Positions 1 to 64,000 of a stretch of 64,000 bases of DNA are shown one piece after another. The stretch spans positions 23,918 through 87,917 of the forward strand of contig JAFUEP010000016.1 of the NCBI GenBank assembly GCA_017470345.1. Reading direction: 5' to 3'. Position 1 is the first letter of the stretch, and each line of letters begins with the position of its first letter. A program made the translations under genes and the position numbers. This stretch comes from Prevotella sp. GTDB taxonomy: Bacteria; Bacteroidota; Bacteroidia; Bacteroidales; Bacteroidaceae. The notes beneath the pieces are model-generated. The model saw only the letters and a program-made list of their open reading frames with translations, did not search any database and had not been told where the DNA came from.

Positions 1-1
1 C

Positions 2-916
2 CCGTCAAACACGGGCTCGTTCCTCGTCTGGCAACAGCCACATTATATATATATGGCTGAGGAGATGTATCGCAGCAAGCCTTCGAAAGAGACGCTCGCC
101 AAGTATGGCCGGCAGGTGGAGGAGACGGCTGAGTTCATGGCCGACTTTGTCAGCTTCGACGCCAAGACGAAGACGTATTATCTTCGTGGGGCAACAGCCA
201 TGCAGGAGTCGATGTCGAAGGATTTCTCCTATAATCATCCCTTTGAACTGGCCTATTGGGCTTATGGACTCAGCGTGGCCCAGCAGTGGCGCGAGCGTCA
301 GGGATTGCAGCGCCACAAGGAGTGGGACGACATCATCGCCCACCTCTCGCCACTGCCGCAGCAGGACGGCGTCCTCGTAGCCGGACTGCCCATCAAGCCT
401 TTCGACAAGAAGGCCAAGAGCCAGGCCTTCGATCCCTTCGACACGTCGACCCATATTGCCGCCAAGGAGATCTCTGAAGATGACTTCGCCCTGAAGAACC
501 GCTCCGACCATCCCGCCGTGCTCGGCCCCCTCGGCATGCTCCCCTCCAGTCCGGTGAGCTGCGACACTGTCGCAGCTAACAAGACCCTCGCCTGGGTCAT
601 GCAGAACTGGAACTGGCCGACCACCTGGGGCTGGGACTACGGCATGACGGCCATGGCCGCCGCCCGCCTCGGACAGCCCGAGACGGCTCTCCAGGCCCTG
701 CTCATCGACACGCAGAAGAACACCTACCTCAAGCAGGGCCACAACTTCCAGACGGCCGACCGCCTGCGTCTCTATCTGCCAGGCAACGGCGCCCTGCTCA
801 CGGCCGTCGCCATGATGTGTGCCGGCTGGGACGGCTGTCCCCAGCCCCTCAACCCCGGTTTCCCCCAAGACGGCACATGGCGTGTCCGCTGGGAAGGCCT
901 CAACCGCATGCAATAA
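2..916 (+). CDS. Six-hairpin glycosidase-like protein, C-terminal part (left end missing)
   Basis: The frame is open from base 2 to the TAA at 914-916, so the gene runs off the left edge and about 304 C-terminal residues are visible. An ATG at 53 is internal, because the preceding codons already read SNTGSFLVWQQPHYIYMAEE, which belongs to the domain. The tail carries WNWPTTWGWDYGMTAMAAAR and RLYLPGNGALLTAVAMM, which resemble secreted (alpha/alpha)6-barrel glycosidases related to GH65 that are common in Bacteroidetes polysaccharide loci. The exact substrate cannot be read from this part. Its position directly before a pectate lyase suggests a role in pectin side-chain breakdown; that is inference. 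The family call is moderate because the N-terminal half is absent. Confidence 0.6.
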   Translation, partial: PSNTGSFLVWQQPHYIYMAEEMYRSKPSKETLAKYGRQVEETAEFMADFVSFDAKTKTYYLRGATAMQESMSKDFSYNHPFELAYWAYGLSVAQQWRERQGLQRHKEWDDIIAHLSPLPQQDGVLVAGLPIKPFDKKAKSQAFDPFDTSTHIAAKEISEDDFALKNRSDHPAVLGPLGMLPSSPVSCDTVAANKTLAWVMQNWNWPTTWGWDYGMTAMAAARLGQPETALQALLIDTQKNTYLKQGHNFQTADRLRLYLPGNGALLTAVAMMCAGWDGCPQPLNPGFPQDGTWRVRWEGLNRMQ

Positions 917-927
917 TATAAAGGAAT

Positions 928-1010
928 TAAGGAATAACGAATATCGAAATATCGAAATATCGAAATAACGATATAACGATATAACGAAAAAAAGAGAATA
1001 ACGAAACAAC
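928..1010. repeat. Degenerate octamer tandem repeat
   Basis: Between the glycosidase and the pectate lyase lies an AT-rich run of units such as GAAATATC, GAAATAAC and GATATAAC repeated head to tail. No TAnnTTTG promoter element is seen in this gap, so the pectate lyase may be read through from upstream. Confidence 0.7.
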
Positions 1011-1018
1011 AACCAACA

Positions 1019-3334
1019 ATGAAACTTCTCCTTACAAATCTACTTCTCTTCGCCGCCATGACAGCCGCCATGGCCCAGGCCCCTGCCTTCCCTGGCGCTG
1101 AGGGCCACGGCCGCTACGTCACTGGCGGTCGCGGCGGCAAGGTCATCCACGTGACCAACCTCAACGACTCGGGCACCGGCTCCTTCCGCCAGGCCGTCAG
1201 CGGCAGCGACAAGAAGATTGTCGTCTTCGACGTCGGCGGCGTCATTGCCCTCAACAGCGACGTCAGCATCGGCGCCAACACCACCATCATGGGACAGACG
1301 GCCCCCAGCCCGGGCATCACATTGCGCTACTACACCGTCTCGCCCGCCGGCAACAACATCATCATGCGCTATCTGCGCGTGCGCCGCGGCCAGGAGCGAA
1401 ACGTCAACGACGGGGCCGACGCCTCATGGGCCCGCCATCTGACAGGCATCATCATCGACCACTGCTCCTTCTCATGGAGCATCGACGAGGTGGCGTCGTT
1501 CTACGACAACAACAACTTCACCCTCCAGTGGTCGACCATCGGCGAGAGCCTCATGAACGCCGGCCACGGCAAGGGGGCCCACGGCTACGGCGGCATCTGG
1601 GGCGGCAAGCTGGCCTCCTTCCACCACAACCTGCTCATCCACCACGGCAACCGCACACCCCGCTTCAACGGCGCCCGCTACGACTGGACGGGCTATACCG
1701 CCAACCGGCTCTACCTGCAGTATCAATGGGAGAACGCCGTGCAGGCCGAAAACGTCGACTTCCGCAACTGTGTCGTCTACAACTGCGGCAACGGCTGCTA
1801 CGGCGGCCCCGGCGGCGGCAAGGTCAACATGGTGGGCAACTACTACAAGAGCGGTCCAGCAGGCGCCACCACCCGACTGACGACGGTCACCGTCGGCGCC
1901 AGTGGTAACTCTGAGGGCTACCCCAAATACTGGGGCATGACCAGCCGCTACTATCTCGAAGGCAACCTCATCGACGACGCTGCCGCCGGTTGGGGCCAGA
2001 TGAGCTATGACAGCGGCACCATCACCCACGACGGCGACCGCTACTCGAAGGATCCCGGACGCTACAACGGCGCTGACACCGAATACCTGACCCAAGGCAC
2101 CACCGACTACGTGCGCATCCGTCTCGACGAGCCCGCACCGACCGGCAAGGTGACCACACACGACGCCGCCACTGCCTACACGCAGGTGCTGGCCCATGCC
2201 GGTGCCTCGCTCTATTCCGACGAGGTGGACACCCGCTACGTCTACGAGGCAGAAAACGCCACAGCCCTCTACAGCGGCTCCGTCACCGGCAAGGCCGGCC
2301 GCATCGACCTCGTCAGCGACGTTGAGGGCTACACCGAGAAGAACTTCGGCCGTGGCAGCCGTCCGACAGGCTTCGACAACGACAAGGACGGCATGGCCGA
2401 CGAATGGGAGCTGGCCAACGGGCTCAATCCCGACGACGCCTCCGATGCCAATGCCTACACCGTCGACCCCGCCAAATGGTACACCAACGTCGAGGTCTAC
2501 TGCAATCAGCTCGTCCAGCAGATCATGCTCGCCGAGAATGAGGACGCCACCGACGCCCTTCGCGACTACTATCCCCCCTACTACAACGAATGGGAAGTCC
2601 TGGTGAAGGCTATCAACGAAGACATCACCACCGAGGTGGACCCTACTCCCAGCGATGGTGACGTGAAAGCCACGGGCACCATCACCTGGAAGCTCAACAC
2701 GGGCAAGGCCGAGACGGGTGAGGTCAGCACCGAGCTGGCCCCTTACGTCACGGCCGCAGCCGTCACCGTCGGTTCTAACCTGACGATGAGCGGCACGCGC
2801 CGCAGCCTCATGACCGACTTCAAGGCTGCGGCCAAGGAGAACGGCCCTGCGGCGTCGAATGCCGTCACCTTCAGCCTCACGGCTGCCGACGGCTACCGGT
2901 TTCAGCCCACCAAGGTAGCCTTCTACACCGAGCGCGGCGGCACTGACTCCGGCGTCGAGGCCGTCACGTGGCAAGCCTCGGAGAACACCATCATCGAGAA
3001 TGCTCTCGAGCCAGCCCGCAATGCCTACACGGAATATGAGAAGACCATCACAGACGCCGTCCCCTGCGAAGGCACGAGCCGGCTCGTCATCAACATCTAC
3101 GGGCTGAATGCCGGCAAGGCCACTGCCATCGGCAACGTCGTCATCACGGGCGACGTCATCCAGGAGAGCACGGGAGGCATCACCACCGACACGATCCAGG
3201 TCGTCGGCCTGCAACGCCCGGACTACTACAACCTGAACGGTCAGCGCATCGCCCGCCCCGCCAAGGACATCGCCGTCGAATCTGTCAGTCGCCCCGGACA
3301 AGGCCGCACAGCCCGCAAGATTATCGTCAAATAA
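1019..3334 (+). CDS. Secreted pectate lyase, polysaccharide lyase family 1
   Basis: The 771-residue product begins with a signal peptide of about 20 residues ending in AMAQA, followed by FPGAEGHGRYVTGGRGG and VIHVTNLNDSGTGSFRQAV, the typical N-terminus of Bacteroidetes PL1 lyases. A right-handed beta-helix fills roughly residues 22-450, with IIIDHCSFSWSIDE around 142-156. Near residue 452 an acidic stretch DNDKDGMADEWE looks like a calcium-binding type 3 repeat. Residues about 555-717 form a beta-rich module that recurs in both CE8 proteins of this locus. The C-terminus reads YYNLNGQRI and ends in KIIVK, like the C-terminal tails of Prevotella secreted enzymes. The enzyme should cleave de-esterified homogalacturonan by beta-elimination. 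It is followed after 33 bases by a pectinesterase, so co-transcription is likely. Confidence 0.9.
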   Translation: MKLLLTNLLLFAAMTAAMAQAPAFPGAEGHGRYVTGGRGGKVIHVTNLNDSGTGSFRQAVSGSDKKIVVFDVGGVIALNSDVSIGANTTIMGQTAPSPGITLRYYTVSPAGNNIIMRYLRVRRGQERNVNDGADASWARHLTGIIIDHCSFSWSIDEVASFYDNNNFTLQWSTIGESLMNAGHGKGAHGYGGIWGGKLASFHHNLLIHHGNRTPRFNGARYDWTGYTANRLYLQYQWENAVQAENVDFRNCVVYNCGNGCYGGPGGGKVNMVGNYYKSGPAGATTRLTTVTVGASGNSEGYPKYWGMTSRYYLEGNLIDDAAAGWGQMSYDSGTITHDGDRYSKDPGRYNGADTEYLTQGTTDYVRIRLDEPAPTGKVTTHDAATAYTQVLAHAGASLYSDEVDTRYVYEAENATALYSGSVTGKAGRIDLVSDVEGYTEKNFGRGSRPTGFDNDKDGMADEWELANGLNPDDASDANAYTVDPAKWYTNVEVYCNQLVQQIMLAENEDATDALRDYYPPYYNEWEVLVKAINEDITTEVDPTPSDGDVKATGTITWKLNTGKAETGEVSTELAPYVTAAAVTVGSNLTMSGTRRSLMTDFKAAAKENGPAASNAVTFSLTAADGYRFQPTKVAFYTERGGTDSGVEAVTWQASENTIIENALEPARNAYTEYEKTITDAVPCEGTSRLVINIYGLNAGKATAIGNVVITGDVIQESTGGITTDTIQVVGLQRPDYYNLNGQRIARPAKDIAVESVSRPGQGRTARKIIVK

Positions 3335-3367
3335 CCATTTCAATCCATCATTAAACAACATCCAACT

Positions 3368-6300
3368 ATGAACTACAAAAACCTAACTACCAAGCTGATG
3401 ATGATGCTCGCCCTCAGCGGCATGGCTTCAGCCAACGCCAATGCCCAGGGCGGAAAGACGTTCGAAGACGCCGAGGGCACCATCCAATGGCCCGTCGGCA
3501 ACGAGCAGAGCGGCACCGTCAGCGCCGACATTGCTGACGCCATCTCGATTGCATCGGTCAGCACCGGCACCGGCCTGACCGTCGAGACTGCCACCTACTT
3601 CAATACCCAGATGGTGAAGTACACTCCCAAGACGAGCAACGCCGGCACCAACGAGGGCGTCATGGTCGAATATCGCGTGAAGGCCGCCGCCGGCGTCACC
3701 TTCGAGCCGACCAACGTCAGCTATGCCGCCGTCAAGGTCGGCACCGACGGTGCCACCTACTCGTGGAGCTACACCCTCGACGGCCAGGAGAGCAGCATCA
3801 CCAAGATCGACCCCAAGCCCGACCTGCTGCGCAACAACGGCGTCAACGGCACGACCGAGTATGGCGGTACAGGCACGGCCAAGCTCATGCACAGCCACGA
3901 CCTGAACGTCAAGCCCGTCAGCGAATTCACCTTCCGCTTCTATATCTCCGACTGTGCCAACAATAAGAACATCTGCATCGGCAAGCTCACCATCACTGGC
4001 ATCGCCAACGGCGAGACCATCGACGTCGCCACCTTCGACCTGAGCGCCCAGGCGTCGCCTGCCGAGGGCGGCACGGTGAGCGTCTATCCCGCCGCAGCCG
4101 AGTATGAGGAAGGCAGCGAGGTCACACTGACCGCCACGGAGGCCTTCGGCTACGACTTCGTCAACTGGACGGATGCCGACGGCAGCGTCGTCTCCGAGGA
4201 GCCCCGCTTCGTCTACACCGTCAATGCCGACGCCGTCCTGACAGCCAACTTCACGAAGGTGGAGACCTACGCCCTGAACCTCACCGTCGACGGCACCAAC
4301 AACTATATGGTCAAGATCTCGCCCGAGCCCACCATGGTCGACGGCCGCATGATGTATGAGGCCGGACAGGCCGTGCAGCTCTCGGCCGACCAGTATGAGG
4401 GGCTCGTCGCCTTCACCAACTGGAGCGACGGCGACACCTACTCGCAGAAGCTCATCCCGATGACGGCCGACGTCGACCTGACGGCCTACTATTCCGAGGC
4501 CGACATCATCGCCGGTTGGGACTTCTACCTCGCCGGCGGCAGCGGACGCAAGGCCGACTTCGCCTCCGAGGACAATGAGACGGCCGCCCTCTCGCTCGTC
4601 TATCCCGACGGCCAAACCTCAGGATGGCTCGACAAGAGCACCATGGCCGCCGGCGGCTACGAGTCGTTCGCCGGTGCCGCCGTCAACTGGCGCAACGACG
4701 TCGAGATCGGCACCACCTGGTGGCAGACGAAGGTCAACGCCGCCGACTTCTCCGACATCAACGTTCAGTTCCAGATGCTCTACAACTACAACGCCTATCA
4801 GACCTACGACGCAGAGTATTCGCTCGACGGCGAGAAGTGGACCAAGTTCGGCAGCATCACCATGACAGCCGCCAAGAAGGCCGTCTCCTTCAGCAAGCAG
4901 CTGCCTGCCGAGGCCAACAACCAGGCAGAACTCTACATCCGCATGAAGGCCGACATGGACTCCAACGTCGACGGCACCGAGTCGGCCAACGACGGCAACA
5001 CGCTCGCCATGTTCTTCATCACCGGCACACCTAAGCTCGTTGACGACGGCGTGGCACCCGTCCTTGTCTCTACCGTCCCCGCCGACGGCGCCACCGGCGC
5101 ATCGGCCTCGGGTCGCATCGTGCTCACCTTCGACGAGCGCATCAAGATGGCCGCTGATGCCGTGGGCTACATCAACGACACGCGCATTAACAGCGTTACG
5201 CAGAATCCCACCCAGGGCAACGTCAACGGCAAGACCATCACCTTCGAGTATAAGGGTCTGGAATATTCCACCGAATACGTCTTCAAACTGTCCGAGGGCA
5301 GCGTCAGCGACCTCACTGGCAACGCTATTGCCACCGACATCAGCATCAGCTTCACCACGATGGTGCGGCCCACCGTCGAGAAGCACCTCTACGACTTCAT
5401 CGTGCCCGACGACGGTACCCTGGCCGAGGCCCTCAAAGCCGCCGCTGCCCGTCAGAACACGACAGAGCGCTACCGCATCTTCCTGCGCCAGGGCGACTAC
5501 GTGCTGCCCGCCAACCAGACAGCCAAGATCGTGGCCGACGGCGACCACGGCGACGGCAACTACTATGCCGACCCGCGCACCTACTTCAACACGCCCAACG
5601 TCTCGCTCATCGGCGAGAATCCCGAGCTGACCACCATCACCAACGAGATGCCTACTGCCATGGTTGACGGCCAGAACGTCCTCGAAGGCATCCGCTCCAG
5701 CGGCGTGCTCTATCTGCAGAGCGGTGCCACCGACACGTACATGCAGGACCTGAAGCTGCACACCACGACCGGCGATGCCACCGGCCGCAACGTCATCCTC
5801 GTCGACGGCGGCACACGCAACGTCTACAAAAACGTGACGCTCTGGGCCTATCAGGACACCTACGTGCCCGACAACGAGCGCGGCGTGACCTACCATGAGG
5901 GCGGCATCATCCGCGGACGCACCGACTTCATCTGCGGCGGCGGCGACGTCTACTTCAACCGCGTCACTCTCATCATGTCCGAGGACGGCGGCTACCTGAC
6001 CGCCCCGCGCGGCAACACGCACTACGGCTATGTCTTCAAGGATTGCACCATCAAGGGCGGCACATCGAAGGTAGACGGCAACTACTATCTGGGCCGTGCA
6101 TGGACCGGCGGTGCCGAGTCCTACTTCATCGACACACGCATGGAGGTCCTTCCGCGCGCCGAGGGATGGAGCGACTGGAACAACGGTCCGACGCGCTTCG
6201 CTGAGTTCAACTCCATGACCGCCAGCGGCACCACCGTCGACCTGTCGCAGCGCAAGAAGTCGTTCAAGAACAAGGATGCCGCCAACAGCGACAACGCACC

Positions 6301-6739
6301 CGTGCTGACGCCCGACGAGGCCCTCGAGATCGGCAACATGAAGAACACCTTCGGCGACTGGGATCCCACGCTGCTCACCGAGCAGGCTCCCACCCCGCTG
6401 AACGTAGAACTCGCCGGCACTGAGCTCACCTGGACGGGCAGCAACTACGCCCTGCTCTACGCCATCGTCAAGGACGGCCGCGTCGTCGGCTTCACCACCG
6501 ACAACACCTACACCGTCGACGACACCGAGGCCCAGTGGGCCGTGCGCGCCGCCAACGAGATGGGCGGTCTGGGCGAGGCTGCCACGGCCGACATCGCCAC
6601 AGGCATCAAGGTAATGTACAATGAACAATGTACAATGAACAATGAGGTCTACGACCTGCAGGGACGCAAAGTCAACCGCCACTCACTGAAGTCCGGCCTC
6701 TACATCGTCGATGGACGCAAGGTCGTCATCGGCAAGTAA
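3368..6739 (+). CDS. Secreted multidomain pectinesterase (CE8), divergent active site
   Basis: The 1123-residue protein has a signal peptide of about 26 residues ending in ANAQG. Residues about 34-214 carry the module shared with the neighbouring lyase; 225-385 hold two InlB-like beta repeats (EEGSEVTLTATEAFGYDFVNW); 390-560 a beta-sandwich starting AGWDFY; 565-665 a Big_5-like domain (PADGATGASASGRIVLTFDE); and 675-985 the CE8 beta-helix. Catalytic aspartates sit in QDTY (D830) and GRTDF (D853), with the arginine in YLGRAW (R910). The glutamine of the usual QxxAL motif is not seen; GRNVIL stands there. The enzyme should remove methyl esters from pectin. A heptamer repeat at 6613-6647 is translated just before the YDLQGR tail. 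Confidence 0.88.
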   Translation: MNYKNLTTKLMMMLALSGMASANANAQGGKTFEDAEGTIQWPVGNEQSGTVSADIADAISIASVSTGTGLTVETATYFNTQMVKYTPKTSNAGTNEGVMVEYRVKAAAGVTFEPTNVSYAAVKVGTDGATYSWSYTLDGQESSITKIDPKPDLLRNNGVNGTTEYGGTGTAKLMHSHDLNVKPVSEFTFRFYISDCANNKNICIGKLTITGIANGETIDVATFDLSAQASPAEGGTVSVYPAAAEYEEGSEVTLTATEAFGYDFVNWTDADGSVVSEEPRFVYTVNADAVLTANFTKVETYALNLTVDGTNNYMVKISPEPTMVDGRMMYEAGQAVQLSADQYEGLVAFTNWSDGDTYSQKLIPMTADVDLTAYYSEADIIAGWDFYLAGGSGRKADFASEDNETAALSLVYPDGQTSGWLDKSTMAAGGYESFAGAAVNWRNDVEIGTTWWQTKVNAADFSDINVQFQMLYNYNAYQTYDAEYSLDGEKWTKFGSITMTAAKKAVSFSKQLPAEANNQAELYIRMKADMDSNVDGTESANDGNTLAMFFITGTPKLVDDGVAPVLVSTVPADGATGASASGRIVLTFDERIKMAADAVGYINDTRINSVTQNPTQGNVNGKTITFEYKGLEYSTEYVFKLSEGSVSDLTGNAIATDISISFTTMVRPTVEKHLYDFIVPDDGTLAEALKAAAARQNTTERYRIFLRQGDYVLPANQTAKIVADGDHGDGNYYADPRTYFNTPNVSLIGENPELTTITNEMPTAMVDGQNVLEGIRSSGVLYLQSGATDTYMQDLKLHTTTGDATGRNVILVDGGTRNVYKNVTLWAYQDTYVPDNERGVTYHEGGIIRGRTDFICGGGDVYFNRVTLIMSEDGGYLTAPRGNTHYGYVFKDCTIKGGTSKVDGNYYLGRAWTGGAESYFIDTRMEVLPRAEGWSDWNNGPTRFAEFNSMTASGTTVDLSQRKKSFKNKDAANSDNAPVLTPDEALEIGNMKNTFGDWDPTLLTEQAPTPLNVELAGTELTWTGSNYALLYAIVKDGRVVGFTTDNTYTVDDTEAQWAVRAANEMGGLGEAATADIATGIKVMYNEQCTMNNEVYDLQGRKVNRHSLKSGLYIVDGRKVVIGK
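6613..6647. repeat. Intragenic heptamer array (AATGTAC/AATGAAC)
   Basis: Five head-to-tail heptamers, AATGTAC, AATGAAC, AATGTAC, AATGAAC and AATGAGG, lie inside the coding sequence of the first pectinesterase and encode YNEQCTMNNE immediately before the C-terminal tail. Confidence 0.85.
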
Positions 6740-6747
6740 AAGATGAA

Positions 6748-6815
6748 AGATGAGAGATGAAAAATATGATTAGTTTTCAGTCAACAAGTCTAATCATATT
6801 TTTCATCTCTCATCT
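6748..6815. repeat. Hairpin element with heptamer ends and TATGATTAG core
   Basis: The arms 6748-6773 and 6790-6815 are perfect inverted repeats of 26 bases around a 16-base loop. The outer parts are GATGAGA-type heptamers, continuing on the right to about 6830, and the inner parts are TATGATTAG and CTAATCATA. A related element lies at 26081-26236. It could fold as a transcript-end hairpin or be a small non-autonomous mobile element. Confidence 0.75.
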
Positions 6816-6837
6816 CTCATCTCTCATTTTTCCAGTT

Positions 6838-7671
6838 ATGATTATCAACGAGACCATCACCAGCGCACAAAACCCGCGCATCAAGCATCTTCTGGCCCTG
6901 CAGCAGAAGTCTTCCCTACGCCGCAGCGAGCAGCTCTTCGTCGTAGAAGGCCGCCGCGAGCTCGACCACTGTCTTCAGGCCGGCTACGAGGTCGACACCA
7001 TCTTTATATGCCCAGAACTGGCCCGCGAAGCCCCTCCTCTCACCTCTCACTTCTTGCGTCCCTTCGGTAGCAAGCGTCCTTCGGCCGAGCGCGCACCTCT
7101 CACTTCGTACGTCTCCCCCCAGGTCTACGAGCACATCGCCTACCGCGGCACCACCGAGGGCATCGTCGCCATCATCCGCTCACGCGACCTCACGCTCAGC
7201 GACCTCCAGCTGCCCGCGAGCCCACTCATCGTCGTCCTCGAGAGCGTCGAGAAGCCCGGCAACCTGGGCGCCATCCTCCGCTCCGCCGACGCAGCAGGAG
7301 CCGAAGCCGTCGTCGTCTGCGACCCCCTGACCGACCTCTACAACCCCAACCTCATCCGCTCGTCCATCGGCGCCCGCTTCACCGTGCCCACCGTGGCGAC
7401 GACGTCAGACGAGTGCATCGCGTGGCTCCGCGACAAAGGCATTGCCATCCTCACCGCCCAGTTGCAGGACTCCAGCCCCTACTACGACGTCGACATGCGC
7501 CGCCCCACGGCCATCGTCATGGGCACCGAGTCGACCGGCCTCACCCAGCCCTGGCGCCAGGCCGCCACGGCCCACATCCGCATCCCCATGCTAGGCCGTC
7601 TCGACTCGCTCAACGTCAGCGTCTCCGCCGCCATCCTCCTCTTCGAGGCCGTCCGGCAGCGGCAATTGTAA
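6838..7671 (+). CDS. TrmH/SpoU-family RNA 2'-O-methyltransferase
   Basis: The start at 6838 gives IINETITSAQNPRIKHLLAL, the usual N-terminus of Bacteroidetes SpoU-family enzymes; the upstream frame runs through the hairpin element and is unlikely to be translated. The 277-residue product has a substrate-binding N-terminal part (residues 1-105) and a knotted SPOUT domain with ESVEKPGNLGAILRSADAAG, IVMGTESTGL and LDSLNVSVSAAILLFE, the S-adenosylmethionine-binding and catalytic motifs. It should methylate a ribose 2'-OH in rRNA or tRNA; the target cannot be told from sequence. The linker around residues 65-90 contains translated heptamer-like repeat sequence (7034-7054 and 7094-7106). It is not functionally linked to the pectin genes around it. 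Confidence 0.88.
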   Translation: MIINETITSAQNPRIKHLLALQQKSSLRRSEQLFVVEGRRELDHCLQAGYEVDTIFICPELAREAPPLTSHFLRPFGSKRPSAERAPLTSYVSPQVYEHIAYRGTTEGIVAIIRSRDLTLSDLQLPASPLIVVLESVEKPGNLGAILRSADAAGAEAVVVCDPLTDLYNPNLIRSSIGARFTVPTVATTSDECIAWLRDKGIAILTAQLQDSSPYYDVDMRRPTAIVMGTESTGLTQPWRQAATAHIRIPMLGRLDSLNVSVSAAILLFEAVRQRQL

Positions 7672-7743
7672 ACATTTTTTGCAATGTTTTGTTACATTTT
7701 TACAACTTACTGATTTCCAGACAGATTACGAATCTCTAAAAAT

Positions 7744-7824
7744 AAAGCACCGCTTCTCGATGAAAGAAGCGGTGCTTTTTGCATCAAAAAGCGGCACTTC
7801 TCGGGCCGCGAAGCGGTGCTTTGT
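7744..7824. terminator. AAGCGGYRCTT hairpin array at the end of the methyltransferase gene
   Basis: Bases 7744-7756 and 7766-7778 form a perfect 13-bp stem (AAAGCACCGCTTC with its complement), followed by a T-run to 7780, a classic intrinsic terminator shape. Two further related units, AAGCGGCACTTC and GAAGCGGTGCTT, follow to 7824. The same family occurs at 17551, 39592 and 51133. Confidence 0.75.
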
Positions 7825-8017
7825 TCGTAGATACACCTCCATTTGTAAATCATTTTGACACTTTCCTACAGCCTTCGGCCGACTATGGAAAAGAAAGATT
7901 GACGAATGAGCCTGCTGAAGCCGAAATCGACGAAGGCCTCTAACTCGCTATACCCCATCTTAGGGCCGAAAAAAGCAAATAATCCGCTTATCATAACGAA
8001 AAAACAGAAAAAAGCAT

Positions 8018-8025
8018 TATCTTTG
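8018..8025 (+). promoter_or_regulatory. Bacteroidetes -7 element TATCTTTG
   Basis: TATCTTTG lies 22 bases before the ATG at 8047 of the regulator gene and matches the Bacteroidetes primary sigma -7 consensus TAnnTTTG. It rules out the longer frame beginning at 7906. Confidence 0.7.
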
Positions 8026-8046
8026 CACATAAAATTGACGCCGGCA

Positions 8047-10500
8047 ATGTTATTCGAATCAAAAAAGCGCCTCACAGCCATCCTCCTGAGAGTCGTCTGC
8101 CTGCTGTCCGCCATGATGCTCATGTCAACGGAAGCCAAGGCTCAGACGAGCCATGAGCTGTACCACTACGACGAGTTCAACAGCGACCTGCAAGGACATG
8201 CCACCCAGATACTCACCGACCGCGACGGGCTGCTCTGGATAGCAACCTGGAACGGACTCTATCGCTTCGACGGCTACGAGTTCATGCGCTTTACGCCCAC
8301 CCCCGGCGACGGCTGCCACATGGGCAGCGTCAGGCTGCGCGACATCTGGCTCGACGACGACGGTCACATCATCTGCATGACCGACGACGGCATCTTCCGC
8401 TTCAGGATTGACACCTACCGTTTCTCCGACATCACCGCCGAAGAGGACCGCCGCCAGGCAGCTGAGGCCCGTTTCCACCAGACGTCGCGCGGTTCGGCAG
8501 CCGGCGGCAGCGTTGACTACACCGACGCCAGACGCCTGCACTGGAACCTGCAGGGCGGTTGCCTCAGATGTTCTTCGCTTCGACAGCCGCCTGCCAAGCC
8601 GATAGCCATCCGCCAGCCAGCCCAGGTGAGATGTCTGTGGGCAGACACAGAGGGGCGCATCTGGATAGCGACCAAGGACGATGCCGCCCTGGCGCTCTAC
8701 GACACCTCCGGTCGTTGTCTTGGCTACATCGGGCCCGACGGCCGTCTCGGCACGGCCTATCGTTCTTTTGGCAAGCCCGTCTACTCCATCGGGGCGACAG
8801 GCGACGGCAGCATCTGGCTCGGGTGCAAGCCTGGCGGGCTCGTCAGACTCAGTAGGACCGACGGTGGGTTCAGGCCAGAGCCTGTCGAGGCACTTGCCAA
8901 CAGCGGTATCTATGACCTCGCCACCGACCGGTTCGGACGACTGTGGGCTGCCACGCTTGGCGACGGACTGGCCTGCATACCCGTCCCCGGCGCCCTACGC
9001 CCCGACGTCATTCTGAATCCAGGCGACTACCCTGACAGCGCAGCCCAGCGCATCCGCAGACTCCACATCACCCGCGACGGACAGACCATCATTGCCGCCA
9101 CAACCGAAGGGCTCGTCACCGCTACGTTGTCCGGCCAGACTGATGCCATGCACTTCCGACGCCACACCAAAGAGCCCGACCGCCCCACCAGCCTCAGCGA
9201 CAATGCCACGACCGACCTTGCCGAGACGACTGACGGCCAGCTCTTTGTCAGCACCGAGACAGCTGGCATCTGCCAGACAGCGACATCAGCGCTCGGGGCT
9301 GACACGCTGTCGTTCAGCCACTACAACACCCGACGAGGCCTCATGCCCACCGACGTCACCCAGGCCATGACACTCGCCCCTGACGGCCGGCTCGTCGTCA
9401 CGGGCAGCTCGCAGGTCGTCTTTCTCTGGTCCGACCAGTCGGACTACATCAACCTCGACCACCATTTCTTCCTCCGCCATTGTCGTTTCAGCGAGGCTCG
9501 GCCTCTGTTCGTCGACGGCCGATGGATCCTTGGTCTCAACGACGGAGCCGTCATCCTGCCTCATGACAGTGTCAGGTCGTCAGCCTTCGTACCACCACTG
9601 CTGCTCACCGCTGTCGATATCCACCGGCAAGACTCCGACGGCCGCCGCCTGTTGGCCGTCGCTACGATGGACACCCTCCGCCTGACTCCCGCCGAGCGCA
9701 GCCTGACCATTCACTTTGCAGCCCTCGACTATACCGACCCGACAGCCGTCAGCTATCAGTTCTGCATCGACAGCGATGACGGCGAATGGGTCAACCTGGG
9801 CCACGACCATGCCATCACGCTCCCACAGCTGAAGCCCGGCACCCATCTCTTGCGCGTGCGTTCTACCAACGCCTCCGGACAGTGGACCGACGGCGAGCGC
9901 AGTCTGACCATCATTGCGCAGCCAGCCTTCCACGAGACGCTACTGGCCCGCGTCCTCGCCGTGTTGGCCACACTCGCTGTCGTCGTGCTGGCCATAAGCT
10001 ATGTGTTTCACACCCGGAGCATCGAGCGCCAGCAGAAGGAGACGCTTCAGAAATATCTCGAACTGCTCCGCCGCACGGAGGAGGCCCATCAGCCAACTGA
10101 GGCACTCCAGTCGGCCGCCCCCACTGTCAATATCCCTGACATAGAAAGCGACGAGACACCCGGGCGCGACGATGCCTTCATGCAACGCGTCATCCACTTC
10201 GTTGAACAGAACATTGCCAACGACGAGGCCGATGTAGCCCTGATGGCTGAATCGTGCGCCGTCAGCCGCTCTGTGCTCCAGCGACGCATGAAGCAGCTCA
10301 CCGGCATCACCCCCACCGACTTCCTGCGTGAAGCCCGCCTGCAACATGCTTGCCAGATGCTGCGGTCCACCGACCTGCCTGTGGCCGACGTGGCTTATCG
10401 TTGCGGGTTCAGCGACCCGAAGTATTTCAGCCGCTGCTTCAAGCAGCACACCGGCCTGTCGCCCTCCGACTACAAGCGCACGAATGGATTTGAAAATTGA
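8047..10500 (+). CDS. Membrane-spanning propeller/Y_Y_Y sensor fused to AraC-type DNA-binding domain
   Basis: The chosen start (8047, 817 residues) gives a hydrophobic signal/anchor ending near TEAKAQ, just after a good -7 element. Periplasmic Reg_prop repeats follow (GLLWIATWNGLYRFDGYEF, GRIWIATKDD, GSIWLGCKPGG, GRLWAATLGDG), then a Y_Y_Y domain at about residues 550-625 (SLTIHFAALDYTD), one transmembrane helix at about 631-653 and a short linker. A C-terminal AraC helix-turn-helix spans about 711-815 (VADVAYRCGFSDPKYFSRCFKQHTG). Histidine kinase and receiver domains of a full hybrid two-component sensor are absent. It probably senses a pectic oligosaccharide in the periplasm and activates the adjacent enzymes; substrate and mechanism are inference. 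Confidence 0.87.
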   Translation: MLFESKKRLTAILLRVVCLLSAMMLMSTEAKAQTSHELYHYDEFNSDLQGHATQILTDRDGLLWIATWNGLYRFDGYEFMRFTPTPGDGCHMGSVRLRDIWLDDDGHIICMTDDGIFRFRIDTYRFSDITAEEDRRQAAEARFHQTSRGSAAGGSVDYTDARRLHWNLQGGCLRCSSLRQPPAKPIAIRQPAQVRCLWADTEGRIWIATKDDAALALYDTSGRCLGYIGPDGRLGTAYRSFGKPVYSIGATGDGSIWLGCKPGGLVRLSRTDGGFRPEPVEALANSGIYDLATDRFGRLWAATLGDGLACIPVPGALRPDVILNPGDYPDSAAQRIRRLHITRDGQTIIAATTEGLVTATLSGQTDAMHFRRHTKEPDRPTSLSDNATTDLAETTDGQLFVSTETAGICQTATSALGADTLSFSHYNTRRGLMPTDVTQAMTLAPDGRLVVTGSSQVVFLWSDQSDYINLDHHFFLRHCRFSEARPLFVDGRWILGLNDGAVILPHDSVRSSAFVPPLLLTAVDIHRQDSDGRRLLAVATMDTLRLTPAERSLTIHFAALDYTDPTAVSYQFCIDSDDGEWVNLGHDHAITLPQLKPGTHLLRVRSTNASGQWTDGERSLTIIAQPAFHETLLARVLAVLATLAVVVLAISYVFHTRSIERQQKETLQKYLELLRRTEEAHQPTEALQSAAPTVNIPDIESDETPGRDDAFMQRVIHFVEQNIANDEADVALMAESCAVSRSVLQRRMKQLTGITPTDFLREARLQHACQMLRSTDLPVADVAYRCGFSDPKYFSRCFKQHTGLSPSDYKRTNGFEN

Positions 10501-10514
10501 GATTTTAATGCGGG

Positions 10515-10564
10515 GGATTATTGCGTCGTTCGGGTGGAGAATGCCCCGTCCGACACAATAATCC
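10515..10564. promoter_or_regulatory. Imperfect inverted repeat upstream of the acetylesterase promoter
   Basis: GGATTATTGCGTCG at 10515-10528 faces CGACACAATAATCC at 10551-10564 (13 of 14 bases pair), with CGGG/CCCG inside. There is no T-run, and it lies between the regulator's stop and the next promoter, so an operator is as likely as a terminator. Confidence 0.45.
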
Positions 10565-10609
10565 ACTTTATTGACGCATTTTTCCCCCCGATTTCTCACC
10601 TTTTCTTTT

Positions 10610-10617
10610 TATCTTTG
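10610..10617 (+). promoter_or_regulatory. -7 element TATCTTTG for the acetylesterase gene
   Basis: TATCTTTG 24 bases before the ATG at 10641 matches the Bacteroidetes promoter consensus. It would start the transcript for the acetylesterase and the second pectinesterase. Confidence 0.7.
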
Positions 10618-10640
10618 CATCACAATCTATCCATATTAGA

Positions 10641-12518
10641 ATGAATGCAAGAACTCTATTGATGTCATTGGCCATGATGCTCACGACGACAGCATCGGCC
10701 AAGATTGTACACACGCTGGGCGACTCCACCATGGCACCCTACGAAGAGCAGGCCACTGTCACCCGCGGCTGGGGCATGTACTTCGGACAATTCCTCACCG
10801 ACGGCTGGACCAGCATCAACTATGCCAAGGGCGGACGCGACTCCTACGGCGGCTACGACGAACTCTGGCAGACGGCCAAGAAGAAAGTGGAGCCGGGCGA
10901 CTACGTCATCGTCTCGTTTGCACACAACGACGAGAAGAACGGCGGCATGGACGGCCGACAACTGCGCGACTACTACCTCAGCATCGGCGACCAGGCCAAG
11001 GCCGACGCCGTCGACCTGCGTGGCAGCATCCCCTCGACCACCTACAGGGAGAACCTGAAGAAAATCTGCGACGAGGTGCGCCAGCTTGGCGCACAGCCCA
11101 TCCTCGTGGGAGCCGTCTGCCGCAGCTACTTCACCGGCAACAGCATCCGGCGCAACGGCCGCCACGACCTGGGCGACTCTTTTTCTATTCTCACCGAGCA
11201 TGGGCCCACAACGGGCAACAAGGTGGCAGCCGACGACCACCGCATGGACTACACCTACCACATGGAGCAACTGGCTCAGGAAGAGGACATCCCCTTCATC
11301 AACCTCACCGAGGCGACGGCCCGGCTCTACGAGAGCTACGGCCCGACGAAGTGCAACGGCATGCTGTTCGACGGTCAGGGGTCGACCCACTTCAACACCA
11401 CGGGCGCCCTGCTCGTGGCCCGCACCTGTGCACAGCTGATGAAGGAGCAGGGCATCCTCTCCGAGCACATCGCCATTCCCGAGGACCTGTCGGTGACGCC
11501 CCTCGACGGCAACTTCGGACAGGCTTACGTCGGTCAGACGCTGAGCAAGGAATATACGCTCAGCGGATTCGGCCTGCAGCCAGAGAGCGGACAGGTCAGC
11601 ATCAGCGCCACCGACGGCATTGAGCTATCGACCGACAAGACCAGCTGGCAGTCCACGCTCAGCCTCAGCTATCAGGCCTCGACCCTCATTCAGCTGTTCT
11701 ATGCCCGGGTGACGATCGCCGACAGCACGCCCCTGGAGGGACGCATCACCATCGCCTCGGGCGACAAGACCATCGAGATTCCCGTCGCGGCCTCAGCCGT
11801 CGTGCTGGAGGGTGGCACTGAGGTCACCGCCTACTGGCGGCTGGAGCAGGACGACAGCTACACCCTCGACGGTCCAGCCACCATCACACCCGAAAGCTGG
11901 ACGGGCATGTACGTGCAACGCTATGCCAACCCTAACGCCAAGACGGTATGGCCCGAATGGACCGGCTTCGACGCCAGCCGTAAGACGCAGCGCAACCTGC
12001 TTACTGGCGACAACTGGCCTGCCGACGAGATCGACGACAACCCCGACCGCTACATCCAGTGGGGCATCAAGCCCGCTGACGGCATGAAGCTCGACATCGA
12101 CCAGATCTCGCTATTCGTCACGGGCTGCGGCGGCAACGGCATGTGCTGCCACGTCTACTACTCGACCGACAACTTCGAGACCCGCACCACCATCTTCGAG
12201 ATGAACAAGATGCCCGCCAACAACCCGCAGTGGGTGGAGGCCAAGCCAGTGCTCACCATCGGGCCCGGACAGGAGCTACTGGTGCGCGTCTATCCCTGGT
12301 ACAACGGTGCCGCCACGGGCAAGACCATCTGTCTCTCCGACCTCACCATCCACGGCATGGCCAGCGAGGCCGCTACCGAAGGCATCAGCAAAACAATGAA
12401 CCATGAACTAAGAACTATGAACTCATACGACCTTCAGGGCCGCCCTTTCGCTGAGCCTCGGCACGGCATCGTCCTTGTCCGCGCCGAAGGAGGCCCGACA
12501 AAGAAAATCATTCACTAA
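10641..12518 (+). CDS. Secreted SGNH/GDSL esterase, CE12-like rhamnogalacturonan acetylesterase
   Basis: The 625-residue product has a signal peptide of about 20 residues and then VHTLGDSTMAPY, with the nucleophile serine (S29) in GDST. Further blocks are RGWGMYFGQFLTDG, NYAKGGRDS and VIVSFAHNDEKNGG, the glycine and asparagine blocks of the oxyanion hole, followed by DGQGSTHFN with the catalytic histidine (H250). These are the CE12 family features; the acid is usually three residues before the histidine, whereas here the nearest aspartate (D244) is six before it. Residues after about 275 form beta-rich accessory domains, ending in a YDLQGR tail. It should remove acetyl groups from rhamnogalacturonan. 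A translated heptamer array lies at 12395-12422 next to the tail. Confidence 0.85.
   Translation: MNARTLLMSLAMMLTTTASAKIVHTLGDSTMAPYEEQATVTRGWGMYFGQFLTDGWTSINYAKGGRDSYGGYDELWQTAKKKVEPGDYVIVSFAHNDEKNGGMDGRQLRDYYLSIGDQAKADAVDLRGSIPSTTYRENLKKICDEVRQLGAQPILVGAVCRSYFTGNSIRRNGRHDLGDSFSILTEHGPTTGNKVAADDHRMDYTYHMEQLAQEEDIPFINLTEATARLYESYGPTKCNGMLFDGQGSTHFNTTGALLVARTCAQLMKEQGILSEHIAIPEDLSVTPLDGNFGQAYVGQTLSKEYTLSGFGLQPESGQVSISATDGIELSTDKTSWQSTLSLSYQASTLIQLFYARVTIADSTPLEGRITIASGDKTIEIPVAASAVVLEGGTEVTAYWRLEQDDSYTLDGPATITPESWTGMYVQRYANPNAKTVWPEWTGFDASRKTQRNLLTGDNWPADEIDDNPDRYIQWGIKPADGMKLDIDQISLFVTGCGGNGMCCHVYYSTDNFETRTTIFEMNKMPANNPQWVEAKPVLTIGPGQELLVRVYPWYNGAATGKTICLSDLTIHGMASEAATEGISKTMNHELRTMNSYDLQGRPFAEPRHGIVLVRAEGGPTKKIIH
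12395..12422. repeat. Intragenic heptamer array (xATGAAC)
   Basis: Four heptamers, AATGAAC, CATGAAC, TAAGAAC and TATGAAC, encode NHELRTMN directly before the YDLQGR tail of the acetylesterase, at the equivalent place to the array in the first pectinesterase. Confidence 0.8.
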
Positions 12519-12551
12519 TATATTTATATTATTAACTAAAACAACAAATCT

Positions 12552-15500
12552 ATGAAACAGACAAAGCTTTTCATCGTCTGCCTGACCGCTCTCCTCTCAT
12601 GGACAGCCGCGCAGACGAAGGCCGACCCAGTGAAGCTGGCCAGCTGGACGTTCGAAACGGGCTACACCGTAGCCGACAACGTCTACACGCCCGGTGCAGC
12701 TGATTGGGCCGAAGTGAGTGCCCAATGGTTCAATGCGGGTCAGCCGATGATCGTGGCCAACGAAGCCGTCGGAACCGCTGCCGACTACATTATCACCGGT
12801 CGCACCGCACGCTACTGGCAACTTTGTTCCGGCTGGAACAACCACGTCTTCCGTGTGGTCAACGACACCGAGGCCAGCAACATGACCTCACTGACCGATG
12901 CCTCGCAGCATGCCAATTACTACGAGGTGCAGTTCCCCACCAAGGGCTATAAGAACATCAGCCTCTCACTGGCCTGCTCCTACGGCGGCAATGCCGAGGC
13001 CATGCTGCAGGCAGTCGTCAGCACCGACGACGGCAAGACCTGGACAGAATGTGGTGAATACAAAACCGCCGGCACATGGTGGACCTACAACGACGGAACC
13101 ATCAGCGTTCCCGCCGTCAATAAGGACAAAGCCATCGTCAGGCTTCTTTTTGCCAACGGCTTCAGTTCCAACTGGAACCTCGACTACCTCACCATCAACG
13201 GCGAGGAATATGTGGCTAACCCCAACGCCATCAGCCTGCCTGCCGAAGATCCGTTCGACCTCTCGCTGGCTACGCTGGTGAACGGCGTCATCAAGACCGA
13301 CGGCGTCGACGACCCGCAGTTCGATTCCTTCCGCAATCCCGGTTCGGCTACGTTTGCGCTGAACAACACCGTTGACGGTGCCGTCTATCAGATTTCATTG
13401 GGTGCCGCTACGGCCAATGCCGGCAACACGCTGCGCCTCGTCATCACCGACGACGCCACTGGTCGAACCGAACTGGACAAGACCATCAGCGTCGAAGCCA
13501 ACGGATGGCAGAACTTCAAGACCTACACCGTGACCACTGCCCAGATGGCCGAAGGCGAGAAGACCTTCGTCGTCAACTTCCTCAGCGGTGGCGGCTACAC
13601 GTCGAATGTTAACAACATCGTCTTCAGCGAACTGGAGGTGGGCGACCTCTGCCTGCTCACCACGGAGGTCACTCCCGCCGGTGCCGGACAGGTGACGTCG
13701 GCCAGTACGCTCTATGCGCCGGGGGCTGAAGTCACCGTCACGGCCACAGCCAATAAAGGCTATGAATTCAGCTGCTGGCTGGACGCAGAAGGCAACAAGA
13801 TTTCGGAGGACAATCCCTACACCTTTACTATTGAAGAGAACACCAGCATCGTGGCTTCGTTCAGCGAAGTGGAAGTGGTGAACGTCATACCCACCACGGC
13901 AGAAACGCCTTGGGTGATGGAGAACGGCGAACTGCACGGCTCGCGCGCCTCGTTCGGCTCCGACCATCACATCGACTGGATGAACAATGGCGACTATGCC
14001 GTCTATAAGATTGACAACCGGATGAATGCCTCCTACTACGACGTCAGTTTCACCGCCGGCACGACCCAGCCTAACGTGAGCATCAACTTTGTCATAACGA
14101 ATGCTGAAGGCCTGGAAGTATGCAACGAGACGGTCGACATCGAGAACAACGGCAACTGGGACAGCGCCTCGAAGAGATACTCACTACGTACGGGTGAGAT
14201 GCTGAAGGGTCGCTACGTCATGACAATCAACTTCAACTCTGTCGGTGGCAACGGCACCACGGCCAACATCAACAACTTCGCGTTCGACGGCAAAGAGAAG
14301 TTCGTGGCTGAGACGCTCGAGGGCGAGTCGGCCACCATCACGTTCCCCTTCAATCAGGGCAGCGAAGGTCAGGTAGCCACGTTCGACGAGGCCTCGGCTC
14401 CCTACTTCAAGACCAGCTATGTGGAGCATGGCGACAACCTGACGCTGAAGGATGCCAACAGCGGCCAGACGCGCTTCCAGCCCGTCAACAGCAATGAGGG
14501 CGGCGCCAACGACGGCAACCGCATCGACTTCATGGTGATTCCCGTGGCCGGACTGAAGTTCCTGCCTACGAACGTCAGGTTCAAGACCACCCGCTTCGGC
14601 ACCGACGGCGGCAAGGTGGACGTCAGTTGGATCAATTCCGACGGCACGACCTCTACCATCGCTACGGCCGTGACGCCCGCCCGCAACAATGCTACGCCAA
14701 ACGTCACCGAATTCGACGAGCCCATCGACAACGCGAAGCCGTGCGACGGCCTCTGCGGCCTGCGCCTAAACCTCTACGGTCTGGGCAATTCAAAGCAGGT
14801 TGGCTTCGCCGACATCATCATCGAGGGTGAACTCTCGGGCACGACGCAGGATGTGGCCCACTATACGCTCAACGTGAAGTTAGAAAGCGACGAGGCCGGC
14901 AAACTGACCATCACGCCGAACGCCACTGAGTTTGACGAGGGCGACGAGGTGTCGGTCAGCGTTCAGGAGAGCTTCGGCTATCACTTCACCGCCTGGGTCG
15001 ACGCTGAGGGCAACGAAGTCTCGACCGAGAATCCCTTCACGTTCACCATGACGGCCGACACGGACCTGACAGCCACCTTCACAAAGAGCAACACCTATGC
15101 CCTGAACCTGACCCTCACTGAAGGGGCTCGTGACAATCTGGTGCAGATTCAGCCCGAGGGCACTATGATTGACGGCAAGCGCATGTATGAGGAGGGCCAG
15201 GACGTGAAGCTCACGGCCCTGTCGAACAAGGTGCTCACGTTCATCGGATGGGAGGACAACACTACCGACATTGAGCGCACCATCCATATTGACAGCGACA
15301 AGTATCTCACAGCCAACTTCTCAGCCGAAGACTACATCGTGGGATGGGACTTCTACTATGACCAGCCCGCTCAGGAGCGTGCCGCCGACTACAAGAGCGA
15401 CTCTGAGAACGCCGGACTGCTCTCGCTGCACAACGACAACGGCGAGACCAGCGGATGGCTGACACGCGGCATCGGCAACGGCGCCGAAAACGGCCGTTGG

Positions 15501-17510
15501 GCTGCCCGCATCTGGAAGCTCCGCTCGCAGGGGCTCTATTTCGAGGCTTCGTTCTCTACCAAGGGCTACAAGAACATCAAGGTGACGAGCTCGCTGGGTT
15601 GCAGCTACAACACCTACAGCGTCAACAACCTGCAGTATTCTGTCGACGGCGTGAACTATACCACCGTCGAAACCTTCAACATCACCGGCTCGGGCTGGTT
15701 CGACAAGGAGGACGTCGCCCTGGGCAGCGATGCCGACGAGCAGGAGCGCGTCTACGTTCGCTGGATGCCCGACCGCAACAGCGAGCTGGTGGGCAATGAC
15801 ACCGACTACGACGGTCTGGCCATCACTGACATCTTCGTCACCGCCGACGCCGGCACACTGGCCGACGAGGAGGCTGTGCTGGTGAGCAGCAATCCCGAAC
15901 AGGGGGCTGAAGGCGTCAGCGCCAACGGCTCAGTCATCCTCACCTTCGACAAGAAGATCAAGGCCGGCAAGGGCTGTGCCACTCTCAACGGCAAGCAAAT
16001 CGAGCCCATCATCAGCGGCAAGAGCGCCGTCTTCAAGTACATCGGGCTCGACTATGCCACCGAATATGCTTTCGAAATGCCTGAAGGCGTACTGCTCAGC
16101 CGCAGCGGACAGCCCGTTGCTGCCGCCACCATCCGCTTCACCACGATGGAGCGCCGTCAGCCCGCAGCGCGCCTCTACGACGCCGTCGTCGACGCCAACG
16201 GCACCGCACCCACCGGTTTCGCCGGTGGGGTCTACAAGACCGTCCAGGCAGCCATCGACGCGGCTCCCGCTGACCGTGCCCTGCCTTGGCTCATCTTCAT
16301 CAAGAACGGCGAGTATAAAGGTCATGTGAACATCCCGGCCAACAAGTCCTACATTCACCTGATCGGACAGAACCGCGACAAGACCGTCATCATGAACGAT
16401 GCCCTCTCGGGCGGCGACACCTCGGTAGGCACTGACCTCGGCGCCACGCTCACCGTGAAGTCTGGCAACGACTTCTTCGAGAACCTGACCATCGAGAACA
16501 GCTGGGGACACGAGAAACAGGCCGGTCCGCAGGCACTGGCACTCAACACCATGGGCGACCGCATTGCCCTGAACGGGGTGCGCCTGCTCTCCTATCAGGA
16601 CACCTGGATCACCACTTCGACCTCGAACAACCGCCACTACATCAAGAACTCGCTCATCGAGGGTGCCGTTGACTTCATCTACAACAGTGGCAACGTCTAT
16701 CTGGACGGTGATACGCTCGAAATCAACCGACCCAGCGGCGGCTTCATCGTCGCTCCTTCGCATGGTGCCGACGTGAAGTGGGGCTACGTCTTCATGAACA
16801 ACGTGCTGCGGTCCATCAAGGGCATGAACGTCACAGACGTCTGGCTCGGACGCCCCTGGCACAACTCGCCCAAGACGGTCTTCATCAACCTGCAGACCTT
16901 CATCAACATCCCTGCTGCTGGCTGGTACGAGACAATGGGCGGTCTGCCCGCTCTGTGGGCCGACTACAACACGGTCGATGCAGAGGGGAACCCCGTCGAC
17001 CTCTCACAGCGACGCGACACCTATTATTATACTGACGACGATGGCAATCGTGTCTACGGGAAGGCCAAGAACTACCTCACCGCTGAGGAGGCTGCCGAGT
17101 ACACCCTGAAGAACGTCTGCAGCGGCGACGACAACTGGCAGCCCGACCTGATGTGCGAGGCCTGCGAGGCTCCCGTCACGACTGTGCTCGACGGCAAGAT
17201 CAGCTGGGAGGCCGTGCCTTACGCCATCTGCTACGTCGTCACTTGTGGCGACGAGGTGGTCGGCTTCACCACCGACACCGAGTTTGCCACCGAGGCTGGC
17301 GCCGACTATAAAGTGCAGGCCGTCAACGAGTTCGGCGGACTGTCTGCCTTCGGTCTGCCCGACCAGTCGACGGGCATTGCCGACGTCAAGCCCGTGGCCA
17401 CAGGCCGGGAAACCATCTACACGCTTGACGGCAGGCTGACTGGCGCTCACCATCGTGGCATGGTGCTCATCCGTCAGAACGACGGCACAGTACGCAAAGC
17501 CCTCAGATAA
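12552..17510 (+). CDS. Very large secreted pectinesterase (CE8) with accessory beta domains
   Basis: The 1652-residue protein begins with a signal peptide of about 24 residues. Repeated carbohydrate-binding-like beta-sandwiches fill residues 25-590 with an InlB-like repeat near 375-445. The module shared with the other two pectinases lies at about 593-763, further InlB-like repeats at 775-925, an AGWDFY-like domain (here VGWDFYYD) at 930-1090 and a Big_5-like domain at 1115-1200. The CE8 beta-helix runs from about 1205 to 1530 and is canonical: QALAL (Q1327), QDTW (D1350), AVDFIYN (D1374) and WLGRPW (R1434, W1436). It should demethylate homogalacturonan, preparing it for the pectate lyase. 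It follows the acetylesterase by 33 bases and is probably in the same transcript. Confidence 0.92.
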   Translation: MKQTKLFIVCLTALLSWTAAQTKADPVKLASWTFETGYTVADNVYTPGAADWAEVSAQWFNAGQPMIVANEAVGTAADYIITGRTARYWQLCSGWNNHVFRVVNDTEASNMTSLTDASQHANYYEVQFPTKGYKNISLSLACSYGGNAEAMLQAVVSTDDGKTWTECGEYKTAGTWWTYNDGTISVPAVNKDKAIVRLLFANGFSSNWNLDYLTINGEEYVANPNAISLPAEDPFDLSLATLVNGVIKTDGVDDPQFDSFRNPGSATFALNNTVDGAVYQISLGAATANAGNTLRLVITDDATGRTELDKTISVEANGWQNFKTYTVTTAQMAEGEKTFVVNFLSGGGYTSNVNNIVFSELEVGDLCLLTTEVTPAGAGQVTSASTLYAPGAEVTVTATANKGYEFSCWLDAEGNKISEDNPYTFTIEENTSIVASFSEVEVVNVIPTTAETPWVMENGELHGSRASFGSDHHIDWMNNGDYAVYKIDNRMNASYYDVSFTAGTTQPNVSINFVITNAEGLEVCNETVDIENNGNWDSASKRYSLRTGEMLKGRYVMTINFNSVGGNGTTANINNFAFDGKEKFVAETLEGESATITFPFNQGSEGQVATFDEASAPYFKTSYVEHGDNLTLKDANSGQTRFQPVNSNEGGANDGNRIDFMVIPVAGLKFLPTNVRFKTTRFGTDGGKVDVSWINSDGTTSTIATAVTPARNNATPNVTEFDEPIDNAKPCDGLCGLRLNLYGLGNSKQVGFADIIIEGELSGTTQDVAHYTLNVKLESDEAGKLTITPNATEFDEGDEVSVSVQESFGYHFTAWVDAEGNEVSTENPFTFTMTADTDLTATFTKSNTYALNLTLTEGARDNLVQIQPEGTMIDGKRMYEEGQDVKLTALSNKVLTFIGWEDNTTDIERTIHIDSDKYLTANFSAEDYIVGWDFYYDQPAQERAADYKSDSENAGLLSLHNDNGETSGWLTRGIGNGAENGRWAARIWKLRSQGLYFEASFSTKGYKNIKVTSSLGCSYNTYSVNNLQYSVDGVNYTTVETFNITGSGWFDKEDVALGSDADEQERVYVRWMPDRNSELVGNDTDYDGLAITDIFVTADAGTLADEEAVLVSSNPEQGAEGVSANGSVILTFDKKIKAGKGCATLNGKQIEPIISGKSAVFKYIGLDYATEYAFEMPEGVLLSRSGQPVAAATIRFTTMERRQPAARLYDAVVDANGTAPTGFAGGVYKTVQAAIDAAPADRALPWLIFIKNGEYKGHVNIPANKSYIHLIGQNRDKTVIMNDALSGGDTSVGTDLGATLTVKSGNDFFENLTIENSWGHEKQAGPQALALNTMGDRIALNGVRLLSYQDTWITTSTSNNRHYIKNSLIEGAVDFIYNSGNVYLDGDTLEINRPSGGFIVAPSHGADVKWGYVFMNNVLRSIKGMNVTDVWLGRPWHNSPKTVFINLQTFINIPAAGWYETMGGLPALWADYNTVDAEGNPVDLSQRRDTYYYTDDDGNRVYGKAKNYLTAEEAAEYTLKNVCSGDDNWQPDLMCEACEAPVTTVLDGKISWEAVPYAICYVVTCGDEVVGFTTDTEFATEAGADYKVQAVNEFGGLSAFGLPDQSTGIADVKPVATGRETIYTLDGRLTGAHHRGMVLIRQNDGTVRKALR

Positions 17511-17550
17511 GCCGTCAGAGCATGTGAGCCATACGAAAAAACATCAGTAA

Positions 17551-17583
17551 GAAGCGGTGCTTTCATCGAAAAGCGCCGCTTTT
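17551..17583 (+). terminator. Terminator hairpin of the AAGCGGYRCTT family
   Basis: AAGCGGTGCTTT at 17552-17563 pairs, with one G-T wobble, with AAAGCGCCGCTT at 17570-17581 across a short CATCGA loop, followed by TTTTATATTT. It closes the pectin locus. Confidence 0.7.
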
Positions 17584-17698
17584 ATATTTCCTTTTTACAA
17601 ATGCGCTATTCATAAATACAATACCCCATTCGTCACTCCTTATTCTTGCGTTTTATTATTTTTCTTGCAAAAAACATGGCTATTCGGTTTTTTTTTCT

Positions 17699-17706
17699 TA
17701 ATTTTG
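17699..17706 (+). promoter_or_regulatory. -7 element TAATTTTG for purD
   Basis: TAATTTTG lies 22 bases before the purD ATG and fits the Bacteroidetes TAnnTTTG pattern. Confidence 0.65.
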
Positions 17707-17727
17707 CAAATCAAAAACAGATAACTT

Positions 17728-18999
17728 ATGAAGATACTACTCTTAGGCAGCGGCGGCCGCGAGCACGCACTGGCATGGAAGACGGCTCAAAGCGAGCGAG
17801 TGGAGAAACTGTTCATCGCCCCAGGCAACCCCGGCACGGCTCAGGTGGGCACGAACGTCAACATCAAGGCTGACGACTTCGAGGCCATCAAGCAATTCGT
17901 CTGCGACGAGCACATCGACATGGTCGTCGTAGGTCCCGAGGACCCGCTGGTGAAAGGCATCTACGACGAGCTGAAGCAGGACGGGCGGACGGCCCACGTC
18001 GCCGTCATCGGCCCGTCGAAGGCCGGCGCCGTGCTCGAGGGCTCGAAGGACTTTGCCAAGCGGTTCATGCAGCGCCACCACATCCCCACGGCCCGCTATG
18101 AGACGTTCGACGGCGAACACCTCGACGAGGGGCTCCGCTTCCTCGAGACGCTCCAGCCGCCCTACGTGCTGAAGGCCGACGGCCTCTGCGCCGGCAAGGG
18201 CGTGCTCATCCTGCCGACGCTCGACGATGCCCGTAAGGAGCTCCGTGAGATGCTTGGCGGCATGTTCGGCAATGCATCTTCGCGCGTGGTCATCGAGGAG
18301 TTCCTCAGCGGCATTGAGTGCTCCGTCTTCGTGCTGACCGACGGCGAGCACTACAAGATTCTGCCCGAGGCCAAGGACTACAAGCGCATCGGCGAAGGCG
18401 ACCAGGGACTCAACACGGGCGGCATGGGCTCCGTCTCGCCCGTCCCGTTCGCCACGAAGGAGTGGATGCAGAAAGTGGAAGACCGCATCATCCGTCCGAC
18501 CGTGCTTGGACTGAAAGATGAGGGCATCGTCTATAAAGGCTTCATTTTCTTTGGGTTAATCAACGTCGGCGGCGAGCCGATGGTCATCGAATACAACTGC
18601 CGCATGGGCGACCCCGAGACCGAGTCGGTCATGCTGCGACTGAAGTCTGACATCGTCGACCTCTTCGAGGGCGTGGCCCAGGGCGACCTCGACCGCCGGC
18701 CCATCACGTTCGACGAGCGGGCTGCCGTCTGCGTCATGCTCGTCTCGGGCGGCTATCCGCAGAGTTACAAGAAAGGCTATCCCATCAGTGGCATCGACCA
18801 GGTGGAGGGCAGCGTCGTCTTCCATGCCGGCACGACCCTGAATGCCGACGGACAGGTGGTCACCTCCGGCGGACGCGTCATCGCCGTCTCGTCCTATGGC
18901 AAGGACAAAGCCGAAGCCTTGCGCCGCTCGTTCGAGGGCGCCCAGAAGATTGCGTTCACTGACAAGTATTTCCGTCGCGACATCGGCGCCGACCTGTGA
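17728..18999 (+). CDS. purD: Phosphoribosylamine-glycine ligase
   Basis: This 423-residue cytoplasmic ATP-grasp enzyme joins 5-phosphoribosylamine and glycine with ATP to give GAR, the second step of de novo purine synthesis. The N-terminus [17 protein letters not shown] and APGNPGTAQ are diagnostic, as are [25 protein letters not shown] (ATP-binding), [15 protein letters not shown] and [17 protein letters not shown] (metal-binding acidic residues). Length matches the family. Its stop codon overlaps the start of the next gene by three bases (18997-18999), so the downstream membrane proteins are probably translationally coupled. Confidence 0.97.
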
Positions 19000-19943
19000 A
19001 AAGACTCCAGAACAAGATAGCCGAGAGCGGACTGCTGCTGCCCGCAGCCGCACTCATCGGCGTCGTCTCGGTGGCTGCCAGTCTGCTCGGGGCCCTGCCC
19101 ACGTATGAGGGCTGGGCCTCGCTGGCGTGCTTTGCCTTGACGGCCTATATCATGGTCGAGATGAGCAACGCCAACGCACTGATCCGCGTGCGCAGCCGCA
19201 TGGTGACCAGCACGTTCATCATCCTCTCAGCTGCGGCGGGATTCCTCATCGGGCCCATCCCGCCCGTGGTCACCCAGCTCTCCTTCGTCGCCGCCAGCCT
19301 CATCATCTTCACCACCTATCAGGACCGCCAGGCTTGGGGGCGCACCTTCTACGCCTTCTTCTTCATCGGACTGGCTTCGTGCACCTTCGTCCAGACGTTC
19401 ATGCTCGTCCCCCTGCTGTGGATTCTCATGGCCACACAGCTCCAGTCGCTCAGCTGGCGGTCATGGCTGGCGTCGCTGATGGGCATCGCCACGCCCTACT
19501 GGCTCATGCTCCCCTGGCTCATCTTCGAGGGCGACTTCACCCTCTGGACAGCCCATGCCGAACGTCTCATGACGCTCCACACGCCTTTCGACCTCTCCGT
19601 CGTCAGCCTCCCGCAGATCCTCATCTTCGTCTTCACCCTCGTCCTCAGCATCATCGGCATGGTCCACTTCTGGAGCCGCAGCTATGAGGACAAGATCCGC
19701 ATCCGTCTGCTCTACGGCCTCTTCACAACGATGACCTTCGCCTGTGCCGTCATGCTCGTCGTCCAGCCACAGCACTATGCCACGCTGATGCGACTCATGA
19801 TCGTCTTTGCCAGCCCTCTCATCGCCCACTTCTTCACCCTCACCTCGTCGCGGCTGACCAATGCCCTCTTCATCGCCGCCATCGCCTTGGCCGCCGTCAT
19901 CGGCGTGCTCACTCGGCTATGGCCACTCCTCACGACCGCATGA
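18996..19943 (+). CDS. Polytopic inner-membrane protein of unknown function (DUF6427-like)
   Basis: The gene starts with GTG at 18996, overlapping the purD stop. The 315-residue product is mostly hydrophobic with about eight to ten predicted transmembrane segments, for example [20 protein letters not shown], and no charged catalytic motif. Similar proteins follow purD in other Bacteroidales, which is why the DUF6427-like label is given, but the function is unknown. It overlaps the next gene by four bases (ATGA at 19940), forming a purD-membrane-membrane operon. Confidence 0.75.
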
Positions 19944-20383
19944 CCGACCTGCTCGCGCAATATGGCTACTGGGGCATGCTCGCCGCCGCCTTCCTTGCCG
20001 GCAGTTTCTTCCCCTTCTCCAGCGAGGCCGTCATGCTGGCCCTGCTGGCCACCGGGCTCGACACCTGGCAGCTCGTCGTCTACGGCACCGTGGGCAACGT
20101 GCTCGGCTCCGTCGTCAACTACTTCATCGGCAGTCTCGGCCGCACCGAGTGGATCGAGCGCTATCTGCACGTGGGGCCCGAGAACCTGCGCAAGGCCGAG
20201 CGCTTCATGGCCGGCCGCGGCGCATGGATGGGCTTCTTCGCCTTCCTGCCCGTCCTCGGCACAGCCATCGTCATCGTCCTCGGCCTCATGCGGGCCAACC
20301 CGCTGATCACACTCGTCAGCATCGCCATAGGCAAATTCCTCCGCTACCTGCTCCTACTCTACGGCGCCGACCTCATCATCTGA
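19940..20383 (+). CDS. YqaA/DedA-family inner-membrane protein
   Basis: The preferred start is the ATG at 19940, which overlaps the previous stop and gives [20 protein letters not shown]; an ATG at 19919 would add seven residues inside the upstream gene. The 147-residue product has FLAGSFFPFSSEAVMLALL and GNVLGSVVNYFIG, typical of small YqaA-type SNARE-associated (DedA-like) proteins that act in membrane lipid or proton homeostasis, plus FLPVLGTAIVIVLGLMRAN near the end. Its last 30 bases overlap the convergent HU-like gene on the other strand. Confidence 0.82.
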   Translation: MTDLLAQYGYWGMLAAAFLAGSFFPFSSEAVMLALLATGLDTWQLVVYGTVGNVLGSVVNYFIGSLGRTEWIERYLHVGPENLRKAERFMAGRGAWMGFFAFLPVLGTAIVIVLGLMRANPLITLVSIAIGKFLRYLLLLYGADLII

Positions 20384-20809
20384 CGAGTCGTCGTCTGACT
20401 GGTCGGCCACCCAGAACTTCAGGCCCTCCAGCAGCGGATAGCGCATGCGGCGCGAGCCCTCCTCGCGATGGCCGACGGGCAGGAATCGGCAGAGGATGCG
20501 CTTGATGTGGCGGCGGGGGTCGAAGTCGTCCGGACTGTCGAACAGTTCGCTGCGCACCGAATAGCTGAATCGCCCCAGGTCGCCCAGCACCACCGTGTAG
20601 CCGTTAGCCATCTGCTGCTTCATCACGTCGACCACATCGATGAGCACCGCCAGGGCCGTGCCCCGCGACATGCCGGCACGCCGTGCCAGCAGCTTCGAGA
20701 TGTCGTCGAGGTCGACCTCATCCATTTTCTTCGTCTTGGCAAACCATTTGCCGTCGATCTCCTTGTTCTTGCTGTCCTTGTGTCTGTAGAGTTTCAATGC
20801 GATTGCCAT
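20354..20809 (-). CDS. HU-like DNA-binding protein, Bacteroidetes histone-like family
   Basis: The 151-residue product starts AIALKLYRHKDSKNKE and contains VDLDDISKLLARRAGMSRGT, DVMKQQMANGYTVVLGDLGRF and a positively charged arm region. These match the Bacteroidetes HU-related family that carries an N-terminal extension and an acidic tail (here ADQSDDDSSDDE). It should bind and bend DNA and help organise the nucleoid. The 3' end overlaps the convergent YqaA gene by 30 bases, so each gene's end is antisense to the other. Confidence 0.88.
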   Translation of the reverse strand: MAIALKLYRHKDSKNKEIDGKWFAKTKKMDEVDLDDISKLLARRAGMSRGTALAVLIDVVDVMKQQMANGYTVVLGDLGRFSYSVRSELFDSPDDFDPRRHIKRILCRFLPVGHREEGSRRMRYPLLEGLKFWVADQSDDDSSDDEVGAVE

Positions 20810-20990
20810 AGCGTAATAATTTTGTTTGAATGGTTTAACGTCAATTATCAGGAAATGGCGCTTCTTGAAAGTAATATACCCCTATATTACCATCGAGAAC
20901 GGGCACTTTCCGTTATAATATGCCCCCAAATTGGGGGAGTCATTCTTTGGTTGTCAGTTGCTGAAAGAGGATGGCTTGGGCTGTCTGTTC

Positions 20991-20998
20991 TATCTTTG
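20991..20998 (+). promoter_or_regulatory. Orphan -7 element TATCTTTG
   Basis: This consensus-like element points rightwards into the repeat region and has no protein-coding gene after it on the same strand. A GACCGC/GCGGTC stem-loop begins at its last base. Confidence 0.4.
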
Positions 20999-21044
20999 AC
21001 CGCAGAGCTTCGGTAGCGGTCTGGTATATTTCAACGCCCCCTGG

Positions 21045-21066
21045 CCCCCTCTAATCTTAGAGGGGG
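21045..21066. repeat. Palindromic repeat copy 1 (CCCTCTAAnnTTAGAGGG)
   Basis: A 22-base near-perfect palindrome preceded by TCAACGCCCCC (21031-21041). It has the same orientation as the copy at 21670 and the opposite one to the copy at 21170. Confidence 0.85.
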
Positions 21067-21146
21067 AATTAGTTACCTCTGTCGCTGATATGTCAGCAGC
21101 AGGGCTTCACGACTCCCCCATCCGATGCAGGTCTAACCGGCTCCCC

Positions 21147-21207
21147 ATCCGATGCAGGTCTAACTAACTCCCCCTCTAAGATTAGAGGGGGTTAGGGGGC
21201 GTTGACA
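21147..21207. repeat. Left arm of inverted repeat bracketing the DUF559 nuclease core
   Basis: About 60 bases comprising CCGATGCAGGTCTAAC, the palindrome at 21170-21191 and GGGGGCGTTGACA. It is the reverse complement, with a few differences, of 21654-21714. Two 27-base units (ATCCGATGCAGGTCTAAC) precede it from 21112. Confidence 0.8.
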
Positions 21208-21887
21208 CCCCGCCGACCATTGACTCCTCGCGGACCATTGGCTCCCCGCGGATCTTGGACGCCCTCTGCCACTTCTGCCTGCACCTGCAATATGCTATTG
21301 ATGATTGCCTCCGGCTGTTGGAAGACCAGTTTGTTTTCAAACCGCAAGGTGCGGATGCCATACTTTTGCAGCAGTTCTTCGTCGCGAGCCAGATCGTGCT
21401 CGGGCATGGCCCCATAGTAATGGTAGTTGCCGTCAAGTTCGATGGCAAGTCTCAGGGCAGGACAGTAGAAGTCGAGGATGTGTGGGCCTACGGAGAACTG
21501 ACGTCGGAACTGAAGGCCCCCCACCTGCTTTGCCCTGAGATGTCTCCATAGCGCACCCTCTGCGGGTGTGCCGTTGGTGCGGAGATTGCGGCGGAGAGAT
21601 TTCATGTCCCTGGTGTTCATGACATGATCAGTCGTCAAAGGCACCTCGGCGGTTGTCAACGCCCCCCGGCCCCCTCTAATCTTAGAGGGGGAGTTGGTCA
21701 GACCTGCATCGGACGAGGAGTTGGTCAGACCTGCATCAGAGGGGTAGCTGGCTTGACCTGCATCGGAGAGGGAGCTGGTTAGACCTGCATCGGAGGGGGA
21801 GCTGGTGTCACCTTTCTCGTAGCCCCTGCCTGCCCACCTCTTTGCGAAGTCGGCCGCAGCTGCCGCCTGCTGTCTTTCAGTATTCAT
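21192..21887 (-). CDS. DUF559 (VSR-like) endonuclease-domain protein with repeat-encoded termini
   Basis: The ATG at 21887 is chosen because a TATCTTTG promoter element sits at 21921-21928 and the longer frame would start inside it. The 231-residue product has a DUF559 core from about residue 93 to 202: SLRRNLRTNGTPAEGALWRHL, GLQFRRQFSVGPHILDFYCP, LRLAIELDGNYHY and IRTLRFENKLVFQ. The D and ELDG residues fit a PD-(D/E)XK / VSR-like nuclease fold. The N-terminal region is encoded by 27-base DNA repeats (SDAGLTNSS type) ending in SPSKIRGGRG, and the tail DPRGANGPRGVNGRRGVNAP is also repetitive. The same repeats flank the gene in inverted order, so gene and repeats appear to belong together. Confidence 0.8.
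   Translation of the reverse strand: MNTERQQAAAAADFAKRWAGRGYEKGDTSSPSDAGLTSSLSDAGQASYPSDAGLTNSSSDAGLTNSPSKIRGGRGALTTAEVPLTTDHVMNTRDMKSLRRNLRTNGTPAEGALWRHLRAKQVGGLQFRRQFSVGPHILDFYCPALRLAIELDGNYHYYGAMPEHDLARDEELLQKYGIRTLRFENKLVFQQPEAIINSILQVQAEVAEGVQDPRGANGPRGVNGRRGVNAP
21654..21714. repeat. Right arm of inverted repeat, inside the DUF559 coding sequence
   Basis: Contains TCAACGCCCCC, the palindrome at 21670-21691 and GGTCAGACCTGCATCGG; it mirrors 21147-21207. Confidence 0.8.
21684..21810. repeat. 27-base tandem repeats encoding SDAGLTNSS units
   Basis: Four units of 27 bases containing ACCTGCATCGGA and GGAGCTGGT variants follow one another on the top strand; read on the minus strand they encode nine-residue repeats at the N-terminus of the DUF559 protein. 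Confidence 0.85.
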
Positions 21888-21920
21888 TATTATATGATAA
21901 TGTATAGTCGTTTCTGAGTG

Positions 21921-21928
21921 CAAAGATA
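21921..21928 (-). promoter_or_regulatory. -7 element TATCTTTG for the DUF559 gene
   Basis: CAAAGATA on the top strand gives TATCTTTG on the minus strand, 33 bases before the ATG at 21887. Confidence 0.65.
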
Positions 21929-22036
21929 AACAAAAAGAGCGAAAAAGAAGTGACGATGCAAGGAAAAAGTCATTTAAAAATCTTTAAGGCGCGGCAATTT
22001 GTTGGCCCTGCGTTATCGTGTGTGCATACTTTTTTG

Positions 22037-22044
22037 TAACTTTG
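22037..22044 (+). promoter_or_regulatory. -7 element TAACTTTG for the GT117 gene
   Basis: TAACTTTG 45 bases before the ATG at 22090 fits the consensus and shows that the longer reading frame from 22018 is not the true start. Confidence 0.65.
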
Positions 22045-22089
22045 CAGGCGCAAACAAGCATTTTAACGTTAAAACATATCTTTTGTAAG

Positions 22090-25000
22090 ATGAAACAATT
22101 TCGCCTTGTGGACAACGTCGTGGGCTGGCTGACCTTCCTTATCGCCGCCTTCGTCTATTGCTCCACCATCGAGCCGACAGCCTCGTTCTGGGACTGCCCT
22201 GAGTTTATCACTACTGGTTACAAGATGGAAATTGGCCACCCGCCTGGCGCACCCTTCTTCATGTTGACGGCCAACCTGTTCTCGCAGCTGACGAGCGACC
22301 CGACGCAGGTGGCGCGCATGGTCAACACGATGAGTGCCCTGCTGTCGGCCACGTGCATACTGTTCCTCTTCTGGACCATCACCCATCTGGTGCGCCGGCT
22401 GTTCATCGACCGCTGGGAGGAGCTCTCAGTGGCCAAGATGGTGGCCATCGAGGCCTCCGGACTCGTCGGTGCACTGATCTACACGTTCAGCGACACGTTC
22501 TGGTTCTCAGCCGTCGAGGGCGAGGTCTACGCCTACTCGTCGGCCTTCACGGCCGTCGTCTTCTGGCTCATCCTGAAGTGGGAGGACCATGCCGACGAGC
22601 CTCACTCTGACCGCTGGCTAGTGCTCATCATGTACATGACGGGCCTGTCGATCGGTGTCCACCTGCTCAACCTGCTCTGTCTGCCGGCCATCGTGCTCGT
22701 GTGGTACTACAAGCGCTTTCCGCAGGCCAACCTGAAGGGCTCGCTCGTGGCCCTCTGCGTCTCGTTCGTCATCCTCGCCGCCGTGCTCTACGGCGTCGTG
22801 CCCGGCATCATCACCGTCGGCGGATGGTTCGAGCTGCTGTTTGTCAACGTGCTCAACATGCCGTTCAACACGGGTCTCTACGTCTACATCGTGCTCCTCG
22901 TCGGCACCGTCATCTGGGCCATCTGGGAGACGCAGCATGCCACGGAGAAGAACTTCAAGCGCCAGAACATCGCCTTCATCGCGTCGTTCGCCCTGCTCGG
23001 CGTGCCCTTCTACGGCTTCGGCTTCTCGGCCGTCGTCATCGGCATCATCGTGCTGGCCGTGCTGGGCTACGTCCTGTTCCGCCGCTATCAGAAGCAGCCG
23101 CTCGTCTCGCCCCGCCTGAAGAACACGGCCCTGCTCTGCATGCTGATGCTCATGATCGGCTACTCGACGTATGCCGTCATCGTCATCCGCTCGGCTGCCA
23201 ACCCGCCCATGGACCAGAACTCGCCCGAGGACATTTTTACGCTCGGCAACTACCTCAGCCGCGACCAATACGGCTATCGCCCCCTGCTCTGGGGACAGGC
23301 CTACTCGTCGGAATATGAGATCACGGACGACGGACACATCAAGATGGACGACGGCGCACCCATCTATCAGCGCCGCGAGAAGGCTTCGCCCGACGAGCCC
23401 GACCGCTACTTCATCGTCTCGACAAAGGACAAGCCCCGCTACGCGCAGAACATGCTCTTCCCCCGCATGTACTCGTCGTCGCAGAACCCCGGCGCCAACC
23501 ACGTCCAGTTCTATCAGGACTGGCTCGGAGGCATCAAGGGCTATCAGCGCCCCTCGAACTACCGCCAGGGCGACTACGTGACGATTCCCACGCAGTGGGA
23601 GAACCTCCGCTTCTTCCTCAGCTATCAGTGCAACTTCATGTACTGGCGCTACTTCATGTGGAACTTCGCCGGACGACAGAACGACATCCAGGGCAACGGC
23701 GAGCTCGAGAAGGGCAACTGGATCACCGGCATACCCTTCATCGACAACGCACGACTGGGCGACCAGTCGCGACTGCCCGACGTGCTGAAGCAGAACAAGG
23801 GCCACAACGTCTTCTACTGCCTGCCGCTCATCCTCGGACTGATCGGACTCTTCTGGCAGGGCATGATGCGCGGACAGAAGGGCATCAAGCAGTTCTGGGT
23901 CGTCTTCTTCCTCTTCTTCATGACCGGACTGGCCATCGTCGTCTACCTCAACCAGACGCCCTTCCAGCCGCGTGAGCGCGACTATGCCTACGCCGGCTCG
24001 TTCTATGCCTACGCCATCTGGTGCGGCATGGGCGTGGCCGCCATCATCTCGATGCTCAACAGGCTGCTGAAGAAGAAGGAGAGCCTCGTCGTCTCGGCAC
24101 TGGCCGGACTCGTCTGCCTGCTCGTGCCCCTGCAGATGGCCTCGCAGACGTGGGACGACCACGACCGCTCGGGCCGCTACACATGCCGCGACTTCGGACA
24201 GAACTACCTCATGTCGATGCAGGAGGAGGGCAACCCCATCGTCTTCACCAACGGCGACAACGACACCTTCCCACTCTGGTACAATCAGGACACGGAGGGC
24301 GTGCGCACCGACGTGCGCGTCTGCAACCTCAGCTACCTGCAGACCGACTGGTACATCGACCAGATGCGTCGGCCTGCCTACGACTCGCCCTCGCTGCCCA
24401 TCACGTGGAGCCGACTGGAGTATTGCTCCGGCACGAACGAGTCCGTACAGGTTGACCCGCGGCTGAAGCAGGAGGTGCTCAAGTTCTATCAGCAGGACCC
24501 CGAGGGCGCCCGCAAGTCGTTCGGCGATGAGCCCTTCGAACTGAAGAACATCCTCAAGTACTGGGTGCGCTCCTCGAACAAGGACCTGCAGGTCATTCCG
24601 ACCGACACCGTCTACATGACCATCGACAAGGAGGCCGTGCGCCGCAGCGGCATGAAGCTGCAGGGCGACTCCATCCCCGACCGCATGGTCATCTCGCTCA
24701 AGGGCCTCAGCTATCTCGACAAGAGCAAGCTGATGATGCTCGAGCTCATCGCCCAGGCCAACTGGGAGCGGCCCATCTACGTGGCCTACACCGTCGGACA
24801 GGAGAACTACATGAACCTCGGCGACAACTTCGTGCAGGAGGGACTCGTCAACCGCATCACGCCCTTCACCACCAACATCGACGGACGCCCCGTCGAGGGC
24901 ATGACCGACTTCGATGCGGAGAAGACCTACCACAACGTCATGCACCGCTTCAAGTTCGGTGGCATCAACGCTGACGACATCTACATCGACGAGACCGTCA

Positions 25001-25437
25001 TGCGCATGTGCTACACCCACCGCCGGCTGATGGTCAAGCTCGCTATGGAGCTCGCTCTCGAGGGCAAGGACAAGGAGGCCCTCGAGGTGCTCGACCGCTG
25101 CCAGGAGGAGATACCCTCCAGGAACGTGCCGCACGACTATCAGAGCAGCTCCATCGACATGGCCCGCGTCTACGCCGCTCTCGGCCAGAAGGACAAGGCC
25201 CGCGTGGTGCTCGAGGACATGTGGACGAAGTCGGTGCAGTATGTCGACTACTACTGCTCGCTCCCCGCTCAGGCCTTCAAAAACAGCCAGCAGAACTGCC
25301 GCATACAGTTCTACATCATGCAGAGCATGCTCGACATTGCCAGCGACGTCGACACCAAACTGGCCGACACGTTCACCAACCAGCTGCAGCAGTCGATGGG
25401 ACTCTTCATGAGCAAGGGGGGAAACCTGAGGAATTGA
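22090..25437 (+). CDS. DUF2723 (GT117, TMEM260-like) membrane glycosyltransferase
   Basis: Starting at 22090 the product has 1115 residues. The first part is a GT-C-type membrane domain with about ten or more transmembrane helices and the signature SFWDCPEFITTGYKMEIGHP followed by PGAPFFML early in the protein, characteristic of DUF2723. The second half is soluble and includes NGDNDTFPLWYNQDTEGVRT, conserved in this family, and near the end a TPR-like helical pair (MELALEGKDKEALEVLDRC). Eukaryotic relatives (TMEM260) mannosylate proteins, and the bacterial family is classed GT117, so a role in protein O-glycosylation at the inner membrane is likely but the donor and acceptor are inferred. The stop codon lies inside a heptamer repeat that continues to the next gene. 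Confidence 0.88.
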   Translation: MKQFRLVDNVVGWLTFLIAAFVYCSTIEPTASFWDCPEFITTGYKMEIGHPPGAPFFMLTANLFSQLTSDPTQVARMVNTMSALLSATCILFLFWTITHLVRRLFIDRWEELSVAKMVAIEASGLVGALIYTFSDTFWFSAVEGEVYAYSSAFTAVVFWLILKWEDHADEPHSDRWLVLIMYMTGLSIGVHLLNLLCLPAIVLVWYYKRFPQANLKGSLVALCVSFVILAAVLYGVVPGIITVGGWFELLFVNVLNMPFNTGLYVYIVLLVGTVIWAIWETQHATEKNFKRQNIAFIASFALLGVPFYGFGFSAVVIGIIVLAVLGYVLFRRYQKQPLVSPRLKNTALLCMLMLMIGYSTYAVIVIRSAANPPMDQNSPEDIFTLGNYLSRDQYGYRPLLWGQAYSSEYEITDDGHIKMDDGAPIYQRREKASPDEPDRYFIVSTKDKPRYAQNMLFPRMYSSSQNPGANHVQFYQDWLGGIKGYQRPSNYRQGDYVTIPTQWENLRFFLSYQCNFMYWRYFMWNFAGRQNDIQGNGELEKGNWITGIPFIDNARLGDQSRLPDVLKQNKGHNVFYCLPLILGLIGLFWQGMMRGQKGIKQFWVVFFLFFMTGLAIVVYLNQTPFQPRERDYAYAGSFYAYAIWCGMGVAAIISMLNRLLKKKESLVVSALAGLVCLLVPLQMASQTWDDHDRSGRYTCRDFGQNYLMSMQEEGNPIVFTNGDNDTFPLWYNQDTEGVRTDVRVCNLSYLQTDWYIDQMRRPAYDSPSLPITWSRLEYCSGTNESVQVDPRLKQEVLKFYQQDPEGARKSFGDEPFELKNILKYWVRSSNKDLQVIPTDTVYMTIDKEAVRRSGMKLQGDSIPDRMVISLKGLSYLDKSKLMMLELIAQANWERPIYVAYTVGQENYMNLGDNFVQEGLVNRITPFTTNIDGRPVEGMTDFDAEKTYHNVMHRFKFGGINADDIYIDETVMRMCYTHRRLMVKLAMELALEGKDKEALEVLDRCQEEIPSRNVPHDYQSSSIDMARVYAALGQKDKARVVLEDMWTKSVQYVDYYCSLPAQAFKNSQQNCRIQFYIMQSMLDIASDVDTKLADTFTNQLQQSMGLFMSKGGNLRN

Positions 25438-25468
25438 GAATTGAGAGTTGAGAGTTGAGAATTGAGAA
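25433..25468. repeat. Intergenic heptamer array (GAATTGA/GAGTTGA)
   Basis: Five heptamers fill the whole space between GT117 and the deacetylase and supply the TGA stop codon of GT117. Confidence 0.85.
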
Positions 25469-25472
25469 CTAA

Positions 25473-26087
25473 GTGTTCATAGAGCAACCTGCCATCTATC
25501 TCCGATGGCTCTATCCGAGAGCCTACTGGCGAATGGACCGTCGCGAAAGGTCAGTCTACCTGACCTTCGACGACGGCCCAATCCCTGAGGCTACGCCCTT
25601 CATCCTCGACACGCTCAGCCACTACGGCATCCACGCCACCTTCTTCTGCGTCGGCGACAACGTACGCAAATACCCACAGCTCTTCCAGCGCATCCTCGAC
25701 GAAGGGCACCAGGTGGGCAACCACACCCACAACCACATCAGCGGCGCACGCCACACCCTGCGCACCTACAGCTACAACGTCGAGAAGGCCAACGCCTACA
25801 TCCACAGCCGCTACGTCCGGCCGCCCCACGGATGGATGCGTCTCGACCAGTATGCCTGGCTCAGCCGGAAGTACAAGATCGTCATGTGGGACGTCGTCAC
25901 CCGCGACTACTCCCGCTGGCTGTCGGCCGACGACGTCTTCAACAACGTCCGCCGCTACACCCGCCCAGGCAGCATCATCACCTTCCACGACTCGCTCAAG
26001 TCGATCGACAAGCTCCGTACGGCGCTGCCCCAAAGCATCGAGTGGCTCATAGCTGAAGGCTACTCGTTCAAGACATTTGAGAAGTGA
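25473..26087 (+). CDS. Polysaccharide deacetylase (NodB/CE4 family)
   Basis: The gene begins with GTG at 25473, directly after a heptamer array, and encodes 204 residues without an obvious signal peptide. The NodB domain shows all main motifs: TFDDGP (motif 1, around residues 30-35), HTHNHISGA (zinc histidines), RPPHGWMRLD (motif 3), WDVVTRDYSRW (motif 4) and FHDS (motif 5). It should remove N- or O-acetyl groups from a glycan such as peptidoglycan or a surface sugar. It lies 35 bases after GT117 and is probably in the same operon. The stop codon (TGA at 26085) is formed by the following heptamer repeat. Confidence 0.88.
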   Translation: MFIEQPAIYLRWLYPRAYWRMDRRERSVYLTFDDGPIPEATPFILDTLSHYGIHATFFCVGDNVRKYPQLFQRILDEGHQVGNHTHNHISGARHTLRTYSYNVEKANAYIHSRYVRPPHGWMRLDQYAWLSRKYKIVMWDVVTRDYSRWLSADDVFNNVRRYTRPGSIITFHDSLKSIDKLRTALPQSIEWLIAEGYSFKTFEK

Positions 26088-26236
26088 GAAGTGAGAGGTG
26101 AGAAGTGAGAAGTAAAAGGTTGAAAAAGAGATATGAAAAGTATGATTAGTTCTGACGATAATAAAGACGCCACGAATGCAGACGAGTCATCAGCCTGCAA
26201 CACTAATTATACTTCTCACTTCTCACTTCTCACTTC
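26081..26236. repeat. Second hairpin element with heptamer ends and TATGATTAG core
   Basis: The left end (26081-26114) is made of GAGAAGT/GAGAGGT heptamers, then ATATGAAAAGTATGATTAGT at 26131-26150, a unique middle, and CTAATTATA followed by TCACTTC heptamers to 26236. Inner and outer parts are inverted with respect to each other and match the element at 6748-6815. It abuts the coding sequence of queG. Confidence 0.75.
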
Positions 26237-27232
26237 ATAAAATCCTCCGCCCTCCAGCTCGGATTCTCTGCCTGTGGCATCGCCAAGGCAGAGCCCGTCG
26301 ACGAGGAGACAGCCCGGGCTTACCGCCAATGGATTGCTGACGGAAGGCAGGCTGACATGCACTACCTTGAGGCCAACATCGACAAGCGCCTCGACCCCAC
26401 CCTACTCCTGCCCGGCGCCCGCACGATCATCGTCGTCGCCATGAGCTATGCTCCCGCGCGACGTCTGCCCAAGGGCGAATATCAGATAGCCGACTACGCA
26501 CTGGGCCGCGACTATCACGACGTGATGAAGCAGCGACTCCGACAGCTTGCTGAGAGTGCAGGCTTACATGAAGATGTCTCCACGCAGATATTATGCGTCG
26601 ACACCGTCCCTATCCTTGAGCGCTACTGGGCCGTGCGCGCCGGTCTGGGCTTCATCGGCCGCAACCATCAGCTCATCATCCCCGGCCAAGGCTCCATGGT
26701 CTTCCTCGGCGAGATCGTCACCACCGCCGAGACCGACCGCTACGATGAGCCACTGACGCTCAAGGACCATCCCTGCAGTGACTGCCGCCGCTGCCTCGAC
26801 GCCTGTCCGACGGGAGCACTCACCTCTCACTTCTCACCTCACACATCTCACCTCTCACCTCTCACTTCTCACTTCTCACCTCTCAACTCCAGCGCCTGTC
26901 TCTCCTATCAGACCATCGAGCACCACGGACCCTTGGCCGATGGCATTGCCGACAAGCTCGGCACGACCATCTACGGCTGCGACCGCTGCCAGCGTGTCTG
27001 TCCACACAATCGTCTTGCGGAACCGACGACCATCGCAGAGCTGCAGCCCAGCGAGGCCCTCATGAACATGCGCCGCGACGACTGGCACCGCCTCAGCCGC
27101 GAGGACTATCAACGGCTCTTCCGCGGATCAGCCGTCAAGCGTGCCAAGTATGAAGGGCTCATACGCAACATTGAGGCGGTCGAACTGGGCGTTCAGCCGC
27201 CCAGATTCTCTTCTTCCTCCTCCTCGATATAG
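26237..27232 (+). CDS. queG: Epoxyqueuosine reductase QueG, without a canonical start codon
   Basis: QueG reduces epoxyqueuosine to queuosine in tRNA using cobalamin and two [4Fe-4S] clusters. The motifs are present: RYWAVRAGLGFIGRN, CSDCRRCLDACPTGAL (cluster 1), ACLSYQTIEHHGPL and CDRCQRVCPHNR (cluster 2). The first ATG is at 26357, but the upstream codons read SSALQLGFSACGIAKAEP, a conserved N-terminal block of the family, so translation should begin earlier. Between the stop at 26204 and 26357 no ATG, GTG or TTG exists in this frame; ATA at 26237 is the boundary with the repeat element and is used here only as a position. A 70-base heptamer array (26818-26888) is translated between the two clusters. 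The C-terminus SSSSSSI is antisense to a small gene on the minus strand. Confidence 0.85.
   Translation: MKSSALQLGFSACGIAKAEPVDEETARAYRQWIADGRQADMHYLEANIDKRLDPTLLLPGARTIIVVAMSYAPARRLPKGEYQIADYALGRDYHDVMKQRLRQLAESAGLHEDVSTQILCVDTVPILERYWAVRAGLGFIGRNHQLIIPGQGSMVFLGEIVTTAETDRYDEPLTLKDHPCSDCRRCLDACPTGALTSHFSPHTSHLSPLTSHFSPLNSSACLSYQTIEHHGPLADGIADKLGTTIYGCDRCQRVCPHNRLAEPTTIAELQPSEALMNMRRDDWHRLSREDYQRLFRGSAVKRAKYEGLIRNIEAVELGVQPPRFSSSSSSI
26818..26888. repeat. Intragenic heptamer array in queG (TCACYTC)
   Basis: Ten heptamers, TCACCTC, TCACTTC and variants, are translated as TSHFSPHTSHLSPLTSHFSP and a few following residues, between CPTGA of cluster 1 and the conserved CLSYQTIE block. Other QueG proteins have a much shorter linker here. 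Confidence 0.9.
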
Positions 27233-27330
27233 TCTCTGACACGATATTGCTCACTCCCTGCGAGCAACGGCGTCATCGTCTGCATCATCGGAATCACTGT
27301 GCTTTGGGGTTTCTGATATGTTTTCTTCAT
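27193..27330 (-). CDS. Small 45-residue protein at the end of the fimbrillin operon
   Basis: The ATG at 27328-27330 overlaps the fimbrillin stop (ATGA), and the frame runs to TGA at 27193-27195. The peptide begins KKTYQKPQSTVIPMMQTMTP, contains LLAGSEQYRVRDY, and ends in six glutamates and NLGG. The KKTY..P start followed by LLAGS is like numerous short Bacteroidales peptides of unknown function. Its last 40 bases are antisense to the end of queG, the polyglutamate codons being the complement of the QueG serine run. It is not secreted by any obvious signal. Function unknown; the call rests on the coupled start and the familiar N-terminus. Confidence 0.6.
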   Translation of the reverse strand: MKKTYQKPQSTVIPMMQTMTPLLAGSEQYRVRDYIEEEEEENLGG

Positions 27331-28169
27331 TGTGCGTTAATGACTTTATTTCCCATATTGACGTTGACGACATACGAGTGGCCGGCCTTCCACTCACCAC
27401 TGAGGTTGAAGTCGTGGGTCTTCTCGTCGCCGTTGACAGTATAGCTGACTTTCAGCGTCAGGCCTTCCTTCGTCTGAGGAATGATGAACAGATATCCGCA
27501 TGGCAGAAGCTGCTTTTCCGTAGTCAGTCCGATGCTGGCGTTGGTGAGCGTATAGGTCATAGGTGAGGAAAGTGACTGCCATGCAGAACTGGCATAATGG
27601 TAGTCGCCCTTCGACTGCACGCCGGCCAGCTCAACGCCCGTGATGCTGACAGACTGCTCAACCGACTTACGGACATAGAACCTGACGGCCGCACAGGCAT
27701 GATTGAACATGAGCGACACCTTGCCGCTATTGTCGCTGAAGGCCGCCGTAGTATCTGCCACCAGCAAGTCCTTCTGCGCGAAGGCATCCGTGCCCATATC
27801 GAACGAGACGTATGGATCGGTTTCGCTCCAGTTCAACTTGCCGCCGTTATAGGCGTAGAAGTCAATCTTTGCATCATTTCCTACTGAGGGCCATGTCGCA
27901 GTACTCCATGTGCCACCAGTCTTCGTGAAATTGTACGTGCTCGTCTGGTAGTTCATCGAGAAGGCCGTGAGCGTCGCGGTCGTCGTAGCAGCATCAGCAC
28001 GCGTCGGGGCCTACTGGGGTGCCGACGTCGAGACGATCGTGTTCTCAGCAATCTCGACGGTCAGCGGTCGGGGCTCAGGCACGATTGTCGGCTCGTCGTC
28101 GGAAGAACAGGCGACCAGACAAGCGGCCGACAGGAAAAGAAATACAGACTTTTTACTTGCTTGTTTCAT
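27327..28169 (-). pseudogene. Fimbrillin-family lipoprotein interrupted by an in-frame TAG
   Basis: Reading from ATG at 28169 gives a lipoprotein leader (KKSVFLFLSAACLVACSSDD) with the lipobox cysteine, then 52 codons to TAG at 28011-28013. The same frame continues without any other stop to 27327 and reads APTRADAATTTATLTAFSMN, followed by a fimbrillin body: AKIDFYAYNGGKLNW, VSLMFNHACAAVRFYV, LPCGYLFIIPQTKEG and EWKAGHSYVVNVNMGNKV. Without the stop it would have 280 residues, a normal size for a Mfa-like fimbrillin. Internal starts (ATG at 27956) would give a protein without export signal. It may be a pseudogene, a sequencing error, or less probably a readthrough gene. It follows the lipoprotein gene by 43 bases. 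Confidence 0.75.
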
Positions 28170-28212
28170 ATAACTATTCACTTTTCGCTATTCAATTGGG
28201 GCTTTTCACTCA

Positions 28213-29022
28213 TCAGAATGTGACGTTGATATATTGTAATCCGTTATTAAGTGTGAAGCCGTCGGCAAGGATGTAGACGCCTTGCTTCTCAGCGCTGTAG
28301 TAGCGCAGCTGCCCTTGTTCGCCATCGCTACGGGTGTAGATAACACCGCGCCACTCGTCGTAAGCCTCCTTATTGGGTGCCAGCCGACAGAGACCACGGC
28401 ACTCGTCGCCGACGAAGATGGCCATCTTGTCGTCAGCGGTAATGGTGAATGGGACATCGTCAGGCATACTAACCATCATTTCCGTGAAGTGCGGATATTT
28501 CGTGCTCATTTCAGCAGGAGACAGCAAGAGAGTGTAATCTTTGTCGTTTCTGTCCATCAGATTGTTAGGTTCGAAGGATGACAGGGCAAAATCATTGATA
28601 AACAGCTGGCGAGCCCCGGCGCTGTAATAGTACATCGTCATGGGCTGGCCTGCCTCTTCGCTGGCGCCTTTCACGTGGACAAGGAAGAGCACTTCGCCTC
28701 CATTGATGACGTTGCGGCGACTGACACCCCGGCACTCATCGCCGATGAACACCGCCAACAGGTCGTCATCGGTGCTGTAGGGCAAGAGCAAAGAACTGAG
28801 CTCGACAAGCATGTTCATGCTGCACTCAAACTTCGTCGGGGCAGGGTCCTCCCAGTCGGGCGCCGGGTCGTTCCAAGTCCAGTCAACGGCCCAGTCGGGT
28901 GTTGCGTCGACGGGGGTAAAGACCACGTTGCTCTTCTTCTCTCCCTCGTCGTCATTGTCCGACGAGCAGCCCCCCAAGACGAGGAGGGCTGACGCCAGAA
29001 ATACATATAATATACGATTCAT
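28213..29022 (-). CDS. Surface lipoprotein with two GDECRG repeats
   Basis: The ATG at 29022 gives a lipoprotein signal NRILYVFLASALLVLGGCSS with lipidation cysteine followed by acidic residues (DNDDEGE), typical of Bacteroidetes lipoproteins exported to the surface. The 269-residue product contains two related beta domains, each with the motif IGDECRG or VGDECRG (about residues 93-99 and 204-210) followed by an aromatic-rich YYY/RYYS segment. The same kind of motif (VGVFDSMGRCLG) is present in the C-terminal region of the giant protein encoded just upstream, so both may be parts of one surface assembly. No enzyme motif is seen. The gap to the giant gene is 50 bases, indicating one operon. 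Confidence 0.72.
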   Translation of the reverse strand: MNRILYVFLASALLVLGGCSSDNDDEGEKKSNVVFTPVDATPDWAVDWTWNDPAPDWEDPAPTKFECSMNMLVELSSLLLPYSTDDDLLAVFIGDECRGVSRRNVINGGEVLFLVHVKGASEEAGQPMTMYYYSAGARQLFINDFALSSFEPNNLMDRNDKDYTLLLSPAEMSTKYPHFTEMMVSMPDDVPFTITADDKMAIFVGDECRGLCRLAPNKEAYDEWRGVIYTRSDGEQGQLRYYSAEKQGVYILADGFTLNNGLQYINVTF

Positions 29023-29072
29023 GATGTTTGATTTATTGTTCATAATAATGCCATTGTTTCCCTGATCTACCG

Positions 29073-32000
29073 TCACCTGACGACGGCCTTATGTCCATTA
29101 TGGATATAGACGCCACTCTGACGGGGACGCTGGTCGAGCTTGATGCCCTGCAGCGTGTACCAGCCATGCTGCGGCAGCAGATAGCTGCTGACGAAGCTGA
29201 TGCGTGTGGGCTCGTCGGGGGTTCCCATCCTGGCGTCGCGCTCGTAGGTCATCACCTCACCGGTGGTGGCGATGATGTCGCCGTCGCGCGAGACGACGAA
29301 TGACAGCGGCGTCTTCTTGTCGCCGGCAATGGTGAGATAGAGCGGCTCGTCGCGCCCGTCGACCACTGCCTCGCCGCGCTGCTCAGCGCCGGCATAGGCA
29401 ATGAGGCGGTCGCCCTCCTCCAACAGGATGCCGTCGACCACGGCCGTCAGGGTCATGTTGGCGGGATATGCAGGTGCCATGAGGGCCTGACTGCCTCCCG
29501 TCTGTTCGAAGAAGGTGGCATTGGCCTCGAAGAAGGGATAGGTGAACTGTGCCGTAGTCTGCTGCTTGCGATAGAGCATGTAGCCCTCGCCAGGCTTCAT
29601 GTAGTTCATGTTGCCCTTCCACTCGCGTGAGCCGTTGGCCCCCACGGTGAACATGGCAAACTCCGACTTGCTCTTCACCACGTCGCCATTCTCCGCATAG
29701 TCGAGATAGTCGGCCAGTGCTGTGGCTACAGGCAGATTGACCATCGGTGTGTAGCCGATGCTGTTCCATCCCGGCTTGACGCTGATGGTGCGGTCGCCTG
29801 TAGTCGTGATTGCATCGCCCGTCAGTTCCATGATCGTGAAGTTGCCAACTTTGACGCGATAGCTCTTGCTGACGCTCATGATGACATTCGCCAAGTTAGC
29901 CGTGCCCTTGTTTGAGATCCACTGTCCGTCGCGATAGAGCAGCGAGAGGTTATCGCTCTCGTCGGTGAGCATGTCGCCCTCCTGCCAGCTGAACTGCTTG
30001 AGCCACGTCGGCACGTCGCGATAGTCGTTGTTGATGACGTTGAGCGACATCCAGTTCCAACCAGGCTCCAACATGAGGGTCTGGATATACTGTCCGCCGG
30101 CCTTCAGCACGATGGGGGCGCCAGGCGAGCCGACGAACGACTCGGGCTTGAAGCTGACGGGGGTCGACGGGGTGAGCACCATCGTCTTGCCCGTCTCGAA
30201 ATGCCACAGCCGGAAGTTGAGCGGATGCGATGCCGTCTGGTTGTCGTAGACGGTCAGGTAGACGAGGCTCTCGGCCGACGCAGCATCATAGTTGACCTTG
30301 TTCACGCCCAGGCAGCGCCCCATGCTGTCGAAGACGCCGACCTTGTCGCGCGAGTCGGTGACGATGTCGTCGCCGATCTGCACGCGGGCCACGATGCTCA
30401 TCGAGTACTGCTGCGTGGAAGCATCGACATACCATTCGGGATCTTTGCCCTCGACGGTGATGTTGAGGGTCAGCGGCTCGGCGAGCCCGTTCTCATCAGT
30501 CAGGTAGACAATGTGGTCATAGGTGCCCACGTTGATGTCCTTGCCGATGGTGAAGGTGAGTATTTGCTCGCTCTTGGGGTCGATGACATCAGTCAGCGTG
30601 CTGACGCTGAGCCATTTCGGCATGTTGTCGATGGTATAGGTGTGGGGGGCACCACTGTTGTTGACGATGCTGATGTCGAAATTAAAGTCATAGTTAGCCA
30701 GGACAGCCACCGTCCGCTTGTAGGCCTTCTGGCCCCACCGCAGCGGATTGCGGTCGACGAAGACACTCATCGTGGCAGGCGACTCCATGAAATTACCATT
30801 CAGGTCGGGAATGTCGGCCACTGTGACATACATGCGGCGCTTGTTGATACGGCCGTCCAGCTCGTCGACGTTGACCAGCAACTCGTGGTCGCGACCGACG
30901 AAGCTGAAGTTCAGGTTGCGCAGTTCCTCATAGGCCTGCACGGGTGCGCCGATGTGGCGGTCGATGTGGTCCATGATGTCTTTGACAGGGTCAACGAAGA
31001 CGCTGTCGCCGTCAGCGGTGGGCAGTCCGTCGGGCCCGATCTTCTCCACCTGGTTGTAGGCGTAGGGCTGCAGCGTGAGTTCGCCGTTCTTCTGACGCTC
31101 CTGGCGGTTGAAGTCGAGATAGGTGATGAGGCCCTTCTCCGAGCCACCCAGTGCCTTGGCACTGTATCGCTCGAGAAGCGAGGCGGGCAAAGCCTGCTTG
31201 AAGAGGGTCAGCCCGTCGATGTATCCCGTCAGCGGATACTGCTGGTGGACGACGTCGTTGTCGGGGCCTTCCTCCTGCCACACCATGTTGCCCAGGTAGA
31301 ACTTGCCCGTCATGCCGCCGAGGCTGTCGGTGGAGAACTGCGACTTCAGCACGTTGTCTACGTAGATGCTGGCCACCTGGTGGGAGCGGTTGACCGTCAT
31401 CGCATAGTGATGCCAGCGGTCGTCGCTGAACTCGTTGCCTAAGGCATATTCGCGGCCGTTGCTGCGATATTTCAGCGTCTCGCCCTCGAAACCGATGAAG
31501 AACTTGTGCTGCGCCTCGACGTCGGTAGTGCGGCCGGAGCCGTTGCTCAGCAGGGCGCCACGGCCGTCATTGTCAGTCTTGAACCAGAACATCAGCGTAT
31601 AGTCCTGCTCGGCCGTGCGCTGCATGAACGCCGGCTTCATCTGCAGGCCCTTGATGTCGCGCTGCTCAGTCTTGTCCAGACGGAGGGCCATGCCTCGGGG
31701 CAGCGCCCACGACGTGCCCATCAGCTTCAGGTGAGCCCCCTGCGCCTGGTCGGTGGCGTAGTCGCCCTTGCCCTCGTTCATGGGATAGTAGTCAGTCAGC
31801 CCCATCTCGTAGCCCGTCAGCAGCTGGTTGCCGTAGCTGTTGAGCAGGATGATATCCATCGCGCGGTTCCAGACGCGAGCCTGCAGCATGCGTCCCTCGT
31901 AGAAGGTGCGCTTGCTGGCATCAGTCTGGTTGGTGGCGCCGAAGATGAGGGGTCCGTAGCCGCTGTAGGTGACGCTGTCGAGCGTGGCGGCCAGCTCGTC

Positions 32001-35000
32001 GGTGAAGAGCGAGAGGCGCTTTTGGTCGTTGTCGAGCACGAGTGCCACACGCTGGAAGATATCGGCCGGGATGGGCTTCTGCGTCTCCAGCTCGAAGTTG
32101 TCGACGACGGCCTTGAGTCGCAGGTCTTTCGTGAGCCACAGCTGCAGCTGCTTGCCGTCGCGTCCGTGCGAGAAGATGGGCATCTCGCGCCCAGTCTGGT
32201 CAGGCTTCACCATCACCTCGATGGTCACGCTCTTGTCGGCGAAGTTGCGGCGGGCCTCGCTCTCGGCATAGCTCTTCTGTCCGCTGAAGAGCAGCGAGGG
32301 CTCTTCCTGCAGGCTCGTCTCGTTGGTCTCGCCCATCACCTCGAAGTTAGTCGTTGCCTGGAGGTAGTTGTGCTCGATGGGTTCTGAGAAGCTGAAGACG
32401 ATGTTGTCGCCTGTGTCCAGGATGCCGTCCTTAGGCTCGGGTGTGCCGAAGAGTTTGGGTCGGCGGGTGTCCTTCACACCGCTAAGCACCTTCGACGTGT
32501 TGGTCAGGAATCCGTTGCCATTGCGACAGAAGAGCACGGCGCGCAGGTCGTAGGCCTTCTCCATCTCGAAGCCTTCGCCAAAGAATCGCGTGACGATGTT
32601 GCCATTCTCTGGAATCATCTCCTTCGTACCCGAGGCTGAACGATAGTAGGTAGAGTCGGCATAGTAGCCGCAAAGGTTGGTCCAGTAGTCATCGCCGCGC
32701 GTGCTCTCCTTATACTGGAACTCGATGTGGTCGAAGTTCTTCTGGTTCTTGTTGAAGCCACTGATGACGACGGGCATGTACCATCCATACTTGCTGTCAT
32801 AGGGTGCGTCGGTGTTCATGATCCACTTGTCGCCCGGCGTCGAGATGGCCACGGCACCGGCCGTCTGCAGGAAATGCACAGTGAACTGCACATTCTGATA
32901 GTTGAGGGGGTCGTCCTGCGAACGGAGCTGCAACTGCAGGTTCTCGTAGTCGAACTGTTCGCCGGCCCACACCTCGATGGTCTTCTCCGTCACCTGGCCC
33001 GGGTGTACCTCTATGGTCCTGGGGTTGCCGGAAAGCGGCATGCCGTCCATCATCAGCTTGGCACCGTTGGGATTTGATGTCTCAACGAGCATGAGGTCAA
33101 AGTAGGGATAGGCGGCCTCGGGCTGTTCGCTCTCGTTGGCCAGGTAGACCTTGAAGCGTGCGGGCTCGTCAATGGGCACGCCGCTGAGGCTCTGCTTGTC
33201 CATCGTGATGACGGGATTCTCGACCTTCTTCGTCCGCTCGTCGAGCAGAGTGCCTGCGTTGTAGAACTCGGTGGTGCGCTCACCTTCCCATGGTCTCAGC
33301 GTGGCACCGCCGCGGGTGCGATAGACAAAGCTGCGGGCATAGCGCAGATCCGAATCCTGGAGCTTGCCAAGCTGGGGCAGGGTGCCTCCGTGGAGCACCT
33401 CTTCGCTCACATCCTCAGTCAGCGCGTTGAAGTTCTGGTTCGAGAAGACGTCATACTTGCCGTCGGTCGTCGATACTTCGTCCACCGCGGTCTTCACCCG
33501 CAGAAGGTCGAAGATGAGGTGGCTCTTTCGGTCCATGCCGATGGAGAAGCTCTCCTTGCGGTTGTATTTCTTGCTTTCGCTGTAGGGGTCGTATATGTCG
33601 TATTCCAGCACGGGTCCGAAGGTCACTCCGAACTTGTAGCCTGGCATTTCCACGCCGAAGTGCGGCAGATTGTCTTGCTTCGGCGAGTGAGAATACTTGC
33701 TACTGTTGAACAGGTTGGCCAACGAGCCGACCAGCGAAGAGGCTATCTTGCCCAATCCGCCGCTCAGAGGGCTCTTCACCTCGCCGCTGGCGCTGTAGTC
33801 ACTGGAGAAATCCTCGCTGTAGCTCACGGGCGAGCCCCCGTCCACGTCGAAGGTCCTCACCAATTCCGCGGCCGAGACTTTCTCGTATTCGTTCTGCGCT
33901 ATCATGGCAGCCCAGTAGAGCAGGCTCTGGCAGAACTCGGCCACCTGGTCTTCGTTGTTCTCGTCGCCTTCGGGACGCACCACGAGGTAGTTGATGCCTT
34001 CCTCGGCCTTGTCCTTGGTGGTGTTGAAGTAATACTCCCAACTCATGTCGCCCTCGACCACTTCCTTCTTGGTGTTGACCATGGCGAAGTTCTCGTCGTC
34101 GGGCTGGCGGAGTGCGAGGTAGACGTTCTTCCGCGTGCTGTTGGCAATGGCCTGGGCCTCCTTCTTCGTTCCGGTGAACAAGAGCGACCTGCACTGCTCA
34201 CGGAGTTCAGGCATCAGCTGGTTGACGATGTAGGACTGCGAATGGACGAAGGTTGAGTTCAGCTTCTGCTGGATGCCCACTATTTCGTCGCGCACCAGAT
34301 GGAGCACGCCTCCATTGGCATCCGTGCCGCGGGCTATCTCCAGCGTGCGGCCTGCCGCACGCATTCCCTCGAGCTGCACCCACATGCTGTCGGGTATGGC
34401 CCGTATGGCCATGGTGGGCTTCATCACGTAGCTGGTCTCAGTTCCGATGTAGACGTCGGCATCGGCTCCTACCATTGCTGCGCTGCTGCTCGTCGAGATG
34501 TCCACGTTGTTGGTCATCGTGTACGACCAGGCCTGCTTGCCCGTGCCCGTCCAGATGAGGTCCACGCTGAGTGTCACATAGTTGTCGCTCGAAGAGATCG
34601 TTCCGAGTATGGTGCCTATGCCGACTGCCGCCAGGCTGGTCAACGAATGTCCGTAGTTGAAGGTGAAGGACGTTCCGCCCTTGACGGACCACGTCATGTC
34701 GTGAGCATACTTCAGTGTGGAGCCCTTGCTGAGCTTGGCGCTCGACGTGCCGCCTGGCGGGTCGCGCAAGATGTCAATGAGCTGGGGCTTGTTGATGGTG
34801 AGCAGGTCCTTGGCTCCGGGCACCACAAACTGGTTCAGCACGTAGACCTTCTGGGGCTTGGCCTCGTAGTAGGTGCCGTCCATGAGCAGCGTCATGGAAA
34901 TAGTGCGCAATGCGTCGTCGCCCGTCAGCATGTAGGGCAGCTGCTTGGCCTGCAGGCGGTAGACGCCCTCGCCGTTGGCGTCGAGGCTAAGCGTGTCGCG

Positions 35001-35555
35001 GTGGGTGCTGCTCACCATGCCGTTCTGGATGGTGACGAAGCCGCCCGAGAGGCGCACCACGTCGATGGTGTCGCTCGCCGTATTGTTGTTATAGTAGTAG
35101 CGCTCCGTGGCCGAAATCTTGATGGGATAGCTGCGCTCGATGTTGAAGACGGGGTAGCCGAAAGTGTAGACCGTCTCGAGCGAGTCGGCCTTACCCGCGG
35201 GCCAGTTGGCCTTCCTCACGGGATAGCAGAGGGGCACCTGCGATGACTGCCCCATCAGGTTGCGGGCCTGATAGTAGCGTTCGCCCAGATAGCTGAAGTT
35301 GTCGTAGCCCTGCTGCTGATAGTCCAGGATGACGGGTGTGTGGTAGATGCGGTTGTACTGGGCGTAATACGTCACGTCGACAGCCGTCACCTCGCTCTTG
35401 TCGGCAGCCGTCCAGGCACCTTCAAGGTGGTCGGTGTGCAGGGTGAGCGAGTCACTGAGGTCCTGGTGACGTCGCCCGTCTTGCCGTCCTGGAAGAGGGT
35501 GGCATAGCCCTGGGCCGTGATCTGCTGGATCTTCCACTTCACGGGCGGCAGCCAC
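29073..35555 (-). CDS. Giant surface protein, C-terminal frame (LamG domains); frameshifted
   Basis: This is the largest piece of a gene of about 3,380 codons running 39.2 to 29.07 kb. The genuine sequence begins near 35465 (QDLSDSLTLH); the codons before it are out of frame. It contains two LamG/concanavalin-type domains: one with SVTIEVMVKPDQTGREMPIF and one with TLMFWFKTDNDGRGALLSNG, ending GYIDGLTLFKQALP. A later part has GDDIVTDSRDKVGVFDSMGR and LEPGWNWMSLNV, and the C-terminus reads WYTLQGIKL and SGVYIHNGHKAVVR, a sorting-like tail. A host- or plant-glycan-binding adhesin is a reasonable guess, not proven. A missing C near 35466 separates it from the middle frame. Confidence 0.72.
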   Translation of the reverse strand: MAAAREVEDPADHGPGLCHPLPGRQDGRRHQDLSDSLTLHTDHLEGAWTAADKSEVTAVDVTYYAQYNRIYHTPVILDYQQQGYDNFSYLGERYYQARNLMGQSSQVPLCYPVRKANWPAGKADSLETVYTFGYPVFNIERSYPIKISATERYYYNNNTASDTIDVVRLSGGFVTIQNGMVSSTHRDTLSLDANGEGVYRLQAKQLPYMLTGDDALRTISMTLLMDGTYYEAKPQKVYVLNQFVVPGAKDLLTINKPQLIDILRDPPGGTSSAKLSKGSTLKYAHDMTWSVKGGTSFTFNYGHSLTSLAAVGIGTILGTISSSDNYVTLSVDLIWTGTGKQAWSYTMTNNVDISTSSSAAMVGADADVYIGTETSYVMKPTMAIRAIPDSMWVQLEGMRAAGRTLEIARGTDANGGVLHLVRDEIVGIQQKLNSTFVHSQSYIVNQLMPELREQCRSLLFTGTKKEAQAIANSTRKNVYLALRQPDDENFAMVNTKKEVVEGDMSWEYYFNTTKDKAEEGINYLVVRPEGDENNEDQVAEFCQSLLYWAAMIAQNEYEKVSAAELVRTFDVDGGSPVSYSEDFSSDYSASGEVKSPLSGGLGKIASSLVGSLANLFNSSKYSHSPKQDNLPHFGVEMPGYKFGVTFGPVLEYDIYDPYSESKKYNRKESFSIGMDRKSHLIFDLLRVKTAVDEVSTTDGKYDVFSNQNFNALTEDVSEEVLHGGTLPQLGKLQDSDLRYARSFVYRTRGGATLRPWEGERTTEFYNAGTLLDERTKKVENPVITMDKQSLSGVPIDEPARFKVYLANESEQPEAAYPYFDLMLVETSNPNGAKLMMDGMPLSGNPRTIEVHPGQVTEKTIEVWAGEQFDYENLQLQLRSQDDPLNYQNVQFTVHFLQTAGAVAISTPGDKWIMNTDAPYDSKYGWYMPVVISGFNKNQKNFDHIEFQYKESTRGDDYWTNLCGYYADSTYYRSASGTKEMIPENGNIVTRFFGEGFEMEKAYDLRAVLFCRNGNGFLTNTSKVLSGVKDTRRPKLFGTPEPKDGILDTGDNIVFSFSEPIEHNYLQATTNFEVMGETNETSLQEEPSLLFSGQKSYAESEARRNFADKSVTIEVMVKPDQTGREMPIFSHGRDGKQLQLWLTKDLRLKAVVDNFELETQKPIPADIFQRVALVLDNDQKRLSLFTDELAATLDSVTYSGYGPLIFGATNQTDASKRTFYEGRMLQARVWNRAMDIILLNSYGNQLLTGYEMGLTDYYPMNEGKGDYATDQAQGAHLKLMGTSWALPRGMALRLDKTEQRDIKGLQMKPAFMQRTAEQDYTLMFWFKTDNDGRGALLSNGSGRTTDVEAQHKFFIGFEGETLKYRSNGREYALGNEFSDDRWHHYAMTVNRSHQVASIYVDNVLKSQFSTDSLGGMTGKFYLGNMVWQEEGPDNDVVHQQYPLTGYIDGLTLFKQALPASLLERYSAKALGGSEKGLITYLDFNRQERQKNGELTLQPYAYNQVEKIGPDGLPTADGDSVFVDPVKDIMDHIDRHIGAPVQAYEELRNLNFSFVGRDHELLVNVDELDGRINKRRMYVTVADIPDLNGNFMESPATMSVFVDRNPLRWGQKAYKRTVAVLANYDFNFDISIVNNSGAPHTYTIDNMPKWLSVSTLTDVIDPKSEQILTFTIGKDINVGTYDHIVYLTDENGLAEPLTLNITVEGKDPEWYVDASTQQYSMSIVARVQIGDDIVTDSRDKVGVFDSMGRCLGVNKVNYDAASAESLVYLTVYDNQTASHPLNFRLWHFETGKTMVLTPSTPVSFKPESFVGSPGAPIVLKAGGQYIQTLMLEPGWNWMSLNVINNDYRDVPTWLKQFSWQEGDMLTDESDNLSLLYRDGQWISNKGTANLANVIMSVSKSYRVKVGNFTIMELTGDAITTTGDRTISVKPGWNSIGYTPMVNLPVATALADYLDYAENGDVVKSKSEFAMFTVGANGSREWKGNMNYMKPGEGYMLYRKQQTTAQFTYPFFEANATFFEQTGGSQALMAPAYPANMTLTAVVDGILLEEGDRLIAYAGAEQRGEAVVDGRDEPLYLTIAGDKKTPLSFVVSRDGDIIATTGEVMTYERDARMGTPDEPTRISFVSSYLLPQHGWYTLQGIKLDQRPRQSGVYIHNGHKAVVR

Positions 35556-38146
35556 ACCTCGTATTCGCCGGTGTGCACGTCGGGGCGCACCACCTTGCGG
35601 TTGAGCGTCGTGTGTACCGTGGTCTGATAGGTATATTTCTTGTCGTGAGCCTTATGAGTAAAGACCTCGTCGCGTTCCTTCTTGTTGCGGTCCTGGATGT
35701 CCCAGACCAGTCGCGAGGCGTTGTCGCCCTCCAGGGTGAAGACCATCTGCAGGTCGTCGCCCAGGTTGTTGCGCGAGAGCGAGTTGCCCAGCGGCAGTGC
35801 CTCCTGGTCGCGTCCGCCGGCCACGCGTCCGATGAGCTTCACGCGTGTGTCGTCGTAGAAGATGATGCCGGCCTTGTCGGTGGTGAAGGCATACTTCAGC
35901 TTCGTGGTGTCCTCATCCTCGTGGTAGTAGCCTTTCTGATAGAAGACGTGGCCGTCCTTCACGGCCTGTATGGAGTGCAGCGTGTCGGGCAGCATGCGGA
36001 AGGCGAACTGGCCCTCGTGGTCGCTGACGATGGGTCCGCCGGCGCTGTGCACCTCACGCCCGTCGACCAGGAACTTGACGCCCTGCACGGGGATGCTCGT
36101 GCCGTTGTACTGCACGTAGCCCGAGAACTTCACGCTCTTTTCCATGACGAACACGACGCCCGTGACCATGTTGCCGCCAGGCTCCGTGCCGAAGGTCAGC
36201 GGCTGCACGTCGCTGAATCCGTTGAGCTGCGGCGCGATGCTGTAGGTTGTCTCCGTACCGCCGATGTAGGGCAGACCACCCTTGCTGAAGAATCCGCTCT
36301 CGTCGGTGGTAGTGGTCTCGTTGACGGTGCGGTCGGCTGAGGTGATGGCGATGGTCTGTCCGGGAATACCGGTGCCGTCGGCAAAGCGCAGGTAGCCCTG
36401 CACGAGGCCCGTCGGCCGACAGTGGCCTTCGACGGCCTTTGTATCCTCGTAGCTCAGGCCCTCGCAGCTGTTCACTCCGCGCACGCGATAATAATAGGTA
36501 TGCACGGGCGAGGTGGTCTTGTCCTCGTAGCTCATCTCGGTGAGCTGGGTGGCAATGCAGATGGAGTCCTTCGACTGGGCGTCGCGGCGCCACACCTCGT
36601 AGTAGTCCACGGGGGTGTCGTCCTTGTTCTTCCACGACAGCACGACCGAGCTCTGCTGCATCTCGGCCTTGAGCGACTCGGTGTCGATGTGGCCCAGGTT
36701 CTCGTAGTAGAGGTCGTGGATGATGGAGCTTTCGGCGGTCATGCTGCGCATGAGTAGCTGACCGAACGATTTCACCAAGGCCTTCGGCAGTCCATTGTCC
36801 CAGCAGGCGTTCTGCGGGGCGGTGTCCGACTGCCGTCCCTCGACGATGGCGAATGGCGTCTTGTAGGTGCATTCCTGAATGATACCGCGGGTGGCGCCAT
36901 CGGCCTCTCCACGCATGAAGGTATGAGAATTACCTTTCTCTGCTCCTCTGTAGTTATCCTGCTGGGCAAAGTGACAGCCAGCCAGTTGGACAAAGGCACT
37001 AGCCCTGCGCCAACCCACAAAGCCACTCAGATTAGTGACAAAGTACGTGGTACTATTATCGTGCACGTACTTGCCATCGAACAGCGTGTTGCTAACGTAG
37101 GTTGTTGTCGGTAATCCGTCAGCACTTCCCTCAACAAGCCCTATCACGCCGCCGTGCGAGCAATCGTCCATCAATCGCGTCATATTGATGGTCAGCGAGG
37201 CGCGGCAATTCTCAATCGAGACGATGCCACCCTTGACGCAGCCCACAATGCCACCCGCATATTTTTCTGGGGTAGTAATCATGCCCTTAGTAGTCAGATT
37301 GGCAATGACGGCGCCGTGGCCGACGTTGCGGAAGGGCCCGGCTACGTCGGAGTGCATCTGGTAGTCGATGGTAATGCTGTGTCCGTTGCCGTTGAAGTTG
37401 CCGCAATAAGGCTTGTCGGCGTCGGCCGCGATGGTGACGTTCGAGCCTGTGTCGATGTCGGCCATGAGGATAGCGTTGAGCGATGTCTCGCCGCCGTTGA
37501 CGCGACTGACGAATGCGTCAAACTGCGTCTTGTCGGCAATGGTGACGAAGATGTCGCCCGTGCCTTCACCGATGGGCGACTTCTTGGCGTCCATGCTGAT
37601 CTCGAACCTATAGTCGGAACAGGAGCGGGTGAGCCTCACCTCCTTCTGCCTGGCGACGATGTCGTCCGGGGTCAGCTCCTCGGTCTGCGTGCCGATCTCC
37701 TCGCCCTTCTTGTTGAACATGCGAATTGTGAGCTTCATCTCGGCCCGGCTGTCCCAGACGAAGATGCGGTCGTCGGCCCCAGCCTCGTAGTTCCACTTCA
37801 CCAGCGCCTTGTGAGCCTCCTCGTCGCTCCACGACGCAGATGGAATCTCGGGCACCAGCAGCGCCAGCGACGAGAACTGCGGTTGGACATAGGCGATGGC
37901 GGGGTTCTGATGCACGCCCCACAGCTGCATCGACGCGCCACGCGCCACGCGGTAGCGCACCAGCGGTATGCCGAGTTGCTTGTCAATCAGCTCAGGCGTG
38001 AGCGCCTCGATGAGCGTAGAGTCGCGGAAGCTGTAGACGGAGTCGGTCGAGTCGTACATCACCGAGCCGATCTCCTCATAATCGTCCAGCCGCCCGGTCA
38101 GCGAGCGCTGTATGAGGAAGACGTCGCCGTCCAGTATGTCGTTCAT
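35387..38146 (-). CDS. Giant surface protein, middle frame (GLUG-like, Fn3 and regulatory domains); frameshifted
   Basis: The middle frame of the giant gene. It starts after a GGGG run near 38147, where one extra G breaks the frame, and continues as NDILDGDVFLIQRSLTGRLD. It contains GLUG-like adhesin repeats (YAGGIVGCVKGGIVSIENCR), a fibronectin type III-like domain (SSVVLSWKNKDDTPVDYYEV) with YYRVRGVNSCEG, and two carboxypeptidase-regulatory-like beta domains (GYLRFADGTGIPGQTIAITS and GYVQYNGTSIPVQGVKFLVD). It ends in TLFQDGKTGDV, after which the sequence leaves the frame. Codon use and domain order run smoothly from the neighbouring frames, so all three pieces are one gene. Confidence 0.72.
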   Translation of the reverse strand: MNDILDGDVFLIQRSLTGRLDDYEEIGSVMYDSTDSVYSFRDSTLIEALTPELIDKQLGIPLVRYRVARGASMQLWGVHQNPAIAYVQPQFSSLALLVPEIPSASWSDEEAHKALVKWNYEAGADDRIFVWDSRAEMKLTIRMFNKKGEEIGTQTEELTPDDIVARQKEVRLTRSCSDYRFEISMDAKKSPIGEGTGDIFVTIADKTQFDAFVSRVNGGETSLNAILMADIDTGSNVTIAADADKPYCGNFNGNGHSITIDYQMHSDVAGPFRNVGHGAVIANLTTKGMITTPEKYAGGIVGCVKGGIVSIENCRASLTINMTRLMDDCSHGGVIGLVEGSADGLPTTTYVSNTLFDGKYVHDNSTTYFVTNLSGFVGWRRASAFVQLAGCHFAQQDNYRGAEKGNSHTFMRGEADGATRGIIQECTYKTPFAIVEGRQSDTAPQNACWDNGLPKALVKSFGQLLMRSMTAESSIIHDLYYENLGHIDTESLKAEMQQSSVVLSWKNKDDTPVDYYEVWRRDAQSKDSICIATQLTEMSYEDKTTSPVHTYYYRVRGVNSCEGLSYEDTKAVEGHCRPTGLVQGYLRFADGTGIPGQTIAITSADRTVNETTTTDESGFFSKGGLPYIGGTETTYSIAPQLNGFSDVQPLTFGTEPGGNMVTGVVFVMEKSVKFSGYVQYNGTSIPVQGVKFLVDGREVHSAGGPIVSDHEGQFAFRMLPDTLHSIQAVKDGHVFYQKGYYHEDEDTTKLKYAFTTDKAGIIFYDDTRVKLIGRVAGGRDQEALPLGNSLSRNNLGDDLQMVFTLEGDNASRLVWDIQDRNKKERDEVFTHKAHDKKYTYQTTVHTTLNRKVVRPDVHTGEYEVWLPPVKWKIQQITAQGYATLFQDGKTGDVTRTSVTRSPCTPTTLKVPGRLPTRAR

Positions 38147-39125
38147 CCCCGTCGGCCTTCGTCGTCCACTCCAACAGCACGGAGCCGGGATTGAGCGGCG
38201 AGGTGAGGTCGGTCTGCACGGTGGCGCGCAGCTGGCGCGCATTGTGGAGCACGCGGTCCATTGAATTCTGGTATTTAATCTCGATCGAGCCGTTGAGCAC
38301 TCTGGGAAACTCGGGGTTATCACTCACGTCGCTGGCCGCCACCTCGCCCGACTTGATATTTGCGCGGATGGTCAGGTCGCGATGGGCCTCGGTGGCCGGC
38401 AGACGGATGTAGCCTGAGTAGGTGTTGACGTTGAATGTGGTGAGAGGGATATCCTTGCGCAGTCCGTCCTCATCGGTATAGTAGCCTCTGAAGGCGTTGA
38501 CGGGGCAGGTCGACGAGAAGGGAACCATCACGACGCCCTCGTCGCCGCTGGTCGTGCCGGGTACGATGTCGTAGGTCTCGAAGCCTGCGCTCTCCAGCTC
38601 CATCGTGCCGATGTCGTGCACGTATTCGGCATCAGGCAGGCCTGAATGCCAGAGCATGCCTGACACGTAGAGCGTATAGCTCTTGCCGCCCATGCGGGGC
38701 GGGTTGTACCAGTCGACCTCAGCATAGCCGTTGCCCTTGCCGTTGCGCTTGGTCTCGTGGGGCTGGAGCGTCCCGTCGACATAGTTCAGCTGCGGGCTCC
38801 ATTTGTTGTCGTTGGTAATGTAGAAGAGCGTCTCGTCTGGCATCAGGTTCTGGTAGTCGGCACGCACTTTGTTTTCCTCACTGCTGCTGGTCTCACCGAT
38901 ATAGAAGATGGGAATCTTGTTGCCATCGGCGTCGCGCAGGCCGTAGGTTGCGGCGTGCAGCGTGCGGTAGGGGTCGCTGTTGGTGAGCATCAGCTTCAGG
39001 TGGATGCAGCCCGAGCCCTTCTGATACCAGGTGAAGGCTTGTGACGGGTTGTCGAAGGCACCGTCATTCTGAGCCCATGCCCGCTGTCCCGTGGCACAGA
39101 TGGCCCTCATGGCCATCATGATCAT
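38076..39125 (-). CDS. Giant surface protein, N-terminal frame; frameshifted and lacking a clear signal peptide
   Basis: The first frame of the giant gene. The convincing sequence begins with AWAQNDGAFDNPSQAFTWY near 39083; AWAQ looks like a signal-peptidase site, but the codons before it (from the ATG at 39125) do not form a proper hydrophobic signal. It continues with IHLKLMLTNSDPYRTLHAAT and beta-rich sequence to VLLEWTTKAD, where one extra G shifts the frame; the last residues (GDERHTGRRR onwards) are out of frame. The 5' end overlaps, head to head, the gene on the plus strand at 39100, leaving no room for a promoter. Confidence 0.65.
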   Translation of the reverse strand: MIMMAMRAICATGQRAWAQNDGAFDNPSQAFTWYQKGSGCIHLKLMLTNSDPYRTLHAATYGLRDADGNKIPIFYIGETSSSEENKVRADYQNLMPDETLFYITNDNKWSPQLNYVDGTLQPHETKRNGKGNGYAEVDWYNPPRMGGKSYTLYVSGMLWHSGLPDAEYVHDIGTMELESAGFETYDIVPGTTSGDEGVVMVPFSSTCPVNAFRGYYTDEDGLRKDIPLTTFNVNTYSGYIRLPATEAHRDLTIRANIKSGEVAASDVSDNPEFPRVLNGSIEIKYQNSMDRVLHNARQLRATVQTDLTSPLNPGSVLLEWTTKADGDERHTGRRRLPHTALADRAAGRL

Positions 39126-39537
39126 CTGCTCGGCCGCCACGTGCACCAACGGCGACGACGAGTACGACGGCGAGATCGACAACCTCCTCAACCTTTGGGA
39201 CACTTCATGGCAGGCCACCCACTTCTGGGACTACGACATGTGGGTGACGTCCTACGACTACAATCAAAGACTCACCATCACCTTCCACACCGCCTCCTAT
39301 GAGGCTCGCTACGACGGCCCCGCCTACGACAGCAACGGCCAGTTGATCTCAAGACAGACGTCCTACTACGCGGGCGACTGCAGAGTGCGCGACCGCTACA
39401 TCTACTGCTACGACGGCCGGAGCGACGACGAGCGTCTCCGCTTCGAGGTGATCCGCTACAACGAATTCGAGATGGAGGCCAACGTCTATCTCGCCAAGCG
39501 CAACGAGACCGTCCGCGTCATCCTCAACCGACAATAA
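39100..39537 (+). CDS. Putative lipoprotein, lipocalin-like, probably with a shortened 5' end
   Basis: The 145-residue product (start at 39100; GTG at 39091 and ATG at 39112 are possible) begins ALMAIMIICSAATCTNGDDE, a hydrophobic stretch ending in a lipobox-like cysteine but without the usual basic N-terminus. The body is beta-rich: LWDTSWQATHFWDYDMWVTS, RLTITFHTASYEARYDG, DRYIYCYDGRSDDERLRFEV and MEANVYLAKRNETVRVILN. This pattern is like small lipocalin-like Bacteroidetes lipoproteins; I do not recognise the exact family. The gene overlaps the 5' end of the giant minus-strand gene, and no promoter is visible for either, suggesting a deletion or misjoin here. Confidence 0.6.
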   Translation: MALMAIMIICSAATCTNGDDEYDGEIDNLLNLWDTSWQATHFWDYDMWVTSYDYNQRLTITFHTASYEARYDGPAYDSNGQLISRQTSYYAGDCRVRDRYIYCYDGRSDDERLRFEVIRYNEFEMEANVYLAKRNETVRVILNRQ

Positions 39538-39591
39538 TCATCTCATCGCTACGATTCGGAATTTTATTGACAAATCGACAGCATTCCCATA

Positions 39592-39680
39592 AAGAAGTGC
39601 CGCTTCTCTCATCAAAAAGCGGCACTTCTCGACCCGAAAAGCGGCCCTTCTCTCATCGAAAAGGACCGCTTCTCTTTTTA
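39592..39680. terminator. AAGCGGYRCTT hairpin array between convergent genes
   Basis: GAAGTGCCGCTTC and GAAGTGCCGCTT's complement AAGCGGCACTTC form a perfect stem at 39594-39628; two more units (AAGCGGCCCTTC, AAGGACCGCTTC) follow and end in CTTTTTA. It can act as a two-way terminator for the lipoprotein gene and the minus-strand nuclease. Bases 39681-39788 are AT-rich with nothing else recognised. Confidence 0.7.
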
Positions 39681-39788
39681 TATTACCAAACACCTCTGAT
39701 AATCAGACAGTTATAAAACACGAGGATTTAACTCAGAATTTATTTAACAAATCAACGACAATTCCGACTAAGGTTTCTGTCTTTTTCG

Positions 39789-40781
39789 CTACTTCAGCAA
39801 GCTCTGCACTGAAGGCAGGTCCATGCCTAACTGCGCTGCTATATCCTCAGGAGAAACCGAAGCCCTATACAACATCTGGACTGACTTGCGTAGCTGCACG
39901 CTCTGCTCCTCGAGCTGCGCGCTCTGCTCCTCAAGCTGGGCGCTCTGCTCCTCGAGCTGCGCACTCTGCTCCTCAAGCTGTGCACTCTGCTCCTGCAACT
40001 GCACTTTCTGCTTTGCCAGTTCGTAGTCGCGGTTCAGTATTTCCGTCTCGCGGCGCTCTATGACCGACATGAATTCTGCCTCGATATTGATGCGGCGGCG
40101 CATCTCGCTGCTTGCGGCAGCCTGGGTGAGCCGGGTGATGATGCGCTCCATCTCGACGTCGTCAGAATACTTCGTGTCGTCAATTTTCAGGATGCGGAAG
40201 TCTTCGCTGTCCTTCTGCGTCTGGTCGAAAATGCTCAGCAGGCGCTCCAGCCTGTTATGGACGTGTCCATGCAGCAGGGGAATCTGAACGATGATACTGC
40301 TGTGCGTCAGGCTCTCCACGAAGGGGTTAGGCATGCCTTTGGTCACGGGCTGGTCATTGTAGTCCATGGCATGGTGGTTGACGTAGAGGACAGGCTCCTC
40401 GATGTCGCCCACACGATGGCCAAGCAGATAGACGGCAACCATCGGCACGGCGTGCTTGCCGTCCTCGGCCATGTTGCGCGGGTTCTCATACTGCAGTCCG
40501 AGATACTGGCGGAAGCGCAGCGTCTCAGTCTCCACCCACGTCTTCTGCAGTTCTATGAGCACCAGGTGCTCACTGCCGTCGGCCTCGCGCACCGTGGCGC
40601 CGAAGTCAATGCGCAGCATGGTCAGGCTCGTGCCCTTGTCGTTGATAAACTCGTGGGGGCGCATCTCTACGTGCACGATGTCCTTCTTCAGCAGGGCCGA
40701 GAGAATCGTCCGGGCGATGCGCTCGTCCTCCATCAGGTATTTGAACACCACGTCATAGATAGGGTTGGCAATGCTTATCAT
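39789..40781 (-). CDS. Rpn/PDDEXK-family nuclease-like protein with coiled-coil repeat
   Basis: The 330-residue product starts ISIANPIYDVVFKYLMEDE and continues TMLRIDFGATVREADG, HLVLIELQKTWVETETLRFR and QYLGLQYENP. The D...E-x-Q pattern (D in LRIDFGA, ELQK) fits the PD-(D/E)XK fold of the Bacteroidetes Rpn/transposase-like nuclease family. Residues about 265-305 are five nearly identical seven-residue repeats QLEEQSA, encoded by a 21-base tandem array, forming a coiled coil. The C-terminus SPEDIAAQLGMDLPSVQSLL resembles a small helix-turn-helix. Such proteins are thought to cut DNA and promote recombination, but many are uncharacterised. It stands alone, facing a terminator array. Confidence 0.82.
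   Translation of the reverse strand: MISIANPIYDVVFKYLMEDERIARTILSALLKKDIVHVEMRPHEFINDKGTSLTMLRIDFGATVREADGSEHLVLIELQKTWVETETLRFRQYLGLQYENPRNMAEDGKHAVPMVAVYLLGHRVGDIEEPVLYVNHHAMDYNDQPVTKGMPNPFVESLTHSSIIVQIPLLHGHVHNRLERLLSIFDQTQKDSEDFRILKIDDTKYSDDVEMERIITRLTQAAASSEMRRRINIEAEFMSVIERRETEILNRDYELAKQKVQLQEQSAQLEEQSAQLEEQSAQLEEQSAQLEEQSVQLRKSVQMLYRASVSPEDIAAQLGMDLPSVQSLLK
39892..39996. repeat. 21-base tandem repeat, five units, in the Rpn-like gene
   Basis: Units of the type AGCTGCGCGCTCTGCTCCTC repeat every 21 bases with few changes; on the minus strand each encodes QLEEQSA. Copy-number change would stay in frame. Confidence 0.9.
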
Positions 40782-40828
40782 TTTCGTCTACATTTGATTA
40801 GTTATTCTGCTACCTGAATGCCAGTGCC

Positions 40829-41581
40829 TCAGGCGCAGGGAAGTTTCGGATAGCGGCGCGTCCAGCCGTCCCAGCGCAGACGCATGACGCCGAAGAAAGC
40901 CTCGGAGAAGATGCCACCCGACATCTTCGACGTGCCCTCGCGACGGTTGACGAAGACGACTGACACCTCCTTGATGCGGAAGCCGATCTTATAGGCCGTA
41001 TACTTCATCTCGATCTGGAAGCCGTAGCCCTTGAAGCGGATCTTGTCGAGTTCGATGGTCTGGAGCACCCGACGGCGATAGCAGACAAAGCCGGCCGTCG
41101 TGTCGCGGACGGGGAAGCCCGTGACCAGCCGCACGTAGATCGAGGCGCCGTAGCTCATGAGGATGCGCCCGATGGGCCAGTTGACCACGTTGACACCGCT
41201 GACGTAGCGGGAGCCGACGGCGACGTCGTAGCCCTCGTCATGGCAGGCGGCATAGAGGCGCGGCAGGTCGGCGGGGTCGTGGCTGAAGTCGGCGTCCATC
41301 TCGAAGACATATTCATAGGTGTGCTCCAGCGCCCAGCGGAAGCCTGCGATATAGGCGGTGCCGAGGCCCTGCTTGCCTGAGCGCTCAAGGATGAAGAGGC
41401 GGTCGGCAAACTCGCCGGCCATGAGGCCCTTGACAATTTGGGCGGTGCCGTCGGGCGAACCGTCGTCGATGACAAGGATATGGAAGACTTTCTCCAGGCT
41501 GAAGACGGCGCGGATGATTTTCTCGATGTTCTCCTTCTCGTTGTAGGTGGGGATGATGACGATGCTGTCGCTCTGGTTCAT
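40829..41581 (-). CDS. Polyprenyl-phosphate mannosyltransferase (GT2, DPM1-like)
   Basis: The 250-residue GT2 enzyme transfers mannose from GDP-mannose to polyprenyl phosphate on the cytoplasmic side of the inner membrane. The motifs are IIPTYNEKENIEKIIRAVF, VIDDGSPDGTAQIVKGL, YVFEMDADFSHDPADLPRL (DXD), VNWPIGRILMSYGASIY and DTTAGFVCYRRRVL, in the same order as in DPM1. It lacks C-terminal transmembrane helices. Polyprenyl-phosphate mannose is the usual donor for GT-C enzymes, so it may feed the GT117 at 22-25 kb; that link is inference. A -7 element lies 31 bases upstream. Confidence 0.92.
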   Translation of the reverse strand: MNQSDSIVIIPTYNEKENIEKIIRAVFSLEKVFHILVIDDGSPDGTAQIVKGLMAGEFADRLFILERSGKQGLGTAYIAGFRWALEHTYEYVFEMDADFSHDPADLPRLYAACHDEGYDVAVGSRYVSGVNVVNWPIGRILMSYGASIYVRLVTGFPVRDTTAGFVCYRRRVLQTIELDKIRFKGYGFQIEMKYTAYKIGFRIKEVSVVFVNRREGTSKMSGGIFSEAFFGVMRLRWDGWTRRYPKLPCA

Positions 41582-41611
41582 AGTTGCGGATGGGGTTTGT
41601 TATCTTTTCTG

Positions 41612-41619
41612 CAAAGGTA
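41612..41619 (-). promoter_or_regulatory. -7 element TACCTTTG for the mannosyltransferase
   Basis: CAAAGGTA on the top strand is TACCTTTG on the minus strand, about 31 bases before the ATG at 41581; a divergent promoter for DUF1846 lies 65 bases away. Confidence 0.65.
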
Positions 41620-41683
41620 GTTATTTTTTCGGCTCGGCGGCACATTATTGCGCGTTTTTTTGCTTTTTTTGCTTTTTTATTTG

Positions 41684-41691
41684 TACCTTTG
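41684..41691 (+). promoter_or_regulatory. -7 element TACCTTTG for the DUF1846 gene
   Basis: TACCTTTG 38 bases before the ATG at 41730, after a T-rich stretch, fits the Bacteroidetes consensus. Confidence 0.65.
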
Positions 41692-41729
41692 TGCTCGATT
41701 ATTCAAACAGCACTTAAAAAACAGACAGA

Positions 41730-43196
41730 ATGAAAACGGGTTTCGACAACGCTAAGTATCTGAAAATCCAGTCAGAACACATCCGCGAGCGCATCGCACA
41801 ATTCGACGGCAAGCTCTATCTGGAGCTGGGAGGCAAACTCTTCGACGACCACCACGCATCGCGCGTGCTGCCAGGATTCCGGCCTGACTCGAAGCTGGCC
41901 ATGCTGCAGCAGATGGCCGACTCGATTGAGATCGTCATCGTCATCAGTGCCGACGACATCGAGAAGAACAAGGTGCGCGCCGACCTGGGCATCACCTACG
42001 ACGAGGACGTGCTCCGCCTGCGCGACGAGTTCATGCAGCGCGGATTCATGGTGGGTTCGGTCGTCATCACCCACTACAACGGACAGCGTGCTGCCGACCA
42101 GTTCCGCCACCGGCTGGAGCGCCTCGGCATACGCAGCTACATCCACTATCTCATCGACGGCTATCCGCACAACGTGGAGCTGATAGCCTCCGACGAGGGC
42201 TTCGGCAAGAACGACTACGTGGAGACGTCGCGCGAGCTCGTCATCGTCACCGCCCCGGGTCCGGGCAGCGGCAAGATGGCCGTCTGTCTGTCGCAATTAT
42301 ATAATGAGAACAAGCGGGGCACCAGGGCAGGCTATGCCAAGTTTGAGACGTTCCCCGTATGGAACCTGCCCCTGAAGCATCCCGTCAACATCGCCTACGA
42401 GGCGGCTACGGCCGACCTCGACGACGTCAACATGATCGACCCGTTCCATCTGGAGGCTTACGGCAAGATAGCCGTCAACTACAATCGCGACATCGAGATA
42501 TTCCCCGTGCTCAACGCCTTGTTCGAGGGCATCTACGGCGAGAATCCCTATAAATCGCCGACCGACATGGGTGTCAACATGGTGGGATTCTGCATCTCGG
42601 ACGACGAGGTCTGCTGTCAGGCCTCGCGCGACGAGATCATTCGCCGCTACTACACGGCGACCAACAAGCTGGCCGACGGGGCCGACGTGGAGCGCGAGGT
42701 GCAGAAGATCCTGCTGCTCTTCAACCAGGCCAAGATCACGACGGCCTATCGCCGCGTCACCGTCGCCGCGGCCGCCAAGCAGGAGCTCACGGGGCACACG
42801 GCTGCCGCCATCGAGCTGAGCGACGGTGCCATCATCACGTCGAAGTCGTCGCCACTGCTGGGATGCAGTGCGGCCCTGCTGCTCAACGTGACGAAGCACA
42901 TGGCCGGCATCGACCACGACGTGAAGCTCATCCCACAGAGCATGATAGAGCCCATACAGAAGACTAAGATAGAATACCTGGGTGGGCGCAACCCGAGGCT
43001 CCACACGGACGAGGTGCTCGTGGCCCTGTCAGTATTGTCGAAGGACGACGAGCTCTGCCGCCGCGCCCTCGAGCAGCTGCCGCAGCTCAGGGGCTGCCAG
43101 GTTCACTCGACGGTGATGCTGTCAGAGGTCGACCGTAAGATTTTCAAGAAGCTGGGCTGCGGACTGACCTGCGACCCCGTGCGTAAGAAGCTGTAA
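41730..43196 (+). CDS. DUF1846 family protein (UPF0371)
   Basis: The 488-residue cytoplasmic protein matches DUF1846 over its full length: GFDNAKYLKIQSEHIRERI at the start, LYLELGGKLFDDHHASRVLP, IVIVISADDIEKNKVRADLG, and IVTAPGPGSGKMAVCLSQLY, which resembles a nucleotide-binding loop. Near the end LLGCSAALLLNVTKHMAGI is also conserved. The family has been crystallised but no reaction is established, so no function is given here. Its stop lies 14 bases before mfd, and the two genes are probably co-transcribed from the promoter at 41684. Confidence 0.92.
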   Translation: MKTGFDNAKYLKIQSEHIRERIAQFDGKLYLELGGKLFDDHHASRVLPGFRPDSKLAMLQQMADSIEIVIVISADDIEKNKVRADLGITYDEDVLRLRDEFMQRGFMVGSVVITHYNGQRAADQFRHRLERLGIRSYIHYLIDGYPHNVELIASDEGFGKNDYVETSRELVIVTAPGPGSGKMAVCLSQLYNENKRGTRAGYAKFETFPVWNLPLKHPVNIAYEAATADLDDVNMIDPFHLEAYGKIAVNYNRDIEIFPVLNALFEGIYGENPYKSPTDMGVNMVGFCISDDEVCCQASRDEIIRRYYTATNKLADGADVEREVQKILLLFNQAKITTAYRRVTVAAAAKQELTGHTAAAIELSDGAIITSKSSPLLGCSAALLLNVTKHMAGIDHDVKLIPQSMIEPIQKTKIEYLGGRNPRLHTDEVLVALSVLSKDDELCRRALEQLPQLRGCQVHSTVMLSEVDRKIFKKLGCGLTCDPVRKKL

Positions 43197-43210
43197 GAGG
43201 CATACCCCAG

Positions 43211-46663
<3,453 letters not shown>

Positions 46664-46679
46664 ACAAACACTAACCACT

Positions 46680-48434
46680 ATGAGACATTTCTATCTTATC
46701 ATCCTGATACTCGGAACCCTCTCAGCCCATGCTATCACCAGGGAAGACCTGGCCGAGTATGCCAAGTCCCTCAAAGGACTGAAGAAAGAGCAGTTGAAGA
46801 CGGCCATACACAATCTGACTGGGTCGCCGAAGACGCTATCCTATGGAAGCGGCAGCAATGCGACATGGTCAGGTTTTTATCAGACCGACCGCAACCCCGT
46901 GAACAACGAATGTATCAACCGCTACAGCGCCAACAAGTTCTATTTTCCCAACACCAATACCGGCTCATCCATCAGCGGCATGAACATTGAGCACTCCTTC
47001 CCTAAGAGCTGGTGGGGAGGAACTGAGAACAGTGCCTATAGAGACCTTTATAACCTCTACCCGTCTGATCAGAGTGCCAACTCCTCAAAGAGCAACTATC
47101 CGATGGGCATCGTCGAAGTGATAAAAACAGAGGAAGAAGGCTATGACAAAGTAGGAACAGGCACCATCGACGGCGTGAGCGGACGCAACTGCTGGGAGCC
47201 CGGCGACCAGTATAAGGGCGACTTCGCACGGGCCTATATGTACATGGCCACGGCCTATCAGAACCTGACATGGCAGGGCAAAGAAGGTCTTCAGCAGTTA
47301 GAGAACGACGCCTGGCCGACACTAAAGCAGTGGGCCTACACGCTCTATCTCACCTGGCTGGAGGCCGACCACGTCGACAGCCTGGAGATCGCCCGCAACA
47401 ACGCCGTGGCCGTCATCCAGGGCAACCGCAACCTCTACGTCGACTACCCCTATCTGGCCGAATATGTCTGGGGCGACTCCGTCGATGTGGCCTTTAATCC
47501 CTACACATCCGTGACGACGGCCGAAGACGACGCACGCTATACGGGCAGCGCCACGGTCGTGACTGTCGCCAAGCCCCAGTTCTCGCCCGACGGCGGCTCC
47601 TACGGCAGCACGCAGGTCGTGACCATCTCTTGCACGACGCCTGGCGTGACCATCTATTACACCATCGACGGCTCATCGCCTACCACCAACGGCATCGCCT
47701 ACACCGAGCCCCTGACAATCAGCGAGACCACCACGCTCAAGGCTGTCGCCGTCGACGCTGACGGTACAATGAGTAATGTCGCCACGGCCATCTACATCAT
47801 CTACGCCGCCACGACTGACTTTGCCGAGACTTTCGATAAATGCAATGGTACGGGAGGCAACGATGGCAAATTCGATGGATCTGGAACCGCTTCGTCCTCA
47901 AAGACTTATCATCCTGATAATGATGGATGGGAAGCTACGAGCTATTTCGGCGGCGACAAATGCGCCCGCTTTGGCAGCACCAAAAGCGCAGGCACGGTGA
48001 CCACCCCCGAATTTACCGTCAACGGCGTCTCTACGTTCACCTTTAAAGCCGCCGCATGGGTAGGCGACGGCACCTCGCTGCAGCTCTCTGTCGACGGCAA
48101 TGCCGAGCTGGACGAGACCTCACTGACGATGAAGGCGGGCGAATGGACCACCTACACACTGACGCTGACCGGCCAGGGCAACGTCAAGATCACGTTCACC
48201 CCTGCCAAGCGCTTCTTCCTCGACGAAGTCTACGCCAAGTCGCAGCGCATCGTCGGCGACATCAACAAGGACGGTCTGCTGTCCGTGGCTGACGTCACCG
48301 CCCTGGCCGACATCATCCTTGGCGTCATTCCCCCCTCCTCCACCGACTATGACATCGAGGCCGCCGACGTCAACAACGACGGCCAACGCTCCGTCGCCGA
48401 CCTGACGCAGCTCATCGACATGATTCTCAAGTGA
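46680..48434 (+). CDS. Secreted endonuclease I with chitobiase-C-like and dockerin-like domains
   Basis: The 584-residue protein has a signal peptide of about 18 residues, then an endonuclease I (EndA/NucM) domain at about residues 20-275 with GMNIEHSFPKSWWGG, the catalytic histidine block, and RDLYNLYPSDQSANSSKSNY. Next comes a chitobiase/beta-hexosaminidase C-terminal-type domain (FSPDGGSYGSTQVVTISCTT, TIYYTIDGSSPT), a beta-sandwich at about 380-515, and a dockerin-like pair of calcium loops (GDINKDGLLSVADVTALADI and ADVNNDGQRSVADLTQLIDM). It probably degrades extracellular DNA or RNA at the cell surface for nutrition. It follows mfd by 16 bases, but a hairpin terminator closes it at 48451. 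Confidence 0.9.
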   Translation: MRHFYLIILILGTLSAHAITREDLAEYAKSLKGLKKEQLKTAIHNLTGSPKTLSYGSGSNATWSGFYQTDRNPVNNECINRYSANKFYFPNTNTGSSISGMNIEHSFPKSWWGGTENSAYRDLYNLYPSDQSANSSKSNYPMGIVEVIKTEEEGYDKVGTGTIDGVSGRNCWEPGDQYKGDFARAYMYMATAYQNLTWQGKEGLQQLENDAWPTLKQWAYTLYLTWLEADHVDSLEIARNNAVAVIQGNRNLYVDYPYLAEYVWGDSVDVAFNPYTSVTTAEDDARYTGSATVVTVAKPQFSPDGGSYGSTQVVTISCTTPGVTIYYTIDGSSPTTNGIAYTEPLTISETTTLKAVAVDADGTMSNVATAIYIIYAATTDFAETFDKCNGTGGNDGKFDGSGTASSSKTYHPDNDGWEATSYFGGDKCARFGSTKSAGTVTTPEFTVNGVSTFTFKAAAWVGDGTSLQLSVDGNAELDETSLTMKAGEWTTYTLTLTGQGNVKITFTPAKRFFLDEVYAKSQRIVGDINKDGLLSVADVTALADIILGVIPPSSTDYDIEAADVNNDGQRSVADLTQLIDMILK

Positions 48435-48446
48435 TCAAAAACGTAC

Positions 48447-48492
48447 AAAAGGCGCCACCACCCTTCACCAGGGCAGTGGCGCCTCTCATTTT
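48447..48492. terminator. Bidirectional terminator hairpin
   Basis: GGCGCCAC at 48451-48458 pairs with GTGGCGCC at 48476-48483, flanked by AAAA on the left and CTCATTTT on the right, between two convergent genes. Confidence 0.8.
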
Positions 48493-48519
48493 GTTAGAAT
48501 CATTTACTTCTTTGTTCTC

Positions 48520-48885
48520 TTACTTCAAGCCACGATTCACGAGCGTGGTCTGCAGCAGCAGAAGATACTGACGATACTGCTTCTGGTTGAGCACGTAGTG
48601 CATGTAGCGGATGTCCTTCTTCACGGCCTGGTCGACAAGCTGTGCGCGCTCATCCTTCTCGGCATGGGCAGCCAGCATCATCTCGTTCTGGAAGTTGCGA
48701 TGAATGTCGGCGACAGCCTCCATCTGGTCGACCGTCAGTCCCAGCGTGACAGCCAGGCGACGGATGTTGACCGTCATGTCGTAGGCCTCGACGTCCTGCG
48801 TCGTGTTCGTGTTCTCGTTCTCAGCATTCACATTCATATTGGTGAGGCTGAGCATGGCCATAACCATCAAAACAATCTTTTTCAT
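48520..48885 (-). CDS. Small exported hypothetical protein
   Basis: The 121-residue product has a signal peptide of about 21 residues (KKIVLMVMAMLSLTNMNVNA) and a helical mature part with YDMTVNIRRLAVTLGLTVDQ, MEAVADIHRNFQNEMMLAAH and YVLNQKQYRQYLLLLQTTL. Similar short helical periplasmic proteins are common in Prevotella, and the pattern of a hinge and a QYRQYLLLL end recalls Spy/CpxP-like chaperone helices, but I do not assign a function. It has its own promoter (48992) and an unusually long leader of about 100 bases. Confidence 0.8.
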   Translation of the reverse strand: MKKIVLMVMAMLSLTNMNVNAENENTNTTQDVEAYDMTVNIRRLAVTLGLTVDQMEAVADIHRNFQNEMMLAAHAEKDERAQLVDQAVKKDIRYMHYVLNQKQYRQYLLLLQTTLVNRGLK

Positions 48886-48991
48886 ACTCTTTTTTCCTTT
48901 CTTTTTTTTTACTCGGGGCTTTGTTGTGTTATCCTGATGCCCCTACTTTCCTTAAATGTTTTTTGTTATCCTGTTTTGTCTTTCGACGGTG

Positions 48992-48999
48992 CAAAGGTA
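48992..48999 (-). promoter_or_regulatory. -7 element TACCTTTG for the small exported protein
   Basis: CAAAGGTA on the top strand; it implies a 5' leader of about 100 bases before the ATG at 48885. Confidence 0.6.
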
Positions 49000-49116
49000 C
49001 GGCGATTTTCCTTACGTTGTATCATTTTTGGGCCACTGTGTGCGGAAACAGCCCCTTTTGTTGACCAAAATCAAATAAAAAGGGATGAAGAAAACAATAA
49101 TTCAGATTATTTTTAG

Positions 49117-49124
49117 TACCTTTG
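49117..49124 (+). promoter_or_regulatory. -7 element TACCTTTG for slyD
   Basis: TACCTTTG lies 33 bases before the slyD ATG at 49158. Confidence 0.65.
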
Positions 49125-49157
49125 CCTACAATTTAAAAAATCAGTTTACTTATATAT

Positions 49158-49754
49158 ATGGAGAACAAAGAGAACAAATACCTGTCGGTGAGCTATCAGC
49201 TCTATTCTATCGACGAAAACGGTGGCAAGCACCTTGAGGAACAGACCCAGCAGGGACAGCCCTTCCAGTTTATCAGCGGCTTCGGCTTCTCGCTCGACAG
49301 CTTCGAGCAGCAGATCGTAGCCCTCGAGCAGGGCGCCAAGTTCGACTTCACCCTGACGCCCGCCCAGGCCTTCGGCGACTACGACCCTGAGGGCGTCCAC
49401 AAGATGAAGCGCGACGTGTTCAGCATCAATGGTCACTTCGACCACGAGAACATCTACCCCGGCGCCGTCATCACACTCATGGATGCCGACGAGCGCCGCT
49501 TCATGGCCCGCGTGGAGAAGGTGGAGGACGACGGTGTCACCATCGACACCAACCACCCCCTGGCCGGCCGGACGCTGCAGTTCACGGGACTGGTGCTCGA
49601 GAACCGCGAGGCCACGAAGGAGGAGATTCAGCACATGCTCAACCACATGAGCGGCGAAGGCTGCGGCTGTGGCTGCGAGGACTGCGAGGACGGCTGCGGC
49701 CATCACCATGACCACGGCCACGAGGGCGGCTGCGGCTGCGGGCATTGCCACTGA
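49158..49754 (+). CDS. slyD: SlyD-type FKBP peptidyl-prolyl isomerase with metal-binding tail
   Basis: The 198-residue cytoplasmic protein combines an FKBP prolyl isomerase domain with an inserted IF chaperone flap. Conserved blocks include LEEQTQQGQPFQFISGFG, LTPAQAFGDYDPEGVHKM, NHPLAGRTLQFTGLVLENRE and, at residues about 165-198, a tail of alternating cysteine, glycine and histidine (for example CGHHHDHGHEGGCGCGHCH). The tail should bind nickel or zinc, as in E. coli SlyD, which assists hydrogenase maturation and folding. It is followed by a heptamer array and aroC. The call is well supported by length and motifs. Confidence 0.92.
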   Translation: MENKENKYLSVSYQLYSIDENGGKHLEEQTQQGQPFQFISGFGFSLDSFEQQIVALEQGAKFDFTLTPAQAFGDYDPEGVHKMKRDVFSINGHFDHENIYPGAVITLMDADERRFMARVEKVEDDGVTIDTNHPLAGRTLQFTGLVLENREATKEEIQHMLNHMSGEGCGCGCEDCEDGCGHHHDHGHEGGCGCGHCH

Positions 49755-49758
49755 CCTG

Positions 49759-49788
49759 ATTGAGAATTGTGAATTGAGAATTGAGAGG
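49759..49788. repeat. Intergenic heptamer array (TTGAGAA)
   Basis: Units TTGAGAA, TTGTGAA, TTGAGAA and TTGAGAG fill the gap between slyD and aroC and end two bases before the aroC ATG. Confidence 0.85.
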
Positions 49789-49789
49789 T

Positions 49790-50875
49790 ATGCGCAACAC
49801 GTTCGGACATCTGTTCACACTGACCACCTTTGGCGAAAGCCATGGGGCGGCCGTCGGCGGCGTCATCGACGGCATGCCCGCAGGCATCGAGGTCGACCTC
49901 GACTTCGTGCAAAGTGAGCTCAACCGCCGCCGCCCCGGCCAAAGCGCACTGACCACCCAGCGCTCCGAGCCCGACCACGTAGAGCTGCTCAGCGGCATCT
50001 TCGAAGGGCGTACGACCGGCGCCCCCATCGGCTTCATCGTCAGAAACGAGAATCAGCATTCTGAGGACTACGAACACCTGCGTACCCTCTTCCGGCCCTC
50101 CCATGCCGACTACACCTATTTTTATAAATATGGTACGCGAGACCACCGCGGAGGCGGACGCTCGTCGGCACGCATCACGCTGAGCCGCGTCGTCGGCGGA
50201 GCCATGGCCAAGCTGGCCCTCCGCCAAATGGGCATCAGCGTGGTGGCCTACACCTCGCAGGTGGGGCCCATCGCCCTGGACCACGACTACCGCCACTACG
50301 ACCTCAGCCTTGCCGAGCAGAACGCCGTGCGCTGTCCCGACCCTGAGAAGGCCCGCCAGATGGAAGCACTCATCGCCGAGGTGAAAGCTGACGGCGACAC
50401 CATAGGCGGCATCGTCACCTGCGTCGTCCGCGGCTGTCCCCCAGGCGTCGGCGAGCCGGAGTTCTCCAAGCTCCATGCCTCGCTCGCCCAGTCGATGCTG
50501 AGCATCAATGCCGCCAAGGGCTTCGACTACGGAGCCGGCTTCAGCGGCGTCGACCAGCGCGGCAGCCAGCAGAACGACGCCTTCATCACGTCGCCCGCCG
50601 ACCCCTCCGCCATTGCCACCATGACCAACAACAGCGGCGGCATCCAAGGCGGCATCTCCAACGGCCAGGACATCTACTTCCGCGTGGTGTTCAAGCCCGT
50701 CGCCACCCTCCTGCGTCAGCAGCAGACGGTCGACACTGAGGGCCGCTCCACCACCTTCACCGCTCACGGCCGCCACGACCCCTGCGTGCTGCCCAGGGCT
50801 GTGCCTGTTGTCGAGTCAATGGCCGCCATGACGCTCCTCGACTACGTTTTATGTTCTAAAACATCAAAAATCTAG
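49790..50875 (+). CDS. aroC: Chorismate synthase
   Basis: AroC converts EPSP to chorismate with reduced FMN, the last step of the shikimate pathway. The ATG at 49790 is preferred to a TTG at 49781 inside the heptamer array. The 361-residue product has [52 protein letters not shown]-like signature 2 (here [20 protein letters not shown]), [40 protein letters not shown] and [19 protein letters not shown], all conserved in the family. Full length. No separate promoter is seen, so it is probably read from the slyD promoter. Confidence 0.96.
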
Positions 50876-50937
50876 AAAATATTCGGCAAAATTGCAAATT
50901 TCTTCGACAAATCCTTTGTCGTTTCAGAAATTTTGCT

Positions 50938-50945
50938 TATCTTTG
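50938..50945 (+). promoter_or_regulatory. -7 element TATCTTTG before the candidate small RNA
   Basis: Consensus TATCTTTG with no open reading frame of note after it, followed about 70 bases later by a strong palindromic terminator. Confidence 0.6.
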
Positions 50946-50951
50946 CACTCG

Positions 50952-51048
50952 CAAACTTCGGGCTTGTGAAAGTCTGAGTTGCTTTAGTTAAGTCTAGTTT
51001 AGTTTTTGTGTTGGTTGAGGGCTGCCAATTGGCAGCCCTCAAATTTTT
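50952..51048 (+). ncRNA. Candidate small non-coding RNA
   Basis: A transcript starting about seven bases after the -7 element would be near 97 bases long and end at the perfect 24-base palindrome 51017-51040 (GAGGGCTGCC... ) followed by AAATTTTT. It has no start codon with a sensible frame. I do not recognise a known RNA family; the support is the promoter-terminator spacing. Confidence 0.45.
51017..51048 (+). terminator. Palindromic terminator
   Basis: A perfect 24-base palindrome, GAGGGCTGCC plus its complement around AATT, followed by a T-rich tail. Confidence 0.75.
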
Positions 51049-51132
51049 GGAATAGAGAAAACGTTTCCTACTGTCTCTATCACATTGATCCGGGAATAGT
51101 AACTTTTATTTACAAACAAGGCTCTGACAAAC

Positions 51133-51219
51133 AAGAAGCGGCACTTCTCGTTCAAAAAAGCACCGCTTCTCGACACAAAAAGCGGCACTTCTTGGGCCAA
51201 AAAGCACCGCTTCTTTTTC
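51133..51219. repeat. AAGCGGYRCTT hairpin array, four units
   Basis: Units AAGCGGCACTTCTCG, AAGCACCGCTTCTCG, AAGCGGCACTTCTTG and AAGCACCGCTTCTTTTT repeat about every 22-24 bases with A-runs between, ending in a T-run. Confidence 0.75.
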
Positions 51220-51309
51220 ACCGCGAGAATATATTGCTGAGAATCAAATGGTTACAAAAGTGCAACAGACGACTGTCAGTTTATTTTACAAAATTCCCCT
51301 ACGTAACTG

Positions 51310-51468
51310 TTCAGCGAATCGGAGAAACGGCAACCTTCGGCTGGAAATTTTTCAAAATTAATTCAAAATTTTTCATCTTGTGCTTTTAAATTTGCCATTT
51401 TGTTCAATTTTGTTTTTAATTTTGATCAATTTCCAGCCGAAGGCGGTTCGTTTCTCCGATTCGCTGAA
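51310..51468. repeat. Long imperfect inverted repeat with AT-rich centre
   Basis: The arms of about 40 bases begin TTCAGCGAATCGGAGAAACG and carry CCTTCGGCTGGAAATT; they match in inverted order apart from a few bases near the middle of each arm. The centre is about 80 bases and very AT-rich. The shape fits a small non-autonomous mobile element. Confidence 0.7.
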
Positions 51469-51545
51469 TACTTACTCCCCTACTGCACAATCATAAACAT
51501 TCCTAATTATGAGGGCGAAATAACAGAAGATTGAGAAAATGTTTG

Positions 51546-51553
51546 TATCTTTG
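51546..51553 (+). promoter_or_regulatory. -7 element TATCTTTG for the transporter-suffix-like gene
   Basis: Lies 18 bases before the ATG at 51572 and inside a diverged copy of the duplicated promoter segment seen at 52250 and 58072. Confidence 0.55.
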
Positions 51554-51571
51554 ACAGCTGATTAGTGCAAA

Positions 51572-51853
51572 ATGGATCATTTTAAAAACTCATTACGACA
51601 TTTCTGGAACCAGATCAAGACATGGCTGCAGTCGCTTTCATTCCGGACAGGAGTGATCGTCCTACTATGCTGCATCCCATTCTATATCCTGTCCTTCGCC
51701 CAGATGCTGCTCCCGATAAGTGCTGCGGCCAAGGGGGTGCTGTGGACGGTGCTCTTCGGATTGGCAAAGACCTGCCAGTATGGTGGTCTTACCATTCTGG
51801 GCGTCGAAGGCTACAACCGGTTAAAGAATTGGATGAAGCGAAAGAAAGGTTGA
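51572..51853 (+). CDS. Small membrane protein, transporter-suffix-like
   Basis: The 93-residue product has two hydrophobic segments (TGVIVLLCCIPFYILSFAQM and GVLWTVLFGLAKTCQYGGLT) and a basic C-terminus. The pattern and the convergent SMR transporter next to it suggest the short transporter-suffix proteins that often accompany small drug/metabolite exporters, but the similarity is weak and the function is not established. The gene ends 18 bases before the end of the SMR gene on the opposite strand. Confidence 0.55.
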   Translation: MDHFKNSLRHFWNQIKTWLQSLSFRTGVIVLLCCIPFYILSFAQMLLPISAAAKGVLWTVLFGLAKTCQYGGLTILGVEGYNRLKNWMKRKKG

Positions 51854-51870
51854 GCAATATGGTCACATCG

Positions 51871-52194
51871 TCACGATAATGCTTTTAATCCAATGATCGA
51901 CCCGATAAGGGTTGTCAGGAAGAATAATCTCCAGAAGGTTGCAGGCTCACGGAAGATGAAGATTCCGACAAGAACCGCACCGACTGCTCCGATGCCGGTC
52001 CAGACAGGATAGGCCGTCCCCAACGCTATTGTCTGTGTGGCTTTTGCCAAAAAGACGGCACTCAGGACATACAGGACCGCAAAGGCCGCTATCCATGACC
52101 ACCATTCACTTCCGACAACTCCTTTCGCTCTTCCCAGGCAATATGTGAAGCCGACCTCACACAGCCCTGCTATAATCAATATGATCCAATTCAT
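51871..52194 (-). CDS. SMR-family exporter, SugE/Gdx-like
   Basis: The ATG at 52194 gives the standard length of 107 residues with four transmembrane helices; the longer frame adds an unrelated N-terminus. NWIILIIAGLCEVGFTYCLG carries the essential membrane glutamate, and ALGTAYPVWTGIGAVGAVLV is the family signature. The sequence is closer to SugE/Gdx proteins, which export guanidinium in exchange for protons, than to EmrE, but a quaternary-ammonium role cannot be excluded. It sits in the inner membrane, probably as a dual-topology dimer. No riboswitch is recognised upstream. Confidence 0.88.
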   Translation of the reverse strand: MNWIILIIAGLCEVGFTYCLGRAKGVVGSEWWSWIAAFAVLYVLSAVFLAKATQTIALGTAYPVWTGIGAVGAVLVGIFIFREPATFWRLFFLTTLIGSIIGLKALS

Positions 52195-52249
52195 TTTTAT
52201 ATATTCTAAAAAGGGCATACCCACCAAAGCGTCAAGTATGCTTAAGGAA

Positions 52250-52352
52250 TTCTAACTGTTCTATCACAAACATTCATAATCATGAGGGCAAAATTACAAA
52301 AAATCGGGCAGAAATGAGTATCTTTGCTTGCTGATTTAATAAGATTTAGTAT
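52250..52352. repeat. Duplicated divergent promoter segment, copy 1
   Basis: About 103 bases beginning TTCTAACTGTTCTATCA and ending GATTTAATAAGATTTAGTATG; it is nearly identical to 58072-58174 and carries the -7 element TATCTTTG at 52319-52326. Confidence 0.85.
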
Positions 52353-52482
52353 GACAGAACGGATAATTGCCCGTATGGACCCGATGGGCAGAGCCATCGA
52401 CGACTATCATAAGGAGAAAACTGGTATCCCATATCTCCTTATGTATTTGCAATTTTTCCGCAAAAGTACGAAAAACACCTGA
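52351..52482 (+). CDS. Short remnant ORF after the duplicated promoter
   Basis: A 43-residue frame reading TERIIARMDPMGRAIDDYHK, then a short unrelated end. The DPMGRAIDDY block resembles the N-terminus of Bacteroidetes class I methyltransferases, so this is probably the 5' remnant of a lost gene. A terminator overlaps its end. Confidence 0.35.
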   Translation: MTERIIARMDPMGRAIDDYHKEKTGIPYLLMYLQFFRKSTKNT

Positions 52483-52508
52483 AAAAGAAACGAAACAGGT
52501 GTTTTTTT
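52473..52508 (+). terminator. Intrinsic terminator
   Basis: AAACACCTG at 52473-52481 pairs with CAGGTGTTT starting at 52496, followed by seven T. Confidence 0.8.
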
Positions 52509-52521
52509 GATGGAATAATAG

Positions 52522-52529
52522 TAATTTTG
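52522..52529 (+). promoter_or_regulatory. -7 element TAATTTTG for the metallophosphatase
   Basis: Lies 16 bases before the ATG at 52545 and overlaps the alternative TTG start at 52527, which is therefore rejected. Confidence 0.6.
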
Positions 52530-52544
52530 CAGCCCGTAACATTT

Positions 52545-53369
52545 ATGAATACACACTGTTTACCACTCTCCTGCCTACTGACGGCCCTGACACTGGGCAT
52601 GCTGCTCGTGTCGTGCGACGAGGCATTCGACATCCACCCCTACGACGTGGACTTCAAGGGCGACAGAGACATCAACGCCCGCCAGATAGCCACCATTGAG
52701 CAGCGCTGCGCCTCGAAAGACACGCTGCGCATTGCCTTCATCAGCGACACCCACGGCTGGTATACCGACATGAAGGACGAGGTGGCTTCGCTGAACGAGC
52801 ACAACGACCTTGACTTCGTGATCCACTGCGGCGACCTGACCGACACGGGCACGTCGAAAGAGTTTGAATGGAGCCGCGACATTCTCAATGGGCTACACAT
52901 GCCCTACGTGGCCTTGGTGGGCAACCACGACTTTCTGGGAACAGGCAACCAGGCCTACGACGTGATGTTCGGCACGATGAACTTCTCGTTCATCGCATCG
53001 CGGGTGAAGTTCGTCTGTCTGAACACCAACGCCACGGAGTATGACTACATGGCCGCCGTGCCCAACTTCGACTTCATGGAGCAAGAGGTGACCACCGGCA
53101 CCGACCGTTTCGACCGCACGTTGCTCATCATGCACGCCCCACCCTACAGCGACCAGTTCAACAACAACGTGTGCAAGGCCTTCCGCCGCTATCTCGACCT
53201 GTTCCCCGGTTTGCTGTGCTGCATCTATGGGCACAACCACAACGACACGGTGACCGACATCTACGACGACGGGCTGCTCTTCTGGGGCATCGACTGTGCC
53301 GCGCATCGCAACTATCGCATCATGACCATAACACCCGACGGCTATGAAATGGAACAGATTCGCTTTTAG
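52545..53369 (+). CDS. Calcineurin-like metallophosphatase lipoprotein
   Basis: The 274-residue product starts with a lipoprotein signal (LLTALTLGMLLVSCDEAFDI) and then has the calcineurin-like phosphoesterase motifs: IAFISDTHGWYTD (D-x-H), VIHCGDLTDTG (GD), VALVGNHDFLG (GNH), LLIMHAPPYS (H) and IYGHNHND (GH-x-H). These bind two metal ions. It is likely an outer- or inner-membrane-anchored phosphodiesterase or phosphatase facing the periplasm; the substrate is unknown. Its 3' end overlaps the next gene by 26 bases, indicating an operon. Confidence 0.9.
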   Translation: MNTHCLPLSCLLTALTLGMLLVSCDEAFDIHPYDVDFKGDRDINARQIATIEQRCASKDTLRIAFISDTHGWYTDMKDEVASLNEHNDLDFVIHCGDLTDTGTSKEFEWSRDILNGLHMPYVALVGNHDFLGTGNQAYDVMFGTMNFSFIASRVKFVCLNTNATEYDYMAAVPNFDFMEQEVTTGTDRFDRTLLIMHAPPYSDQFNNNVCKAFRRYLDLFPGLLCCIYGHNHNDTVTDIYDDGLLFWGIDCAAHRNYRIMTITPDGYEMEQIRF

Positions 53370-54036
53370 TCTGATGCTCACGGGTCTGTCCCTCAGCGCC
53401 CAGGCAGAAGACTCCATCAGCGCGAAGCCACGCCGGCCTTCGCGCTACGAGCGCTTTGTGGAGAAGCGCCACCAGCAATGGGACGCCCTCATTCCCACCC
53501 AGTTCGTCATTCAGAACGCGGGCAACATGGGCCTGCTCTCGGCCGGTGCCGGATGGAGCTACGCCCACGACCACCTGGAAACGCACGTGCTCTTCGGCTA
53601 CATACCGGCCCACCAGAGCACTCGCGGAAAACTGACCATGACGGTGAAGGAGAACTATATTCCCTGGCGCCTGCCATTGACCCGGAGCCACGAGCCGCAG
53701 GCCAACGCGCTCGCCAGGGGCTGGAGCGTCAGTCCGCTCACGGCCAGCATCTACCTGAACACCGTCTACGGCCACGAGTTCTGGAAGAATCAGCCCCATC
53801 GCTATCCTAACAAATACTATGAGTTCATGTCGACGAAGTTCCGTCTGAACGTGGCACTGGGGCAGAGCATCACCTGGCAGATTCCCCAAGAGCACAGGCG
53901 CAATGCCAAGAACATCACCCTGTTCTATGAGCTTAGCTCGTGCGACCTCTACATCCGCTCAAAGTTCATCGACCACAACGTGCCGCTGAAAGACATCCTG
54001 GGACTCTCCATCGGCGTGAAGCTGCAGACGCTGTGA
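53344..54036 (+). CDS. Exported, probably outer-membrane beta-barrel hypothetical protein
   Basis: The 230-residue product has a signal peptide of about 21 residues (NRFAFSLMLTGLSLSAQAED). The mature part alternates hydrophobic and polar residues (FVIQNAGNMGLLSAGAGWSY, LETHVLFGYIP, LSVGVKLQTL-like end), which suggests beta strands closing a small barrel. I do not recognise a named family. The start lies inside the metallophosphatase gene, so the two are translationally linked and may act on the same substrate at the envelope. Confidence 0.75.
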   Translation: MKWNRFAFSLMLTGLSLSAQAEDSISAKPRRPSRYERFVEKRHQQWDALIPTQFVIQNAGNMGLLSAGAGWSYAHDHLETHVLFGYIPAHQSTRGKLTMTVKENYIPWRLPLTRSHEPQANALARGWSVSPLTASIYLNTVYGHEFWKNQPHRYPNKYYEFMSTKFRLNVALGQSITWQIPQEHRRNAKNITLFYELSSCDLYIRSKFIDHNVPLKDILGLSIGVKLQTL

Positions 54037-54056
54037 ACAGCTGACATACAAATGTC

Positions 54057-54092
54057 GAGACCCCGACCTGCATTTGTGCAAGCCGGGGTCTC
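54057..54092 (+). terminator. Hairpin after the outer-membrane protein gene
   Basis: GAGACCCCG at 54057-54065 pairs with CGGGGTCTC at 54084-54092. There is no T-run, so termination would be weak or factor-assisted. Confidence 0.5.
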
Positions 54093-54391
54093 TGGGGGAA
54101 TATAGTCGTGACGGCTTACCATTCGATGACTGAATCACACTGCAAAGGAGGTTCATTTCGGCTTTGTCTCAAAAGGATTATTCATAATTGGAGGGAAAGA
54201 AGCCCTAAAGGTAAGAATTATGTTGAACGGATTGATGAGATACAATGGCTGGCTGCCTTGCGGTCAAAGACGTCGGTCTTCTGGATTTACATGTCGGTCT
54301 TGCAAATCATAAAGTATCGTAATTTTGGTACAAATATAGCGATAATTTCTCTATTCTGACTAACTTTGCATCATAATTTTGCGAAATTTAG
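54093..54391. other. Gene-free stretch
   Basis: About 300 AT-rich bases with no convincing gene; only a TAACTTTG -7 element at 54361-54368 is recognised, before the Tat-leader ORF. Confidence 0.55.
54361..54368 (+). promoter_or_regulatory. -7 element TAACTTTG
   Basis: Lies 24-27 bases before the Tat-leader ORF and would drive glycerate kinase as well. Confidence 0.55.
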
Positions 54392-54532
54392 ATGATGGAT
54401 AGAAGAACGTTCATGAAGAAGGCAGCCCTGGCAACTGCGGGAGCGGCCATTGCAACTCCTATGACGGCGATGCTGTCGGATGCGGAGTCCGTCTCCAGCA
54501 ACACATGTCCGATTTTCAATTCAAACAGATGA
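54392..54532 (+). CDS. Orphan Tat signal peptide ORF coupled to glycerate kinase
   Basis: A 46-residue frame begins MMDRRTFMKKAALATAGAAI, a twin-arginine leader (RRTFMKK) followed by a hydrophobic stretch, and then stops after an unrelated tail. It ends in ATGA overlapping the ATG of the glycerate kinase at 54529. It looks like the start of a Tat-exported protein whose body was deleted, now acting as a leader ORF. A functional short peptide is possible but unsupported. Confidence 0.5.
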   Translation: MMDRRTFMKKAALATAGAAIATPMTAMLSDAESVSSNTCPIFNSNR

Positions 54533-55641
54533 AAAACGGTCGAGTCATCGTTGCTATTGACTCTTTCAAAGGGTGCCTGACATCGAAAGAAGCCAATCAA
54601 GCTGCAGCTGCAGGGATTCTGCAAAGGATGCCCGATGCGTTGGTGGTGCAGATTCCCGTCAGCGATGGCGGCGAGGGCTGGCTGGATGCTTTTCGGGAAG
54701 CTGTGGGAGGCGAGTTCGTGGATGTCACCGTCAGAGACCCGTTGATGCGCCTCATTGCGGCACAGTATCTGGTGAGCAGCGATATGGCGGTGATAGAGGT
54801 GGCCAGGGCCAGCGGACTGACGCTGCTCCGCCCAGAGGAGCGCAACCCGATGGTTGCCACTACCTACGGCACAGGCCAGCTCATTGTCGATGCCGTCAGG
54901 CATGGCTGTAAGCACGTCATCGTAGGACTTGGCGGCACTGCCACCAGCGACTGCGGCATCGGCATGCTGCGTGCCATCATCGACAACTTTTCAAAAGGAG
55001 GTATATGGGATGACGTGCAGGAGCTCGACGGCATCCATTTCACGATCGCTTCTGATGTCACCAACCCATTATGCGGCGAGAATGGAGCCGCTTACGTCTT
55101 TGCGCCACAGAAAGGGGCCACGCCTGAGATGGTGTCAAAGCTTGATGCGCGTGCCAGACGGTTTGCCGAGAAGTCGGCTCTACATTTCGGCTACGACCGC
55201 CAGGACATTCCTGGGGCCGGTGCTGCCGGAGGCCTTGGCTACGCCTTCCTGCAATATCTGCATGCCGACTGCCGCTCCGGCATTGACCTGTTGCTTGAAA
55301 CAGTACGTTTTGATGAGCTGCTGAGCGATGCCGACCTCGTCATCACGGGTGAGGGTGCCGCTGACCGCCAGACGCTGATGGGCAAGCTTCCTTATGGCAT
55401 TCTCCGGAAAGCCAAGGCACGACATGTCCCTGTAGCTTTGATTGCCGGTCGGGTCTGTGACCGCCAGCAACTGCTTGATGCAGGCTTCACACAGGCTGAG
55501 TGCATCAACCCTCCGGCATTGCCCATCGAAGATGCCATGACCCCCGAGACGGCAAAACGGAACATCACATATACGTGTGGAGAAATCTTGAGGCAAACAG
55601 AGACCGCAATGTCAGACAACGTTCAAACTGTTCGTCTGTGA
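54529..55641 (+). CDS. Glycerate kinase (GlxK/GarK family)
   Basis: Starting at 54529 the product has 370 residues and begins KNGRVIVAIDSFKGCLTSKE, the standard start of glycerate kinase family 1. Further blocks are PVSDGGEGWLDAF, HVIVGLGGTATSDCGIGMLR, VTNPLCGENGAAYVFAPQKG, IPGAGAAGGLGYAFLQYL and DADLVITGEGAADRQTLMGK. The enzyme phosphorylates D-glycerate with ATP to 2- or 3-phosphoglycerate, linking glyoxylate or aldarate breakdown to glycolysis; galacturonate-derived metabolism would suit the pectin lifestyle, as an inference. The start is coupled to the Tat-leader ORF. The 3' end overlaps a degraded lipoprotein gene on the minus strand. Confidence 0.92.
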   Translation: MKNGRVIVAIDSFKGCLTSKEANQAAAAGILQRMPDALVVQIPVSDGGEGWLDAFREAVGGEFVDVTVRDPLMRLIAAQYLVSSDMAVIEVARASGLTLLRPEERNPMVATTYGTGQLIVDAVRHGCKHVIVGLGGTATSDCGIGMLRAIIDNFSKGGIWDDVQELDGIHFTIASDVTNPLCGENGAAYVFAPQKGATPEMVSKLDARARRFAEKSALHFGYDRQDIPGAGAAGGLGYAFLQYLHADCRSGIDLLLETVRFDELLSDADLVITGEGAADRQTLMGKLPYGILRKAKARHVPVALIAGRVCDRQQLLDAGFTQAECINPPALPIEDAMTPETAKRNITYTCGEILRQTETAMSDNVQTVRL

Positions 55642-55872
55642 GAATCTTCCTGATTTCCTGGTCGTATTCCGGCTGCTGCCTATCATAGTCGTAGGTGTCT
55701 TCCTGCTCTGCCTGGTCGGCTACCGTTCCCGCGTTGGGATGCTGGCCCTGTCCCATCAAAGGACAACACTTTCCATTTCATCTTTAATGACATCGTTGCC
55801 ATTCTTCCTGCCATTACATGCAACCAAGAGTGACATGGTAATAGCGCATATAAGACATGTATATCTCTTCAT
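55565..55872 (-). pseudogene. Small lipoprotein gene broken by a one-base frameshift
   Basis: From ATG at 55872 the frame gives KRYTCLICAITMSLLVACNG, a lipoprotein signal with cysteine, then GRKNGNDVIKDEMESVVL and TGA. An overlapping frame continues at once from an ATG: GQGQHPNAGTVADQAEQEDT, YDYDRQQPEYDQEIRKILTD and EQFERCLTLR. The second half needs the first half's signal, so one missing base near 55757 best explains the arrangement. The last 77 bases lie under the glycerate kinase gene. Function unknown. Confidence 0.6.
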
Positions 55873-55897
55873 GACATGACCTCCTGCGAAAGTTGAA

Positions 55898-56383
55898 TTA
55901 GAGGAAGTAGCCCATCTCGTCGCCACGGCTGACCGTCTTCCCCACGTGCAGTCCCTCCGTCCAGTTGCATGAGCATATCTGCGACATGCCGATGGGCATC
56001 ATAGCCACCAGGCCGTAGTCCTCGGTCTCGATGATGGCCCAAGAGCGTGTCTCAACCATCTGGAAACCGATGTTGTTGAAGTAGTAGTACAGCTTCTGCT
56101 CATCGTCCCACAGCGTATAGCCCCCTCCCGCAGCCACGCCGGGGATGCGGCGCAGCTCGCGTATGGTGCCGCTGACGGGCGCATGGTAGCGGTGGTAGTC
56201 GTTCACGTCGAGGAACGTGTGGGTCAGCGTGCCACCGACGAAGGCTTCCTTATACTGCGAGTCTTCGCCGATGAGCTGTGCGATGTCGCTTATCTTGGCC
56301 GTTTTCACCTGAAGGTCTGAGGGATAGACAAGCTGGTTGTTGTCGTCGATGTGCCAGGTGGATGCGGCGTCATCCTTCTTCAT
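55898..56383 (-). pseudogene. Fragment of a phosphatidylserine decarboxylase-like gene
   Basis: The 161-residue frame contains GGTLTHTFLDVNDYHRYHAP, IPGVAAGGGYTLWDDEQKLY, MVETRSWAIIETEDYGLVAM and PIGMSQICSCNW, matching the C-terminal catalytic part of Bacteroidetes phosphatidylserine decarboxylase-like proteins. It stops after GDEMGYFL, just where the family continues into a phenylalanine-glycine-glycine-serine block that supplies the pyruvoyl serine, and it lacks about the first half of the usual protein. It is therefore truncated at both ends and should be inactive as a decarboxylase. The ATG at 56383 overlaps the cyclophilin stop region, so it is still read with that operon. Confidence 0.65.
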
Positions 56384-56384
56384 A

Positions 56385-57113
56385 TCACTCAATAATGGAA
56401 ACTCTCATCTCGATGTCATCGACGGGTCGGTCTCCGCGTCCAGTGGCAGTGCCCTGGATCATCTCTACCACATCAAGCCCTTCCTCGACCTCACCGAACA
56501 CCGTATACTGGCCGTCGAGATGGGGAGTGCCGCCAACCGTGGAGTATATTTTCATCTGTTCGTCGGTCAGCCCGGACTTTCCCACTTTGCTTTCAGCTTC
56601 TGCAGCCAGTTTGTCTTGCAGTTCCTGCAGTCCTGCACGATTCCTTTCACGGCGCAGCTGCATAATCTCTGCACGATGCTCTGCTGCAAGCTCGTTGAAA
56701 GCTGCCTGCACTTTCTGCATCCTCAATTGTTTGGAGAACTGGCGAAGTTGCCCTTCATTATACACCTGTCCCCAGACGATATAGAACTGTGAACCACTGC
56801 TTCTGCGCTCTGGGTTCACCTCGTCACCCTGTCTGGCTGCCGCCAAGGCTCCACGCTTATGGAAAAGTCCGTCCTTAATCTCTGCTTCAAGGGTATAACC
56901 AGGGTCGCCCATGCCAAGCATCTTGCCTGCGGGTGCGCCCTTGGAGTCAGGATCGCCTCCCTGAATCATAAAGTCCTTTATCACCCGATGGAACAATGTG
57001 CCATCATAATAGCCCTCCTTTGCCAGTTTGAGGAAATTGTCACGATGGATGGGAGTCTCGTCGTATAGGCGAACCACAATGTCGCCAAGCATCGTTTGTA
57101 TTTTTACTTTCAT
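56385..57113 (-). CDS. Cyclophilin-type peptidyl-prolyl isomerase
   Basis: The 242-residue protein has no signal peptide and begins KVKIQTMLGDIVVRLYDETP. The cyclophilin core includes YYDGTLFHRVIKDFMIQGGD (catalytic arginine and phenylalanine), RRSSGSQFYIVWGQ and LDGQYTVFGEVEEGLDVVEM. A charged helical insert at about residues 120-170 (QLRRERNRAGLQELQDKLAA) interrupts the barrel, as in Bacteroidetes relatives that use the same domain. It should catalyse proline cis-trans isomerisation in the cytoplasm. It lies in an operon with a 51-residue protein and a nitroreductase upstream. Confidence 0.93.
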   Translation of the reverse strand: MKVKIQTMLGDIVVRLYDETPIHRDNFLKLAKEGYYDGTLFHRVIKDFMIQGGDPDSKGAPAGKMLGMGDPGYTLEAEIKDGLFHKRGALAAARQGDEVNPERRSSGSQFYIVWGQVYNEGQLRQFSKQLRMQKVQAAFNELAAEHRAEIMQLRRERNRAGLQELQDKLAAEAESKVGKSGLTDEQMKIYSTVGGTPHLDGQYTVFGEVEEGLDVVEMIQGTATGRGDRPVDDIEMRVSIIE

Positions 57114-57114
57114 G

Positions 57115-57270
57115 CTAGTATTGGTCGTTTATATAGTTCTTCGTTGACATATCATAATAGAGTGCTTCCAACTCCTGCAAAGTCAGTTTCTCTACAGAAT
57201 GTTCTATCACTCGTATCAACTCTTCACGTCGATATTCCTCTGATTGTCCTAACCTGTTTGTGTAAGCCAT
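57115..57270 (-). CDS. Small hypothetical protein
   Basis: A 51-residue frame starting AYTNRLGQSEEYRREELIRV and ending LEALYYDMSTKNYINDQY. It begins one base after the nitroreductase stop and ends one base before the cyclophilin start, which supports it as a real gene. It looks helical and acidic-basic, with no motif I recognise. Confidence 0.55.
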   Translation of the reverse strand: MAYTNRLGQSEEYRREELIRVIEHSVEKLTLQELEALYYDMSTKNYINDQY

Positions 57271-57271
57271 A

Positions 57272-57769
57272 TCACTTTGCAATATCTTCAATGGGTTTAC
57301 GTTTCTTTTCTTTCGGCTCGTCAGCTGCATATCCGATGGGAATGATGACAGCAGGCTCTTCACTCTCAGGCAGGGCAAACAGTTCTTTACATAGGACAGC
57401 ATCGAAGTTACATACCCAGCATGTAGCCAGACCTTGCTCTGTAGCAGCCAGACATAAATGCTCAACGGCAATAGCTATGTCAATGTTTCCATGATGCTTG
57501 CCGTCTGCCCTTACCCATTCCTCATCGTGCAAGATAGAGGCTATGACGTACATGGGAGCCGTCTTAAACCAGTCACGGTTATAGCATTGCTGCAACTTGA
57601 CTTTATCCTCCTCATTGCAGACAATGTGGAATCGCCAAGGTTGTTTGTTGACTGCTGAAGGTGCAAAGCGTACACACTCCAAGATATACTCCAGTTTCTC
57701 TTTCTCTACGCTGAGGGACTTGTATGCCCTGCAACTATATCTGTTCTTTACAAGTTCTAAAAAGTTCAT
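57272..57769 (-). CDS. Nitroreductase-family protein
   Basis: The 165-residue FMN-dependent oxidoreductase begins NFLELVKNRYSCRAYKSLSV and contains ILECVRFAPSAVNKQPWRFH (FMN phosphate and ring contacts), NIDIAIAVEHLCLAATEQGL, ATCWVCNF and PAVIIPIGYAADEPKEKKRK. It is a short member of the family typical of anaerobes and should use NAD(P)H to reduce nitro compounds or quinones; the natural substrate is unknown. It is the first gene of the operon running to the cyclophilin. Confidence 0.92.
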   Translation of the reverse strand: MNFLELVKNRYSCRAYKSLSVEKEKLEYILECVRFAPSAVNKQPWRFHIVCNEEDKVKLQQCYNRDWFKTAPMYVIASILHDEEWVRADGKHHGNIDIAIAVEHLCLAATEQGLATCWVCNFDAVLCKELFALPESEEPAVIIPIGYAADEPKEKKRKPIEDIAK

Positions 57770-57770
57770 G

Positions 57771-58089
57771 TTATTCTCCGATTATTGTTACTACTATCTT
57801 TCTTGCCCCACCATAGTTGCGGTATTCACCGAAATAGATGCCCTGCCAGGTCCCCATATTCAAGCGCCCGTTGGTGATAGGTATCGTCAAGCTTGAAGAT
57901 CGTTTCCATGTCTACACGCACATCCGGGTCGGCGTTTTCGTTGATGCTCAGTCCGCAGCTCGTATGCTTGCAGAATAGGTTGACAATGCCTGTCTTGGGT
58001 AATTTGGGCAACAGGCTCATTATCTCACTTGTGACTAAATGAAAGCCACGAGACTTGGGTCTAAGGGTCATTTCTAACTGTTCTATCAT
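57771..58089 (-). pseudogene. YjbQ (UPF0047) gene with an internal deletion
   Basis: The start reads IEQLEMTLRPKSRGFHLVTS and continues KTGIVNLFCKHTSCGLSINE, NADPDVRVDMETIF, all conserved in YjbQ. After METIF the frame goes out of register: the family's C-terminal part, TIPITNGRLNMGTWQGIYFG then EYRNYGGARKIVVTIIGE, is present in another frame up to TAA at 57771. About 34 residues that normally lie between are missing, including the HAKSSLLG block. YjbQ proteins have weak thiamine-phosphate synthase activity; this copy is broken. Its 5' end lies inside the duplicated promoter segment. Confidence 0.8.
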
Positions 58090-58174
58090 AAACATTCATA
58101 ATTGTGAGGGCAAAATTACGAAAAATCGGATGAAAAAGAGTACCTTTGCCTGTCGATTTAATAAGATTTAGTAT
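58072..58174. repeat. Duplicated divergent promoter segment, copy 2
   Basis: Matches 52250-52352 almost base for base; contains the TACCTTTG -7 element at 58141-58148 and on the other side the first codons of yjbQ. Confidence 0.85.
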
Positions 58175-58358
58175 GATTGACGAGATTATCGCCTACAACA
58201 AGACGTAAGCAACTACTGCCATAGTGCGTATGACTGGAGTTTAGCCAAAGAATAAGGCAACTGGTACCACAAGGATGGTTGTTGAGTATGTTCCTGCGCT
58301 TGACGTTAAGAACGAGACTGGAACCATCAATGTGTTAGATTATTTGAAAAAAGACTGA
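58173..58358 (+). pseudogene. Gene remnant between yjbQ and the DUF4250 gene
   Basis: After the promoter, ATG at 58173 reads IDEIIAYNKT and stops at 58206. A further 27-residue frame, 58275-58358, reads VVEYVPALDVKNETGTINVL and overlaps the next start. The pieces look like the two ends of a lost gene; the IDEIIAYNK start recalls Bacteroidetes carbonic anhydrases, but this is too short to be sure. Confidence 0.35.
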
Positions 58359-58558
58359 TGGAATACCTGCCTAAAGACCCAGCAATACTGGTTTCGAGCG
58401 TCAATATGCTTCTGAGAGACGAAGAGTTTGACAGCCTCGAATCACTGTGCTATGCCTTCAGCAGAGAGCCGAGGGAGATACAGGACTATCTGCTTGACAA
58501 AGGTTTTGTATGGAGTGAGAGTCAGAAACAATTCAGACCTATTGGCTACGACGCATGA
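58358..58558 (+). CDS. DUF4250 domain protein
   Basis: The 66-residue product begins EYLPKDPAILVSSVNMLLRD and contains LESLCYAFSREPREIQDYLL and a C-terminal QKQFRPIG, matching the whole DUF4250 domain, a short helical protein family of unknown function found in Firmicutes and Bacteroidetes. It starts inside the stop of the preceding remnant and overlaps the next gene by four bases, so it is part of a run of tightly packed genes. Confidence 0.82.
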   Translation: MEYLPKDPAILVSSVNMLLRDEEFDSLESLCYAFSREPREIQDYLLDKGFVWSESQKQFRPIGYDA

Positions 58559-58800
58559 TAACTCGTGACAGCATAGAGACAGCATACTGTTTTCTGCATC
58601 AGAAGCGGAATGTGTATGTTCACTCAACCCTTGACTGGCAGAAGGACGACATAGAGTATGCTATTGCATCATACGTCGATGACATGAGCCAGGAACTGTA
58701 TGATGAAATATCTGGTGGGGAAGCAGATTTCCTGAGAGACCACAAAAGGTTTCAGGAAGATATAGCCCATGCGGTCCAAAGATTAGAAGAAAGACTATAA
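58555..58800 (+). CDS. Small hypothetical protein after DUF4250
   Basis: The 81-residue product begins ITRDSIETAYCFLHQKRNVY and has YVHSTLDWQKDDIEYAIASY, VDDMSQELYDEISGG and ends DIAHAVQRLEERL. The ATGA overlap with DUF4250 suggests they are made together. I do not recognise the family; it appears soluble and helical with an acidic middle. Confidence 0.75.
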   Translation: MITRDSIETAYCFLHQKRNVYVHSTLDWQKDDIEYAIASYVDDMSQELYDEISGGEADFLRDHKRFQEDIAHAVQRLEERL

Positions 58801-58816
58801 CAATAAAAGAACTGAT

Positions 58817-59434
58817 ATGAAGAAAATTATTGCAATTTGCTTACTTGTGACGATGTGTTTACTTGATGCTAAGGCACAGAGTAGCACCGTCGTCAACAAC
58901 GAGGTCATTAACACCATTATGGCACGCCGTTCCGTGAGGAAGTACCTTGACAAGCCTGTTGAGCATGAGAAGCTGGAGGCTGTGGTCCGTTGTGGAATCA
59001 ACGCACCCAGCGGAATGAACAGGCAACCTTGGGCTATCCGTGTCGTGGAGAACAAGGAACTCATTGACAAAGTGACAGAGGTGTTCAAGGCAAAGAACTC
59101 CGACATGGTGAACCATGACCCGAACTTCAAGAACATGTTTCGTAATGCTCCTAACATTATCTGTGTCTGTACTCCTGCAAATGGCGGAGGTGAGATAGAT
59201 GCAGGACTGTTGGGCGAGAATATGATGTTAGCAGCTCAATCCCTGGGGCTTGGGACATGCTGCCTTGGCGGGCCTGTACGTTTTATCAAGACCGATCCGG
59301 GAGCGCAGTTCTTCCTTGACCGCCTTGACATCCCTGAAGACTATCAGTTGAACTATATCATTGCTATCGGCTATCCTGACGAGCAGCCAGAGGCCAAGCC
59401 CCGTGATGAGAGTAAGGTGAAATACATCAGATAA
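58817..59434 (+). CDS. Exported nitroreductase-family protein
   Basis: The 205-residue product has a signal peptide of about 20 residues (KKIIAICLLVTMCLLDAKAQ), unusual for a nitroreductase, then NTIMARRSVRKYLDKPVEHE, VRCGINAPSGMNRQPWAIRV, GLLGENMMLAAQSLGLGTCC, LGGPVRFI and YIIAIGYPDEQPEAKPRDES, the usual FMN-binding blocks. It would act in the periplasm, perhaps reducing quinones or nitro compounds taken from outside; this is inference. It is the second nitroreductase in 2 kb and follows the small DUF4250 pair. Confidence 0.9.
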   Translation: MKKIIAICLLVTMCLLDAKAQSSTVVNNEVINTIMARRSVRKYLDKPVEHEKLEAVVRCGINAPSGMNRQPWAIRVVENKELIDKVTEVFKAKNSDMVNHDPNFKNMFRNAPNIICVCTPANGGGEIDAGLLGENMMLAAQSLGLGTCCLGGPVRFIKTDPGAQFFLDRLDIPEDYQLNYIIAIGYPDEQPEAKPRDESKVKYIR

Positions 59435-59436
59435 GC

Positions 59437-59706
59437 ATGAAACAAGTATTTGAAGATACTATTCGTCGGGATCTGCACCTGTTCCTTCAATCTATGAAGG
59501 AGGTAGACGAGCGTCTGCCGGAATGTTCTGATGTCGAGGAGAAGTGGGAGCAGATAGCTAAAGCCTATATTCCTGATGGTATCAGGGAGTTCAACGACTT
59601 CCCTTCCGCATCCCTTGGTTGGATGATGTATATCGGCATGGCCGTCGCCAAATTCTGGGATGCAGAGTGGGACATCTACTCGAAGGTTGAAGACCTCTAC
59701 GCCTAA
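59437..59706 (+). CDS. Hypothetical protein, N-terminal half of a split gene
   Basis: The 89-residue frame reads KQVFEDTIRRDLHLFLQSMK, YIPDGIREFNDFPSASLGWM and MYIGMAVAKFWDAEWDIYSK and ends in DLYA followed by TAA at 59704. The next frame starts immediately with ATG in the same register and continues what looks like the second half of the same Bacteroidetes protein of about 175 residues. Function unknown. Confidence 0.65.
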   Translation: MKQVFEDTIRRDLHLFLQSMKEVDERLPECSDVEEKWEQIAKAYIPDGIREFNDFPSASLGWMMYIGMAVAKFWDAEWDIYSKVEDLYA

Positions 59707-59970
59707 ATGCGAGACAAGAGAGGTTTTGACTGTAAGGATGAATATATCCGTGAAGAAGTGTTGTCGCTGAGAGGTGTTGATTATACAGTACTGGAGGAAC
59801 TCGTCGGTGAATGTGCCTCACGTGTGTATAACGCACTCCGTCACCAGAGTATCGAGCCGGGAACCAAAGAGGCTTTCAACGCCTACGTTTCCTGTCTGCA
59901 TCAGCTCTACCTGCTTGGAGCCGTCATGCAGTTGAACAGAATGGGCTATCACATGACAAAGATGAACTAA
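59707..59970 (+). CDS. Hypothetical protein, C-terminal half of a split gene
   Basis: The 87-residue frame begins RDKRGFDCKDEYIREEVLSL and contains LEELVGECASRVYNALRHQS and QLYLLGAVMQLNRMGYHM. It is in frame with the preceding ORF, separated only by a TAA codon, and its N-terminus RDKRGFD is an internal motif of the full-length relatives. It may still be made as a separate chain because the ATG follows the stop directly. Confidence 0.65.
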   Translation: MRDKRGFDCKDEYIREEVLSLRGVDYTVLEELVGECASRVYNALRHQSIEPGTKEAFNAYVSCLHQLYLLGAVMQLNRMGYHMTKMN

Positions 59971-59979
59971 TAGTACTGA

Positions 59980-60462
59980 ATGATTGAGAACATGACATAT
60001 ACGGTTGAAAGACCTACGACTGAAATTGATGCTAAAGTCTATATCGTGGGAGGGCACCAGTTCAGGTATGGAGTCCCTGTTATTCTGATTGCTCAGGTGG
60101 CCTTGTTCTTCCTATGCTCATGTGGGACTGCTTCACTATCAACAAGCCCATCAAGCCAGATAGAGCAAGGCAACATATCACAAGCTGCCGAAAGGGCGCA
60201 AGAACATTCCCCCAGCGTATTCTTGGTAATGTACGATGCCGAGACAGGGAAAGCACCTCTGTTAAAAGCCATAGAGGACTACAAGTGTGAGATTAAATAT
60301 GACTATGGCATCATCAATGGCATGGCCTTGAAGAAGCCGGATGACAAAACACTTGAAGAGACCATGCAATATTTCAAGAATGTTAAAGGCGTGATAAATG
60401 TTGAATACGACCATGTCTATCGTCTGACAGATCCTGTAAAACTCAGATTAGAGATAAAATGA
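59980..60462 (+). CDS. Lipoprotein-like protein with inhibitor I9-like domain
   Basis: In the 160-residue frame the first 30 residues look unrelated; a signal-like segment VPVILIAQVALFFLCSCGTA with a lipobox cysteine follows, so the real start may be later or the 5' end may be altered. Residues about 78-160 (KAPLLKAIEDYKCEIKYDYG, INGMALKKPDDKTLEETMQY, FKNVKGVINVEYDHVYRL) have the beta-alpha-beta pattern of peptidase inhibitor I9 / propeptide domains. It might be a free inhibitor or chaperone domain at the envelope. The stop overlaps the next gene by four bases. Confidence 0.6.
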   Translation: MIENMTYTVERPTTEIDAKVYIVGGHQFRYGVPVILIAQVALFFLCSCGTASLSTSPSSQIEQGNISQAAERAQEHSPSVFLVMYDAETGKAPLLKAIEDYKCEIKYDYGIINGMALKKPDDKTLEETMQYFKNVKGVINVEYDHVYRLTDPVKLRLEIK

Positions 60463-60926
60463 AGAAGATAATAAACCCTTGGAGGAACCATCCCGAATAC
60501 AACTGTTTCGGCTGTTGTCCTGAGAATCCCGTCGGGCTTCACATGGAGTTCTATGAGGATGGGGATTATATCGTGAGTACCTGGCATCCCGAAAAGAATT
60601 ATCAGGGATGGGTCAATACCATGCACGGCGGTATTCTGAGCACGCTCATTGATGAGGTGTGCGGATGGGTGGTTACCCGTAAGCTTCAGACCAGCGGCTA
60701 CACCGTGCAGCTTAACGTGAAGTTCCGCAAAGCCATTCCGACGACAGAGCCAAAGCTGACCATCAAAGCCAAAGTGGCTAAACAGGTACGAAATCTGGTT
60801 TATATCAACGCGGAGATAACCAACTCGAAAGGCGAACTCTGTAATGAGGGAGAGACTGTCTACTTCCTGATGAACCCGGAGAAAGCGAAGGAGATGGGAT
60901 TCTTGCATTGCGACGTAGAAGAATAG
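60459..60926 (+). CDS. PaaI-family hotdog thioesterase
   Basis: The 155-residue product begins KKIINPWRNHPEYNCFGCCP and contains NPVGLHMEFYEDGDYIVSTW, YQGWVNTMHGGILSTLIDEV (the hotdog active-site HGG...E region) and YTVQLNVKFRKAIPTTEPKL. It should hydrolyse an acyl-CoA thioester in the cytoplasm; the acyl group is unknown. Length and motifs match the family. The start overlaps the previous stop (ATGA). Bases 60927-60997 downstream hold only short broken frames. Confidence 0.9.
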   Translation: MKKIINPWRNHPEYNCFGCCPENPVGLHMEFYEDGDYIVSTWHPEKNYQGWVNTMHGGILSTLIDEVCGWVVTRKLQTSGYTVQLNVKFRKAIPTTEPKLTIKAKVAKQVRNLVYINAEITNSKGELCNEGETVYFLMNPEKAKEMGFLHCDVEE

Positions 60927-60997
60927 TCAGATGAACATTGAAGAAGTGCGAAAATAAGCATGAGCATAAATGAACAGGTGACTAAAGATAAGGGACG

Positions 60998-61423
60998 ATG
61001 GCCATAGACGATTATTTGGAGAAGCCTTACTGGCTGATTGACATTCTGCCCAAGCAGGTGCCATCAAATTGCCGGGGGCAGTATTTCAAGATAGAGAAAT
61101 ACTGGCTGGAGCAGCCGCAGCTCGTCAGGATTTGCCATAAGTTTGCCAGTCTGCTGATGAAGCTGAACTGCTACTATGATGTCTCAATAGTAGATGCCGA
61201 TGGTGCTGCCTCTGTCAGCCTGCAGCCCGAATCACTGGAGGAGATGCTGACAGGAGGGGATGCCGTCTATATGGTCATGGACTCTGAGAACGCGATGATA
61301 GGTTTCAACGGCGATGACCATTACATGACCCTCTATAACCCCAGTAATGAATTGCTGGAGTTGGTTTCCCTACTGGCGAGTTCCGAGGGGCTGTTCGTCT
61401 GGAAGCCTGATAACGAAGAATGA
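60998..61423 (+). CDS. Hypothetical protein
   Basis: The 141-residue product begins AIDDYLEKPYWLIDILPKQV, contains YFKIEKYWLEQPQLVRICHK and ends DHYMTLYNPSNELLELVSLL plus a short tail. The start YWLIDILPKQVP is shared by numerous Bacteroidetes hypothetical proteins that I cannot tie to a function. It has no signal peptide and looks globular and soluble. It ends four bases before the phospholipase D-like gene. Confidence 0.72.
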   Translation: MAIDDYLEKPYWLIDILPKQVPSNCRGQYFKIEKYWLEQPQLVRICHKFASLLMKLNCYYDVSIVDADGAASVSLQPESLEEMLTGGDAVYMVMDSENAMIGFNGDDHYMTLYNPSNELLELVSLLASSEGLFVWKPDNEE

Positions 61424-61426
61424 GAT

Positions 61427-61998
61427 ATGAGCTTCATCAAGTATATAGCAGACGAGAACCACTACAAGGAAGTCCTGTCACTGGTCGGCAAGGCCAAACG
61501 GACGGTGTGGATTGGGACGGCAGACATCAAAGACCTTTACGTTGATGACAAGCCATTCCTTGCCATACTTGCCGCTCTTTTGAAGAAAGGCGTGGAGGTC
61601 AGGCTGATTCATGCGAAAGAACCTGGAACGGCTTGGAGGGATGACCATGAGAAGCATCCTATCCTCTACGATGGTATGGAGCGGGTGCTGTGCCCGCGTG
61701 TCCACTTCAAGCTCATCATCATCGATAGCAGCGTTGCATACGTTGGCTCCGCAAATCTGACAGGAGCAGGAATGGGCATGAAGTCACTGCGGAAACGGCG
61801 CTCGACCTCTGGTCGCTTTGCTCAGCAAAGAACTTCGAGGCTGGCATCTTAACCGATGACCCAGAAATGGTGGAAGCGGCCATTGAGCAGTTCGACAGTG
61901 TGTGGATAGGCAAGTTTTTCACAAGTTCAAGCATAAATGCTGCAAAGAATGTGGCCGTAGAGAATATTGTTCAGACCCAATTAAGTGAAGTGTTATGA
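61427..61998 (+). pseudogene. Phospholipase D-like (HKD) gene with a frameshift
   Basis: The first frame (to 61852) reads SFIKYIADENHYKEVLSLVG, KAKRTVWIGTADIKDLYV and the HKD-like motif HFKLIIIDSSVAYVGSANLT, then goes out of frame near 61775. The following frame continues HEVTAETALDLWSLCSAKNF, EAGILTDDPEMVEAAIEQF and DSVWIGKFF to TGA at 61996. Together they give a protein of about 190 residues typical of single-HKD PLD-family proteins in Bacteroidetes, nuclease or phosphodiesterase-like. A one-base change separates the halves. The stop overlaps the next start (ATGA). Confidence 0.7.
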
Positions 61999-62798
61999 AG
62001 TGGACTGTATTATCAGATAATCGAAGCAATGACAGCCGTCTTTCTATAGAGCATGGCCTTTCTATCCTGTTGGAAACGGAGAGGTATAGGATTCTGCTTG
62101 ATACTGGAGCAAGTGACGTGTTTATCAAAAATGCAGAGCTGTTGGGCATAGACCTCAGTACCATTGACTACGTTTTCATTTCTCACGGTCATAGCGACCA
62201 TGCAGGAGGCTTACGGTTTTTGGGGGAGCAGAACCAACGAGCCAAGATTATTGTTTCACCTGATGCTATGAGTGGAAAGTTTTACTCCAAAAGAGGGAAT
62301 CTGCATAGCATAACGACGGTGTGGCCAAAGAGCATAAAGGATAGGTTTGTTACTATAGAAAAGACATGCGAGATAGCTGACGGTCTCTGTGTCATAGCCC
62401 ATATTCCCCAGGTTCACCCATTACCAAAAGGGGACAAACACCTTTTTGTGGAAGATGCTAATGGCGAATATGTGAATGATGATTTCCGTCACGAACTGGC
62501 TCTATATACCGATGGCTTTTTGTTCACTGGCTGCGCTCATAGTGGTCTGGAGAATATTCTTGCTGCTTGTCCCTATTCTGTAAATTCTGTAGTAGGAGGC
62601 TTCCACTTGCTCGATGGTCAGGAATCGGAAGAAGAACTAAAGGCACTGGCTAAAAGACTGAAGGAAAACGATTCAGCAACGCAGTTCTATACAAGCCATT
62701 GCACAGGTGATAATGTGTTTGAGGTGATGAAGGGCATGATGGGTGAACAGCTACAGTCATTTAGATGTGGAACTATAATAAGAAACAATTATTTATAA
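61995..62798 (+). CDS. Metallo-beta-lactamase-fold hydrolase
   Basis: The 267-residue product begins KWTVLSDNRSNDSRLSIEHG and has ILLDTGASDVFIKNAELLG, VFISHGHSDHAGGLRFLG (HxHxDH metal motif), LYTDGFLFTGCAHSGLENIL, VVGGFHLLDG and FYTSHCTGDNVFEVM. The order fits the subgroup annotated as 7,8-dihydropterin-6-yl-methyl-4-(beta-D-ribofuranosyl)aminobenzene phosphate synthase-like, common in anaerobes. The natural substrate is not settled. It is followed by a NifX/NafY-like protein, a pairing seen in other anaerobes. Confidence 0.88.
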   Translation: MKWTVLSDNRSNDSRLSIEHGLSILLETERYRILLDTGASDVFIKNAELLGIDLSTIDYVFISHGHSDHAGGLRFLGEQNQRAKIIVSPDAMSGKFYSKRGNLHSITTVWPKSIKDRFVTIEKTCEIADGLCVIAHIPQVHPLPKGDKHLFVEDANGEYVNDDFRHELALYTDGFLFTGCAHSGLENILAACPYSVNSVVGGFHLLDGQESEEELKALAKRLKENDSATQFYTSHCTGDNVFEVMKGMMGEQLQSFRCGTIIRNNYL

Positions 62799-62800
62799 TA

Positions 62801-63205
62801 ATGATGAAGAAGATAGCAATTCCAACACGTGAGGGTATGGTTGATGACCACTTTGGCCACTGTGCCTATTATACAGTAGTAACGCTTGATAAGCAGAATC
62901 AGATTGTGAACCAGGAACGTCTGGATTCGCCAGAAGGATGCGGATGCAAATCGAATATAGCATCTGTCATGCAGGAGATAGGAATCACTCTGATGCTTGC
63001 TGGTAACATGGGCATGGGTGCCTATAACAAGCTGTCAGCCTACGGCATAACCGTCATCAGAGGCTGTCATGGTAAAGTGGATGATGTGCTCAGGTCTTAT
63101 CATAATGGCGAACTAAAGGATTCTTTTGAATCATGCGACCATCATGACTGTACTCACCATGAAGAGAAGCCTGTATACGTAATTCCTTCCTTTGGCAAAA
63201 AATAA
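62801..63205 (+). CDS. Dinitrogenase iron-molybdenum cofactor-like protein (NifX/NafY fold)
   Basis: The ATG at 62801 starts the real protein (MKKIAIPTREGMVDDHFGHC); the frame from 62765 overlaps the previous gene. The 134-residue product has the ribonuclease H-like cofactor-binding domain: DHFGHCAYYTVVTLD, SPEGCGCKSNIASVMQEIGI, TLMLAGNMGMGAYNKLSAYG and ITVIRGCHGKVDDVLRSY. The C-terminus carries CDHHDCTHHEE, a likely metal-binding segment. No nitrogenase genes are nearby, so a general metal- or iron-sulfur-carrier role is more likely. Confidence 0.88.
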   Translation: MMKKIAIPTREGMVDDHFGHCAYYTVVTLDKQNQIVNQERLDSPEGCGCKSNIASVMQEIGITLMLAGNMGMGAYNKLSAYGITVIRGCHGKVDDVLRSYHNGELKDSFESCDHHDCTHHEEKPVYVIPSFGKK

Positions 63206-63226
63206 TAACGACAAAATCCAATAATA

Positions 63227-63412
63227 ATGAAGTATCCATGTGAGAACTGCAAGCTACGTGCTGCGTATGACAAGAATCCGAAGTCTTTAATCGGGCGCTT
63301 CTGGCGTTGGCAAATCAACTTCTGTCCCAGTTGGCGAGGTTATTTTAAGTCGTTGCCACCTGAGAAACAGGAAGAGATTCGCAAGAAGTATGACTTCTGG
63401 AAGTATCAATAA
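63227..63412 (+). CDS. Small conserved hypothetical protein
   Basis: The 61-residue product begins KYPCENCKLRAAYDKNPKSL and continues IGRFWRWQINFCPSWRGYFK and LPPEKQEEIRKKYDFWKY. The CxxC pair near the start and a later cysteine could bind a metal. The FWRWQINFCPGW-type core is widespread in short proteins of anaerobes but has no assigned function. It is closely packed between the NifX-like and DUF1304 genes. Confidence 0.7.
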   Translation: MKYPCENCKLRAAYDKNPKSLIGRFWRWQINFCPSWRGYFKSLPPEKQEEIRKKYDFWKYQ

Positions 63413-63427
63413 ATTCCTGATAGGTAT

Positions 63428-63781
63428 ATGAGTTCTCTCACAACAGTTTTGGCAATCATGGTGGCCTTGGAACATCTGTACATCATGTTCCTCGAAACCA
63501 TAGTGACGAGTTCAGGAAGCACGTCAAGGGTGTTTGGCATCAGCATTGACCAGCTGAAAAACAAGACTATAGCGACGCTGATGAAGAATCAGGGCGTATA
63601 TAATGGTCTGATAGCCGCTCTGTTTTTGGTTGCAGTATGGCAACAGGATTTGCCGTGGACACGCTTATTGCTAGGCTATGTCGTGTTAGTGGCACTCTAC
63701 GGTAGTCTGACCAGCAAGCCAAACATCATCCTGAAGCAGGGTGGTTTGGCTATCTTGGGATTGATCTGTAGTTTTATCTGA
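63428..63781 (+). CDS. DUF1304 membrane protein
   Basis: The 117-residue product has four hydrophobic segments and begins TTVLAIMVALEHLYIMFLET; VFGISIDQLKNKTIATLMKN and QGVYNGLIAALFLVAVW match the DUF1304 family of small inner-membrane proteins of unknown function. Length agrees with the family. It is followed closely by a partial acetyltransferase gene. Confidence 0.88.
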   Translation: MSSLTTVLAIMVALEHLYIMFLETIVTSSGSTSRVFGISIDQLKNKTIATLMKNQGVYNGLIAALFLVAVWQQDLPWTRLLLGYVVLVALYGSLTSKPNIILKQGGLAILGLICSFI

Positions 63782-63785
63782 GTGT

Positions 63786-64000
63786 ATGGAAACAATGATA
63801 CGATTATTACCACTCAGGGAGGCACAGACCATTGCCTTCAAGGAAGAAATGCAGGAGGCATTCCAGCATGGATTTCAGTCGTACTATAAAGAAGACAACC
63901 AATGGCAGGTATTGCCTGATAAGGACTTCTATCAGTCTTTAGTAGCTGAGGATGCAGAAGCCTACGAAGCTATCGACACCGATGGTCAGCGTGTGGGTGG
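63786..64000 (+). CDS. GNAT-family acetyltransferase, N-terminal part (right end missing)
   Basis: An ATG at 63786 opens a frame that runs off the right edge. The 71 visible residues read ETMIRLLPLREAQTIAFKEE, MQEAFQHGFQSYYKEDNQWQ, LPDKDFYQSLVAEDAEAYEA and DTDGQRVGG, where the last part looks like the beta2-beta3 hairpin that precedes the acetyl-CoA-binding region of GNAT enzymes. The acceptor cannot be told. Confidence 0.65.
   Translation, partial: METMIRLLPLREAQTIAFKEEMQEAFQHGFQSYYKEDNQWQVLPDKDFYQSLVAEDAEAYEAIDTDGQRVG

Follow-up and report, generated by a model that had tools for sequence, protein, structure and literature searches.

DUF559 nuclease genes and C/G-rich tailed palindromes: a candidate class of bacterial mobile DNA

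Bacterial genomes are rich in palindromic repeats, many families of which have no known enzyme. In the REP/REPIN-RAYT (TnpA-REP) systems, short tailed palindromes, mostly arranged as inverted doublets, are dispersed over the genome, flank the gene of their enzyme and are specific to a lineage, all of which recurs in the system described here. Rickettsia palindromic elements (RPEs) and other intragenic REPs lie in frame in housekeeping genes, at places where they are tolerated, and we know of no nuclease belonging to RPEs themselves. The CGTC-tagged REPs are listed by Di Nocera and colleagues (2013) as repeats without a dedicated transposase, with stems that almost always start with AT pairs (PMC3733652). 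Here we analyse a DUF559 gene in a 64,000-nt stretch of a Prevotella sp. genome (contig JAFUEP010000016.1; below, the window), which is enclosed by palindromic repeats.

Palindromes, arms and reading frame in the window

Three perfect 22-nt palindromes, reading CCCCCTCTAA(TC/GA)TTAGAGGGGG, lie around a minus-strand DUF559 gene (21045-21066, 21170-21191 and 21670-21691). With up to three mismatches, the 20-mer core of the palindrome has three sites in the window vs 0.03 expected, and none of 100 shuffles reached three. Unit 1 (21031-21075, plus strand) consists of the tail TCAACGCCCCC followed by its palindrome. Unit 2 (21161-21205, minus strand) is inverted and 93% complementary to unit 1, with its tail at 21192-21205, and unit 3 (21656-21698, plus strand), on the 5' side of the gene and likewise with the tail first, is 93% identical to unit 1. 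Together, the first two units make up an inverted doublet (21031-21205) of the same build as the dispersed doublets of the host genome. A sequence-only reading of this DNA had noted three palindrome copies, which the exact sites and the shuffles confirm, and 27-base units both within the gene and, in inverted order, outside it. Both sets of units were located: two outside the gene (21116-21169, minus strand), and others in the open frame upstream of the nuclease core (21684-21818, minus strand; SDAGLT, putatively coding), with a spacing of 27 over 21711-21818. The inverted arms that it saw bracketing the nuclease are present as well, though with a length of 94 nt each instead of about 60 (21117-21210 and 21651-21744, 86% complementary).

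The open frame with the nuclease (21192-21923, minus strand) takes its last residues (NAP) and its stop codon from the repeat tail at 21192-21205. Its DUF559 core (Pfam stretch, residues 107-214; 21282-21605, minus strand) has a Vsr-like fold. The protein matched PF04480 with E 3.4e-26 (91.7 bits vs a gathering score of 20.6); with 61.5 bits it stays below the NCBI YcjD equivalog cut-off of 218. Transposase families were absent among its Pfam and NCBIfam matches, the gene flanked by the repeats being DUF559, and matches from PADLOC and PHROGs were marginal. The fold is that of Vsr and I-Bth0305I; the nearest structure is another DUF559 protein, followed by the homing endonuclease I-Bth0305I. 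Columns E26, D54, E65, D67 and H71 were invariant in 24 sequences including that of the window, and again in 36.

The repeat had also been read as part of the protein. An in-frame ATG, the probable start (MNTRDMKSL, first base 21620), follows directly past palindrome 3. Open frames comprise 123-212 residues in 12 clade relatives vs 263 in the window, and 4, 43 and 69 residues precede the core in three clade relatives vs 106 in the window. Because of this ATG and the shorter frames and N-termini of the relatives, palindrome 3 and the SDAGLT units can be taken as putatively coding at best; that the repeat makes up the N-terminal part of the window protein is doubtful, and a conserved place of palindrome and 27-nt units in the protein finds no support. 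The stretch MNTERQQAAAAADFAKRWAGRGYEKGDT (21770-21887), ahead of the 27-nt units, is reminiscent of the start of DNA methyltransferases and may be a gene remnant.

In the host genome assembly (2.67 Mb, 61.6% complete) we found 30 exact palindrome sites, or 33 with one mismatch allowed. Twenty-two of the exact sites form 11 pairs 95-96 nt apart and two form a pair 82 nt apart; three of the others are in the window, and three are paired with a one-mismatch copy. Outside the window there are 15 dispersed doublets with related spacers; the spacing is 95-96 nt in 14 of them and 82 nt in the other, and in three doublets one arm contains a mismatch. The flanks are identical in two doublets, so that one of these two may be a duplicated stretch. 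Among 200 relatives, 196 had no copy of the window palindrome with one mismatch allowed, and four had 1-2 copies. The dispersed doublets (L016-L029) share an outer inverted repeat, CAATRTGGTGATAAATGCCCGA, which the DUF559 locus does not have. With up to two mismatches allowed, the outer repeat GGTGATAAATGCCCGA had 17 sites, every one of them at a doublet; as it did not occur without a doublet among these sites, insertion of the doublets into the centre of an older palindrome is unsupported. The host genome (G000) encodes DUF559 twice more: in L031 the domain precedes guanylate kinase in an in-frame fusion, and in L030 it lies in a 126-residue frame.

Arms and palindromes at DUF559 genes of other genomes

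PF04480 matches were present in 70 of 201 family genomes (61 strong; 9 weak or partial, E above 1e-8), with up to eight per genome, pieces counted, and up to ten in a second sample. In the family set, 124 matches had E 6e-24 or better, and the DNA was examined for 113 of them; with our own profile, 119 hits were reduced to 110 distinct cores, 108 with enough flank. The arm test was an inverted-repeat score between the two 250-nt flanks, with equal-sized segments from the same loci as controls. Scores of 12 or more were reached by 90/108 family cores vs 1/148 controls. A set of named loci (the best 80 of more than 563, nearly all Proteobacterial; 77 with enough flank) gave scores of 13 or more at 65 of the 77 mostly Proteobacterial loci vs 3/137 controls. 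For a phylum-wide sample, 150 genomes were taken around G230, whose phylum is that of a Xanthomonas record. Here 29 of 30 fetched loci were tested, the one broken by a stop being left out and one coming from G230, which had been chosen for its DUF559, and 20 of the 29 had scores of 13 or more vs 1/58 controls. DUF559 genes usually lacking flanking repeats, an outcome named beforehand as speaking against the pairing, is therefore not what the three sets show.

The units are built alike throughout, a C-rich tail being followed by a C/G-rich palindrome, e.g. CCCCTCTCC-GGAGAGGGG. Some arms contain a second hairpin (e.g. CTCGGGCGAAGCCCGAG) between palindrome and tail (L253, L254, L199, L296, L312). 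On cyanobacterial plasmids of three strains (L175-L177), DUF559 with nearby palindromes is located close to DUF1156 genes, and in two of these strains DUF499 genes are also close to DUF559. An armless DUF559 was seen in a member of the Dadabacteria (L247, G233) whose genome has just two generic palindromes; this agrees with the pairing, as one case.

Palindromes were counted with the pattern CCCYYYCCN{1,8}GGRRRGGG in the family and CCCTCYCCN{1,10}GGRGAGGG in the second sample, from which G230 was dropped and where carriers were genomes with E 1e-10 or better. Five or more palindromes occurred in 47/61 strong-DUF559 genomes of the family vs 16/140 others (odds ratio 26, p 9e-20, a statistic that ignores the kinship of the genomes). 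In the second sample the figures were 23/30 carriers vs 7/119 others (odds ratio 53, p 5e-15, again ignoring kinship). Reversed control patterns occurred 0-8 times per genome in these counts. Equal frequency with and without DUF559 had been named as the other contrary outcome; in both samples palindromes were far rarer without it. Against the association stand 8/140 genomes that lack a full-length DUF559 and yet contain at least 10 palindromes, two of the eight being rated 100% complete, and 13/61 carriers with fewer than three. Reversed control patterns were enriched in G030 (20 copies) and G082 (8 copies), with no DUF559 match listed for either; therefore, other palindrome families exist in genomes without a listed DUF559.

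In a tree of 188 cores, built from few columns and with the bootstrap not settled, the window protein falls into clade W, which has 13 members and a support of 92/88 and stands separate from the other members of the family. Around the gene, 11 of the 13 W members have 2-5 copies of GC-rich stem-loops of their own type, for example CTCCCCCTAAGCTAGGGGGAG in L120 and GTCCCTCTTTGAAGAGGGAC in L121; by the same test, none were found around the genes of L098 and L119. Among the 201 family genomes, the window palindrome is expanded in its own genome only. A second W lineage has four carriers, two with 21 and 20 copies of its palindrome and the others with 2 and 1; elsewhere eight copies were seen in one non-carrier and 0-2 in the remaining genomes. 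Protein identity correlated with palindrome similarity over 166 loci (r 0.27, above all 500 permutations), with r 0.26 in the family set and a non-significant 0.095 in the Proteobacterial set. Common base composition and descent may in part lie behind this correlation.

A reading that we regard as improbable takes the palindromes for common repeats of the REP/MITE type, which another transposase would move, with DUF559 as a passenger or a preferred landing place. The palindrome-rich genomes without a full-length DUF559 (G010, G017, G065, G083, G089, G141, G149, G165) fit such an explanation, as does the extra outer inverted repeat of the host doublets, seen solely with them at its 17 sites. 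It accounts poorly, however, for arms that lie on both sides of the gene at most loci and almost never at control segments, for a palindrome that varies with the DUF559 lineage, and for the apparent movement of arm, gene and arm as a single block.

In-frame units and altered sites in a sister clade

Housekeeping genes of a sister clade contain arm-DUF559-arm units of about 500 bp, which lie in frame either within the gene or at its beginning, and many DUF559 domains sit within long open frames of housekeeping proteins. Ten such frames were scanned with Pfam. In four of them the host domains are split into at least two stretches: MiaB (L063), a sugar epimerase protein (L037), a SpoIID protein (L077) and a DegT aminotransferase (L116). 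In L093, DUF559 has helicase parts on both sides, in L105 it stands between epimerase and C-terminal domains, and fusions involve guanylate kinase (L031), YgbB/IspF (L066), GcpE/IspG (L139) and phosphoglycerate mutase (L046). Host and DUF559 are joined by palindromes in translated form, for example SPLPTSPSRGGE and LPLEGGTEGG. In MiaB, the insertion site is a variable loop, and DUF559 is absent in 18 relatives. Two DegT orthologues whose DUF559 is identical are distinguished by solo repeats in frame. A second in-frame repeat-like stretch (DNGQLTVDNS, IKNEELKIEN, QLSTVNYQ) was noticed in the same host proteins of L116, L117, L072 and L075, and differs between the orthologues L116 and L117.

Read-through across the downstream arm into the next same-strand gene was found for 64 of 78 family elements with an arm score of 14 or more; for the other strand the number was 24, and for the upstream side 18. 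No such bias was seen in the Proteobacterial set (28 vs 31 of 60). At leuC, fmt, iorB, argC and ribD, named by reading the translations, a new ATG overlaps the nuclease stop or lies next to it, and its frame crosses the arm into the host protein. Twelve of the 78 elements lack read-through on either side, including all nine tested W members; the window locus is one of the nine, and no host frame runs through its arms. The window copy, with tails facing the gene, looks like a resident, intergenic kind rather than a self-inserting unit.

The leuA-leuC junction was compared in nine genomes of one genus. It is empty in L324 and occupied by a full 508-bp element in L322, whose leuA and leuC flanks are 89-90% identical to the empty allele. 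In L326 and L327 the DUF559 core is lost or mostly lost, with an arm and the new N-terminus kept; L325 (read without its 5' part) and L323 have different DUF559s, L328 has a truncated element, and L329 and L330, without DUF559, have the native start and a short repeat-like remnant. Two copies in G021 share 87% identity, which covers 508 bp with the arms and goes no further. A Deinococcus operon was read in seven species: four have the unit, one of them in shortened form, at three different junctions, and three lack it. No clear target-site duplication was seen at the junctions read. For a possible strain-level insertion in S. meliloti Ak57, other S. meliloti records covering the region were not found, so that there is no empty site to compare; seven records span the region on Azospirillum chromids, with a partial DUF559 match in one, and therefore say nothing on mobility. 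Taken as sequence comparisons, the junctions suggest that the sister-clade units are mobile. The earlier proposal of a REP/RAYT-like unit with a Vsr-like nuclease thus survived both of its tests and gained, by comparison, a self-mobile form in the sister clade; the window unit itself, resident and intergenic as it looks, does not fit the self-mobile part.

We consider it quite unlikely that DUF559 serves in mismatch repair, as a nuclease of the Vsr type that guards methylated sites, and has repeats nearby only incidentally. Besides the kinship of the folds, two reports give an HMM match of YcjD to Vsr (PMC1189080) and a proposed very-short-patch repair role for the DUF559 protein VsrA of Caulobacter (PMC12907096), a gene that may be a co-opted member. 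Such a role predicts neither inverted palindromic arms nor up to 8 or 10 matches per genome, nor in-frame insertion in unrelated genes. Even less credence is given to a conserved nuclease operon in which the palindromes would act as terminators or as signals for mRNA processing. They are strong hairpins beside genes, and REPs have often been argued to be RNA elements (PMC3733652), but in many relatives the palindromes lie within coding sequences, the 5' side of the gene is flanked too, and doublets with homologous spacers occur at dispersed places. Chance or an assembly artefact of low-complexity GC-rich sequence is next to negligible: the motifs are C/G-rich, many assemblies are drafts, and the GC-rich G231 has the reversed control pattern 59 times vs 215, but shuffles, reversed-pattern controls at 0-8 per genome and the same build in complete named replicons speak against it.

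Proposed mechanism and relation to known systems

In the family set the 5'-side tail is outside in 48 loci and faces the gene in four, all of clade W; in the Proteobacterial set it faces the gene in 31 and does not in 12 (the automatic call was unclear or failed for 58/110 family and 37/80 Proteobacterial loci). The first build, a nuclease within a doublet, resembles a self-mobile unit. The second, a nuclease among doublets as in the window, resembles, by analogy, RAYT genes among REPINs.

We consider it likely that a single selfish system unites the DUF559 nucleases with the C/G-rich tailed palindromes, as a homing-type nuclease and its cognate palindrome. The comparisons support this through the association, the co-occurrence, the lineage-specific palindromes, the in-frame insertions, the empty and filled sites and the fold; binding, cleavage and copying of the palindrome, and DUF559 rather than another enzyme as the driver of movement, are what we infer from them. 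The recognition unit would be the palindrome, with a stem of 8-10 bp and a one-sided C-rich tail, often as an inverted doublet. The homing-type, Vsr-fold enzyme would nick or cut at or beside the palindrome of its own lineage, or alternatively at sites that can be filled from the palindrome, and host recombination repair would create new copies elsewhere, either of the doublets, as the non-autonomous form, or of the entire arm-DUF559-arm unit, as the autonomous form of about 500 bp. Surviving insertions would be those that leave host genes readable, which would explain why autonomous units lie in frame in loops, or at gene starts with an element-supplied start codon. The window nuclease would then be the resident intergenic form and the approximately 15 dispersed doublets its non-autonomous population.

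By a slight balance of the evidence we favour the wider proposal of a mobile-element class in several bacterial phyla, in which a nuclease of about 110 residues with Vsr/EDxHD fold and a lineage-specific tailed palindrome co-propagate. Its non-autonomous doublets would spread REPIN-like, and its autonomous units of about 500 bp would home in frame into coding genes and bring a new start codon or a linker with them, which would keep the host genes readable. Many orphan C/G-rich palindromic repeats, a large set, would have in DUF559 the enzyme that they lack so far. We found no description of the pairing in the open-access literature searched, most subscription papers and bioRxiv lying outside that scope, and the comparative data suggest an unrecognised kind of mobile DNA. 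If this is true, a nuclease instead of a transposase partners the repeats, which would explain a domain of unknown function; selfish DNA would have a new route to survival in housekeeping genes without splicing, and there would be compact nucleases whose flanking arms declare the predicted substrate. Since most examined DUF559 genes adjoin that predicted substrate, the link can be tested at once.

E. coli YcjD (b1289; L270, L269) is a DUF559 protein whose C-terminus and stop codon lie within a CCCTCACCCCAACCCTCTCCC repeat; an inverted unit follows 174 nt downstream of this repeat. It differs from the units described here in being single-copy. At least 80% of a sapF-ycjD-fabI query was present in 3,333 of 5,426 genomes. 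Three examined genomes below this share, all without ycjD, have an efflux operon in its place (PMC12817139), and a fourth genome has a shortened ycjD. The efflux operon rules out ycjD as a clean empty/filled site and makes it an exchange, not a simple insertion. The CGTC REPs likewise form head-to-head doublets, occur in Alphaproteobacteria and Bacteroidetes and are intragenic in some cases (PMC3733652). Stem and tail differ, however, with neither the CGTC tag nor the AT-starting stem in the present repeats; ATTCC-type repeats were found in just four of the loci examined, where some 700 nt or more separate them from the DUF559 core, and in 0/29 loci of the phylum-wide sample, so that CGTC REPs were rejected as the same repeats.

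Vsr and Caulobacter VsrA agree with the present enzymes in fold and type of active site, whereas the genomic behaviour seen here is that of a mobile unit. The EDxHD homing endonucleases (I-Bth0305I) are the nearest characterised fold, with genes embedded in coding sequence and, as here, one site that is filled, emptied and refilled; the present units differ in having no intron or intein and in being bounded by palindromic arms, and their homing is the inferred part of the likeness. The sister clade shares the in-frame position in housekeeping genes with the RPEs, from which it differs in that the nuclease gene belongs to the inserted unit. Compared with REP-RAYT, finally, the enzyme is a Vsr-fold nuclease and not a Y1 HUH tyrosine transposase, the tail is C-rich instead of GTAG, and the sister clade inserts in frame together with its own gene.
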